Source of the DNA: a virus
Strand: one strand, 5' to 3'
Virus record (IMG/VR): IMGVR_UViG_3300007640_000075
Location: 1 to 39,927 of that record
Length of the DNA: 39,927 bases
The notes under the pieces: model-generated
The model's database searches: none
The model's input: only the letters and a program-made list of their open reading frames with translations
Told to the model about the DNA's origin: nothing
Position numbers and translations under genes: made by a program
Part shown: positions 1 to 39,927 of the stretch, in pieces
Layout: the number at the start of each line of letters is the position of its first letter
How positions within the stretch are numbered: position 1 is the first letter of the stretch

Positions 1-42
1 CGCGGCGATCTCGTCAACGGCGGCATCGTACAGGCCGGGCAT
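1..42 (-). CDS. Start of a virion gene cut by the left edge (N-terminus only)
   Basis: An ATG at 42 follows a good ribosome site (GGAG, 5 nt upstream) just after the stop codon of the transglycosylase gene, and the 14 visible codons stay open to the window edge (MPGLYDAAVDEIAA). It is the next gene of the late operon. In related podoviruses the gene after the internal transglycosylase encodes a very large virion protein, and the right edge of this window holds the C-terminal part of such a protein on the same strand. I infer that both may belong to one gene. The two edges do not join in frame directly (42 complete codon bases meet a 2-base remainder), so sequence is missing between them. Confidence 0.6.
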   Translation of the reverse strand, partial: MPGLYDAAVDEIAA

Positions 43-51
43 GAAGGCTCC

Positions 52-3000
52 TCAGTACGGGATGGCGGGCGTCGGCGCGGCCGGGGCCGGCGTCGCCGTG
101 AACAGGCGCGTGAGCGTCCGGTTGTAGGCGTCCTGGATCTTCGCCTCGAACTCGGAGGATCGCGCCGGGTCGGATTGGATTGAGGCCCCGAACCGCTTAC
201 GCAGGGACGCGATGATCTCGTTCCGGGTCGGCCCGTCCGGCTTCGGGTCGCGCCCCGTGCCCAGCGCCGTGTAGTCGTTGAAAAACCGCATCGCCTGGGC
301 CGTGTTCGGCGGCTGGCCCTTGGCGGCCACGTGATTGTCGAGCAGCGTTTGCAGCGCGGCCTGTGGTACGTCTTCGAGCTTCTGGGCCGGCGCGAAGGAT
401 TGGCCGGGGTAGCCGACCGGCGGCAGCTCGTTCCGCTTGCGGAAAGCGTTCTGCTCGGCCGTGCCCTGCTCGAACAGGTATTGCGTCTTGCCGGTCCAGT
501 CGCCGCCGTTGATGGGCGTCATCAACTGCTGCACGGTCTCTTGGAATTCGGCCGGCTTCATCTCCCGCTTGTTCGCTTCCACGAACGCGGCGCGCGCGGT
601 CTCCACCCGCTGCATGAACAGGCCCGACCGCCGGTTGGCGTCCGCATCGTCCTTGTCGGGAAAGATCCCGGCGGCCTTGAGCGCGTTCTGAGCGATGGCG
701 GTCTGTGCCTGGATGCCGTCCCACTTCATGGCGTCGGCGGCCGTCGCCTTGCCGGCTGTCTTCTGCCGGTCGGAAAACTTCTCGTAATCGGCGCGCGACA
801 GCTTCGAGCGCCACGAGGTCAGGTCGAGATCGGCAAGCTTGTCGTCATCGAGCAGCGCCAGGGTGTGGTAGGCCTCCGGGTCCGTCTTGTCCCGGCGCTT
901 CTCTATCCGATCCTGCATCGCCGGCAGGGTGTCGGTGACGAACTTCGGGTCCTTCTCAAGCAGCGCGGCGTAGAGATCCGGGTCGAGATCGTCGGCCGAC
1001 CCTCCGCCCTGGACGTGCTGGATCGAGGCGGCGCGCAGCGTCTTGAGCGCGTTGCGCTGGCCCTGCTCCTGCGCCCGGATGGTGCGCTCGACGTAGGATT
1101 TTGCCGCCGCGAGCTTCACCGGGCTATCGAGGCGCGGGTCGGCCGCCACCGCCTCGCGGATGCCGGTCGCGTCGAAATCGGAGGTCAGGTCGATCGCGTT
1201 GCGCACGGCCGGCGGCAGGTTGACGGGCGAGCCGGACGGGCCGGGCTGCGGGGTCGCGCCGATGCCGGGCGAGGGCTGGCCGATCAGGTTGCGCGCGTCG
1301 GGCGTCAGCGGCGTAGGCAGGAATGAGCGCGCCACAGACTGGTTCGAGGGCGGGGACGCGAGCACGCGGGGCTGGACCGTATCGCCACCGCCGGCACCGG
1401 CCTGCATCGAGGGCGGCAGCGGCAGGCCGCCGATCGAGCCGGCGACCGCCTGGGAGCCCTGGCCCAGGGTCGGGATGCCGCCGCCCGCCCAGGACGGCAG
1501 CCCGCCCCAGGACCGCGGGTTGCCCGTGTCGAGGTGCAGGTGTCCCGACTTGCCCTCATAGAACCCGACCCCGGAGAACCCGATATCGCGCGCGGTCTGT
1601 AGGAACAGTTTCTTTTGGTCTGGGGATAGTTTCTGTATCTGGAAGTCGAACGCCTTGCCGTGGAGGTGCTGAGAATTGCCCACGTGCGGGTTGTCGTTCG
1701 GGTCGGACGCGCCGCGCCGCTTGCCCGACGTGCCGGGGCTGTCGTTCACGTCGTTGATCCCGACGCGGATGCCTGTCTTATCGTAAAACTGCTGTCCTAG
1801 AACGTCCGCCATCTGGGCGGCGCGCGCGTCGATCTGACGGCCGCCGCCGGTCGGGGCGAGCATGTCCTCCGGCTTGTAGAATTTGAGCGACCAGTTGTCG
1901 GCCGTCATCTTCTGCCCAGCAGGCGCGAGCCCGCCCATGCGGATCACGTTGGCCGCCGTGGGCTGGCCGCCGAAGCTCGCCACATCGCCGCCCGCGAGGT
2001 CGGCATACCGGGACATGACCTTGGGGATGTAGGCTTGCGTCTCTGCCGGCAGGCCGCTGAAATCGTTCGGCCCCTTGCGCTCGCGCAGCCACTTCTCCGC
2101 GACCGCGGGACCGGCGTTGTAGGCGGTCAGCGCGGCCGGGATGTCGCCGCCGAACCGCTGCAACTGATCGTGCAGGTAGGTCACGCCGTAGCGCGCGCCG
2201 ATCTCCGGGCGCTTGAGCTGCGCCTGCACCTCCGCATCCGACATCTGCGGCGTGATCAGGCCATCGTTCAGCCGGGCCGAGATCTCGCGCGCCGTGCCGG
2301 GCATGACCTGCAACAGCCCGGCCGCCCCCTTCGGTGACACCGCGTTCGGGTTGCCGCCGCTCTCCGGGCCGGATACCGCGGTGGCGAGCTGCGCCACGTC
2401 CACCCGGCCGACGCGGGGCGCGATCGGCGCGCCCGTGGTCGCCGCCTGGGCCAACCGCTGCACCATCGGGCCGGGCCGCCCGACATACTCAGCGCCGACC
2501 GCCGCGCCTTCCTGGCGCGCGCGCAGGGGTTCGAGGATCTTCTCGATTTTGACGTGATCAGCCCCGACGATCTGCGGTTTCAGCTTCTCGTACATCGCCG
2601 CGGCGGCGGTCGGGCTATCGACGCCGATCCGCTGGATTCGCGCGGTTTGCAGGTCTGACTTATACGCCGACATCGCGGCGTCGAGCACTTCCTTCGGCTG
2701 ACCGGTCGGGTTAGCCGCGATGGCCGCGAGCCCGATCTTCATCTGGGCGTCGGCAATCTTGTCATCGTTCGCGCCGTCGATCGCGGCCTGTTTCGTGGTG
2801 TCGAGCGTGGTCTTTGCAATCTCGACGGTCGCCTGTGTCTTCGCCTGGACTTCGCGCCGGGACAAGCTGTCGAGCGTCGCGTCCCGCGAGGCCGAGGCGA
2901 GCTTGTCGAATACGAGGCGCTGCTTCGGGTCCGTGAACTGGCCGGCAAGCTGATCGGTCACGCCCTTGTAGAAGTCGGCCCCGCGCTTTGCCGACCCGTC

Positions 3001-3291
3001 GATGTTGACGCCCTGGCGCGCCTGCTCCTGCGCCGAGAAATCGCGGAGCTGATCCTGCAACTGGTTCGAGGCGTTGAGGATCTTGCCGGCGTCCCCGATC
3101 TCCTTCTGCCGCAGCGCTTCGGCCGAAAACACGTCGGCGCTGTTGCCGATCGTGTTGCCGACGCCCTGAATCGCCCGGCCGATGCCCGCGCCGAATGCTT
3201 CCGGCGTTGCGCCGCTCGCGTCCTGCTGCTGATTGGGCGCGCGCTCCGTGCGGATCGTGTTGTTGTTCTGGACCGGGACAGCAATCGCCAT
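52..3291 (-). CDS. Internal virion protein: lytic transglycosylase plus M15-type peptidase
   Basis: This 1079-aa protein probably belongs to the ejection apparatus and opens the peptidoglycan during DNA entry. Residues about 298-430 form a soluble lytic transglycosylase (SLT) domain: the catalytic Glu is E310 in GPESGGNPNAVSPKGAAGL, followed by the GLLQVMP and AYNAGPA signatures. Residues about 465-597 look like an M15A D-Ala-D-Ala peptidase: S540-x-H542-x2-G545-x-A547-x-D549 gives two zinc ligands and H584-L-H586 the third. Residues 30-270 are helical and Ala/Gln-rich, and the last 450 residues are helical without a recognised domain. It lies 10 nt downstream of the gp14-like gene and just upstream of the truncated left-edge gene. 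SLT domains are common in internal virion proteins; the second wall-hydrolase domain is less usual. Confidence 0.88.
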   Translation of the reverse strand: MAIAVPVQNNNTIRTERAPNQQQDASGATPEAFGAGIGRAIQGVGNTIGNSADVFSAEALRQKEIGDAGKILNASNQLQDQLRDFSAQEQARQGVNIDGSAKRGADFYKGVTDQLAGQFTDPKQRLVFDKLASASRDATLDSLSRREVQAKTQATVEIAKTTLDTTKQAAIDGANDDKIADAQMKIGLAAIAANPTGQPKEVLDAAMSAYKSDLQTARIQRIGVDSPTAAAAMYEKLKPQIVGADHVKIEKILEPLRARQEGAAVGAEYVGRPGPMVQRLAQAATTGAPIAPRVGRVDVAQLATAVSGPESGGNPNAVSPKGAAGLLQVMPGTAREISARLNDGLITPQMSDAEVQAQLKRPEIGARYGVTYLHDQLQRFGGDIPAALTAYNAGPAVAEKWLRERKGPNDFSGLPAETQAYIPKVMSRYADLAGGDVASFGGQPTAANVIRMGGLAPAGQKMTADNWSLKFYKPEDMLAPTGGGRQIDARAAQMADVLGQQFYDKTGIRVGINDVNDSPGTSGKRRGASDPNDNPHVGNSQHLHGKAFDFQIQKLSPDQKKLFLQTARDIGFSGVGFYEGKSGHLHLDTGNPRSWGGLPSWAGGGIPTLGQGSQAVAGSIGGLPLPPSMQAGAGGGDTVQPRVLASPPSNQSVARSFLPTPLTPDARNLIGQPSPGIGATPQPGPSGSPVNLPPAVRNAIDLTSDFDATGIREAVAADPRLDSPVKLAAAKSYVERTIRAQEQGQRNALKTLRAASIQHVQGGGSADDLDPDLYAALLEKDPKFVTDTLPAMQDRIEKRRDKTDPEAYHTLALLDDDKLADLDLTSWRSKLSRADYEKFSDRQKTAGKATAADAMKWDGIQAQTAIAQNALKAAGIFPDKDDADANRRSGLFMQRVETARAAFVEANKREMKPAEFQETVQQLMTPINGGDWTGKTQYLFEQGTAEQNAFRKRNELPPVGYPGQSFAPAQKLEDVPQAALQTLLDNHVAAKGQPPNTAQAMRFFNDYTALGTGRDPKPDGPTRNEIIASLRKRFGASIQSDPARSSEFEAKIQDAYNRTLTRLFTATPAPAAPTPAIPY

Positions 3292-3301
3292 GTGCTCAGC
3301 C

Positions 3302-3814
3302 CTACTTCATCTTGTACCAGTTCGACGCGACCGAGGTTGCGCCGGACAGGAGCGACCCGAATGCGCCGATGTTGCCTGCCGCCGCGGCGTTGTTGCCCTG
3401 CTGCTGCTTGAGCGTGGCGCTCGCGTTCTGGTTCATGGCCTGAGCCTCGTACCCGGCCGCCTCGCGCTGCGCGTTCACGCCGATCGTCTTGGCGTCGAGC
3501 GTGCCGAACTGCGCCATGTCGCCCATGACATCGAGCGGCGAGCCGAAGTTGCCTTCGACCCCGCGCGAGGCATAGGACGCCCGCGCCCGGCCGAGCGCGT
3601 CGGCGTTCTTGCGCATCTGCGTCTGCTGATCGGCTTGGCCGCGCTCGACTGCATCGCGCGCCTGACGCTGCGACAGGATGGCGTTGTTCCGATCGACCGC
3701 GGCCTGATAGTCGGCCGCCGACTTCTGCGCCTGCCCTTGCTGGATCGAGCCCGCGGCGGAAACGCCAGCGCCCGCGATGCCGGCGACCAGCGATAGCGTA
3801 GCAAGCTCACACAA
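3302..3814 (-). CDS. gp14-like internal virion (core) protein
   Basis: This 170-aa protein has a hydrophobic Ala/Gly-rich N-terminus (residues 5-25, LSLVAGIAGAGVSAAGS) followed by a long Gln/Ala-rich helical region with conserved-looking NNAILSQRQARDAVERG and GSPLDVMGD stretches. This is the usual appearance of the T7 gp14-like core protein in podoviruses: a membrane-active N-terminus that may form part of the ejection channel. It sits between the gp13-like gene and the transglycosylase, matching the order of internal virion genes in T7-like and Bcep22-like phages. The assignment rests on sequence character and position, not on a catalytic motif. Confidence 0.7.
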   Translation of the reverse strand: MCELATLSLVAGIAGAGVSAAGSIQQGQAQKSAADYQAAVDRNNAILSQRQARDAVERGQADQQTQMRKNADALGRARASYASRGVEGNFGSPLDVMGDMAQFGTLDAKTIGVNAQREAAGYEAQAMNQNASATLKQQQGNNAAAAGNIGAFGSLLSGATSVASNWYKMK

Positions 3815-3823
3815 CGGGGCCTC

Positions 3824-4309
3824 CTATGATCTTAGGTCGAAGCGGTGGAAAGGCCGCCGTAGAATCCCGTACGGCACGGGAGCATGGACAGTAAACCCGA
3901 GCCACTTCAACCACCGGATGGTGGTCGATGCGCGGGCGTCCACGTAGTTTTCGAGCCATGGATACGCCGCGCGAACCTGCGGCATCTTCTCGACACAGTA
4001 GCGCAGGAACGCGGCCGGGTGCCGCTCAAGCTCGTCCGCGCCGAGCAACCACGGCGAGCGTCGCCCAGTCATGCTGGCATGCGACACACCGCCGACGAAC
4101 ACCACCCGGCCGCCGATCAGGCCTGCCCAGCAGTGTTCCGATTGCTCGACGCAGCGCGTGATCGCGTCGAGCGGCCGAGACCCGGAGGTGGCCGCGATCT
4201 CACGCCGATCCGTCGCCCGCAGCGTCATCGCCAGCGGCAGCGCGTCGTCCGCCCTGGCCCTCCTTACCGTCAGAGAATTTCGGTCGCTCCGTATCGCCAC
4301 CCGTCTCAA
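3824..4309 (-). CDS. gp13-like internal virion protein with acetyltransferase-like fold
   Basis: The protein (161 aa from TTG at 4309) resembles the T7 gp13 family (DUF2833), which has a GNAT-like fold and is involved in virion assembly. Visible family signs are VRRARADDALPLAMTLRATD near the N-terminus, a central WAGLIGGRVVFVGGV strand pair and the C-terminal RWLKWLGF. The reading frame overlaps the 3' end of the tail nozzle gene by about 100 nt. The start is uncertain: a GTG at 4300 has a GGAG box about 10 nt upstream and may be preferred. It sits in the cluster of internal virion genes, which supports a structural role rather than a metabolic acetyltransferase. Confidence 0.7.
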   Translation of the reverse strand: MRRVAIRSDRNSLTVRRARADDALPLAMTLRATDRREIAATSGSRPLDAITRCVEQSEHCWAGLIGGRVVFVGGVSHASMTGRRSPWLLGADELERHPAAFLRYCVEKMPQVRAAYPWLENYVDARASTTIRWLKWLGFTVHAPVPYGILRRPFHRFDLRS

Positions 4310-6416
4310 ACTCCGGTGATACGGCGAGCACGGTCGCCGGCAGAAGGCCGGTCGTGATGCTCACCCGGCCCTGGTTATTCCAGTCCCCCGTGAACCGTGC
4401 CTCGAACGCGCCCGTAAACAGGCCGTTGACCAGCTTCTCGCCGAACTCGGGGATCGGTACGTGCTCGAAAGCATACCCGTTATCGGCCGGGCCGTAATGC
4501 AGGTCTATGGTCTTATCGACGTGAATTATGATCTTGGTGACGTTGCGCAATTCGCCGTTCAACTGCGGAGCGCCCACGTCCAGATCGAGCGTGGTCAACA
4601 CGCTGTCGTACGGCAGGCCGATGCAAACCTTACCGGCCGCGAACGGTAGCTGAACCGCGCCGCCTCGCACCACGAGCCCTTCGACCTTCCGACCGTCCGC
4701 GACACCCGCCACCGTACGGCCTTCGAGGTGCCCCAGCCCCGTCACCTGGGCGGACGCCGCGCCGTCGCGCGACAAACCGGCATCCACGAAAAACGCATCG
4801 CTCGCGCTATTTATCCGCCGGGACCGCTGCCGCTCGACATACCGGCGCGTCGCCCCGCCTACCTGCCGGCGCACGGCCGCGTAGACGACATCCTCTTGAT
4901 CTTCCGCGACCACGCAAACGCTCTCGAACTCGCCGTCCGTAGTGAACTCGGACCAGCCCAAGACTTCCTGATCTTTCAGGTACGTACACGCCAGCATCGA
5001 GCCGTTGGACAACACGAAGTATAGGCACGAGAACGGCACGTTGGCGAACGCCATTTGCGTGATGGTCGCGCCCTCGATCAGGTGCCGGGCCAACAACGAC
5101 ATATCGATGCCGCGATACTTGTTCGTGCCGAAGTCGTAGGCGACGTTGCGGACCATCTGTCCCTTGGCCTGGACGAACACCACGTCATCGAGCACGAGCA
5201 TCGGCGCGATGTTCTCCGCGCACCCGAACGCCGACTGCTGCTTGGCGTCGATCGTCGTCGGCGCGATCGTGCCGCTGTCGTCGCCCCGGATGCGGAACTC
5301 GCCCGAGATCGTGAACGCCAGGAGATCTTCTGCCGGCACGAAGAACAACACGTCCTGCCGCTGCCTGGAAGCGAGCGCGAAGACGATGGCGTCGCTCGCC
5401 TTCGATGGGAACGTGCTGTCGAAATTGTTCAGGTCGCCGGCCTGGGACATGTCGATCCGGTTCGGCTTGATCGAGGGGCCGCCGAATACCGTGCGCTGCT
5501 GGTAGATAGTCGAGGCGCGCGGATACTGGCCCGCGCCGACGAACGGGGACTGCGCTTTTGCCGGCCCTTGCGCCGTATCGGGCGTCGCGTTCAGATCGCG
5601 CCAGTAGACCAGCCCGTCGCCTTCCGGCGGCTGGCCCGCGTCCACGATGCCGACGAGCCCGAACAGCGCGCCCTTCGTCGTCTTGTAGACGCGATAACTG
5701 GACACGCCGGGGATCTTCACGAACCCGACATCGTTCGCGAACCCGCGCAGGAAGAGATCGTTGTTGACCGTCACGTAGAAGTTCGGCGCGGTCTCTCGCC
5801 CGGTCGCCGCGTCAACGCTCGTGACAGTGTAGGTACTGTCATAGGGGTAGGCGAATTCTGTCGGGTAAGGGTCTCCGTTCGCGTCCTTGCCGGTCTCAAG
5901 TGCCCGCGTGATCGTGCGACCCACGAGGTAGGCCGGGCTGTCCACACCAGGGGCGGTCGCGTAGGCTGAGAAGCGCCAGTCATCGAGCGCGAACCGGGAG
6001 AGTTTGTAGGGCGGGAAGTTGACGTGCGTGATCGTCAGCACGTCGTTGGTCTGCTGGAATACCAGGGCGGGAACATCGTCCGCGCCGTATGGCGTCGGCA
6101 GGACGTATCGGCCAGACGCGCCGCCGCCCGCGATGTATGCGCCGCGTCGGATCACGGCCATATAGCGGTGCCCGAATTCAAGCACGCAGGTATCCCGGCC
6201 CGACAGGGTAAATTCTACCAGCCGGACAGTTGTCCCTTCGTTCGTGGCCGCGCCGATGAACTCGAATCCAGCCCGGTTCGATACGCCGCCGAACGGCAAA
6301 ATCTGCCAGTTCTTGAGCCGAGCCGCGCCGGCTTGATACTTCGCGAGATCGACGCGCGCATGCAGCTTCGGGTCAAGCTCGCCCGCAGTGAACGACGGCT
6401 GGATGCGCTTCGCCAT
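4200..6416 (-). CDS. Tail nozzle protein, gp12-like (tail tubular protein B type)
   Basis: At 738 aa this matches the large tail-tube/nozzle protein of short-tailed phages. The N-terminus has the familiar opening QPSFTAGELDPKLHARVDLAKYQ, followed by a segment (residues 30-150) with NRAGFEFIG, FGHRYMAVI and VLTITHVNFPPYKLSR that recurs in this family. The rest is beta-rich without enzymatic motifs. It follows the adaptor gene (6640-8157) with one small gene between, the expected gp11-gp12 order. Its stop overlaps the gp13-like frame by about 100 nt, and its start shares one base with the preceding stop (TGATG), suggesting translational coupling. Confidence 0.82.
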   Translation of the reverse strand: MAKRIQPSFTAGELDPKLHARVDLAKYQAGAARLKNWQILPFGGVSNRAGFEFIGAATNEGTTVRLVEFTLSGRDTCVLEFGHRYMAVIRRGAYIAGGGASGRYVLPTPYGADDVPALVFQQTNDVLTITHVNFPPYKLSRFALDDWRFSAYATAPGVDSPAYLVGRTITRALETGKDANGDPYPTEFAYPYDSTYTVTSVDAATGRETAPNFYVTVNNDLFLRGFANDVGFVKIPGVSSYRVYKTTKGALFGLVGIVDAGQPPEGDGLVYWRDLNATPDTAQGPAKAQSPFVGAGQYPRASTIYQQRTVFGGPSIKPNRIDMSQAGDLNNFDSTFPSKASDAIVFALASRQRQDVLFFVPAEDLLAFTISGEFRIRGDDSGTIAPTTIDAKQQSAFGCAENIAPMLVLDDVVFVQAKGQMVRNVAYDFGTNKYRGIDMSLLARHLIEGATITQMAFANVPFSCLYFVLSNGSMLACTYLKDQEVLGWSEFTTDGEFESVCVVAEDQEDVVYAAVRRQVGGATRRYVERQRSRRINSASDAFFVDAGLSRDGAASAQVTGLGHLEGRTVAGVADGRKVEGLVVRGGAVQLPFAAGKVCIGLPYDSVLTTLDLDVGAPQLNGELRNVTKIIIHVDKTIDLHYGPADNGYAFEHVPIPEFGEKLVNGLFTGAFEARFTGDWNNQGRVSITTGLLPATVLAVSPEFETGGDTERPKFSDGKEGQGGRRAAAGDDAAGDGSA

Positions 6417-6643
6417 CAGCCGTTGCCCCCGTCTTCCTGGATGACGGCCAATCGGGCGAGCTGATATTCAACCCACCCACCTTTGCCCGTTCCGATGCAA
6501 AGCACGTTATCGACAAGGTTGATGAATATCCCGCCCTCCGGCAAGAATGACTTGCTCGACTTGCTCTTGTTTGGTCTCAAGCCCTCGGTGTATGACACCA
6601 TCGCTCGCGGGGCTCCCATGTGGATGTAACCGCGAGCCATCAA
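6416..6643 (-). CDS. Small protein between tail adaptor and nozzle genes
   Basis: I do not recognise this 75-aa protein. The ATG at 6643 overlaps the end of the adaptor gene by 4 nt, and its stop overlaps the nozzle start by one base, so it is embedded in a tightly coupled string. The N-terminus MMARGYIHMGAPRAMVSY is followed by KSKSSKSFLPEGG and a C-terminal half with IFINLVDNVLCIGTG. No signal peptide or transmembrane helix is visible. Position suggests a minor tail or assembly protein. Confidence 0.65.
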   Translation of the reverse strand: MMARGYIHMGAPRAMVSYTEGLRPNKSKSSKSFLPEGGIFINLVDNVLCIGTGKGGWVEYQLARLAVIQEDGGNG

Positions 6644-8157
6644 TTGTCCTCCTGAATATCGTAATCTGCCTCAATGACTTCTTGCGACGGGTCATCTATG
6701 ACGAGCGTTCCATCGCGCTCGATGCGCCCGCCCGTGCTCTCGACCCAGAAATCGGACGAGGACAGAAGTTGCGGCGTCGGCTCGATGGGAGCGGTCAAGC
6801 CGGGAATGTAGGCCGGCAGGATCGCGGAGCCGGGCCCGGGGCCGGTAATCATCGGCGGTGTTGGGTTGACCGCCCCGGAGCCCGGAAGGCTGCCCCATGG
6901 CCCGCCCTGCCGATCCCAGGCGTACGCGCCGTGGTAGCGCTCCCGGTCCTCGCGCGTGAGCGACGGCACGCCGCGCACCGCCAGCCATTCGGGCACCCGC
7001 TCGTCAAGCTCGTCGCCGGCCTCGTTCGCCGCGTCGGCGCGGGCCTTGTCGCGCAGCGCCTTGGCGACGCCGCGCAGGTACACTGCCGCGTCGTTCTTGC
7101 CCGTGACCGGGAGCGCGATCATCGCGGCCAGCTCGTGGGCGAGCAGCGCCGTGAACTCGGAATCGTACGCGGCCGGGTCTACGTCCCAACGGGTATAGAT
7201 CAGCGTTTGCAGCGGCTTGTTGCAGAGGATGAACCGGCCCGCGACTTGGAAGCGCGCGTCGTAATCGGTCGGGTAGCGCTTGGCGAACCCGCGCACCGCC
7301 GCGCAGTTGTCGGGATAGGCGTAGGCGTAGCGCCACCCGGTCATTACGGCCGGGCCGTTCGAGGGCACGGCCTGAACGTAGGTCCGCGCGAACGGCCAAT
7401 CGACGGAGCGCAGGGCTGCCCGCAGCGCGATCGAGTAGTACCGGCGGACGGCATTGGCCTGCTTCGTCCGCTCCCCGAACGATACGATCGCGTCCTGCCC
7501 GATCAGGCCGAGCGCGAGATTGGCGATCTCGATCGGCACGGAGTTGGCCGGCAGGGGATCGGCGCGTGGGTCGCTCTCGCCATCGTCGTCCGTCTCGCTG
7601 CTCGCCGCCGTCGCTGCGGCGCGCTTGCCGGCGTCCTCGGCCAGCTTCCGCATGCCCATCATCAGATCGGCCTTGCCCGTGATCGGCATGGCGAGATGTG
7701 CGGCCAGCGTCAGAGACGCGAACTCCACGAAATCGGATGGGAATTCTGTCGGGTCGCTGATGAACAGCGTGCAAGCAATGTAGGCGGCCTGTTCGTTCGT
7801 GTAGACCGCGAGTTGACCCACCGACCCATCCGGCGTGCGCATGACACGAAACCGGACGGGGGCCTCGGTGCGGTCGGTCCTGGCGATGTAGCGGATCGCC
7901 TCGACGCCCTGCGGGTATTCGTAGGCGTATTTCCAGTTCGGCAGCGCCGCGCCCGGGATAAGCGGGCTCGCGACATACCGGCGCGCGAATTGCCAGTCGA
8001 ACGCCCGGAAGCATTCGCGCATGGCGATCTCATAAAACCGGCGGCAGTTCACGGCCTCGGGCGTGTCCCCGAGTATTCCCGTATCGTCGCCCGTGACAGG
8101 GCGCTGGCGCAGATGCGCGAGCGCCATATTGCACAGGTCAACCAACGTCGTCGGCAT
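6640..8157 (-). CDS. Tail adaptor (gp11-like) with two tandem adaptor domains
   Basis: This 505-aa protein contains two copies of the approximately 180-residue tail tubular A/gp11-like adaptor that normally forms the ring between portal and tail nozzle. Copy 1 spans about residues 4-178 and copy 2 about 207-375. Matching motifs are FDWQFARRYV (53) and VDWPFARTYV (252), WKYAYEYP (75) and WRYAYAYP (275), and LAAHLAMPITGKADL (151) and LAAMIALPVTGKNDA (343). A linker rich in Asp, Glu and Ser (185-204) joins them, and residues 400-505 form a Pro/Gly-rich tail ending in an acidic segment. T7 gp11 is about 196 aa, so this is a duplication or fusion within one reading frame. A terminator-like hairpin lies just upstream. 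Confidence 0.85.
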   Translation of the reverse strand: MPTTLVDLCNMALAHLRQRPVTGDDTGILGDTPEAVNCRRFYEIAMRECFRAFDWQFARRYVASPLIPGAALPNWKYAYEYPQGVEAIRYIARTDRTEAPVRFRVMRTPDGSVGQLAVYTNEQAAYIACTLFISDPTEFPSDFVEFASLTLAAHLAMPITGKADLMMGMRKLAEDAGKRAAATAASSETDDDGESDPRADPLPANSVPIEIANLALGLIGQDAIVSFGERTKQANAVRRYYSIALRAALRSVDWPFARTYVQAVPSNGPAVMTGWRYAYAYPDNCAAVRGFAKRYPTDYDARFQVAGRFILCNKPLQTLIYTRWDVDPAAYDSEFTALLAHELAAMIALPVTGKNDAAVYLRGVAKALRDKARADAANEAGDELDERVPEWLAVRGVPSLTREDRERYHGAYAWDRQGGPWGSLPGSGAVNPTPPMITGPGPGSAILPAYIPGLTAPIEPTPQLLSSSDFWVESTGGRIERDGTLVIDDPSQEVIEADYDIQEDN

Positions 8158-8167
8158 GAGACCTCAC

Positions 8168-8195
8168 ACAAAAACGGGGCCGCGAATGCCCCGTT
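8168..8195 (-). terminator. Rho-independent terminator between head and tail genes
   Basis: On the minus strand AACGGGGC and GCCCCGTT form an 8-bp stem with a 7-nt loop (ATTCGCG), followed by TTTTTGTG. It lies in the 61-bp gap between the 238-aa gene and the adaptor gene, so it would attenuate transcription passing from the capsid genes into the tail genes. Confidence 0.75.
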
Positions 8196-8218
8196 ATGCA
8201 CCAACTGTTCAGATCAGG

Positions 8219-8935
8219 CTATGCCGCGCGGCGGCGGTTATCCTCTGCAATATAGCCCTTGAACCGGCGGATCGCCTCGTCCGGACCAACCTCGTCATAG
8301 AGCGACTTCGGCACGAACCACGAGGCGGCCGGGCCGGTGTATCCGCGGATGATGTCGCCGGGATTGCGGATTGTGTCGTCGTGGTAGCCGGCCGCCACCA
8401 CAACGATGTCTTCCTCTTCGAGGCCAGGATAGGTCCGCGCCTGGACCGGAGCGCCGCGCGAATCCGTGCCCCACAGGGCACCCGTGCCGCCCGTGATGTC
8501 ACCGATGCCCGAGCCGCCGCCGTTGCCCGCGGGCATGGGCTGCGTCGAGGGCGCGGAGGTGACGCCGGCCGGAAGCGGGCGGGTCAGGCGCGGATCGAAC
8601 GCCGCGCCGGGTCCGGCGGCCGTCACGTCCTTGTTCTCGTCGGGGGCCGGGCCGGTCGCGCCGGCCATCCCGGCCTGTAGCGTCTTGATCAGCCGGTCTT
8701 GAGCGTCGAGCCGGGCGAGGAGCGCCTTAGGGTCTAGACTCTCAGCGTCAGCGGCCGGAGAATTGCCGTCAGCCCGCGCCTGGGCCGACGCCTCGGTCTG
8801 ATCGCCGCCGGCCGTCTGGCCGCCCTTGGCGTCGGTCTCGGCCTTCGCCTTGTCGGCCTTCTCCTTCTCGGCCGCCGCCTGATCGTCGCGGGCCTTCTGC
8901 GCCTTGGCGCGGGCCTCGTCCGCTGCGTTCGCCAT
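8219..8935 (-). CDS. Unrecognised protein between capsid cement and tail adaptor genes
   Basis: The 238-aa protein starts at the ATG at 8935 (GGAG 8 nt upstream), in preference to the in-frame GTG at 8944. Residues 1-60 are a charged Ala/Lys/Glu/Asp-rich segment likely to form a coiled coil or remain disordered. The middle is Gly/Pro-rich, and the C-terminal 75 residues look folded (RTYPGLEEEDIVVVAAGYHDD, then GPAASWFVPKSLYDEVGPDEA). Similar charged-tail proteins occur next to capsid genes in BPP-1-like phages, but I cannot name the family. A minor head protein is plausible. Confidence 0.6.
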   Translation of the reverse strand: MANAADEARAKAQKARDDQAAAEKEKADKAKAETDAKGGQTAGGDQTEASAQARADGNSPAADAESLDPKALLARLDAQDRLIKTLQAGMAGATGPAPDENKDVTAAGPGAAFDPRLTRPLPAGVTSAPSTQPMPAGNGGGSGIGDITGGTGALWGTDSRGAPVQARTYPGLEEEDIVVVAAGYHDDTIRNPGDIIRGYTGPAASWFVPKSLYDEVGPDEAIRRFKGYIAEDNRRRAA

Positions 8936-8976
8936 GTCCTGCACTCCTGAGTGTTGCGCGACGGGTGGGCCGGCGC

Positions 8977-9405
8977 TTACGCGCCGACGCCGTTGGGCTG
9001 GTAGATGGTGAACCGAGCGGAGATCGCCCCGGTGGTGAACGGCCCGTTCTCGACCGTGTAGAACACGTCTAGATACCGGGAGACGCGCGCCGGGACCGGC
9101 AGCTCGCCCATCAGCTTCGCGAGCGACGCACCGCGCTTGAGGCTCGCCACGGGCACGGCCGGCAGGAGAAGGGCCACGACGGCGTTGCTCATATCGGCGT
9201 TGGGCGAGGAGCGCAGGCCGATTTGCAGGGTCGCCGCGCCGGCCGCCGCGAAATCGGCATCGACGTTGAAGGCGATAGCGCCCTTGCTGTTGCCCTTCGA
9301 GTTGCCGGTGTAGGCGGGCGGACCCAGGTCGATCTGGTTCACGGACGCGGCCGAGGCAGTGAGCACCTGGGCGTTGGAGAGTTCGTTCTGCTTGTCGAGG
9401 ATCAT
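8977..9405 (-). CDS. Bbp16-like capsid cement protein
   Basis: This 142-aa protein begins MILDKQNELSNAQVLTASAAS and continues with QIDLG, the typical N-terminus of the Bbp16 cement protein family, named for the protein that decorates and stabilises the BPP-1 capsid. The remainder is beta-rich (TLQIGLRSS, VVALLLPAVPVASLKRG, FTTGAISARFTI), as expected for a jellyroll-type decoration protein. It is encoded directly downstream of the major capsid gene, as in BPP-1. A leader with two hairpins separates the two genes. Confidence 0.8.
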   Translation of the reverse strand: MILDKQNELSNAQVLTASAASVNQIDLGPPAYTGNSKGNSKGAIAFNVDADFAAAGAATLQIGLRSSPNADMSNAVVALLLPAVPVASLKRGASLAKLMGELPVPARVSRYLDVFYTVENGPFTTGAISARFTIYQPNGVGA

Positions 9406-9531
9406 GGCGGCCTCACGAGATGAAGGAGGAAGGTTGAGGGGCCTTCCACCCCTTCGGGGGTCGGCGTGCCCGGCCTCAATCGCCGGGCTGTCCGCCGCCC
9501 TCTGCTACCGGCAGGTAGCTTCCTCCATTCG
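9406..9531 (-). promoter_or_regulatory. Capsid-cement intergenic leader with two small hairpins
   Basis: On the minus strand GCTACC-TGCC-GGTAGC and ACCCC-CGAA-GGGGT are compact perfect stems in the gap after the capsid stop. Neither is followed by a convincing U-tract, so they may stabilise the capsid mRNA end or weakly attenuate transcription. The cement gene's ribosome site follows them. No promoter was identified. Confidence 0.35.
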
Positions 9532-10533
9532 TTACGCGGCGATGGCCGGAACCGCGGCCTCCGTGTTCAGCATCTGCTCGACGCGGCGCACGGGATCGCC
9601 GTCGAACATCAGCACCTTCTTGCCCGCCACGGTCTCCCAGGAGAGCTGGAACCCGATTTTCTCCAGGATGGCGAGGCGCAGCTTGGAGGCGGTGTTGCGG
9701 CTCATGTACCAAGCCCGCTTGCCGCTCGTGGTGCGAAGCTTCTCTTGCGCCTGGATCATCAGGGACACGAGGGCCTTGAGCTTGTTCACGTCGGAGGACA
9801 GGTCCGACACGTCGATGTTCGCGATGCGCACGATGTAGCGCCAATCGCGGATGCAGAGGCCGCAGCCCCAGCGGAAGTGATCCCGGTACGCCTCGTACCG
9901 CGAGCCGTCCGCAAGCTGGATCGTGTCGCGCCCGCGATCCTCGTGCTGCACGCCGCCGGGGATACCCTTGGGGTACAGGCCGAAGGCGTAGTCTTCGCCC
10001 CAGCACACGAGCCAGATCGAGGTGTTGTCCGCGCCCGTGCCGCCCGCGTCGATGACGTTCTCGGAGGTGCCGACGCCCGACAGCGCGTTGTACCGAGGGG
10101 CAAAGCCGGTGAACATCTGCGGAACCACATTCTGGTTGCCGTAGATGAGCGCCTGCTGCACCTGCTGGTTCATGCCTTCGAGGATGCCCTTGGCCTCGCC
10201 CAGCCGGAACTCACCCGGGTCGGGGGCGAGATCGACAAGCGCCTTGTCGGGCTCGCTGTAGTTTTCCAGCATGCCGACCGTATCACGCACCTGGGCCTTG
10301 GTGGTCTTCGAGGGCTGCACGCCCTGGTAGAGCATCCGCCACGTGCCGAACGGGATGCCGGTGCGGATGACCGTCTTGTGGCCGGTGCCGTCGTTGCATT
10401 CCATCCACGGAATGTCTTCCAGCATCTCGTTCTGCTGATTCAGGATCTCGATGACGCGCGCGTTGCCGGCAGACGTGCCGGCCCCCTTCGCGATGTCCGA
10501 CAGCGTGGATACCAGGGAACCGACGACGGCCAT
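9532..10533 (-). CDS. Major capsid protein (BPP-1 Bbp17-like)
   Basis: The 333-aa protein has the N-terminus of the BPP-1/Bcep22-type major capsid family: TLSDIAKG, a helix with EILNQQNEMLEDIPWMECNDG, then a GTWRMLYQGVQPSKTT strand. Known members assemble the icosahedral shell using an HK97-like, topologically permuted fold. It lies between a scaffold-like gene (upstream) and the cement gene (downstream). The central LIYGNQNVVPQMFTGFAPRYN and later RNTASKLRLAILEKIGFQ segments look like folded capsid core. No separate protease gene or proteolysis signal is visible. Confidence 0.85.
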   Translation of the reverse strand: MAVVGSLVSTLSDIAKGAGTSAGNARVIEILNQQNEMLEDIPWMECNDGTGHKTVIRTGIPFGTWRMLYQGVQPSKTTKAQVRDTVGMLENYSEPDKALVDLAPDPGEFRLGEAKGILEGMNQQVQQALIYGNQNVVPQMFTGFAPRYNALSGVGTSENVIDAGGTGADNTSIWLVCWGEDYAFGLYPKGIPGGVQHEDRGRDTIQLADGSRYEAYRDHFRWGCGLCIRDWRYIVRIANIDVSDLSSDVNKLKALVSLMIQAQEKLRTTSGKRAWYMSRNTASKLRLAILEKIGFQLSWETVAGKKVLMFDGDPVRRVEQMLNTEAAVPAIAA

Positions 10534-10582
10534 GTCTTCACCTCACGATTTTCAGAAGAGCACCGGGCGGCTGTTCTAGCCT

Positions 10583-11434
10583 TTAACCCTGGTACATCGA
10601 CGGATACATATCGCGGGCTGCGGACACTCTATCGCCGCCGCTACCGCCTAGTATGGTCCCACCCTCTCCAATCGCCTTACCGATGCGCACGAACATCCGC
10701 AACACTTCGGGATTATTTCCCAGTCCATAAGTGTCGAAGATCTGCAACGCGCGCTCGCTGGCGAAGGCTTGAAACGCCTTGTTGGCGTGCGCCATGTTGG
10801 CGTTGAAGTCCTTGCCGCCGATTTCCTTGTCGGCGCGCGCCTCGTTCGCCCACGCGGCGGTCTGCTTGCTGTGCGCTTCGAGCGCCTTCGTCTGCTGCTT
10901 CATATAGGCGTCTGCGACAACCTGCGCCTGGGCCGGCGACAACTTGGCCTCGCGGAACAGCGGCGTGACTTCCGCCATCAACTCCGCATCCATTTCGACG
11001 CCATCTGGCATCTTGATCTCGTACGTCTCCGGGATCGCCTTCCCGTCTACGTCCTTGGGCGTGCCGTCATCTGCGGTGGGCTCGGCCTCTTTCTTGGGCT
11101 CGCCGCCCGCGCCTTCGGGTTTGGGCTCGCCGTCTTTGGCGGGCTCTTTGCCGCCGGCCGCGGCCTGGGCGAGGAGAGAGCCGCTTTCGCCGCCCGCGCC
11201 ACCCGCAGCCGCGCCGTCGCCGCTTCCAGCGCCCGCGCCGCCCTGTGCACCTCCCCCAGCGCCGCCCGCACCTTCGCCGCCGCCGCCGCCCGCGCCACCG
11301 CCCGCGTCGCCGCCACCCCCAGCCGCTCCACCGCCATTGCCGTCCTCCGGGGCCAGTACAGGGCGCGGCCCAACGAGCGCCGAGAAGATCGAGGCACCGG
11401 CCAGGGCCGTGCTAGTCCTGAGAAGGGTTTTCAT
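10583..11434 (-). CDS. Head scaffolding protein
   Basis: This 283-aa protein is encoded directly upstream of the capsid gene, where a scaffold is expected. Residues 1-28 are weakly hydrophobic, 31-110 are a Gly/Ala low-complexity stretch, and from about 135 the conserved scaffold region begins (IPETYEIKMPDGVEMD, then EVTPLFREAKLSPAQAQVV), followed by a long helix rich in Ala, Gln and Lys. The helical C-terminal half is what binds capsid protein in characterised scaffolds. It overlaps the Bbp19-like gene by 23 nt. The true start could lie inside the frame, because the Gly-rich part is not conserved in the family. Confidence 0.78.
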   Translation of the reverse strand: MKTLLRTSTALAGASIFSALVGPRPVLAPEDGNGGGAAGGGGDAGGGAGGGGGEGAGGAGGGAQGGAGAGSGDGAAAGGAGGESGSLLAQAAAGGKEPAKDGEPKPEGAGGEPKKEAEPTADDGTPKDVDGKAIPETYEIKMPDGVEMDAELMAEVTPLFREAKLSPAQAQVVADAYMKQQTKALEAHSKQTAAWANEARADKEIGGKDFNANMAHANKAFQAFASERALQIFDTYGLGNNPEVLRMFVRIGKAIGEGGTILGGSGGDRVSAARDMYPSMYQG

Positions 11435-11699
11435 CGCTCAACAGCTCCGTGATGATTGCGAGGAACAGGCCGTTGTTCGCGGCCCGCATCTGATCGACCA
11501 GCGCGATTGCGGCCTCGTGCTTGCCGGCAGAGCGTTCACCGCCGACCGTCGAGAACAGCCCCAGATCGCGCAGGATGTAGCCGAGGACGCGCCGGCCCTC
11601 GTGCAGCGCCATGACCTTCTGCCACTCGGCCGACACCCGCAGGCGTTCCGCCTCGTCCGTCTCCGGGTCGGCGTAGAACTCGATCGGCTCAACCGCCAT
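11412..11699 (-). CDS. Bbp19-like small head-region protein
   Basis: The 95-aa protein lies between portal and scaffold genes and overlaps both (11 and 23 nt). The segment HEGRRVLGYILRDLGLFST followed by a helical AIALVDQMRAANNGLFLAII resembles Bbp19-type phage proteins (GRRVLxxLLRxxGxF pattern). Its function is unknown; position suggests head assembly. The match is from memory of the family pattern and could not be tested here. Confidence 0.6.
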   Translation of the reverse strand: MAVEPIEFYADPETDEAERLRVSAEWQKVMALHEGRRVLGYILRDLGLFSTVGGERSAGKHEAAIALVDQMRAANNGLFLAIITELLSDENPSQD

Positions 11700-13425
11700 A
11701 GGCCCCGGCCCCCATAAGCTGCCCGAGCATGCTCTGATCCGACACGGGCGTGTCGGCCAGAACCTTCGCGGTGTCCGCGCCCTGCTGGACTGCGGCAGCC
11801 GCCGCCGCGCCCTGCTGCGCCTTCTCCTTGGCCTTGCGGATCTCGCTCACCTTGTCGTCGGCCAGGACGACGCCGGGCGGGACGCCGGTCGCGTCCGCGT
11901 ATTCGTCCACCGCCTGATCGGCATCGAACTTGTCGGCCACGGACGGGAACACCGCCACGAGGTTGCCCACGAACCCGGCCATCCGCTCGATGCCCTGGAC
12001 CGCAACGGCGCGCTGCGCCTGGGCCAGCGTCGAGATGAATTGCACCTTCAGATCCGTGCCCTGAAGCTCCTTCGGCGCAGGCGGCAGGATGCCGGCCCGG
12101 TTCATGATCGCGAACGTGCGCGACACGGCCGGGTCGAGGTTTTCGTTATGCAGCCGTTCGATCACAGGGCCGAGGGCCAGAAGCTTTTCCTCGTGCCGCT
12201 CATCCACCTCGCGCGCCGTGATCTCGCGCCGGTCGGATTGCGACATCATCAGGAACAGGTCAGCGAAGTAGACCTCGCGAATCCTGTCCTCGCTCCGCTG
12301 GATCTCTGCGGCAATCGCCGTGATCGCGTCGGCGCGCATCTCGTACAGCGCCGAGATGACCGGCCGCCCCGAAGTGTCCATGCCCGAGACTGCGGTGTGC
12401 TGGCCGGCGCGGTTGCGGACCTTGATGCTGTCCGGCCCGCCCTGCGTCGGCGGGTTGGCGAGCTTGTCCACGATGATCTGCTTGCGGTTCTCCAAGAGCT
12501 GCAAGCCCTTTACATCGCCAAGCGCCTCGATGCCCGGCCCGGTCCCGTACACGTCATTGTCGCGCACCTCCCACCGCGGGGTGCAGCCCGGGAACTCGTG
12601 ACAGCCCTTGCATTCGAGCAGGCCGCGATCCTGCGAAGCCTTTACCTCGAAATGCACGCGCAGGAACGGCAGGCCGCGGGGGCCCGCCATGTCCGCAACC
12701 TGCTGCATGTTCGGCTCGATTGCCTCGCAGACCTGTATCATCTGATCGAAGTGTGAGTTGTCGTAGAGGTTGAGCACGTCTTGCGAGCAGCGCTTGCCCC
12801 ACTTTTGCACCATAGCGAGCACGGACATCTCGAACTCGCGATAGACGGTGGTGATCTCCCCGAACCCGTCCGCAGCGAGGTAGTATTCGCCTGGGCTGTA
12901 GACGTGGCACCGTATCACGTCGTCATAGTTTTCATCGATCATCATGCACGACGTGCCGAAGTCGCCCAGATCTCCGTAACCGGTGTGCAGGTTGTTGTAG
13001 ATGTTAGACCGCTGGAACACGGTCGCCATGCGTCGTGCCACTGTGGTCAGGTAGTCTTTCACCGCGCCGTTCTCGGCTAGATCCGGGTCGGGCGTGGTCA
13101 GCTTGAACCAGGGCCGGGCCGGGCTCGACGCGCCCGACTGCATGCCGGATCGCAGGGTGCGGCTCGCGATCGTGGCGGCCGTATTGATGATGTGTTCCGA
13201 CTGGCGTGCGGCTGACGGCGGGCGTCCGTTCTCCCAATAGCGCTTCTGACGCCGCGGGCGGATGTACCGGGCGACCGCCTCAACCTCGTAATCGTAGAAC
13301 GAGCGCAGGGACTTGAGCGACACGAGACGCTTGCGGAACGGATCGGCCGGCATCTCCATCATCATGAACGCCGGACGCGGCAGCGCCAGCCGCCGGGCCG
13401 CGTCTTTGTCTGGAACCTGCGCCAC
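11689..13425 (-). CDS. Portal protein (T7-type head-to-tail connector)
   Basis: This 578-aa protein has the features of the phage head-to-tail connecting protein family (PF12236): RLVSLKSLRSFYDYEVEAVAR near residue 35, then a Thr/Ala-rich helix with ASRTLRSGMQSGASSPARPWF, a central domain with HVYSPGEYYLAADGFGEI, and a C-terminal Ala/Gln-rich crown helix. The dodecameric portal sits at one capsid vertex, passes DNA during packaging and carries the tail. The length fits the family (about 530-600 aa). It follows small unrecognised structural genes and precedes the Bbp19-like, scaffold and capsid genes. Confidence 0.9.
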   Translation of the reverse strand: MAQVPDKDAARRLALPRPAFMMMEMPADPFRKRLVSLKSLRSFYDYEVEAVARYIRPRRQKRYWENGRPPSAARQSEHIINTAATIASRTLRSGMQSGASSPARPWFKLTTPDPDLAENGAVKDYLTTVARRMATVFQRSNIYNNLHTGYGDLGDFGTSCMMIDENYDDVIRCHVYSPGEYYLAADGFGEITTVYREFEMSVLAMVQKWGKRCSQDVLNLYDNSHFDQMIQVCEAIEPNMQQVADMAGPRGLPFLRVHFEVKASQDRGLLECKGCHEFPGCTPRWEVRDNDVYGTGPGIEALGDVKGLQLLENRKQIIVDKLANPPTQGGPDSIKVRNRAGQHTAVSGMDTSGRPVISALYEMRADAITAIAAEIQRSEDRIREVYFADLFLMMSQSDRREITAREVDERHEEKLLALGPVIERLHNENLDPAVSRTFAIMNRAGILPPAPKELQGTDLKVQFISTLAQAQRAVAVQGIERMAGFVGNLVAVFPSVADKFDADQAVDEYADATGVPPGVVLADDKVSEIRKAKEKAQQGAAAAAAVQQGADTAKVLADTPVSDQSMLGQLMGAGAYGG

Positions 13426-13452
13426 GTCGTTTTCCCTCTGCCGGCAAGTCGA

Positions 13453-13665
13453 TCAGGTGCCGAGCGTCTTCTTGCCCGTGGTGCCCGCGTCATCGATCGT
13501 GGCGGGGTTCGTCAGCAGCGTGGACCCGGTGTTGCTCATGGCCCGGAGGCGCGCCTGCTCGTCGCTGCGCGCCTTCGCAACGTCGGCACCCCCCACGGTC
13601 GCGGCCTGCGGAGGCGGCGGCGGCAGCGCGGGCGGGCTCGATTTCTGGCCACCGAAAATGCACAT
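13453..13665 (-). CDS. Small Pro-rich phage protein upstream of the portal gene
   Basis: The 70-aa protein starts at ATG 13665 (GGAG 8 nt upstream); an in-frame TTG two codons earlier is too close to that box. The sequence MCIFGGQKSSPPALPPPPP, then SNTGSTLLTNP and a C-terminal GKKTLG, follows a pattern common in podovirus structural clusters (Cys-Gly start, poly-Pro, STLLT, GKKTLLG). No function is known for that group. Confidence 0.7.
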   Translation of the reverse strand: MCIFGGQKSSPPALPPPPPQAATVGGADVAKARSDEQARLRAMSNTGSTLLTNPATIDDAGTTGKKTLGT

Positions 13666-13676
13666 GCGCAATTCTC

Positions 13677-13940
13677 CTAAGTCGTCACGATAACGTGGCC
13701 TTCACCGCGCGCCCAGATGTTCTGAGTTAATGCGATGTTGATATCGCGCACGAAGCCGTCGCCGCCGAGTTCATTGGCCGGAAGATCGGCAATATCGTTC
13801 GGTGCATTATTTCCGGGATCTGACGCAGACGCAGCCCAATAAGCCGCGCGATGCGGTGCCCTGTTTTGCAAAAACATCGGACCCGAGCCCAGATTGGTCC
13901 AAGCCGTCTTCGAGAGCTGTACGCGCGCGGTCGGCATCAC
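13677..13940 (-). CDS. Unrecognised small protein in the structural cluster
   Basis: This 87-aa frame begins with GTG at 13940, overlapping the previous stop as GTGA; an ATG follows immediately at 13937. The sequence (ARVQLSKTAWTNLGSG, later ADLPANELGGDGFVRDINIA) appears beta-rich and soluble. I do not recognise a family. Coupling to its neighbours and its position between fibre-like and portal genes suggest a minor virion component. Confidence 0.6.
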   Translation of the reverse strand: MMPTARVQLSKTAWTNLGSGPMFLQNRAPHRAAYWAASASDPGNNAPNDIADLPANELGGDGFVRDINIALTQNIWARGEGHVIVTT

Positions 13941-14365
13941 GATTTCCTTATGATTCGGTATCCATTGTCATCGCCGTCACGGTAGTACCCGCGCGGCAAT
14001 CCCTGCATCGCCAGCGGATCATCTGGATAGACCGGCGCCGCATCGAACATTTTTAGCATCTGATCTACGATGCGGTTCCCGGTCGGCGTGCGGTCGCCAT
14101 AAAGGCGCGTGAGCGTGTACCCGGTCGCGTCGCCGTTCTTGAATAGACCGCCGCTCGCCGGGTAAAGCGAAGGGTCTTCCGGCATGGACGGCAGATTATC
14201 GAGCGCTCGATAGACGATGCGCTGAATATCCGCGTCTGGGAACTCATCGAACAGACCCAGGATCCATTCATAGTTCGCCTGTCCGGCGCCTGAACGCTGC
14301 GACCGCCCCTGTTTGTTGGTCAGGTACGGCGGGCGTCCGATGGTCATATCTTCGAAACGGCCCAT
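13937..14365 (-). CDS. Unrecognised 142-aa protein in the structural cluster
   Basis: The protein has a short N-terminal segment (GRPPYLTNKQGRSQRSGAG), a helical region with LFDEFPDADIQRIVYRALDNL, and a C-terminal half rich in Asp, Tyr and Gly. No signal peptide is present, in contrast to the three secreted-type proteins encoded just upstream. It overlaps the next gene by 4 nt (GTGA). Function unknown. Confidence 0.6.
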   Translation of the reverse strand: MGRFEDMTIGRPPYLTNKQGRSQRSGAGQANYEWILGLFDEFPDADIQRIVYRALDNLPSMPEDPSLYPASGGLFKNGDATGYTLTRLYGDRTPTGNRIVDQMLKMFDAAPVYPDDPLAMQGLPRGYYRDGDDNGYRIIRKS

Positions 14366-14369
14366 CGTA

Positions 14370-14780
14370 TCACCTGTTCACAGCATAGATCGAAAGCGGG
14401 ACTGTGTAATTCGTGAGAACAGCGACAGCCGGCATGTTAAACACGACGCGCAGCGTGTTCGCGGCGGTTGGCAGGGCGTGATGTACGGCAAAGCCTGTCG
14501 GCAGCGTCGTCGGGTAGACTTCAAGAATGTCTGTCACGAGCGCGCCGGAACACGCGATGCCGGACTTTTCCGAGACGCCGGCCGCCACGCCGACTGCCTG
14601 TTGCGCCGCGAGCGTTGTCGTGCAGACGAACACGGAGGCCTTTGGCCCGGCCGGACCCTGCGGTCCCTGCGGCCCGGTCGCCCCCGGCTTGCCGTCTGCG
14701 GCGCTGGATACCGCCGAGATCCCCTGCCCGAACGCGGGCGAGGACGCTAAGGCGAGAGCGAGGAGCCACGCCGCGCGCAT
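14370..14780 (-). CDS. Secreted-type fibre-like protein with a short collagen-like run
   Basis: The 136-aa protein starts at ATG 14780, which overlaps the preceding stop by one base (TGATG). Residues 1-19 form a clear Sec signal peptide (MRAAWLLALALASSPAFGQ). Residues about 29-47 contain consecutive Gly-X-Y triplets (GKPGATGPQGPQGPAGPK), and the remainder is beta-rich. Collagen-like repeats are common trimerising segments of phage fibres. It is the third of three adjacent signal-peptide proteins, so a host-surface or receptor-binding role is plausible but unproven. Confidence 0.62.
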   Translation of the reverse strand: MRAAWLLALALASSPAFGQGISAVSSAADGKPGATGPQGPQGPAGPKASVFVCTTTLAAQQAVGVAAGVSEKSGIACSGALVTDILEVYPTTLPTGFAVHHALPTAANTLRVVFNMPAVAVLTNYTVPLSIYAVNR

Positions 14781-15274
14781 CACTGCCCCGTCCCGAATTG
14801 CGGCTCGACGTTCCCGGAACAGGCCTTCTGCGCCGCCTGCACGCTGGCGTTCGGGCCATCGATCCCCATCGCCATGACGGCAACCGGGAGCAGGGAGGTG
14901 TAGACCCTCGAAGTCCCGGGCAGCCACAGCCACCCGTTTGCGGCCGTCAGGACGACGGTCGGAGCGCCGGTCAAGCGCCCGCGGAAACGCACCGCGCACG
15001 GATTGTTGTTCGTGTATTGGAACGATGTCGTACCGGCCGGCGGCGTAACGGGCACCTCGACGTTGCCACTCGTCGGAGTAAACGGGATGATGAATGGTTC
15101 GCCGATCCTATAGAACGGGATATTCGGCGACATGCGAGCGCCGGCCGAATTCAAATACTCTTGGTTCGGGACGGAGATTGTGACTTGCGGCGACCCGTTG
15201 ACGAGCGCCTGGGCGCTGGCACTAAGCGGTTTGACGGCCAGAATCGCTGCGAGCAGGCAGGCAGTGCGTAGCAC
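14780..15274 (-). CDS. Secreted-type beta-rich protein of the fibre cluster
   Basis: The 164-aa protein begins with a Sec signal peptide (MLRTACLLAAILAVKPLSASA, probable cut near residue 21). The mature part is Pro/Thr/Asn-rich and probably beta-structured (PQVTISVPNQEYLNSAG, VEVPVTPPAGTTSFQY), with two Cys residues (CAVRF and KACSG) that could form a disulphide outside the cytoplasm. It lies 9 nt after the 308-aa fibre-like gene and is coupled to the collagen-like gene. No family was recognised. Confidence 0.6.
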   Translation of the reverse strand: MLRTACLLAAILAVKPLSASAQALVNGSPQVTISVPNQEYLNSAGARMSPNIPFYRIGEPFIIPFTPTSGNVEVPVTPPAGTTSFQYTNNNPCAVRFRGRLTGAPTVVLTAANGWLWLPGTSRVYTSLLPVAVMAMGIDGPNASVQAAQKACSGNVEPQFGTGQ

Positions 15275-15283
15275 AGAGACCCC

Positions 15284-16210
15284 CTAGTTCACCGAGAAGC
15301 CGGATTTGACATAGACGGGCGTTGCCGTGCCGCCGGTCGTGATCTTGGTCCGGTAGTACCGGAAGGTGACAGGGAGCGAGACCGTCACCGTGCCGTAGGT
15401 CGAGCCGGATGCCGGCGCGGTCGTCGTGCCCTGGTACAGATCGAAGTAGGTCGCGTTGTCGTCGGACCCCTGGACGACGCAGGTCAGCGCCAAGCCAGCG
15501 GAGAACGAGGCGTTGAACTTCGTGAACGCACTCGGGCTCGCCCCGGCGTCGCGCGCCGCGCTCGGCTGCGTGGTCGAGGCCCCGAGTGTGCCCGGCCCGA
15601 TGTCAGCGAAGTAGCTCGCGCGCGTGTTGTCATTCGCGAGCGTCGAGGCCCCGGCCGGGAGCGGCAGGGCCGTGTCAGACGCCAGCACGACCGGAGCAGA
15701 TCCGGAGGCGGCCTTCTGCCCGAGGGTGCCAAGGCGGGCCGCCAGAGTGGCATCGAGCGCCAAGCCGCCTGTCGTGCCCACATTAAACGTCGGCGTGCTG
15801 GCGAACGCCGGCAGCGCCGGGAGGGCCGAGACTGCGACGGTGCCCGACACCGGCTGTGTCGCGGGCAGGTTAGACACCGCAACCGACCCAGACACCGGCT
15901 GTGTCGCCGGGAAGTTTGAGACCGACACAGCGCCGCCCGCCTGCAAGGGCGACCCCAGAGCCGTTCTCACGGCCTGTACGCTGGCATCCGTCGCGATGCC
16001 CGCGATGGTCCCGACATTGAAAGTCGGGGTGGCGGCATAGGCCGGCAGGCTCGACAGGGTGACGGCTTGCGTCGATGGGAAATTCGAGACGGCAACCGTG
16101 CCGCCAGATCCGCCGCCGCCCGACCCGCCACCTCCGGCCGATGACTGCGCCAACGCCTGAGAATGCGCCAGCGCCAGGGCAACAACGGCGATGCATAAGC
16201 GGCGCAGCAT
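15284..16210 (-). CDS. Secreted-type fibre-like protein with internal repeats
   Basis: I place the start at the second Met (16210, one nt past the TerL stop), because it gives a clean signal peptide MLRRLCIAVVALALAHSQALAQ. The mature protein of about 285 residues begins with a Gly/Ser linker and then holds imperfect repeats: VAVSNFPSTQ, VSVSNFPATQPVSG, VAVSNLPATQPVSG, and a duplicated LPAYAATPTFNVGT / LPAFASTPTFNVGT unit. The C-terminal 120 residues look like a compact beta domain (CVVQGSDDNATYFDLYQG). Repeats of this kind are typical of phage fibre shafts. The longer frame from 16243 would bury the signal sequence and overlap TerL. Confidence 0.62.
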   Translation of the reverse strand: MLRRLCIAVVALALAHSQALAQSSAGGGGSGGGGSGGTVAVSNFPSTQAVTLSSLPAYAATPTFNVGTIAGIATDASVQAVRTALGSPLQAGGAVSVSNFPATQPVSGSVAVSNLPATQPVSGTVAVSALPALPAFASTPTFNVGTTGGLALDATLAARLGTLGQKAASGSAPVVLASDTALPLPAGASTLANDNTRASYFADIGPGTLGASTTQPSAARDAGASPSAFTKFNASFSAGLALTCVVQGSDDNATYFDLYQGTTTAPASGSTYGTVTVSLPVTFRYYRTKITTGGTATPVYVKSGFSVN

Positions 16211-16211
16211 G

Positions 16212-17765
16212 TCAGATCCCAACCTCTGGCCGATAGATACCATCGTCGTTATCGGACGATGATTCTCCCCGCAACTGCGCTCTCGTCTTGTCCACGTCTC
16301 TCGGGCCTACCGGCATAGCAAAGGTCAGAGCCAATCCATCGGCGCGATCGGGCGAGGCATGACCTCCGCCGCCCGTCCCTTCACGCTCGCGCATCTCGTC
16401 CTTGCTTTCGAGCATAATCTTGTTGTCTTTGTCGTAGAAATATTCTCGCGTCGTGAGCTGCGTTTGCAGCACGTCATCGTCTGGCACCGCGCCATTGTCT
16501 TCGAGCCAATCGCGCATCATCCCGTACATGTACGAGCCGCGGTTGCGGTACTTCAGATCAGGGGACTTGCCGCCGAACAGCACCGGGTGAACGTTGCGGA
16601 TTCCGAGCTGTATCAGCCGTTCCGGGACGCCAGCGCCCACCCCGCCGCCGTCGATAAAGATCGCGTCGGGCTGATCGATGAGGGCCAGTTCTGCGATCTT
16701 GCCGGCCACGTGCATCAGCCAGTCGCGGCGGTCGCTCTCTGGCCGCAGGATCAGCGGTTCGAGGGTGCGCGCGTCGTTGCCGCGCCGCCGGTAGATCGTG
16801 GTCTCGTCGCCGCCCTTGTGGCCGATGTCCACGCCGTAGATCACGGGCGAGGTGATGAGCGGGGCGGGCTCGCGACGGCGGGCCTTCTCGACGGCCCCGA
16901 TCGGGATGAACTGGTCCGTGCCCTGTGACGGGAACTCGCCGCGGATCTTCACGCGGATGTAATCGCTATCCTCGCCATAGGTCGCCACGTCCTGCGCAAG
17001 CTTGGCCTTGTTCGGGATCAGGGCCTCACGACTGTCCACCTTGAAGCAGCGGTACAGCTTCGAGATGCGCGGGTTCATGTGCGTGTCGAAGAAGTATCCG
17101 CTCGGCCGCGTCGCGTTGCCGAATAAGAATTGCATCGGCTCTCCATCCGTCAGGCCGCCGTCTTGCGTCTCGAAGATGTTGCGCTCGATCGCGGACGCCT
17201 CGTCGTTGATATAGAACGACGTGCTGTCCACCGCGTGCTGGCCGGCAAACGCCTCAGGCGTCTCTTTCCGCCACGGGATGGCATCCGTCCGCCACGTGGT
17301 CGGGTACTGCTTATGCACCATGCGCAGGGACCCGCGCGAGGCGTACAGGTTGAACCATCGGCCGGTCAGGCCGCGCTTGTGCCATTTCGCGATCTCGGCC
17401 CACGTCTTGGTCTCAAGCTGCGGCGACGAGTTGGCCGTGACGATGCCCTTCGAGTGCGGGCGCGTGGACATGATGAAGGCCACGATCCAGGCCACCAGAC
17501 CCGACTTGCCGACGCCGTGCCCGGCCCGCGTCGTGTAGCGCATCGGCATGACGGAGGCGGACCCATCGAACCCGCGGCTGCGGATGTCCTTCCCCCAGGC
17601 TTCGAGGAAATCGATTTGCCAGAGATCGGGGCCGTGGTGGTGCTCTAAGTCACCGTGACCCCAATGGTAGTTGAACAGCACGAAGCCGAGCGGGTTGTCG
17701 AACAGATCCGCCATGACGCCGGCCAATTCACGGTCGGCGTCGAAGGTCTCGAAGTTTGAGAGCAT
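16212..17765 (-). CDS. terL: Terminase large subunit (packaging ATPase and nuclease)
   Basis: The 517-aa protein is the DNA-packaging motor. The N-terminal ATPase has Walker A at residues 81-88 (AGHGVGKS, the RxGHGxGKS variant common in phages), and the Walker B/catalytic pair is D188-E189 in FYINDEAS. The C-terminal RNase H-like nuclease has acidic residues D313 (VDIGHKGGDE), D372 (IFIDGGGVGAG) and D476 (SPDRADGLAL). It abuts the tailspike gene without a gap. Unusually, the tailspike and two small genes separate it from the small subunit. Confidence 0.95.
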   Translation of the reverse strand: MLSNFETFDADRELAGVMADLFDNPLGFVLFNYHWGHGDLEHHHGPDLWQIDFLEAWGKDIRSRGFDGSASVMPMRYTTRAGHGVGKSGLVAWIVAFIMSTRPHSKGIVTANSSPQLETKTWAEIAKWHKRGLTGRWFNLYASRGSLRMVHKQYPTTWRTDAIPWRKETPEAFAGQHAVDSTSFYINDEASAIERNIFETQDGGLTDGEPMQFLFGNATRPSGYFFDTHMNPRISKLYRCFKVDSREALIPNKAKLAQDVATYGEDSDYIRVKIRGEFPSQGTDQFIPIGAVEKARRREPAPLITSPVIYGVDIGHKGGDETTIYRRRGNDARTLEPLILRPESDRRDWLMHVAGKIAELALIDQPDAIFIDGGGVGAGVPERLIQLGIRNVHPVLFGGKSPDLKYRNRGSYMYGMMRDWLEDNGAVPDDDVLQTQLTTREYFYDKDNKIMLESKDEMREREGTGGGGHASPDRADGLALTFAMPVGPRDVDKTRAQLRGESSSDNDDGIYRPEVGI

Positions 17766-19130
17766 TTACCAGTTGCCTTGCAGCAGCTTGTTCGTGCCCG
17801 TGCCCTGATCCAAGACGCCGGCAGCCTGATTACCCTGCGTCAGGTTGTTCGTGATCGAGTATTGATCGGCCGCGCCAAACACGAAGATGCCGTAGCCCTG
17901 CGCACCGCCGGGGTAGAGATCGTTGCCGCTCGTCGTATTGGTGATGATGAAATCTTTCGCGCCGTTGACGGTGATGCCGTTTCCGGCGCCGCTCCCGGCC
18001 GTGACGCTGTTGGAATGCATGTGCGCGCCATCAACGACGGTGCGGCGCGCGGTCGAGTTGATCAGCAGGCCATGCGAGCCATTGTTGAAGAACTGCGTGC
18101 CGCCCGTGAACGATATGGCGTTCGTGTTGTTCAGCGTCAGGCCCGGGGCGGTGGTGTCGGCGTTGCCGTCGCCGCGCCCACCGGAGAACCAGCACCCAAC
18201 GAAGTCCGTCAAAACGGTATTGTTCAGGATCGAGCCTGAGAACCCGCTGTCGAAGAACGTACCGATGAACTTATTGTAGGCCGGGCGGCTTGCCGGCGCG
18301 TTGTTTGTCGCATCGGTCAGAAGAGTGTACTTGCCGAGAAGAATGTCGGCGCCTACCATCACGAACGCTTCGACCTTATTGGTCAGTCTTACGTTACCGG
18401 CCCCTGCGTTTGTATTGTTTCCGGCGTTGATAATTACGTTATTCGAGAACACATCGACGGTATTATCTGCCCATATTCCCGCTGCATTATGATTGAACAA
18501 CTGATAATTGTTCAGGAACATACCAGACCCGCCGGAGATCTTTACTCCAACGGCCGTGTTGTATGTGATGAAATTGTCCGCAACCGGGTTTGATGCGTTG
18601 ACGACATCGAGCGCCGTCGCGCCGTCGACCGGAGTGCCCTGATAAGCAAGCTGCACGTCGCTGACGCGATTGCCGATGCCCGACATGCGGATGATCGGCT
18701 TGTTCAGAGCGACGGACGTGATCACCGTTCCCTGGGCCGAGATGCCGTGCAGATGCACGCTGTTGCACCCAGCCGGCAGCTCGATCATGTCGCTGATCTT
18801 GTAGCCCGGCTTGAACAGGCGGACCTCTGCCGTCCCGGCCGCACATGCCGCCGCGACAGTCGCCTTGATCGCGCATGTGTCGTCATTCGCCCCGCCGCAT
18901 GAGCCGCCGCGAAAATCCTCGGCCGACATGGGAAGCTCGCCAAGCTTCTCATCGAGCCGGCGTTGCAGGTTGCCGAGCTTCGGCAGGATCGACATGGCGG
19001 ACACGTCGCCCGTGGAGCCCGGCCCGAAGATCGTGATTGGTCCCGTCCTCTGGGCCGGGGGTCGAGCCTGACCGAGGGCGACGCTCGCCGTCAGAAGGGC
19101 GAGGACGAACCCGAGACCGATGCGCTTCAC
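17766..19130 (-). CDS. Tailspike-like parallel beta-helix protein with signal peptide
   Basis: This 454-aa protein starts at GTG 19130, overlapping the preceding stop (GTGA). Residues 1-20 are a Sec-type signal peptide (MKRIGLGFVLALLTASVALG). After a short coiled segment (LGNLQRRLDEKLGELP), residues about 100-445 show the Asn/Gly-rich rung pattern of a right-handed beta-helix of the pectate-lyase/tailspike type (VHLHGISAQGTVIT, GMFLNNYQLFNHNAAGIWAD, FIITNTTSGNDLY). Such proteins bind and often cleave surface polysaccharide. No catalytic residues can be assigned. A signal peptide on a virion spike is unusual, since spikes are normally assembled in the cytoplasm. Confidence 0.75.
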   Translation of the reverse strand: MKRIGLGFVLALLTASVALGQARPPAQRTGPITIFGPGSTGDVSAMSILPKLGNLQRRLDEKLGELPMSAEDFRGGSCGGANDDTCAIKATVAAACAAGTAEVRLFKPGYKISDMIELPAGCNSVHLHGISAQGTVITSVALNKPIIRMSGIGNRVSDVQLAYQGTPVDGATALDVVNASNPVADNFITYNTAVGVKISGGSGMFLNNYQLFNHNAAGIWADNTVDVFSNNVIINAGNNTNAGAGNVRLTNKVEAFVMVGADILLGKYTLLTDATNNAPASRPAYNKFIGTFFDSGFSGSILNNTVLTDFVGCWFSGGRGDGNADTTAPGLTLNNTNAISFTGGTQFFNNGSHGLLINSTARRTVVDGAHMHSNSVTAGSGAGNGITVNGAKDFIITNTTSGNDLYPGGAQGYGIFVFGAADQYSITNNLTQGNQAAGVLDQGTGTNKLLQGNW

Positions 19131-19498
19131 GACATACCCTCCTTGTCGAACACGCCCGGCAGGCGGGCACCGTCGCGGGCAAGGCGCTGTTCAAGGCGCT
19201 TGCCCGCCTTCTCTCCGAACGATCCATCGGCATTTCGGTGGATCGGTGGGCCGATGCCGTGAAGCTTCACGTCATACCGGGACTGCGCAGCGTAGCCGTG
19301 CTCATCCTGACCCAGCACCTCGATCGTCGCCGTGTCGGCGGTCAGGTGCGACGTTACCTCGCGCGGCGGGTCGCCGGCCGCGAACCACTTCTTGACCGGG
19401 CAAATCTGCACTGCGCCGTCTGGTCCTTCGACCATCACGGCCGGCGGCTTGGCGTCGAAGCTGATCGCAAGAACTGTGATGCCTTGGTTGACGATCAC
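19127..19498 (-). CDS. Unrecognised 123-aa protein before the tailspike gene
   Basis: The GTG at 19498 overlaps the preceding small membrane-protein gene (GTGA), and the end overlaps the tailspike start the same way. The N-terminal half has beta character with VQICPVKKWFAAGD; the C-terminal half is charged (NADGSFGEKAGKRLEQRLARDG). No signal peptide or known domain is seen. Confidence 0.6.
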   Translation of the reverse strand: MIVNQGITVLAISFDAKPPAVMVEGPDGAVQICPVKKWFAAGDPPREVTSHLTADTATIEVLGQDEHGYAAQSRYDVKLHGIGPPIHRNADGSFGEKAGKRLEQRLARDGARLPGVFDKEGMS

Positions 19499-19590
19499 CA
19501 GCGGTCATTCCTCGTCGTGAACCACGCGCCGACCACGATGATCAGCGCGACGATCGGCAGGCCGATCATGAATGCTTGAAAACTGCTCAC
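19495..19590 (-). CDS. 31-aa single-pass membrane protein
   Basis: This very short gene (GTG 19590 to TGA 19495) encodes a short polar start (MSSFQAF), one strong transmembrane helix (MIGLPIVALIIVVGAW) and a basic tail (TTRNDRW). It exactly fills the space between two coupled genes, with 4-nt GTGA overlaps on both sides, which supports its being real. It could be a membrane-active accessory protein; no family is known to me. Confidence 0.6.
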   Translation of the reverse strand: MSSFQAFMIGLPIVALIIVVGAWFTTRNDRW

Positions 19591-19835
19591 GCATATCCCT
19601 TGAGAATCGCGTGAAGCATCCAGGCGTCACGCGGGTGGAGCTGGCCGGTCCCGATGCCGGCATGCAGCCAATCAAGGGCTGCGCTCTCCGCGTTCCAGGC
19701 GTGGACGAAATACCGGATGTGGCGCACGCCCCAGAGACGCAGCGGCCACGGGGCCGGGCGGATCGTCCAGCCATTGCGCTCGCCGTCTTCGCGCCACATG
19801 GCGTCTTCGTCGGCCGCCAACACGTTGTCGTTCAT
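19587..19835 (-). CDS. Unrecognised 82-aa protein after TerS
   Basis: The ATG at 19835 overlaps the TerS stop (ATGA). The sequence has a Trp-rich N-terminal half (DEDAMWREDGERNGWTIRP, then WPLRLWGVRHIRYFVHAWN) and a helical C-terminus ending GTGQLHPRDAWMLHAILKG. Proteins with this WxLRxxGVRHIRYF pattern are common in phage packaging regions, but I know of no function for them. Confidence 0.65.
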   Translation of the reverse strand: MNDNVLAADEDAMWREDGERNGWTIRPAPWPLRLWGVRHIRYFVHAWNAESAALDWLHAGIGTGQLHPRDAWMLHAILKGYA

Positions 19836-20458
19836 TCGAGCCCCGCACGTTTTCGGCCCTCGCGGATCGCCTGTGCGATGTCCACGAGCGCAACCACGCC
19901 ATCGTCGCCGCCGATCATCTTGTGAATACGGGCGAGCGTCGTGAGAGCGGAGAGCTTGTCGCCCAACTCCGCTTCCATCTTGAGGACTTGCTTTGGATCG
20001 TCCGGAACGTCCCCGGGCTTGTACGAGATCTCGCACTTGAACTTCTTGAGCCCGGCGAGATCCGCTTCGTCGGCGCGTGAGAAATCGAGGTAGGCCGTGC
20101 CATCCTCCTGCACGACCATCATGCGGCCGAGCGAGGCGAACGCGACCTTGGCAAGCTCCTCCTCGATCCGTTTCGGCGTGGCCTGGATGCGCCGCATGCG
20201 CCCGGCCATGAGCGTCTGAATGACCTCGTAGACCTCGGGCTTGTTGTAGACCTGACGCGCGCCCGCGCTCATCGTCTTGGTGTTCACGGACTTGCCGTAG
20301 CCGGCGTCCTTGTACGCGCGGCTCGCGTTCATCGTGCGCATGTAGGCGTGCACGAACAGGCGCTGCCGATCGTTCAAATCGGCTTCCGCCACGATCAGCT
20401 CTTCTTCGGCCTCGATGCCGTCGAGGGGCCTATCCCCCTTGTGCTGCGGCCGGTTCAC
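19832..20458 (-). CDS. terS: Terminase small subunit
   Basis: This 208-aa protein recognises the packaging site and loads the large subunit. The segment ADLNDRQRLFVHAYMRTMNASRAYKDAGY is the start of the TerS helix-turn-helix (Terminase_2 type); it is followed by the oligomerisation helices and a C-terminal LTTLARIHKMIGG. I chose GTG 20458, which overlaps the preceding stop (GTGA), over the in-frame GTG at 20470. It opens the packaging block in a chain of coupled genes. Confidence 0.85.
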   Translation of the reverse strand: MNRPQHKGDRPLDGIEAEEELIVAEADLNDRQRLFVHAYMRTMNASRAYKDAGYGKSVNTKTMSAGARQVYNKPEVYEVIQTLMAGRMRRIQATPKRIEEELAKVAFASLGRMMVVQEDGTAYLDFSRADEADLAGLKKFKCEISYKPGDVPDDPKQVLKMEAELGDKLSALTTLARIHKMIGGDDGVVALVDIAQAIREGRKRAGLE

Positions 20459-20685
20459 AGCCGCTCCCACGTCACAACATCCCGCGGGGCGACGAACACC
20501 ATGACCCTGCCGTCACGGACGCTCAGCACGTCGATATCAACGAAGGTGAGAAGGAAGCCCGGCGCGAGCGAGTAGCTGACGAACGACAGCTTCTCGGGCA
20601 TGGCCGAAGCCGGGACCGTGCACGGGATCGTCAGCGCCCCACGCGGGATCTCTGGGGCTTCGGCCTTCGACTCGGCGCGGCTCAC
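20455..20685 (-). CDS. Unrecognised small protein upstream of TerS
   Basis: The 76-aa frame starts at GTG 20685 (overlapping the previous stop as GTGA); a second GTG lies 12 nt upstream at 20697. The sequence contains ALTIPCTVPASAMPEKLSFV and a strongly beta-like C-terminal half (LTFVDIDVLSVRDGRVMVFV). No domain was recognised. Confidence 0.6.
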   Translation of the reverse strand: MSRAESKAEAPEIPRGALTIPCTVPASAMPEKLSFVSYSLAPGFLLTFVDIDVLSVRDGRVMVFVAPRDVVTWERL

Positions 20686-20861
20686 GGCGACACCCACCGG
20701 AACGCCTCGCCCCGGCCGCCACCCGTGCGGCGGATCTTGCCCGCGGCCTCGGCCGCACGCAGCAGGCCAACGGCCTCGCGCATCGTCCCGCAGCGAATGC
20801 GCATCACGTCAGCGACAGTCACGCCATGAGGGCGCGCTGCCAGCTTCGGCAGAGAGTTCAT
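20682..20861 (-). CDS. Small winged-helix-like protein at the head of the late operon
   Basis: This 59-aa gene starts with ATG 20861. The residues GVTVADVMRIRCGTMREAVGLLRAAEAAGKI look like a helix-turn-helix, followed by a basic wing (RRTGGGRGEAFRWV). It is the first gene of the late minus-strand operon and carries a TGGGACCA leader 11 nt before the ATG. A DNA-binding role (late-gene control or packaging-site binding) is a reasonable guess, not shown. Confidence 0.55.
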   Translation of the reverse strand: MNSLPKLAARPHGVTVADVMRIRCGTMREAVGLLRAAEAAGKIRRTGGGRGEAFRWVSP

Positions 20862-20872
20862 CGTCCGTCCCG

Positions 20873-20880
20873 TGGTCCCA
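20873..20880 (-). promoter_or_regulatory. Leader motif TGGGACCA, copy 1
   Basis: Exact core, 11 nt upstream of the ATG at 20861. The context is TGTTGGGACCACGGGACG. No clear -35 box is found 35 nt upstream of the GGG. Confidence 0.55.
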
Positions 20881-20922
20881 ACACGTGGCGGAGATTCTGG
20901 TTAACAAGACGCCAGAACGCAA

Positions 20923-20967
20923 GAGGCCCCGCGCGTTAACCAACTGTTGTTGGTGGCGCGGGGCCTC
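20923..20967. terminator. Long GC-rich hairpin before the late operon
   Basis: GAGGCCCCGCGC and GCGCGGGGCCTC pair over 12 bp; the loop contains an inner CCAAC-TGTT-GTTGG stem. It lies in the 276-bp gap between the Acb2-like gene and the late operon. The U-tract is poor on either strand (minus side TTGCGTTC), so it may be a processing or anti-termination site rather than a simple terminator. In the rest of the gap (20968-21137) no gene with a normal start codon is seen. Confidence 0.5.
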
Positions 20968-21137
20968 TATCCGCCAGATTGTTCTTAGGGGACGACCAAA
21001 CTAGGCGAGGAACGCGCGCCCTCGGTTTCGCTTGGAATTGCCTTGTCGAAACGTTCCGCGCCACCGATTTTTGTTCGAGCCGGTCCGGGTGGTCTGACCG
21101 CCTACTGTGATTCTACAAGCTATCGAATACGCGTCAA

Positions 21138-21332
21138 TCAGCTCGTGAGCCCTTTCACGGCCCACATCACGGACTGCTCTGCATTCGTGACAGCGAGCGC
21201 ACGTTCCCGGCCGCCGGGACACAGCTTCTCGATCGCGCTGATGTACGCCTCGCCGGCCGCCTTGAGATCGGCCATCGCGCGCTTCTCGTCGTCGCTCAAC
21301 TGGCGATAGGTCTGCCTCGTTACGTCTGCCAT
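21138..21332 (-). CDS. Acb2/Tad1-like helical hairpin protein, candidate cyclic-nucleotide sponge
   Basis: This 64-aa protein reads as one helical hairpin: TYRQLSDDEKRAMADLKAAG, then SAIEKLCPGGRERALAVTNA, ending EQSVMWAVKGLTS. The pattern (LSxxEKxxxxxxKxxGE ... SRExxLAxTxxEEAVMWAxxxI) is that of the Acb2/Tad1 hairpin family, whose characterised members bind cyclic oligonucleotides and block CBASS or Thoeris defence. The start at 21332 has GGAG 8 nt upstream; a longer frame to 21389 has no support. It is isolated from the upstream gene by a terminator and carries its own TGGGACCA leader, so it appears to be separately expressed. Ligand binding is inferred from the family only. Confidence 0.6.
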   Translation of the reverse strand: MADVTRQTYRQLSDDEKRAMADLKAAGEAYISAIEKLCPGGRERALAVTNAEQSVMWAVKGLTS

Positions 21333-21339
21333 GGTCCCA
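21332..21339 (-). promoter_or_regulatory. Leader motif TGGGACCA, copy 2 (overlaps a start codon)
   Basis: Exact core whose final A is the A of the ATG of the Acb2-like gene. If transcription began at GGG the mRNA would be nearly leaderless, but GGAG lies just upstream of the motif, so a longer transcript is likely. Confidence 0.5.
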
Positions 21340-21349
21340 GCTCCTGCAA

Positions 21350-21380
21350 AAGAAAGACCCGCCGCGTGGATCACGGCGGG
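21350..21380 (-). terminator. Rho-independent terminator before the Acb2-like gene
   Basis: On the minus strand CCCGCCG-TGATCCACG-CGGCGGG (7-bp stem) is followed by TCTTTCTTTT. It ends the accessory operon 23053-21420 before the Acb2-like gene. Confidence 0.7.
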
Positions 21381-21419
21381 CCAAGTCAAGGGAGGAAACG
21401 CCCATAGGGCTATTCGTCG

Positions 21420-22007
21420 TTAGTCCGGTGAGAAGATCTGTTCAACGTTGCTGTGTGGTTTTCCCTCGCAAACGATTAGGCTCTCATCACCGACGACCGC
21501 CCACGTCTGCGACTGGCCGCCTGAGACAGTCCATTTGTTGACGCCTTCGGCAACGCCGATCGCCACCTCTGCGCGTTTGCCAGCGGGGGCTGTGACCGTG
21601 ACTTCTACCGTCGCGGGCTTGAAGTCGCCCGACCAATCGGGAGCGCCGCGCCCGGCTTGCGCTAGCTCGGCTGGCGGCTGAGGCGCGATCGTGGAGATGC
21701 CGGAGATCATGCCATCCTTGACCGTCACGTTGACCAGCGGATGACCGAAGCCGGGATGATCTCCCGTCAGCTCCGTGTACCCCGCCTCGAACACGGCCTT
21801 GGGCGACCACGACAGATAGCCGTCGGGCTGATAGCGCACCAGATAGTCGCCAAGGTCCGGGTTGCCTCTTGCGAAGAAATCGCCTGGAACAGCTATACGT
21901 TCGTACCCGTCATCGTTGTCAGCCTCCACGTTCACGTAATTACCAAGCGCCGTGTACCCGATAATCGGCGCAGCCTCGACAATCTTATGGCTCTGATACT
22001 TCTTCAT
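21420..22007 (-). CDS. Unrecognised two-part accessory protein
   Basis: The 195-aa protein has an N-terminal part (MKKYQSHKIVEAAPII, then GDYLVRYQPDGYLSWSPKAVFEAGY) of a kind often seen in phages as a small stand-alone protein, and a C-terminal beta-rich part (ATVEVTVTAPAGKRAEVAIG). It overlaps the HNH gene stop by 4 nt (ATGA). No enzymatic motif is visible; function unknown. Confidence 0.6.
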   Translation of the reverse strand: MKKYQSHKIVEAAPIIGYTALGNYVNVEADNDDGYERIAVPGDFFARGNPDLGDYLVRYQPDGYLSWSPKAVFEAGYTELTGDHPGFGHPLVNVTVKDGMISGISTIAPQPPAELAQAGRGAPDWSGDFKPATVEVTVTAPAGKRAEVAIGVAEGVNKWTVSGGQSQTWAVVGDESLIVCEGKPHSNVEQIFSPD

Positions 22008-22444
22008 GCTACGGCCCCAACCTCTCTGATAAGCCGCTCGCGCAACGTCGAGCCGGCGATGTTGATTGCGTTATACGATCGCGTCACCCACGCGAGATTG
22101 CACCTCCTGTTGTCGAGCGTGTTCCCGTTCTGATGATCCACCACCATGTTCAGAAGCGTCGGCGGCCCGAAGGCTCGCCGCGCGATCTCACGGTGGAGGA
22201 ACAGCGTCCGCCCGCAGATCGTCTTGCGGGCGTAGATGCCGGCAGGCCGGGCGATGACGCCCGTCTCCGGGTCGATGTCGCCGCTGCCGTAGGTGTGGCA
22301 CCAGAGGCCGCTACCGAGGCCCCTGGCCCATTCGTGGTCCTGGCGGTCGAGCCAGCACCCGATGTCGATGCGATCCGACAGCGACAGCCAGACCGCATCG
22401 TCGGGTCGCTCAACCCGCAGGGTGCGCGGGTCGAGCCAGTCCAC
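22004..22444 (-). CDS. HNH homing-type endonuclease
   Basis: The 146-aa protein starts at GTG 22444. Its C-terminal half carries an HNH_3 nuclease core: FLHREIARRAFG, then VVDHQNGNTLDNRRCNLAWVT, where the DH-x-NGNxxDNRxxNL pattern supplies the general base His and the metal-binding residues. Such proteins are usually mobile free-standing endonucleases, and some assist packaging. Here it lies within the accessory operon, away from TerS/TerL, which favours homing. Confidence 0.85.
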   Translation of the reverse strand: MDWLDPRTLRVERPDDAVWLSLSDRIDIGCWLDRQDHEWARGLGSGLWCHTYGSGDIDPETGVIARPAGIYARKTICGRTLFLHREIARRAFGPPTLLNMVVDHQNGNTLDNRRCNLAWVTRSYNAINIAGSTLRERLIREVGAVA

Positions 22445-22450
22445 GGCCGG

Positions 22451-22660
22451 CTATTCGTATTTGCGCCGATAGCGTCTAGGCGGCTTGGGTGGGGCGACCG
22501 CTGGCGGCGGCGGCTCCTGTCCGGTCACTGAGCCCGCGAGCGTGACGGGGCGCAGCGCAGCGCGGGCGCTTGCGCGGCTGCACACCGAGCGCCGGATCTC
22601 GCCGCCCCCTGCACCCTTGCCGATGTTGTAGGTTGGGGCTCGTGCGGTGAACAGCGTCAT
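22451..22660 (-). CDS. Small Arg/Pro-rich protein
   Basis: The 69-aa protein overlaps its upstream neighbour by 4 nt (ATGA at 22660). It is rich in Ala and Arg with a proline run near the C-terminus (EPPPPAVAPPKPPRRYRRKY). It is basic and probably partly disordered, possibly nucleic-acid binding. No family was recognised. Confidence 0.5.
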   Translation of the reverse strand: MTLFTARAPTYNIGKGAGGGEIRRSVCSRASARAALRPVTLAGSVTGQEPPPPAVAPPKPPRRYRRKYE

Positions 22661-22830
22661 GCGCGCGCCTCCCGCATCGTGACTACCACCCGGTAGTCAG
22701 GCCGAGGGAATCGGGCCTGTGTCAGGGCATGGTCGGCCAGCTCGCGATGCGTCCATTCAGGGCCGCACACCGCCTTGAGCTTTCCGCACGGGCACTGCCG
22801 CACCCACACGTTGATGTGGCGGCTATGCAT
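22657..22830 (-). CDS. Small Cys-containing protein
   Basis: The 57-aa protein (ATG 22830) contains VRQCPCGKLKAVCGPEW, a cluster of three Cys that could bind metal, followed by a helix (THRELADHALTQARF) and a C-terminal strand. The start overlaps the upstream gene by 8 nt. Function unknown. Confidence 0.55.
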   Translation of the reverse strand: MHSRHINVWVRQCPCGKLKAVCGPEWTHRELADHALTQARFPRPDYRVVVTMREARA

Positions 22831-23053
22831 GAACCGCCTCCGCGCGCTCAACGACAGCCTCAGCGAACTCCCAGAACCGCCATTGGCCGTTCGGGTCGAG
22901 CCGCCATTCGCCATCGTGCGTCGGGATCGGATCGGAGCCCAAAGCCTCACGCGGCCCGTAGGCCAGCAGCTCGCGCAATTTACGCGGGGTAATCACGTCG
23001 TCTGTCCGCACCAAGCCATGGCCGGCAGACGCACGCAGGGCGTGCTTATCCAT
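22823..23053 (-). CDS. First gene of the accessory minus-strand operon (unknown)
   Basis: The 76-aa protein starts at ATG 23053, 16 nt after a TGGGACCA leader. It contains TPRKLRELLAYGPREALGS and GEWRLDPNGQWRFWEFAEA. No domain was recognised. An in-frame start at 23125 would run through the leader motif and operator and is rejected. Confidence 0.6.
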   Translation of the reverse strand: MDKHALRASAGHGLVRTDDVITPRKLRELLAYGPREALGSDPIPTHDGEWRLDPNGQWRFWEFAEAVVERAEAVHA

Positions 23054-23069
23054 CGTCGTCGTCTCCGTT

Positions 23070-23077
23070 TGGTCCCA
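23070..23077 (-). promoter_or_regulatory. Leader motif TGGGACCA, copy 3
   Basis: Exact core in TCTGGGACCAAACGGAGACG, 16 nt upstream of the ATG at 23053. A TTGACC box in the operator lies 36 nt upstream of the first G, the spacing expected for -35 to +1, but the -10 is poor. Confidence 0.6.
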
Positions 23078-23096
23078 GAGACAGCAGACCACGTTT

Positions 23097-23113
23097 GTTG
23101 ACTCTCGGTCAAC
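23097..23113. promoter_or_regulatory. Operator-like inverted repeat GTTGAC-N5-GTCAAC
   Basis: Perfect 6-bp arms with a 5-bp spacer (TCTCG). The right arm read on the minus strand gives TTGACC, a plausible -35 box, so a bound protein would block the promoter of the accessory operon. A half-site GGTCAA follows at 23121. The TTGAC-N5-GTCAA form recurs at 31822 and 34230. Confidence 0.6.
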
Positions 23114-23466
23114 TGGGTAGGTCAATCGGAATAATAGCCTACTACGGCATATAATCCTGCTATATAGGATTAAAGTGGCTTTTTTTTGGATTATGCGAGC
23201 AATTACAACGACTTGCTGAGAATAACTATTATAACTTATACCCCTCGCCCAGAAGCTAGAATGTGAGAGTATATTAGTTAACTAGTTTCGGGTAAAACAG
23301 GTTAACTTGTTGAGTGAGTGTTTAGAGCTTTGACGGTTTGGGGTGAACTCGTACCGGTTTATGATCGCAAGCCGCTGTGATCGTTAAGGAAAAAGGCAAA
23401 AATCCCACTTAAAAAGGGGTTAAACCGGGGGGAGACCCCGCGCACAGCAAGTTAAACCGGTTTCGC

Positions 23467-23495
23467 TTGACAGCCACCGATCCGTGGCTACCGTA
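23467..23495 (+). promoter_or_regulatory. Early plus-strand promoter with embedded inverted repeat
   Basis: A consensus -35 TTGACA (23467-23472) is followed by a weak -10 (TACCGT, 23489-23494). The space between them is a perfect inverted repeat AGCCAC-CGATCC-GTGGCT (23472-23489), ideally placed for a repressor. It precedes the gene at 23515. The operator differs from the GTTGAC type, implying a second regulator. Confidence 0.55.
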
Positions 23496-23514
23496 GGGAA
23501 TCGGAGGTGCTACG

Positions 23515-23931
23515 ATGGTCGCAGCAGCAGAAGCCTACGCCGCCCGCATGGCCGGGCTCTGGACGCATCACGTCGAGCGGCAAAAGCGGGTCATCCGCGC
23601 CCGGTTCATGGCGCTGCCCAGGAATGCCGTGGCGATCACCGTGACCGAGCAGAACCGCGCCCAATGGGAGGCGTGTTCGCAGATGATCGAGGCGGGCGAA
23701 CTCGTGCTGATCCGAGAGGAACGGCGCGAGACCCGCAGGGGGCCTCCGCGCCCCGATGGAACCCGGCGCGTGCGCAAAGAGCGGCGCGTGTCCCTGGCCG
23801 ACTTCGACCCCGTGACGAAGACGGACACCAGCGACGGGATGCCATCGTTCGATCCGGGCGAGAGTAGGCCGGCAAGACGTAGCCTGCGCCTCGTGCCGAG
23901 CGTTCAGGAGGACGACGACGACAGGATTTAG
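23515..23931 (+). CDS. First early gene (unknown)
   Basis: The 138-aa protein has a good ribosome site (GGAGG) before ATG 23515. The N-terminal half is helical (MVAAAEAYAARMAGLWTHHV); the middle contains NAVAITVTEQNRAQWEACS; the C-terminal half is strongly basic (EERRETRRGPPRPDGTRRV) and ends with an acidic tail. No family was recognised. Being first in the early operon, it could act in host takeover or replication. Confidence 0.7.
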   Translation: MVAAAEAYAARMAGLWTHHVERQKRVIRARFMALPRNAVAITVTEQNRAQWEACSQMIEAGELVLIREERRETRRGPPRPDGTRRVRKERRVSLADFDPVTKTDTSDGMPSFDPGESRPARRSLRLVPSVQEDDDDRI

Positions 23932-23969
23932 ACGGCCCGCCGGCGTCCGCTGGCGGTGAAATCTCCGGT

Positions 23970-23977
23970 TGGGACCA
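23970..23977 (+). promoter_or_regulatory. Leader motif TGGGACCA, copy 4
   Basis: Exact core in GGTTGGGACCAGGAGACGAG, 11 nt upstream of ATG 23989. It lies inside the early operon and has no -35-like box upstream, so here it probably acts at the RNA level or through another factor. Confidence 0.5.
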
Positions 23978-23988
23978 GGAGACGAGAC

Positions 23989-24219
23989 ATGTACCGATTC
24001 GATGAGACCCGCCTTGCGGGTAGCGAACCCGTGCGCGCGGATTGGGCGATGTCGCCCCGGCTGCACGACGACGTGCCCCTGATCGTGGTGCGCGATCCCC
24101 CGGCCGATATCGACCGCTTGTTGAGCCCAGCCCCGTCCGTGTGGTCGGAATGGTTGTTCTGGGGCTCGATCGCCGCAGTCCTCGCGGTTGGCGTCACCGG
24201 CCTTTGCGGAGGGCTCTAG
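23989..24219 (+). CDS. Small protein with a C-terminal membrane helix
   Basis: The 76-aa protein (ATG 23989) has a soluble N-terminal part (MYRFDETRLAGSEPVRADW) and ends with one transmembrane helix (LFWGSIAAVLAVGVTGL), i.e. a tail-anchored topology. It shares one base with the primase start (TAGTG). Function unknown. Confidence 0.65.
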   Translation: MYRFDETRLAGSEPVRADWAMSPRLHDDVPLIVVRDPPADIDRLLSPAPSVWSEWLFWGSIAAVLAVGVTGLCGGL

Positions 24220-26723
24220 TGACATGGCAGGCTCGCCGCGGGACCGAGACGCACAGAGCGGGGCGCGCCGTGGCGAGCTTTGACGCCGACCAGATCCGGC
24301 GGGACAACCCGTTGGCGGAATACCTCGCCAAGCGGGGCGTGGTGCTCCGCAAGAACGGGCAGGAGTGGACGGGCTGCTGCCCGTTCCACGCCGAGGACAC
24401 GCCTTCGTTCACCGTCTACCCGGGTCGGAACGGGCATCAGCAGTTCCATTGCTTCGGCTGCGACGCCAAGGGCGATGTGATCGGGTTCGTGGAGCGGTGG
24501 GACAGCACCGACTTCAAGGGCGCGTGCGAGATCCTGGGCGGCGAGCGCGAGGCCACAGTGGGGCTCAAGCCCGCGCCGCCGGCCGCGCCCGCCGTGGACA
24601 TCTATGCCGCCTGGACGGCGAGGCTGCCGGGCGAGGACGCGCCGCCGATCGAATCCGGCGAGCGAACGCCGATGATCGTCAACCCGAAGCGGCCCGACCG
24701 CCCGTCGCCGCGCTACACCCCGACCGCGGTCTATCCCTACCGGATGAGCGACGGCCGCCTGATCGGCTACGTCCTGCGCGTCGAGATCAAGGGCCGCAAG
24801 CTCACGCCGCTGATCCTGTGGTGCCAGCACGCCGAGACCGGCGAGCTGACGTGGTGCCACCGGCCGTTCACCGGGCCGAGGCGGCTGTACAATCTGCCGG
24901 CCTTCGCCGCCCGCCCAGACGCCCAGGTGCTCGTGGTCGAGGGGGAGAAGTGCGCCGACGCCGCCGCGCGGCTGCTGCCGAAGGCGGTCGCGACGACGTG
25001 GCAGGGCGGGGGCAAGGCGGTCGGAAAATCCGATTGGAGCCCCGTCAGGGGCCGTGACGTTCTGATCTGGCCCGACAATGACGCCGAAGGGCTCAAGGCC
25101 GCCCAGGAGGCCGGCAGGCTCGCCAGCGAGGCCGGCGCGGCCCGTGTCCGGATCATCGACCCGCCGCAGGACGCGGCCCCGGTCGGTTGGGACATCGCGG
25201 ATGCGGAGGCTGAGGGCTGGGACAAGGCCCGCGTGCTGGCCTACGCGAAAGCCAGGGCTCGGCCGTGGCGGGACGCGCCCGACACCACCACGACCGAGCC
25301 GCCGGCCGCCACGAGCGAGGAGCGGCGGTCTGATGAACCGCCCCCCGAGCAGCGGGGCGAGCGCAAGACGGAGACGAAGCCCGCGCTCAAGCCACTGTCC
25401 CAGGAGAAGGCAGAGGAAGATCCGCAGCGCAAGGCCGCGAACGTGGTCCCGATTCGGAAGGTGCGGGACAACTCCGACGACTGGATGCGGCACCTAGAGC
25501 TGGACCAGAACAACCGGCCCATCCCGAAGATCATGACCAACATCGTCGGGTATCTACAGCACCACCCGGCGATGGTGGGCGTGATCGCCAAGGACGTGTT
25601 CGCGAACCAGATCGTGCTGACCAAGCGCCCGCCCTGGGACAAGTCGCCCGGCGAGTGGCAACCGCGCCAGATCATCGACGCCGATGCGGTCGCGGCCGTG
25701 AAGTGGCTGGACCGGCCGGGCATGAAAACCGGCGTCGCCAACGTCAACGCCGCGATCACGCTCGTTGCCGAGGAAAACAAATACGACCCGGCGCTCGAAT
25801 ACTTCGAGGCGCTGAAATGGGATGGCATCCCGCGGCTGCACACCGGGCCGGACGGCCGCTCGTTCCTCGAACGCTACATGGGCGCGAAGCCGACCAGCAG
25901 CGGCATCGAGCGCGCGTTCGGCATGCGCTGGCTGATCTCGGCCGTGTCGCGGAACCTCACGGAGGAGCGGGCCGGCGAGAAGGTGGACACCATGCTCGTG
26001 CTCGAAGGCCGGCAAGGCATGATGAAATCGACCGCCCTCGAAGTGCTGGCGACCCTGGGCAAGCATCGGTTCTTCACGTCGGGGGTCAACGACATCGCGT
26101 CGAAAGACGGCATCATGCAGATGCAGGGGTCCGTCATCGTGGAATTCGATGAGTTGTCCGCGATCAACAAGGCGGATACGGAGACGATCAAGGGGTTCCT
26201 GTCGCGCCGGGTCGATAAGATCCGCCTGCCCTATGAGCGCCAGCCCGTGAACCTGCCGCGCCGGTTCGTCTGCGCCGGCACCATGAACCCGCGCGGTCTG
26301 GGCTACCTGAAGGACCCGACCGGCGCGCGCAGGTTCTGGCCGGTATTCGTGCAGCAGCCGGCAGACATCGAGGCCCTGGCCGCGGATCGCGATCAGCTCT
26401 GGGCCGAGGCCGTCCACCTCTATCGGATCGGGGAGCCGTGGTGGTTGCAGGGCGATGAAGTCGCCCACGCCGAAGTCGAGCAGCGCAAGCGGTTCCAGGC
26501 CGACCCATGGGCCGACTTGCTTGACGAGTGGCTGGCGACCGTCGTCGGGCCGATCACAGTCTCGACAGCATTCCGTATGCTCAACGTGCCGATGCATCTA
26601 CGCACTGATGCAGCGCAACAAAGGATCTTGGGGCATCTCGTGGCTAACGGCTACGTACGTACTGTGAAGAAGCACGGCAACGGCAAGCTCACAGTCTTCG
26701 TGAAGGCCGACGCGCATGGCTGA
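24219..26723 (+). CDS. Primase-helicase: CHC2 zinc finger, Toprim and VapE ATPase
   Basis: This 834-aa protein probably primes and unwinds phage DNA. Start GTG 24219 has GGAGG 6 nt upstream; a later GTG at 24270 is possible. Residues 20-105 are a CHC2-type zinc-binding domain (C54, H57, C78, C81). Residues 235-330 are a Toprim domain (E241 in VVEGEK, D286 and D288 in WPDND). A charged linker (350-405) leads to a VirE/VapE-type P-loop ATPase (about 520-760) with Walker A G597-S604 (GRQGMMKS) and Walker B D644-E645 (VEFDELS). VapE domains are common in phages, satellites and plasmids as replicative helicases. The plus operon continues with a 77-aa gene overlapping its end by 8 nt. Confidence 0.9.
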   Translation: MTWQARRGTETHRAGRAVASFDADQIRRDNPLAEYLAKRGVVLRKNGQEWTGCCPFHAEDTPSFTVYPGRNGHQQFHCFGCDAKGDVIGFVERWDSTDFKGACEILGGEREATVGLKPAPPAAPAVDIYAAWTARLPGEDAPPIESGERTPMIVNPKRPDRPSPRYTPTAVYPYRMSDGRLIGYVLRVEIKGRKLTPLILWCQHAETGELTWCHRPFTGPRRLYNLPAFAARPDAQVLVVEGEKCADAAARLLPKAVATTWQGGGKAVGKSDWSPVRGRDVLIWPDNDAEGLKAAQEAGRLASEAGAARVRIIDPPQDAAPVGWDIADAEAEGWDKARVLAYAKARARPWRDAPDTTTTEPPAATSEERRSDEPPPEQRGERKTETKPALKPLSQEKAEEDPQRKAANVVPIRKVRDNSDDWMRHLELDQNNRPIPKIMTNIVGYLQHHPAMVGVIAKDVFANQIVLTKRPPWDKSPGEWQPRQIIDADAVAAVKWLDRPGMKTGVANVNAAITLVAEENKYDPALEYFEALKWDGIPRLHTGPDGRSFLERYMGAKPTSSGIERAFGMRWLISAVSRNLTEERAGEKVDTMLVLEGRQGMMKSTALEVLATLGKHRFFTSGVNDIASKDGIMQMQGSVIVEFDELSAINKADTETIKGFLSRRVDKIRLPYERQPVNLPRRFVCAGTMNPRGLGYLKDPTGARRFWPVFVQQPADIEALAADRDQLWAEAVHLYRIGEPWWLQGDEVAHAEVEQRKRFQADPWADLLDEWLATVVGPITVSTAFRMLNVPMHLRTDAAQQRILGHLVANGYVRTVKKHGNGKLTVFVKADAHG

Positions 26724-26949
26724 AAAACACGGGCTCAACCAGCAGATATCCAGCCTGAACGTCTTGAGAGCTGGCGTCGCGCGCTTGGCGATCCGAGAAA
26801 TAGACAACTATGAGCGGATGGAAGCATTCCACTTAAAGGTAATAGATGAAGCGATTGCAACCCTGAGCTTCATGCAGGCTCACGAGGCTGTGATACGCCA
26901 AGCAATCCGCGATGCGAAAAAGCTTGACGCAGAGACAAAGGACCCATAG
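26716..26949 (+). CDS. Small helical protein after the primase gene
   Basis: The 77-aa protein overlaps the primase end by 8 nt. It is almost all alpha-helical (NVLRAGVARLAIREIDNYE, then VIDEAIATLSFMQAHEAVI). No domain was recognised. A short hydrophobic frame runs antisense to it behind its own leader motif. Confidence 0.6.
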   Translation: MAEKHGLNQQISSLNVLRAGVARLAIREIDNYERMEAFHLKVIDEAIATLSFMQAHEAVIRQAIRDAKKLDAETKDP

Positions 26950-26970
26950 GAGTCCGCCCAGGAGCAACAT
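26833..26970 (-). CDS. Possible 45-aa hydrophobic peptide, antisense, with leader motif
   Basis: Behind a leader motif that is nearly identical over about 25 bp to that of the VRR-NUC gene, ATG 26970 opens a frame for MLLLGGLLWVLCLCVKLF followed by a mixed polar/hydrophobic tail. It lies mostly antisense to the 77-aa plus-strand gene. It could be a small membrane peptide (for instance toxin-like) or only an antisense RNA start. The main support is the leader; the coding case is weak. Confidence 0.3.
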   Translation of the reverse strand: MLLLGGLLWVLCLCVKLFRIADCLAYHSLVSLHEAQGCNRFIYYL

Positions 26971-26984
26971 CGCTCTGTCTCGTT

Positions 26985-26992
26985 TGGTCCCA
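26985..26992 (-). promoter_or_regulatory. Leader motif TGGGACCA, copy 5
   Basis: Exact core in GGTTGGGACCAAACGAGACA on the minus strand, 14 nt before ATG 26970. It matches copy 6 over roughly 25 bp with about one or two differences. No annotated-size gene lies downstream in this direction. Confidence 0.5.
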
Positions 26993-27003
26993 ACCACGAG
27001 AGG

Positions 27004-27043
27004 AACGCCCGACACCAGTGATGGTGGCGGGCGTTTCGCGTTT
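27004..27043 (+). terminator. Terminator of the early plus operon
   Basis: AACGCCCG (27004-27011) pairs with CGGGCGTT (27028-27035), with an inner CACC/GGTG stem, followed by the T-rich TTTCGCGTTTC. It ends the transcript that carries the primase. The rest of 27044-27233 holds no recognised gene; it may contain resolvase binding sites. Confidence 0.6.
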
Positions 27044-27233
27044 CTGGGCTAAGCAGTCCTCGCGCTTTATTTAACATACAGCAGCGTTGCATGGGTTCAT
27101 CACGCCCGCACGTGCCCGAAAGGGTACGCCCTTGAATGACATCTTGACGATTGTTCTTGAAGCGCCCGCAAGGGTCGGTTTAGTCTTTCGGGCATCGCTT
27201 CCAGAATTACACAGCCTTACGGGCAGATCTGAA

Positions 27234-27875
27234 TTGCGGACGATCCTCTACGCGCGCGTCTCCACGGTCGAGCAGACCATTGCGCATCAGGAGGCGCAGG
27301 CGCGCGCCGCCGGCTTCGAGATTGACGAGGTGGTGGCCGACGACGGCGTGTCCGGCGTGAGCGTGCCGCTGGCCGAGAGGCCGCAGGGCCGCCGGCTCTT
27401 CGACATGCTGCGAGCCGGCGACGTGCTCGTGGTGCGCTGGATCGATCGTCTGGGCCGCAACTATGCCGACGTGACCGATAACGTCCGCAAGCTGATCGCA
27501 CGCGGCGTGACGATCCGCACCGTGATCAACGGCCTGACCTTCGACGGCACGGCGACCGACCCGATGCAGATGGCCGTCAGAGACGCGATGCTCGGGTTCA
27601 TGGCCGCCATGGCCCAGGCGCAAGGGGAGGTCACGCGCGAGGCGCAGCGGGCCGGCATCGCCCACGCCAGGGCCGACCAGGCGAAGTACCGCGGCCGGAA
27701 ACCCGCCTACAGCCGCGAGCAGCTCGACACGGTGTTGGCGCAGCTCGCGTCCGGCGTCGGGCTCTCCGAGGCCGGCAGGGCGGCCGGGATGTCCCGGCAG
27801 GCGGTCTACCGGATTCGCGAGGACATGGCCTCCGCGATGGCCGCCCTGAAGCGATGGGAGAAAGAGCCCCGATAG
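27234..27875 (+). CDS. Serine resolvase/invertase
   Basis: This 213-aa small serine recombinase probably resolves genome multimers. The catalytic Ser is S10 in ILYARVSTVEQ, with R8 and the DRLGRN motif (R72, R75) completing the active site; a C-terminal helix-turn-helix (GLSEAGRAAGMSRQAVYRI) binds DNA. I chose TTG 27234 because family members begin two to five residues before the first strand; an upstream ATG at 27087 would add 49 residues without family likeness. The size excludes a large serine integrase. Convergent with the partition pair and adjacent to an iteron block, it fits a plasmid-type dimer-resolution role. Confidence 0.85.
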   Translation: MRTILYARVSTVEQTIAHQEAQARAAGFEIDEVVADDGVSGVSVPLAERPQGRRLFDMLRAGDVLVVRWIDRLGRNYADVTDNVRKLIARGVTIRTVINGLTFDGTATDPMQMAVRDAMLGFMAAMAQAQGEVTREAQRAGIAHARADQAKYRGRKPAYSREQLDTVLAQLASGVGLSEAGRAAGMSRQAVYRIREDMASAMAALKRWEKEPR

Positions 27876-27900
27876 ACCGATGCACCGATAGACCGAAATC
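27869..27900. repeat. Four 8-bp iterons between resolvase and partition genes
   Basis: Contiguous octamers CCGATAGA, CCGATGCA, CCGATAGA, CCGAAATC. The first contains the resolvase stop codon. The same CCGAtNNN octamer is repeated six times upstream of parA (28813-28860), so this block may be a second partition-complex binding site. Confidence 0.65.
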
Positions 27901-27902
27901 GG

Positions 27903-28139
27903 TCAGTAGCCCTTCGCCCGCAGGTATGCGGTCAGGGCGGCGTCAACCACGGCCTGCATCTTAACGTCAGTGTCGGCCGCCATCTTGCGAATCGCCCGGT
28001 AGTGCGCCTGCCGCACGTAGAGCGACAGCTTGCGCCGGGCGTTCGGATCGTCGGGCAGCGGGGCTGGCGCGTCTGCCGGCTCCGGAGCGTCCGCCTCGAT
28101 CGGCGCGATGTCGCCCAGCCTACCGCGCGCCCGGCTCAT
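27903..28139 (-). CDS. Ribbon-helix-helix partition protein (ParG-like)
   Basis: The 78-aa protein overlaps the parA stop by 4 nt (ATGA). The N-terminal 35 residues are flexible and Ala/Pro/Asp-rich; the C-terminal part RRKLSLYVRQAHYRAIRKM then AVVDAALTAYLRAKG is a ribbon-helix-helix DNA-binding domain. In type Ib partition systems such a dimer binds short centromere repeats, represses its own operon and stimulates the ATPase through its flexible N-terminus. Gene order (ATPase first, small RHH second) and flanking 8-bp iterons fit this model. The partner role is inferred from context. Confidence 0.72.
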   Translation of the reverse strand: MSRARGRLGDIAPIEADAPEPADAPAPLPDDPNARRKLSLYVRQAHYRAIRKMAADTDVKMQAVVDAALTAYLRAKGY

Positions 28140-28810
28140 GCCGACACCTTCGCGGCGAGCCCGAGCTTGCCCCGCGTCCAGTCCCACACCGCGCGGAACT
28201 CATCGACCGCGCGCTGTTCCGCGTCGGTCAATCCCGATATCTCGAAAACGGTTTGCCCCGATATCAGCGTTTCGGGAATTACCGATTTCTGGTGGATCAC
28301 CACGTCGAGCACCGGCAGTCGCGAGGCGTTCAGGTATTCGATTGCCTCGCGCTCTGGGCGCGCGGTGTTTGTCACGGCGGCCGACACCACCACGGCGAAG
28401 GGCACTTTGCTCCCGCGCATAAGCTGGATGAACGGCGGCAGGGCCTTGATGTCGTCGGCGGTCGGCCGCATCGGCACGAGCACGAGATCGGCCGCCTTCG
28501 CGGCGTTGAGCGCGATCGGCCCGTTGAGCGAGCCCGGCGTATCGATGAACACGACTTCGGTGCCGCGGGCCTTGAGGCCGGCGAGGGCGGCGAACAGGTG
28601 GCGCTCGTTCGGGGACAGCTCGACGTGGACGTGCGGCGCGCCGTGGCCCTGCTTGGCCCGCGTGTCGCCCCAGTCGCGGCAACCGCCCTGCTGGTCCGTG
28701 TCGAGGATCGCCGCCGCGTACCCTTCGCGATGGGCCGCGACGGCGAGGTGCCGGCAGAGCGTCGTTTTCGACGCCCCGCCCTTCTGGCTGGCTATGGTTA
28801 CGACCCGCAT
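28136..28810 (-). CDS. parA: ParA-family partition ATPase
   Basis: The 224-aa protein has the deviant Walker A motif QKGGASKTTL (signature Lys at K10 and K15), A' motif with D37 and D39 (ILDTDQQG), and Walker B ending at D90 (VVFIDTPG). It lacks the N-terminal helix-turn-helix of long ParA proteins, which places it with short (type Ib, ParF-like) partition ATPases that rely on a small DNA-binding partner. That partner is encoded next with a 4-nt overlap. Six iterons start 3 nt before its ATG. Its presence in a podovirus genome implies stable maintenance as an extrachromosomal plasmid. Confidence 0.88.
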   Translation of the reverse strand: MRVVTIASQKGGASKTTLCRHLAVAAHREGYAAAILDTDQQGGCRDWGDTRAKQGHGAPHVHVELSPNERHLFAALAGLKARGTEVVFIDTPGSLNGPIALNAAKAADLVLVPMRPTADDIKALPPFIQLMRGSKVPFAVVVSAAVTNTARPEREAIEYLNASRLPVLDVVIHQKSVIPETLISGQTVFEISGLTDAEQRAVDEFRAVWDWTRGKLGLAAKVSA

Positions 28811-28812
28811 TT

Positions 28813-28860
28813 ACCGATTCTCCGATGCACCGACGAGCCGATACACCGATGCACCGATAT
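28813..28860. repeat. Six 8-bp iterons upstream of parA: candidate centromere/operator
   Basis: Contiguous octamers CCGATTCT, CCGATGCA, CCGACGAG, CCGATACA, CCGATGCA, CCGATATG. All share CCGA at the same phase, and two are identical. The position directly before parA and the octamer period suit binding by ribbon-helix-helix dimers, both as parS and as autoregulatory operator. Confidence 0.78.
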
Positions 28861-29018
28861 GCGGAAGAGAGCGGATGCCCCCTCTGCCGTCGTTTCAGGG
28901 CGCCGCGAAGGGCCTGAAAACGGCCTCGCCCCTCAATCTGCCCCACATTCTGCGCGGCCTGAACGGATGCCGCCGGCCGAGCCTTCGCGCTCTGTCACCG
29001 CCTCGACGTTGTGGGCGA
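28861..29018. promoter_or_regulatory. Region upstream of parA with inverted and direct repeats
   Basis: No gene is seen. It contains TTTCAGG (28893-28899) facing CCTGAAA (28913-28919), and TGCCCCACATTC (28939-28950), a 12-bp direct repeat of the same sequence at 29035-29046. The latter copy pairs with ATGTGGGG (29021-29028) as a perfect 8-bp inverted repeat at the end of the zinc-protein gene. These may regulate parA or end the upstream transcript; the U-tract is poor. Confidence 0.4.
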
Positions 29019-29291
29019 TTATGTGGGGTGCCGTTGCCCCACATTCCGACCCTCACGGCGGGCCTGCATCTCCTGATACGGGAAGGCCGGGCGGTCTTCG
29101 GGGCTCGTGACCTTGGTGCAAATCGTGATCCCATCATCCCTCCGGGACCAATAGTTGATCCCATGATGTCCCTCGGCGCACGCCTCGCAATAGTAGGCTC
29201 GCGTTGAACTGTTCCACCAGTTGTTGCCCTTGATAGGCTTCTGGCAGTCCGTTCGATTGCAATTGCCGTCGAATACGCCCTTGGTGCTCAT
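29019..29291 (-). CDS. Small zinc-ribbon phage protein
   Basis: The 90-aa protein (ATG 29291) has MSTKGVFDGNCNRTDCQ, NNWWNSSTRAYYCEACA and a downstream helix. The C-x4-C then C-x2-C spacing, with WxNxSTRxYYC between, is a zinc-ribbon-like pattern seen in many podovirus early proteins of unknown function. It lies in the helicase/nuclease operon. The longer frame to 29456 is low-complexity and rejected. Confidence 0.75.
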   Translation of the reverse strand: MSTKGVFDGNCNRTDCQKPIKGNNWWNSSTRAYYCEACAEGHHGINYWSRRDDGITICTKVTSPEDRPAFPYQEMQARREGRNVGQRHPT

Positions 29292-29331
29292 ATCCCTGTC
29301 CTTCCCTGTGCTGGCGGATTTCCCCTCCGCG

Positions 29332-29523
29332 CTATTCCCAACAGTCCATATCGGCGTCGGCGCAGTCCTCGGGGCTCTCCCCGTCCTGATGCTGGTCCGC
29401 ATAGTAGCTCGGCGCTGTGCCGCGGGCGTATTCCTCGATTGAGCTGCCGTCGTCAAATGTCTTGCGCCCCGCCAGCCGGAGCATTTCGGCTGTGAAGCGG
29501 TCGCAAAATTCCTGCTCGGTCAT
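29332..29523 (-). CDS. Small acidic protein of the helicase operon
   Basis: The 63-aa protein has GGGAGA upstream of ATG 29523. The N-terminal helix (MTEQEFCDRFTAEMLRLAG) is followed by an acidic C-terminus (DGESPEDCADADMDCWE). Unknown function; strong negative charge could suggest DNA mimicry or regulation, but this is only suggestive. Confidence 0.6.
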   Translation of the reverse strand: MTEQEFCDRFTAEMLRLAGRKTFDDGSSIEEYARGTAPSYYADQHQDGESPEDCADADMDCWE

Positions 29524-29559
29524 GATCCTGTCTCCCTGTTCGACGGAGTTCCCGTCCGC

Positions 29560-29952
29560 CTAGATCAGCACCGGGCCAAGGGCGGCAACGCCGTCCTCGA
29601 CGTTCTTGACCACGGCCGCGTACCCGCCGGCCTCGCGCACAGCCCGCACGAATGCGGCCTGCTCGTCCGTGGTCGGCACGCCCGGCGTCTTCACCTCCAA
29701 CGCCGTGAAAACCGCGACGCGGCGACCAACCATGTCCGCCGTCACCACGACCGGTGTCCAGCCGATGATGTCGCTGGACCCCTTACACAGGCCCGCGTGT
29801 AGCGGCCTGGGGTTGGCAAGAGTGACCGTCTCGGCCGTCTTGCGCACGATCCGCCCGACCCAGCCCAGGCCCACGTTCTGACGGAACAGCCTAGCCCCTT
29901 GCTTCGACGCTGCCTTGAGCAGCGGATTGGTGATGTCTCTCTCGCTCATCAT
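29560..29952 (-). CDS. VRR-NUC domain nuclease
   Basis: This 130-aa stand-alone VRR-NUC protein belongs to the PD-(D/E)XK fold, with D61 in KGSSDIIGW and E86-x-K88 in ALEVKTPG. Such small phage nucleases are thought to cleave branched DNA, working with helicases. The start is ATG 29952 (a second ATG follows at 29949), 15 nt after a TGGGACCA leader. It lies 27 nt downstream of the helicase gene, consistent with a shared recombination or DNA-processing role. Confidence 0.85.
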   Translation of the reverse strand: MMSERDITNPLLKAASKQGARLFRQNVGLGWVGRIVRKTAETVTLANPRPLHAGLCKGSSDIIGWTPVVVTADMVGRRVAVFTALEVKTPGVPTTDEQAAFVRAVREAGGYAAVVKNVEDGVAALGPVLI

Positions 29953-29967
29953 CGCCTCTGTCTGGTT

Positions 29968-29975
29968 TGGTCCCA
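29968..29975 (-). promoter_or_regulatory. Leader motif TGGGACCA, copy 6
   Basis: Exact core in GTTGGGACCAAACCAGACAG, 15 nt before the VRR-NUC ATG. It sits between helicase stop and nuclease start. No -35 box was found, and the extended match to copy 5 argues for a functional element. Confidence 0.55.
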
Positions 29976-29979
29976 ACCA

Positions 29980-31449
29980 CTACCAGCGCTTCTGTGCAGC
30001 TGCTTGTTCTTCCACCCTCCTGTTACGCGCAGTCCAAAGATGCGCCGCCCACTCGACAGGTTTCGCGTAGCCGCGCGCCTTGCCGACCTTCACGAGATCT
30101 TCGACGCTGTTGCACTCTTTCTCCTGTTGCGCCCGGAACGCCCGCAGCGCGGCCTTATCGACCGGCTGCAACTGGTCCTCCGTCTCTTCCGGCATCCGGC
30201 CTTCCTTGACCGGGTACGGCTCGCCGCAGAAGTCGCACGCCGGCTTGTTCGCGGCGGCCGTGGCGAAGCAGTTCGGGCAGACCTTGATCGGCGCGGCCTC
30301 AATATCGACGGGCTTGCGCTTCTTGGCCTTCGCCCGCGGCGCGAGCTGCCATTCACGGTCGTCATCCGGCAGGCCGTGGGTCAGCAGGTTGCCGGCATGG
30401 TCGAGGATGATCGCCGGGCTGTCCTTCGGCCGCAGCGCCCGGCCGACCTGCTGCATGTACATCGCGAGCGACTTCGTGGGTCGGGCCATGCCCACGCACT
30501 CGATCGTCACGTCTTGCCCGGCCTGGGCGGCGAGGTCATAGCCCTCACCGAACAGATTGACATTGCAGATAACGTCAAGCTCACCCATTGCCATTGATCG
30601 AGCAGCGGAGCGGCGAACGTCAGAAGGATCACTCCCGTCCAAGTGAACAGCAGTGACGCCAGCAGCCCGGAAAGCCCCGGCGACGTGCTGCGAATGCGCA
30701 ATACTAACGCAGAAGTAAACAGCGCGTTTGCCAGCAGCCAAGCGCCGATAATGTGCCACCATGTCCCCAACCAAAACATCGGTGTTCATCTCCTCTTCCA
30801 GTTCCTCCGCTTTGTAATCTCCTGCGCGCGTCGAGAGCGACGCGAGATCTGGGACGCTCGGCGCGAACGCCTCGTACCGCGACAGAAACCCTTGCTCGAT
30901 CAGCCAAGCGAGCGTCGGCCCACGCACGATGTCCCCGAACAGCTCATCGAGCCCTTTGCGGTCGAGCCGTTCCGGCGTGGCCGACAGGCCGATGATCTTC
31001 GAGCCGCGCGTCTTCGCCCAATTGATGATCCGCGCCCAGGTGGGCGAGCAGGCGTGATGCCCCTCGTCCACGAAGATCACGGACGGCGCGCACTCGGCCG
31101 GCACGCGGTCGAGGCGCGACTTCAGGGTATCGATCCCGCAGACTTGGGCAGGGGCGTACGGATTCCATCGCCTGCCGGCCGCGATGAACGCATGTTCCAC
31201 GCCCACGCGGTCGAGCGTCTTGCTCGTCTGATCCACGAGGAAATCCCGATGGCACACGAACCAGGGGCGTCCGCCCTTGGCTACGGCCGACTGCATCATG
31301 AACGACGACAGCACCGTCTTGCCGCCGCCGGTCGGGAGCTGCACGAGCACCGCGTCATGAACCCGGAGCTTGGCGCGGGTCTCTTGCACCATATCGGCTT
31401 GGAACGGGCGCAGCTCGATCGCTTGCGCCTTCGGTATAAACAGGCTCAC
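29980..31449 (-). CDS. SF2 DEAD/H-type helicase with C-terminal zinc finger
   Basis: The 489-aa helicase starts at GTG 31449, which overlaps the HTH gene stop (GTGA) and has GGAGG 6 nt upstream. Motif I is PTGGGKT (39-45), motif II DEGH (128-131), motif III SATPERLD (156-163), and motif VI QQVGRALRP. A zinc finger CPNC...CDFC near residue 395 follows. This RecG/UvsW-type architecture is common in phage replication and recombination modules. The longer frame to 31503 is excluded by the overlap. Confidence 0.9.
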   Translation of the reverse strand: MSLFIPKAQAIELRPFQADMVQETRAKLRVHDAVLVQLPTGGGKTVLSSFMMQSAVAKGGRPWFVCHRDFLVDQTSKTLDRVGVEHAFIAAGRRWNPYAPAQVCGIDTLKSRLDRVPAECAPSVIFVDEGHHACSPTWARIINWAKTRGSKIIGLSATPERLDRKGLDELFGDIVRGPTLAWLIEQGFLSRYEAFAPSVPDLASLSTRAGDYKAEELEEEMNTDVLVGDMVAHYRRLAAGKRAVYFCVSIAHSQHVAGAFRAAGVTAVHLDGSDPSDVRRSAARSMAMGELDVICNVNLFGEGYDLAAQAGQDVTIECVGMARPTKSLAMYMQQVGRALRPKDSPAIILDHAGNLLTHGLPDDDREWQLAPRAKAKKRKPVDIEAAPIKVCPNCFATAAANKPACDFCGEPYPVKEGRMPEETEDQLQPVDKAALRAFRAQQEKECNSVEDLVKVGKARGYAKPVEWAAHLWTARNRRVEEQAAAQKRW

Positions 31450-31781
31450 CTTCGCGCCTCCAAGAATTGACCGGTCGGGAGAGCTTGCCCGCAGCAGGGG
31501 CAAACCTGACCGTCGAGGATGTCGTGCAGAAGGGACCGGGAGATCTTGTTAGCGTCGCAGGCTTCAACGATGCGTTGATTGTACTGCGGCGGGATGTTGC
31601 CGAAGTTGCCGCGCTTGCCCGTGCTGTTCCAGCGCGAGATGACGGCGGGGCTCACTCCGATGGCGGCGGCCAAGTTCTTGTTACCGCCGTTGTTCTTGAC
31701 GGTGTTCGTCTTGGCGCGCCAGTCGCACAGCTCTGTTTTGTCTGCGAACAGCGCGCAGAGCTTGTCCACTCTCGTGGTCAT
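31446..31781 (-). CDS. HTH regulator, candidate repressor of the early region
   Basis: The 111-aa protein (ATG 31781) has a Cro/CI-like helix-turn-helix at about residues 35-60 (NLAAAIGVSPAVISRWNST). Residues 94-97 are CPCC, possibly metal-binding. It is the first gene of the minus operon that continues into the helicase, and its promoter region contains the GTTGAC inverted repeat shared with the divergent recombination operon. This makes it the best candidate to bind that operator and control both sides, but nothing in the sequence proves it. Confidence 0.75.
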   Translation of the reverse strand: MTTRVDKLCALFADKTELCDWRAKTNTVKNNGGNKNLAAAIGVSPAVISRWNSTGKRGNFGNIPPQYNQRIVEACDANKISRSLLHDILDGQVCPCCGQALPTGQFLEARR

Positions 31782-31794
31782 CGTCGTCGTCCTT

Positions 31795-31802
31795 TGGTCC
31801 CG
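31795..31802 (-). promoter_or_regulatory. Leader motif CGGGACCA, copy 7
   Basis: One-base variant, 13 nt before ATG 31781. The TTGACG box of the operator lies 35 nt upstream of its first G, with a modest -10 (TAGCAA), so transcription may begin at the GGG. Confidence 0.6.
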
Positions 31803-31821
31803 TGTCGTTGCTAACACGCCG

Positions 31822-31836
31822 TTGACACCGCGTCAA
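31822..31836. promoter_or_regulatory. Operator-like TTGAC-N5-GTCAA in the divergent helicase/recombination promoter
   Basis: Perfect 5-bp arms with spacer ACCGC, nested inside CACGC (31815-31819) and GCGTG (31840-31844). On the plus strand it starts with TTGACA and on the minus strand TTGACG, so it provides the -35 box of both divergent promoters. A single repressor dimer could switch off both operons. Confidence 0.65.
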
Positions 31837-31854
31837 AAAGCGTGATGATGGGGG

Positions 31855-31862
31855 TGGGACCG
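31855..31862 (+). promoter_or_regulatory. Leader motif TGGGACCG, copy 8
   Basis: One-base variant, 13 nt before ATG 31876. Its first G lies 34 nt after the -35 TTGACA, and GATGAT at 31844-31849 could serve as -10. It mirrors copy 7 across the shared operator. Confidence 0.6.
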
Positions 31863-31875
31863 AACGAGAGCTACC

Positions 31876-32010
31876 ATGTACGTTGTGCGATGGCACGAGC
31901 GTGCGTCAGAGTATTCATGCGAATACTGGACGCTAGATGAAGCTGTGCACCATGTGCGTGAGTTATTGCTCTCCCGTATTCCTGCATACGTGGAGCACCG
32001 CAAGCAATGA
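31876..32010 (+). CDS. 44-aa first gene of the recombination operon
   Basis: The short frame (ATG 31876) encodes MYVVRWHERASEYSCEYW, TLDEAVHHVRELLLSR and a basic end (VEHRKQ). It follows the leader motif and overlaps the exonuclease start by 4 nt (ATGA), which supports expression. No family was recognised. Confidence 0.6.
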   Translation: MYVVRWHERASEYSCEYWTLDEAVHHVRELLLSRIPAYVEHRKQ

Positions 32011-32852
32011 CGCCCGGCATACACCTCAATATCGCGAACGAAGATTATCACGCCGGACCCGGCATCTCTAAGTCGGGCCTCTGGACTATCGCGACCAGGA
32101 CGCCGGCCCATTTCCGGTACGGCGAGCGCAAGGATAGCGCCGCGTTCGACCTGGGCACGGCCGCGCATCTCGCGCTGCTGGAGCCGCACGAGTTCGAGGG
32201 GCAGGTTGTCGCCGGACCTGAGGACCGGCGCGGCAACAAGTGGAAGGACGCGGAGCTACAGGCCGCCGCGCAAGGCGCGATCCTGCTGACCGCCGGCGAT
32301 TACGACAAGGCGATGCGCATCCGCGACGCGGGTGAGTGCAACGCAACGCTGCGCGACCTCCGACGCGGCGCGGTCTGCGAGGCGTCCGGCTACGCGATCG
32401 ACCCCGAGACCGGCATGCTGTGCCGGTGCAGGCCCGACGCCTTCAACGCGGCGGCCGGCGTGATCCTCGATCTCAAGACCACCACGGACGGCGGGCGCGA
32501 TGCGTTCGGCCGAGCCGCCGCGAACTTCGGATACCATGTTCAAGAAGCGTTCTATTCGGACGTGTGGCATGCTGCGGGCCGGATCGCGCATGTGGGCGGC
32601 AAGCCGCTTCACGCCCGCGTGGATGCCTTCATCTTCGTCGTCATCGAGAAGACCGCCCCGTTCCTCGTGTCCTGCTACGAGCTGGCCCCGTCCGCCGTGG
32701 ACGAGGGCCGCGAGACCTACAAGCGCGCGCTCGACACTTATGCGCGCTGCGTCGCGGCCGACGAGTGGCCCGGCTACCCCGAGGATCCCGAGCCCCTGGA
32801 CATACCGCCCTGGGCCTACCGCAACACCGTCCGTCCGCAGGTGGAGGCTTGA
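32007..32852 (+). CDS. RecE-like PD-(D/E)XK exonuclease
   Basis: The 281-aa protein resembles the phage exonucleases paired with RecT (DUF3799/RecE C-terminal type). Conserved parts are GISKSGLWTIATRTPAHF at the N-terminus, AAFDLGTAAHLALLEP, E125 in CEASGY, D144 in CRPDAF, and D155-x-K157 in ILDLKTT, then GYHVQEAFYSD. It probably degrades one DNA strand to leave single-stranded ends for RecT. Its partner gene starts 4 nt downstream, forming a two-gene recombination module. Confidence 0.88.
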   Translation: MTPGIHLNIANEDYHAGPGISKSGLWTIATRTPAHFRYGERKDSAAFDLGTAAHLALLEPHEFEGQVVAGPEDRRGNKWKDAELQAAAQGAILLTAGDYDKAMRIRDAGECNATLRDLRRGAVCEASGYAIDPETGMLCRCRPDAFNAAAGVILDLKTTTDGGRDAFGRAAANFGYHVQEAFYSDVWHAAGRIAHVGGKPLHARVDAFIFVVIEKTAPFLVSCYELAPSAVDEGRETYKRALDTYARCVAADEWPGYPEDPEPLDIPPWAYRNTVRPQVEA

Positions 32853-32855
32853 GCT

Positions 32856-33875
32856 ATGGGGCTGCCGGCAACACAGGAACAGCGCACCGAGAACCTACAG
32901 CGCATCGGGGCCGAGTTGACGCGATCAGGCGAGCGGTTCGGGGAGCTGCTGCCCAAGAACATCCCATCTCCCCGGTTCGTGGGGCTCGTCAAAGCACAAC
33001 TGAACAACAACCCGGAGCTGCGGGAATGCACCCCGCGCAGCATCATCATCGCGTGCGAGAAAGCCGCATCGGACGGGCTCTTGCTCGACGGCCGCGAGGC
33101 CGCGCTTGTGATCTACAACAAGCGCCAGCAGATCGATGGTCAATGGGTCGTTGTCGAGCGTCAGGCGCAGTACATCCCCATGGTCGCGGGCATGCGCCGC
33201 CGGATCTACAATTCCGGCCTCGTGTCCGTGCTTGAAACCGGCATCGTCTACAAGGGCGAGATCGACGCGGGCCTGTTCGAGTACGTCGCCGGAACGGACC
33301 CGCGGTTGATCCACAAGCCCTTGCTTGTGGGCGAGCTTGGCGACCGCGTTGCGGTTTACTCTGTCGTGACCATGAACAATGGACACAAGTCGGTCGAGGT
33401 GATGCGATGGTCTGAGGTAATGCGCATCGCCGCTCTGCAATCGAAGAACGTGGCCCGGTACGATGACAAAAAGAAAGGCATCCGCAAGGGCGACCTCGTG
33501 GGCATCTGGGCAGATCATATGGACGAGATGTCCCGGAAGACCGTGTTGCGGCGGCACTCGAAACAGCTCCCGTTCGACAGCGCCACGGCCGCGATGTTCG
33601 AGCGGGTGGACGGGCTCTATCGGTCGGAGGGCGAGGAGATCGACCACAGCGAGGCCGATGCCCCGCAGGATGAGCAGGGAAGCCCGCCAGCGTCAGCCGG
33701 CAAGAAGGCCGGGGCTGGCAAGGCCGCGCTCGACAAAGCCCGCCAGGAGCGCGCCAGCGCCGAGGCGGCCGCAAGTTCGCAGACCTCAGAGCCCGAGCGG
33801 CATGAGGATGTCGAAGACCTCGAACCCGTAGGGGACGAGGATGGGACCAACGAACGAGAGGATGATCGGATCTGA
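32856..33875 (+). CDS. recT: RecT-family single-strand annealing protein
   Basis: The 339-aa protein has a RecT core (residues about 20-240): SPRFVGLVKAQLNNNPELRE, CTPRSIIIACEKAASDGLLLDG, and VEVMRWSEVMRIAALQSKN. Residues 255-339 are a charged, Ala/Glu-rich C-terminal tail ending in an acidic stretch, common for proteins that bind SSB or are disordered. It anneals complementary strands in homologous recombination, with the neighbouring exonuclease. The last codons overlap the next gene by one base. Confidence 0.92.
   Translation: MGLPATQEQRTENLQRIGAELTRSGERFGELLPKNIPSPRFVGLVKAQLNNNPELRECTPRSIIIACEKAASDGLLLDGREAALVIYNKRQQIDGQWVVVERQAQYIPMVAGMRRRIYNSGLVSVLETGIVYKGEIDAGLFEYVAGTDPRLIHKPLLVGELGDRVAVYSVVTMNNGHKSVEVMRWSEVMRIAALQSKNVARYDDKKKGIRKGDLVGIWADHMDEMSRKTVLRRHSKQLPFDSATAAMFERVDGLYRSEGEEIDHSEADAPQDEQGSPPASAGKKAGAGKAALDKARQERASAEAAASSQTSEPERHEDVEDLEPVGDEDGTNEREDDRI
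33842..33849 (+). promoter_or_regulatory. Leader motif TGGGACCA, copy 9 (within the recT 3' end)
   Basis: Exact core in GATGGGACCAACGAACGAGA, 25 nt upstream of ATG 33875. It is inside the recT coding region, so it may have arisen or been kept for its effect on the next gene. Confidence 0.45.
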
Positions 33876-34210
33876 TGGCACGCGAAAAGGGCTACATTGT
33901 TACCGTGAAGATGTTTCTCCCGGTGAACCCGAAGAGCCTGGAAGACACGAAGGCCAAGGCCGACGCGATCTATCAGGCGCAGCAGTCGAATGATCTGTCT
34001 GGACTGGCCGAAGCTGGTGCTGACGTGATGAAGGTTGATCACCGCTGGACCAGTCGCGAGAAGGCTGAGGCGGGGATCGAGCACGGCAGCGCCGAGACGG
34101 TCGAGGAGATCGCGGAGGAGGCGCAGGAGGACGAGCAGGACGCGGCCGACGAAGCCAAGGCCGACGAGTTCGAGGAAGCTGCCCCCAAGGGGCGCAAGAA
34201 GGCAGCGTAA
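33875..34210 (+). CDS. Acidic-tailed protein after recT
   Basis: The 111-aa protein begins MAREKGYIVTVKMFLPVNP, contains a helical part, and ends with a long Glu/Asp/Ala stretch (from residue 65) followed by a basic KGRKKAA. The ATG shares one base with the recT stop (TGATG). An accessory role in single-strand DNA handling is suggested by position only. Confidence 0.65.
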   Translation: MAREKGYIVTVKMFLPVNPKSLEDTKAKADAIYQAQQSNDLSGLAEAGADVMKVDHRWTSREKAEAGIEHGSAETVEEIAEEAQEDEQDAADEAKADEFEEAAPKGRKKAA

Positions 34211-34215
34211 AAATC

Positions 34216-34257
34216 GGCCCGCACGGTTGTTGACCTGTTGTCAAAAACTGTGCGGGC
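34216..34257. promoter_or_regulatory. Operator TTGAC-N5-GTCAA nested in a GC-rich hairpin
   Basis: TTGAC-CTGTT-GTCAA (34230-34244) lies inside CCCGCAC (34218-34224) and GTGCGGG (34250-34256). The outer stem could terminate the recT operon and the inner repeat matches the operators at 23097 and 31822. Unlike those, it is 78 nt from the next GGGACC motif. Confidence 0.55.
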
Positions 34258-34306
34258 GTCTATGTCTTTGAAAGGGGCTAGACCCCACCCGAAGCTCTAG
34301 CGTGGA

Positions 34307-34314
34307 TGGGACCA
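34307..34314 (+). promoter_or_regulatory. Leader motif TGGGACCA, copy 10
   Basis: Exact core in GATGGGACCAGCGCT, only 5 nt before ATG 34320. A GGGG-CTAGA-CCCC hairpin lies upstream. Confidence 0.5.
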
Positions 34315-34319
34315 GCGCT

Positions 34320-34526
34320 ATGACACGTAACGACCTCATCGCCCGCGGTGTGCCCGCGGCTCTGCGCACCCGGTACGTCGACGGCGTAGCTCAAGCCCCG
34401 GAGTGCTTGGGCTTCACCGTCACCAAGCGCGATCGGTTCTCCCGCATCAATGGCAAGATCGTGCCGCACGGCCTTGCTAAGCTCGCGATGCGTTCCGGCC
34501 TTGCTACCTTCCAGGCAGGCCGCTGA
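34320..34526 (+). CDS. Small basic protein
   Basis: The 68-aa protein (ATG 34320) contains TRNDLIARGVPAALRTRYV, a TKRDRFSRINGKIV strand region and an Ala-rich end. It is coupled to the next gene through a shared base (TGATG). No domain was recognised; a small DNA-binding role is possible. Confidence 0.6.
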   Translation: MTRNDLIARGVPAALRTRYVDGVAQAPECLGFTVTKRDRFSRINGKIVPHGLAKLAMRSGLATFQAGR

Positions 34527-34918
34527 TGTGCCGCGCCTGCCGCGAGTGCGGCCGGCCGTTCACGGCCACGAACCAAGGGCGAGGCAGCGCCCCGATCTTC
34601 TGCTCGAAGCCCTGCAAGAAGACCTTCGCGAATCGGCGCATGCTCCGCGGCGCGCAGCTCTACGACATGTTCATGCTGCTGCGGTACGAGCGCGGCGTCG
34701 CGCAGCTCCGGGGCATCTGGGCGCTGACGTGCGAACTGGCCCGCCAGTGGCGCGCCGAGGACGTGAGCGAGCGCGGCGGCCGGCAGTCGTGGCGCGCCTA
34801 CGACGAGCTGCACGCCGGCCTCGCGCCGCTCCGCGTCGTCGCCATGCAGTCGGCGGGCGCGGCGGCCGGGCGGATCGCGGTTGAGAACTCGATCGCAGCC
34901 AGAAGCCGGGCGGCCTAG
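34526..34918 (+). CDS. Zinc-finger-containing phage protein
   Basis: The 130-aa protein starts CRACRECGRPFTA and continues to FCSKPCKKTFANRR: four to five Cys spaced like a small zinc finger, followed by RGAQLYDMFMLLRYER and a helical C-terminal half. Similar proteins occur in many phages of alphaproteobacteria near recombination genes; function unknown. It converges with the lysis cassette, overlapping its last gene by 4 nt. Confidence 0.7.
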   Translation: MCRACRECGRPFTATNQGRGSAPIFCSKPCKKTFANRRMLRGAQLYDMFMLLRYERGVAQLRGIWALTCELARQWRAEDVSERGGRQSWRAYDELHAGLAPLRVVAMQSAGAAAGRIAVENSIAARSRAA

Positions 34919-35295
34919 TGCCCCGGCTTGCTGGCCCGCATCGCGTCCGTGAGACTGTCCAGTTCCTCGCACAGGCGGCGGGTGCTGTTGCGCCGGTCCT
35001 CGGCCGCCTCGCGCACCGCGCGGGCCTCCTCCTCCTGCGCGCGGACCAGGGAGCGCACGCCGTCGTTCAGCCCCTGGAGCTTTTCGAGGAGCTGCATCCC
35101 GAAGTGCTCGCCCACCAGCATGCCGGCAAGGTGCTGCATCCCGCCCGGCCCGATCGACGGTGCGGGTTCGGCGGGCTTCTCGGATGCCGCCTTCTTGATA
35201 CCGATGACGGCGAGGACGATGGCCCCGAATCCGCCCGCGCCCAGGAGAGACACGGCGATGTCGGCGTAGCCCTTAAGCTGATCGGGTGACAGCAT
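34915..35295 (-). CDS. Membrane-anchored coiled-coil protein of the lysis cassette
   Basis: The 126-aa protein (ATG 35295) has one transmembrane helix (residues 10-30, IAVSLLGAGGFGAIVLAVIGI) followed by a long helical region (LLEKLQGLNDGVRSLVRAQ, then EEEARAVREAAEDRRNSTR). Inner-membrane anchor plus coiled coil is the layout of an inner-membrane spanin or a holin-associated protein, but no outer-membrane partner was identified. It overlaps the upstream gene by 23 nt. Confidence 0.55.
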   Translation of the reverse strand: MLSPDQLKGYADIAVSLLGAGGFGAIVLAVIGIKKAASEKPAEPAPSIGPGGMQHLAGMLVGEHFGMQLLEKLQGLNDGVRSLVRAQEEEARAVREAAEDRRNSTRRLCEELDSLTDAMRASKPGH

Positions 35296-35740
35296 AGCGC
35301 GTCGGGGGCCTCTTACCGAACGAACCTTCCTTCGCCATGTCGTAGCCGGTACTGATGATGCACCAGCCCTCGAAGACGAAGAACACGCCATAGTACCACA
35401 GCCCGGCCGGAAGTTTTGTCCCGGTCGCGTGTCCGCCCATGTACATAAGCGAGCCGATCAACAGCCAGAACGTCCCGCCCATGAACGCGCCGAAACACCG
35501 GATGATCGGCGTGCGACGCCACCAGCCGTTGATGTACAGGCCCGTGAGCCGGATGCCCGCGCACAGGATCGCGACCAAGCCCCACGAGCTTTCCGACGCC
35601 AACGCCTGCATGATCACGTAGGCGGGCGCGTCGAAGAATTCCTCCGGGCCCACCATCCTGTACCCCCACACGAGCAGGAGGCAGGCCAGCATCCATTCGG
35701 TCGAGCGGGTCCGGTTCAGGGGCGTCCGGTAATCGAGCAT
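35273..35740 (-). CDS. Polytopic membrane protein of the lysis cassette
   Basis: The 155-aa protein (ATG 35740) has about four transmembrane segments (WMLACLLLVWGYRM, WGLVAILCAGIRLTGLY, FMGGTFWLLIGSLMYMG, YYGVFFVFEGWCII). Proteins with the opening LDYRTPLNRTRSTEWMLA are frequent in podovirus lysis regions of alphaproteobacterial phages. A holin-like or antiholin function is possible; it is unproven. Confidence 0.6.
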   Translation of the reverse strand: MLDYRTPLNRTRSTEWMLACLLLVWGYRMVGPEEFFDAPAYVIMQALASESSWGLVAILCAGIRLTGLYINGWWRRTPIIRCFGAFMGGTFWLLIGSLMYMGGHATGTKLPAGLWYYGVFFVFEGWCIISTGYDMAKEGSFGKRPPTRYAVTRSA

Positions 35741-35765
35741 CGGCGGGGCTCCGAGGCACTTGAGA

Positions 35766-36299
35766 TCAACGGGCAAGCTGCGACGCCTGCGCGGCGGCAG
35801 CCCCCGGCACGTCCTTGACGCGCTCCGTCGTGCGCAACACGCCCAGGCCGAGGATGCCGGTCAGGACCACCATCAGATCGTTGATCGACAGGGACGGTGC
35901 GACCGGGATGGCGCAGCCCACGATCGCGTTCACGAGGTTGGTCACCCAGGTCAGGACCGGCGCGGCCACGAACTGGTAGCCGAATCCGGTGGCGCAGATC
36001 CAACCGACCGCCGGCCGCCAGCGCGCCGAGAACCGATCGTTGCCCTGTGCCTCCGCAAGGTTGATCGAGGCTTGCCCCTTGGCGACCTCGGTCGCCGCGG
36101 TCACGAGCGCGATTTCCCGCGCGGCCAGCGCCTTCTCGACTTCGGCCTGTGCCGCCGCCTTCGCGTTCGGGTCGGGCACCAGCCGATCGACCAGCACCTT
36201 TGCCGTGTCCGCGATCGTCGGCAGGGCCGCGCCGATCGCCGGGCCGACGCCGCCGGTCAGCGCGCCGCCGAGAATGGTCCCGATGATGCCTGCGGCCAT
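35766..36299 (-). CDS. 3-TM holin-like protein
   Basis: The 177-aa protein fits the three-transmembrane holin family: an N-terminal Gly-rich helix (IIGTILGGALTGGVG), a charged Ala-rich segment (DPNAKAAAQAEVEKALAAREI), and the signature SARWRPAVGWICATGFGYQF followed by two more hydrophobic helices. Holins permeabilise the inner membrane at a set time and release the endolysin. It is encoded 3 nt downstream of the muramidase, as expected for a lysis cassette. Confidence 0.85.
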   Translation of the reverse strand: MAAGIIGTILGGALTGGVGPAIGAALPTIADTAKVLVDRLVPDPNAKAAAQAEVEKALAAREIALVTAATEVAKGQASINLAEAQGNDRFSARWRPAVGWICATGFGYQFVAAPVLTWVTNLVNAIVGCAIPVAPSLSINDLMVVLTGILGLGVLRTTERVKDVPGAAAAQASQLAR

Positions 36300-36302
36300 G
36301 GC

Positions 36303-37154
36303 TCAAGCCTTCTTCGAGACGGGGAACGCGGCGCGCAGCCGGTCTGCGATGCGCTGGCCGAGCGAGCGGGTGTCAGGCTCCGGGGCGGGCACAGTGTAAC
36401 CGGGCGCGGTCGGGACCGGCACCACGGGCGAGGTAGGGGCCGGCAGAGGCTTGGTCTCGACGGGCACGGTCGGCACCTTCACGGCCGCCACCGCGTCGTC
36501 TGCCGGCGACCACTTCGTGTCGGGGATCTTGGCCCACTTCGCATAAGCCGCCGCGAGCTTGGTGTGGTAGGCGTTGGCCGCGTATTGCGGGCCGTTGTAG
36601 CCGCGGGCGAACGCCGCCCAGTTGTGAGCGCGAACCTCGTCATCGAGGTTGTTCGCGACGATGAACCGGATCATCGCGGCAAGGTGCTCGCCCTCGCCCA
36701 TCTCCACGAACGCCAGCACCATGTGTTGCGGGCTGGCGTAGCCGGCAGCGACGAAGTTCGATGCGAGGATCTGGCCGAGACCCCACGAGGCCGACTTGAC
36801 CGCGGCCGTCTCATCGATCGACATCGCCAGGAGCAGGCGCGGGTAGCTGTCGGCGGGATAGGGCATCGTGCCCCACTTCGCGTAAGCGATACCGAGGCTG
36901 ACGGCCTGGGCACGTTTCGCGCCCGTCAGGTTGGCATAGAACTTGTGCGGCTCGAACAGCATCTTCGGCCGCTTGAGCTTGTCGAAGCCGGAACCGGCCG
37001 CCTCGACATCGATAATCGCGTGGATCTCGTCTTCGCCCACGCCGATCGTATGGCCGATCCGGGGCAGATCGAGATCGGCCAGCCGCAGCGCCGACCCTAT
37101 GAACCCGGCCGCGCGCACACGCGCGAATCCGGCGGTGACTGCCGCGGTGTCCAT
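36303..37154 (-). CDS. Endolysin: N-acetylmuramidase
   Basis: The 283-aa protein starts at ATG 37154. Residues 40-210 form an N-acetylmuramidase domain (PF11860 type): probable catalytic E51 in IIDVEAAGSGF, then KRPKMLFEPHKFY, IAYAKWGTMPYP, SASWGLGQILASN and WAAFARGYNGPQYA. The C-terminal region is Pro/Val-rich with a final helix (LGQRIADRLRAAFP) rather than a wall-binding domain. No signal peptide, so it depends on the holin. The start overlaps the upstream secreted-peptide gene by about 58 nt. Confidence 0.88.
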   Translation of the reverse strand: MDTAAVTAGFARVRAAGFIGSALRLADLDLPRIGHTIGVGEDEIHAIIDVEAAGSGFDKLKRPKMLFEPHKFYANLTGAKRAQAVSLGIAYAKWGTMPYPADSYPRLLLAMSIDETAAVKSASWGLGQILASNFVAAGYASPQHMVLAFVEMGEGEHLAAMIRFIVANNLDDEVRAHNWAAFARGYNGPQYAANAYHTKLAAAYAKWAKIPDTKWSPADDAVAAVKVPTVPVETKPLPAPTSPVVPVPTAPGYTVPAPEPDTRSLGQRIADRLRAAFPVSKKA

Positions 37155-37327
37155 TCCGTGCCTCGCTTGCGCCGAGGAGGACGCCGAGGGGCACAGATCT
37201 GTACCGTCCCGGCGCCCTCCCATACGACGGGGGCGCAGAACGTGCCGACTGTGCTTTGATGCGCCACGGCCTCCGACACGAATGTCAGAAAAGCCGCCGC
37301 CATCAGGGCAGCGCCGACAGTTCTCAT
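37097..37327 (-). CDS. Small secreted protein with leader motif
   Basis: The 76-aa protein begins with a signal peptide (MRTVGAALMAAAFLTFVSEAVA) and has a short mature part with two Cys and a very basic segment (APRRPPRRKRGTEW). Its ATG is part of a TGGGACCATG sequence. Position, export and overlap with the endolysin gene (58 nt) suggest a lysis accessory such as a periplasmic partner, but no lipobox is present, so it is not a typical Rz1. Confidence 0.5.
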   Translation of the reverse strand: MRTVGAALMAAAFLTFVSEAVAHQSTVGTFCAPVVWEGAGTVQICAPRRPPRRKRGTEWTPRQSPPDSRVCARPGS

Positions 37328-37334
37328 GGTCCCA
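37327..37334 (-). promoter_or_regulatory. Leader motif TGGGACCA, copy 11 (overlaps a start codon)
   Basis: Exact core in GGTTGGGACCATGAG; the last A is the A of ATG 37327, as in copy 2. Confidence 0.5.
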
Positions 37335-37340
37335 ACCACA

Positions 37341-37544
37341 TCACCCGTCCAATGTCCTGTGCCATGGCGGGATTCCCTCAGCAAGGGCAGCACAGGCTAA
37401 AGCTATGTACAAAGGCGCGCCATGCTGTGCCCATCTTGTCGGCTGGTTGACGCCACAGCCAAGAGCGCGGGCGGCGTCGTGCAGTGTCCAACCGTGCCGC
37501 TCGCGCATTACAGCGAGCCAGCATCGGAATGCTGCCGCTTCCAT
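37341..37544 (-). CDS. Small HTH DNA-binding protein
   Basis: The 67-aa protein is started at ATG 37544 because a purine-rich AGGGGGA box lies just upstream; another in-frame ATG at 37574 has no such box. The sequence FRCWLAVMRERHGWTLHDA, ARALGCGVNQPTRWAQHG and the end APLYIALACAALAEGIPPW is a compact helix-turn-helix pattern common in phages. It may regulate the lysis or late genes. Confidence 0.7.
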   Translation of the reverse strand: MEAAAFRCWLAVMRERHGWTLHDAARALGCGVNQPTRWAQHGAPLYIALACAALAEGIPPWHRTLDG

Positions 37545-37552
37545 TGCTCCCC

Positions 37553-37651
37553 CTATTTGGCCGACCGCCGACATCCTATGATGTTGACGGGGAGCCACCA
37601 CGAAAGGCCGGCGAGGGCGAACCCTGCGGCCACGGTTACATGGAACATCAT
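37553..37651 (-). CDS. 32-aa membrane protein
   Basis: Short frame MMFHVTVAAGFALAGLSWWL followed by PVNIIGCRRSAK: one hydrophobic helix with a basic C-terminus. The ATG at 37651 overlaps the preceding stop (ATGA). Real expression is suggested only by this coupling. Confidence 0.45.
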   Translation of the reverse strand: MMFHVTVAAGFALAGLSWWLPVNIIGCRRSAK

Positions 37652-37815
37652 GACTGGCGCATCAGCCCGGCGAGGCGCTGACGCGCACGTTCGGCGCGCG
37701 CCAGGGCTTCGGCCCGGTCCTCGCCGGCCCGGAGCTTCATGCGGGGCGCGAGGCCCCGCGGCAAGGCCGGGAGTACCGGCCGGCTCCCATAGGGGTTCTC
37801 GACTTTGAAGCGCAT
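37648..37815 (-). CDS. Small basic protein heading the lysis-region operon
   Basis: The 55-aa protein (ATG 37815) begins MRFKVENPYGSRPVLPALP and has an Arg/Ala-rich helix (EDRAEALARAERARQRLAG). It is coupled to the next gene by a 4-nt overlap and follows leader copy 12. No domain was recognised. Confidence 0.5.
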   Translation of the reverse strand: MRFKVENPYGSRPVLPALPRGLAPRMKLRAGEDRAEALARAERARQRLAGLMRQS

Positions 37816-37894
37816 CGGTGTCTCGCGTTGTCCCAACAACACGAGAACCGTACATACACCGATCGGTTGATGCAACACCTTTTGGTGCGGCGCT
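37816..37894 (-). promoter_or_regulatory. Control region of the lysis-region operon, with leader copy 12
   Basis: Read on the minus strand it contains TTGCAT-N17-TACGGT as a possible promoter, a 10-bp palindrome ACCGATCGGT in the spacer (its CACCGAT resembles the parA iterons), and a variant leader core TGGGACAA (37828-37835) 12 nt before ATG 37815. The giant virion gene ends at its right side. Confidence 0.45.
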
Positions 37895-39927
37895 CTACTG
37901 ATCGCGCGTGTCCCCGAACGCCCGGCGCGAGAACAGCAGATCGCGCGTCTTGAAGTCGCCTTGCTCCAAGCCCTGCCACACGTTGGACGCCGTGCCGACG
38001 CCCTGACCGAGCGGCAGACCGAAGGTGTAGCCGGCAAGCTCGGCGGCGCGCTTCGCCATGAGCCGGCCTTCCACATCCTCGCCGCGAGCGAGCTTATTGC
38101 CGTCCTGCACGAGACGTGTGGCAAGCTCGCCGAACCGGGCGAGCGGCGACATCTGGTAGGCGAGCCCGCTATCGAGCGCGCCGCCAATGTCGCGCACGAG
38201 CGGCAGGGACATCATCGGGTAGAGCGACGCCTTGCGGAACGCCCACCACGCCCAGCCCTCATCGTCGTCCTTCCATTTGCCCACGAGCGCGTCGGCCATG
38301 ATCGCCGGCACGATGACGAGGAACACGGATCGCGCGAGCAGATGCGGGATGTCCTCGTATTCGCCGTCACGCATCATAATCCGGGTATCCCGGCCGAGCG
38401 CGCGCAACCTGTTATAGTACAGGTTAAAGTACGAGTAGAACATCGTGTAGACTTGCAGGGCTTCGTTTTTGTTGCCCATGATTGAGGAAAGATCTTTAGC
38501 CGCGCCGGACCCCTGCGTCAGGCGCACCGCCCGGTCGCCCGACCGCACCGCGCCGGCCTCGTCGCCGGGATAGGTCGCGAGGTGCTGATTGTACGCACCC
38601 AGCCACGTCGGCATAACCACGGCCCGATCAGCCATGGCGGTGCCCCAGAACGCGAATTGCTTGAACCGATCGACCGCGCCCGTCTTGCCCTCAAGCCTCG
38701 CCAGGGCCGCCCGCACGTCCCGGTCGAGGTTGTTCGTCCGGTCCCTCATCTCCCCAGACTTCGAGGAGATGGCGTCCCACGTTTCGATAGGGTGCCGGAC
38801 GCTCGCCGCCAGCGCTCCACCCATGAACGACGGCTTGACCAACTCCATCGCGTTCGACCATCCGGCAAGCTGTGACAGCGCCGTCGTCAGCCTGAACCCC
38901 ATCGCATACAGGGAGATGTTCGCTCTCGCCCCCGACAGCATGCGCGCGATCGAGGCGTTCGCCGGGGGCTCCCCCCTGTCCTTCGCGATCCTGTCCAGCC
39001 ATTTGTACATCTCCTGGTAGACCGGCCGACCCATCGTCTCGATCAGGGTCCGCTGTAGCGTCGGGTCAGAGATCAGCTTGAGCGTGTCGCGTACCGGCTC
39101 CCGGTGGGTGATATTCTGGATCGCCTTGTCGATATGGCCGGTTAACGCGCGCAGATCCAAAAGGATCGGCCGCGCATAGTTATCGACCCGTTGCTTGGTG
39201 AACCCATGCGCGACCGCGGGCCGGGAGAAGGTGGAGTTGTCGAACGCCGAATCCAAGTCCTTGTCGGCGCGCTGCTGCACGTCGAACGCCTGGGCCGGGT
39301 CGTAGACGATCGGGTAATACCCGCCGGCATACTCCCCGAACGCCGTCTGCACCTTGCGCCGTTCGAGCTTGGGCGGCTCCACGCCGGTCAGCCGCCGTTC
39401 CAGCGCGGCCGTCTCGGGCCAGAAGCTTTCGAGCACGTCCCACATGGATTGCACCCGGTCCCAATCCTCCTTCGTGAGCAGCGACAAGGCGCTGTTCATC
39501 TCGTCCTCGCCGCGGAACGAGTTGGTCGCGGAGGTCTCGCCCTTGAGGATCTTCTGCCGGTTGCTCTCCGTCCCCTGGTTGAGCGCGATGGCGTACAGCT
39601 CCGAGCGCAGGAACGACAGTTCGGGCCGGGCCGGCACCGCCTTGCGCTCGTTCAGATAGCCGGGGTCGAGGCCGTCCAAGATCTCTTTCAGCTTTGCCGA
39701 TACGGCAAGCTGCATCTCGCTCTTGCGGTTCTGAGCATCCACGAATTTCTGGAAGATCACGCGCGTGAACGGGCCGTTGACATCGCCCATGTCGAGCCAG
39801 TCGAACACCTGTTCCATCTTCAACAGGTACGCATCGACGCCTTCGACGCTGTTCTTGAACCGGTCCCAGGCGGTGGCGTTGCGGTACTTCTGCTTCGCTT
39901 TGGGCGGCGTCTTTGCGGCCTGGGCCA
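37895..39927 (-). CDS. Giant polyvalent virion protein, C-terminal part (cut by the right edge)
   Basis: The frame stays open to the window edge; 676 residues are visible. An internal TTG at 39823 is not a convincing start, since coding continues upstream (KYRNATAWDRFKNSVEG). The sequence is mostly helical, with GGYYPIVYDP near the middle, the segment RLTTALSQLAGWSNAMELVKP, YTMFYSYFNLYYNRLRALGRD and one hydrophobic helix (SVFLVIVPAIMADALVG). This resembles the C-terminal region of large phage polyvalent proteins (LPD38-like), which are injected or line the ejection path. It is probably the end of the gene whose start is at the left edge. Confidence 0.72.
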   Translation of the reverse strand, partial: AQAAKTPPKAKQKYRNATAWDRFKNSVEGVDAYLLKMEQVFDWLDMGDVNGPFTRVIFQKFVDAQNRKSEMQLAVSAKLKEILDGLDPGYLNERKAVPARPELSFLRSELYAIALNQGTESNRQKILKGETSATNSFRGEDEMNSALSLLTKEDWDRVQSMWDVLESFWPETAALERRLTGVEPPKLERRKVQTAFGEYAGGYYPIVYDPAQAFDVQQRADKDLDSAFDNSTFSRPAVAHGFTKQRVDNYARPILLDLRALTGHIDKAIQNITHREPVRDTLKLISDPTLQRTLIETMGRPVYQEMYKWLDRIAKDRGEPPANASIARMLSGARANISLYAMGFRLTTALSQLAGWSNAMELVKPSFMGGALAASVRHPIETWDAISSKSGEMRDRTNNLDRDVRAALARLEGKTGAVDRFKQFAFWGTAMADRAVVMPTWLGAYNQHLATYPGDEAGAVRSGDRAVRLTQGSGAAKDLSSIMGNKNEALQVYTMFYSYFNLYYNRLRALGRDTRIMMRDGEYEDIPHLLARSVFLVIVPAIMADALVGKWKDDDEGWAWWAFRKASLYPMMSLPLVRDIGGALDSGLAYQMSPLARFGELATRLVQDGNKLARGEDVEGRLMAKRAAELAGYTFGLPLGQGVGTASNVWQGLEQGDFKTRDLLFSRRAFGDTRDQ

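Follow-up and report, generated by a model that had tools for sequence, protein, structure and literature searches.

Partition genes have been described before in podoviral phage-plasmids. For the Ochrobactrum podovirus POI1126, replication of the prophage as a plasmid has been demonstrated, and two adjacent partition-like genes are present; this phage is 60 kb in length, is related to Bcep22 and has a putative integrase (PMC5492332). JC1, a Bcep22-like phage, integrates (PMC9144972). Circular phage genomes encoding ParA have also been described from glacial viromes, where they were proposed to be phage-plasmids and contain toxin–antitoxin genes (PMC4490671). The DNA analysed here, referred to as the window, is the whole IMG/VR record IMGVR_UViG_3300007640_000075 (39,927 bases). 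No toxin–antitoxin genes were recognised in the window, and its phage is smaller than POI1126 with no integrase found. The best matches of its large terminase subunit (TerL; 16212–17765, minus strand) fall in another group than POI1126, the closest being Cobetia phage Carin1 and Pseudomonas phage HU1 at about 43–44%.

The window contains a plasmid-type partition cassette. This resembles ParF/ParG of TP228, par2 of pB171 and the ribbon-helix-helix (RHH) system of pSM19035 in having a short ParA, a small partner (predicted to be of RHH type in the window) and short contiguous repeats as centromere, those of the window being a candidate. In pB171 the sites flank the par genes on both sides. The pSM19035 centromere requires at least four contiguous heptads (PMC9499535). 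The window differs from these type Ib systems in that 8-bp ACCGATRC repeats lie on both sides of the genes with a further candidate set inside parA, and in that its partner has no match to the Pfam ParG family (PF09274). Given a partition cassette and no recognisable integrase, the window phage probably persists as a small circular plasmid. The best reading, for which we estimate a probability of roughly three in four for the window phage itself, is of a podovirus whose lysogenic state is a circular plasmid of low copy number.

Partition genes and iterons

The window parA gene (28136–28810, minus strand) encodes a short Walker-type partition ATPase of 224 amino acids. The protein has a deviant Walker A box (motif KGGASKTT) and lacks an N-terminal HTH extension. 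The short ParA reported in the first-pass annotation is confirmed by matches to PF01656 (E 4e-11) and to phrog_164, a ParA-like partition protein (E 8e-36), with ParF of plasmid TP228 as the closest solved sequence; against NCBIfam ParA_partition it scores 140 bits, under the 180-bit cut-off. The predicted centromere-binding partner (ParB/ParG-like, 78 amino acids; 27903–28139, minus strand) begins in an ATGA at 28136–28139 that also holds the parA stop, giving a 4-nt overlap. This overlap had been noted previously and stands, together with an RHH assignment that is best treated as a prediction. The C-terminal pattern of the partner is typical for RHH proteins, and weak profile matches were obtained to phrog_17990 and PrgO, as was a weak hhalign match to a protein annotated as the RHH partner of ParA on a Paracoccus plasmid. 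An AlphaFold model from a three-row alignment consists of a single helix (pTM 0.34), does not show the RHH fold and was set aside. Overall, the cassette is related to the type Ib (ParF/ParG-like) cassettes of plasmids.

A ParA scan of GTDB contigs gave a match in Methylobacterium goesingense DSM 21331 (contig NZ_BPQL01000048.1, 50 kb). At this locus ParA is 71% and the partner 59% identical to the window proteins, the two genes overlap by 4 nt and the same iteron core is found on both sides of the par genes. No phage genes were recognised in the 20 kb examined, and no resolvase was found beside the locus. A second cassette of this type is present in a phage contig, G001 (ParA 87–89%, partner 73%, both arrays). 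The window, G001 and M. goesingense share the catalytic motifs, the 4-nt overlap and an iteron array on either side.

The arrays of 8-bp iterons on both sides of the partition pair are as first described. Upstream, six 8-bp-phased units with the consensus ACCGATRC (28806–28865) form an array that is a candidate centromere and operator. Downstream there are four 8-bp units (27869–27904) ending in ACCGAAATCGGT. Three phased CCGA units occur seven times in the window against an expectation of 0.03, and six of these occurrences lie in the two arrays. Both arrays are kept in G001 and M. goesingense; the upstream one has fewer units in both, and in G001 the downstream one is shorter as well.

The 3′ part of parA contains a further conserved stretch of DNA (28208–28297, approximately codons 174–197), which includes two copies of CCCGATATC and one ACCGAT, all of them iteron-like cores. 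These codons are nearly identical at the DNA level in the window, G001 and M. goesingense, and in the best 66-base stretch the window and M. goesingense agree at 63 positions. Among codons whose amino acid does not differ between the three genes, 18 of 23 are identical inside the element versus 42 of 123 outside it (scan-corrected permutation p about 0.01; pairwise comparisons gave weaker corrected results). PLSDB contained no copy of this element. The conservation suggests that codons 174–197 contain a cis element, which would be a candidate third site.

Serine recombinase, genome content and the missing part

The small serine recombinase (27234–27875, plus strand; 213 amino acids) belongs to the resolvase/invertase family, and its earlier description as a small serine resolvase is upheld by a catalytic N-terminal domain (PF00239, E 1e-28) and a C-terminal HTH_7 domain, both over cut-off. 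The gene adjoins the downstream iteron array on the opposite strand from parA and its partner. Direct and inverted repeats (TGCCCGAAAG / CTTTCGGGCA) upstream of the gene (27113–27225) may represent a res site, and the predicted role of the enzyme is probably the resolution of multimers. A role as an invertase of a segment was also considered and rejected, as no long inverted repeat pair flanks the tail genes. The recombinase is absent from G001, where about 240 bases occupy its slot instead, and from every other relative. It is an addition separate from the ParA–partner–iteron unit.

The closest sequences to the recombinase are those on the M. nodulans plasmids pMNOD06/07 (66% identity), and on Paracoccus plasmid p9 a recombinase, parA and an RHH gene lie side by side. 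These plasmids and the M. goesingense locus together point to a plasmid origin of the cassette and to a Methylobacterium-like host. The cassette would therefore have come from a plasmid, and the host is probably Methylobacterium or a relative, although both statements are derived from sequence comparison. In the collection of papers searched, none dealt with phage-plasmids of Methylobacterium. Plasmids that share partition sites are known to be incompatible, and the iteron core of M. goesingense is the same as that of the window. The cassette might accordingly serve mainly to displace resident plasmids with the same iterons rather than to stabilise the phage. This is a very unlikely function, as iterons alone would suffice for it and a full parA–partner pair would be unnecessary.

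It is similarly improbable that the prophage integrates, at an unrecognised site, through the small serine recombinase or through host recombinases. A serine recombinase is indeed present, and among the profiles it matches is one named integrase (phrog_95). However, at 213 amino acids it is without the long C-terminal part of the large serine integrases, it is missing from G001 and it is closest to recombinases of plasmids. A plasmid prophage also agrees with the searches for other integrases in the window and nine relatives, which found no tyrosine integrase and no serine recombinase besides the small resolvase of the window. No tRNA that could provide an att site was found in the window.

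The ends of the window contig have no repeats and the contig is not circular, so the absence of an integrase called for a test of the missing part by synteny. The window covers 39.9 kb of a genome estimated at ~44.5 kb, leaving ~4.5 kb. One contig end cuts a giant gene, of which the 3′ part is present (37895–39925, minus strand; phrog_9880, profile of 2231 amino acids). Five relatives cover the gap, and in all of them the two ends of the window fall 4.5–5.7 kb apart inside one ORF of 2,107–2,578 amino acids (the G007 frame runs across the contig end and was read on the rotated contig). From this synteny the missing ~4.5 kb would be the rest of the giant gene. The earlier remark that no integrase was seen would therefore extend to the missing part, which is giant-gene coding sequence in each covering relative. 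The giant gene directly follows the transglycosylase virion gene, and is also seen in relatives G003–G007.

The remainder of the window encodes a podovirus structural and packaging set, with the major capsid protein (9532–10533, minus strand), the portal or head-to-tail connecting protein (11689–13425, minus strand), tail proteins and the transglycosylase virion protein, as well as both terminase subunits, an endolysin and a holin. The replication and recombination set consists of a CHC2 primase–VapE helicase protein (24042–26723, plus strand), a VRR-NUC nuclease and a ResIII-type helicase (29560–31503, minus strand), a DUF3799 PDDEXK-like protein and RecT. The replication protein had been described as CHC2-Toprim-VapE; CHC2 and VapE are recognised by Pfam, the Toprim part by profile overlap only, and the true start is probably downstream of the listed TTG. 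A Cro/YdaS-like HTH regulator (31446–31817, minus strand), divergent from the DUF3799–RecT operon, has sub-threshold family matches only, and no confident lysogeny repressor was found in the window. Weak operator-like repeats are present at 31780–32010.

The heptamer TGGGACC is located 7–24 bases before the ATG of an ORF of at least 40 amino acids in 11 of its 13 occurrences in the window, while shuffled heptamers used as a control gave a mean of 1.1 and a maximum of 6. These 11 copies are at 20874, 21333, 23071, 23970, 26986, 29969, 31855, 33842, 34307, 37328 and 39457, with a variant at 37828; the copy at 39457 lies within the giant gene. The heptamer often occurs as GTTGGGACCA, and sometimes within a small hairpin. 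Its placement is similar in G001 (6/8), and not in most of the relatives lacking par. It may be a phage-wide leader, operator or promoter start.

Relatives with and without partition genes

Close relatives of the window phage (TerL 74–92%) carry parA in G001 only, G002 to G007 being without it, although G002, G003 and G006 are partial contigs. With the window included, the cassette is found in two of eight close phages. In G004, G005 and G007 the two contig ends are identical over 123–127 bases, so that these are probably complete circles; these three apparently complete circular relatives have no parA, integrase or serine recombinase. In relatives that cover the interval from VapE to VRR-NUC, it is either short or occupied by other small genes. 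Since neither parA nor an integrase or serine recombinase is found in these close relatives, the cassette is best described as an insertion, with the VRR-NUC nuclease and the helicase as its right-hand neighbours. Among 19 wider relatives an integrase is present in seven and ParA (by phrog_164) in none. The par cassette is not fixed in the phage lineage. Of the plasmid-stability module proposed in the first-pass annotation all the parts are present, but as a variable insertion with a separately added resolvase.

A search for the window TerL across the family to which M. goesingense belongs (397 GTDB genomes) identified a more distant relative, contig C4 of a Beijerinckiaceae genome, G320 (TerL 44–46%, VapE homologue 44%). 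C4 is 45,008 bp in length with 127-bp identical ends, and is read as a circle since identical ends this long are typical of assembler overlaps. It is syntenic with the window, most of whose genes have homologues there in matching order, including the Cro/YdaS-like regulator (43% identity). C4 encodes a ParA (NF041546, 264 bits) and a partner of the ParG family (PF09274), both over cut-off. The two ParA proteins share 24% identity and the cassettes are regarded as unrelated; that of C4 is near the lysis genes, a different site from that in the window. No match to PF00589 (tyrosine integrase) was found on C4, against 16 elsewhere in the G320 genome, and the contig of more than 4.5 Mb with five 16S genes and two other large contigs are all separate from C4. 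As assembled, C4 is a separate circular extrachromosomal replicon with its own par cassette, and provides the strongest evidence for the lifestyle of the window phage. The search for circular relatives that had been advised thus yielded a syntenic circle with its own ParA/ParG, although no plasmid with the C4 backbone was found in PLSDB. C4 also encodes a sigma-70-family (ECF-like) factor (L146:3061-3576) adjoining a Cro-like regulator and a helicase; a factor of this type was not recognised in the window.

The backbone may be virulent, since parA and an integrase are both missing from most close relatives. The window phage could itself be virulent, with ParA and its partner as an accidental passenger or one otherwise used, for genome positioning in lytic growth or gene regulation. 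That most close relatives are without both the cassette and a recognised lysogeny gene would fit such a phage, as would the want of a clear repressor in the window. Conservation of the catalytic motifs, the 4-nt overlap and both arrays across the window, G001 and M. goesingense argues against it, as does the existence of the par-bearing C4 as a separate circular replicon, and we consider virulence unlikely.

Probable plasmid lysogeny and its meaning

Lysogeny as an extrachromosomal plasmid, suggested when the window was first annotated, is supported for the window phage by the circular C4 and by the searches, in which neither an integrase nor an integrated close relative was found (limited scans). 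Neither the bacterial genomes scanned nor PLSDB yielded a lysogen of the window phage or of a close relative, these scans being few and partly shallow; a terminase scan of GTDB contigs with two short patterns only gave no relative. In the proposed mechanism the type Ib-related cassette would have entered the phage genome with the replication gene on one side and the VRR-NUC/helicase operon on the other. The CHC2-VapE protein would replicate the phage circle, the partner would bind the ACCGATRC iterons beside parA and, via the upstream array, probably also repress the par promoter, and the serine recombinase would resolve multimers. The direction of cassette transfer and each biochemical role are inferences.

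We tentatively propose, at somewhat less than even odds, that podoviruses of this lineage, closely alike in their virion genes, differ by gain or loss of plasmid partition cassettes, inserted independently at different sites in the window and G001 compared with C4. A non-integrating backbone would then shift, through cassette exchange, from a mainly lytic life to that of a plasmid prophage or back. This patchy and apparently repeated gain of plasmid cassettes is the less ordinary part of the finding, and provides an example, at the level of sequence, in which short-tailed phages of one lineage have repeatedly gained modules for plasmid segregation while close relatives are without them. Methylobacterium-type hosts are indicated as a place to test the plasmid prediction. 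The results also suggest that when a bacterial assembly contains a 45-kb circular podovirus genome without an integrase, this can be a plasmid prophage and not contaminating lytic phage.
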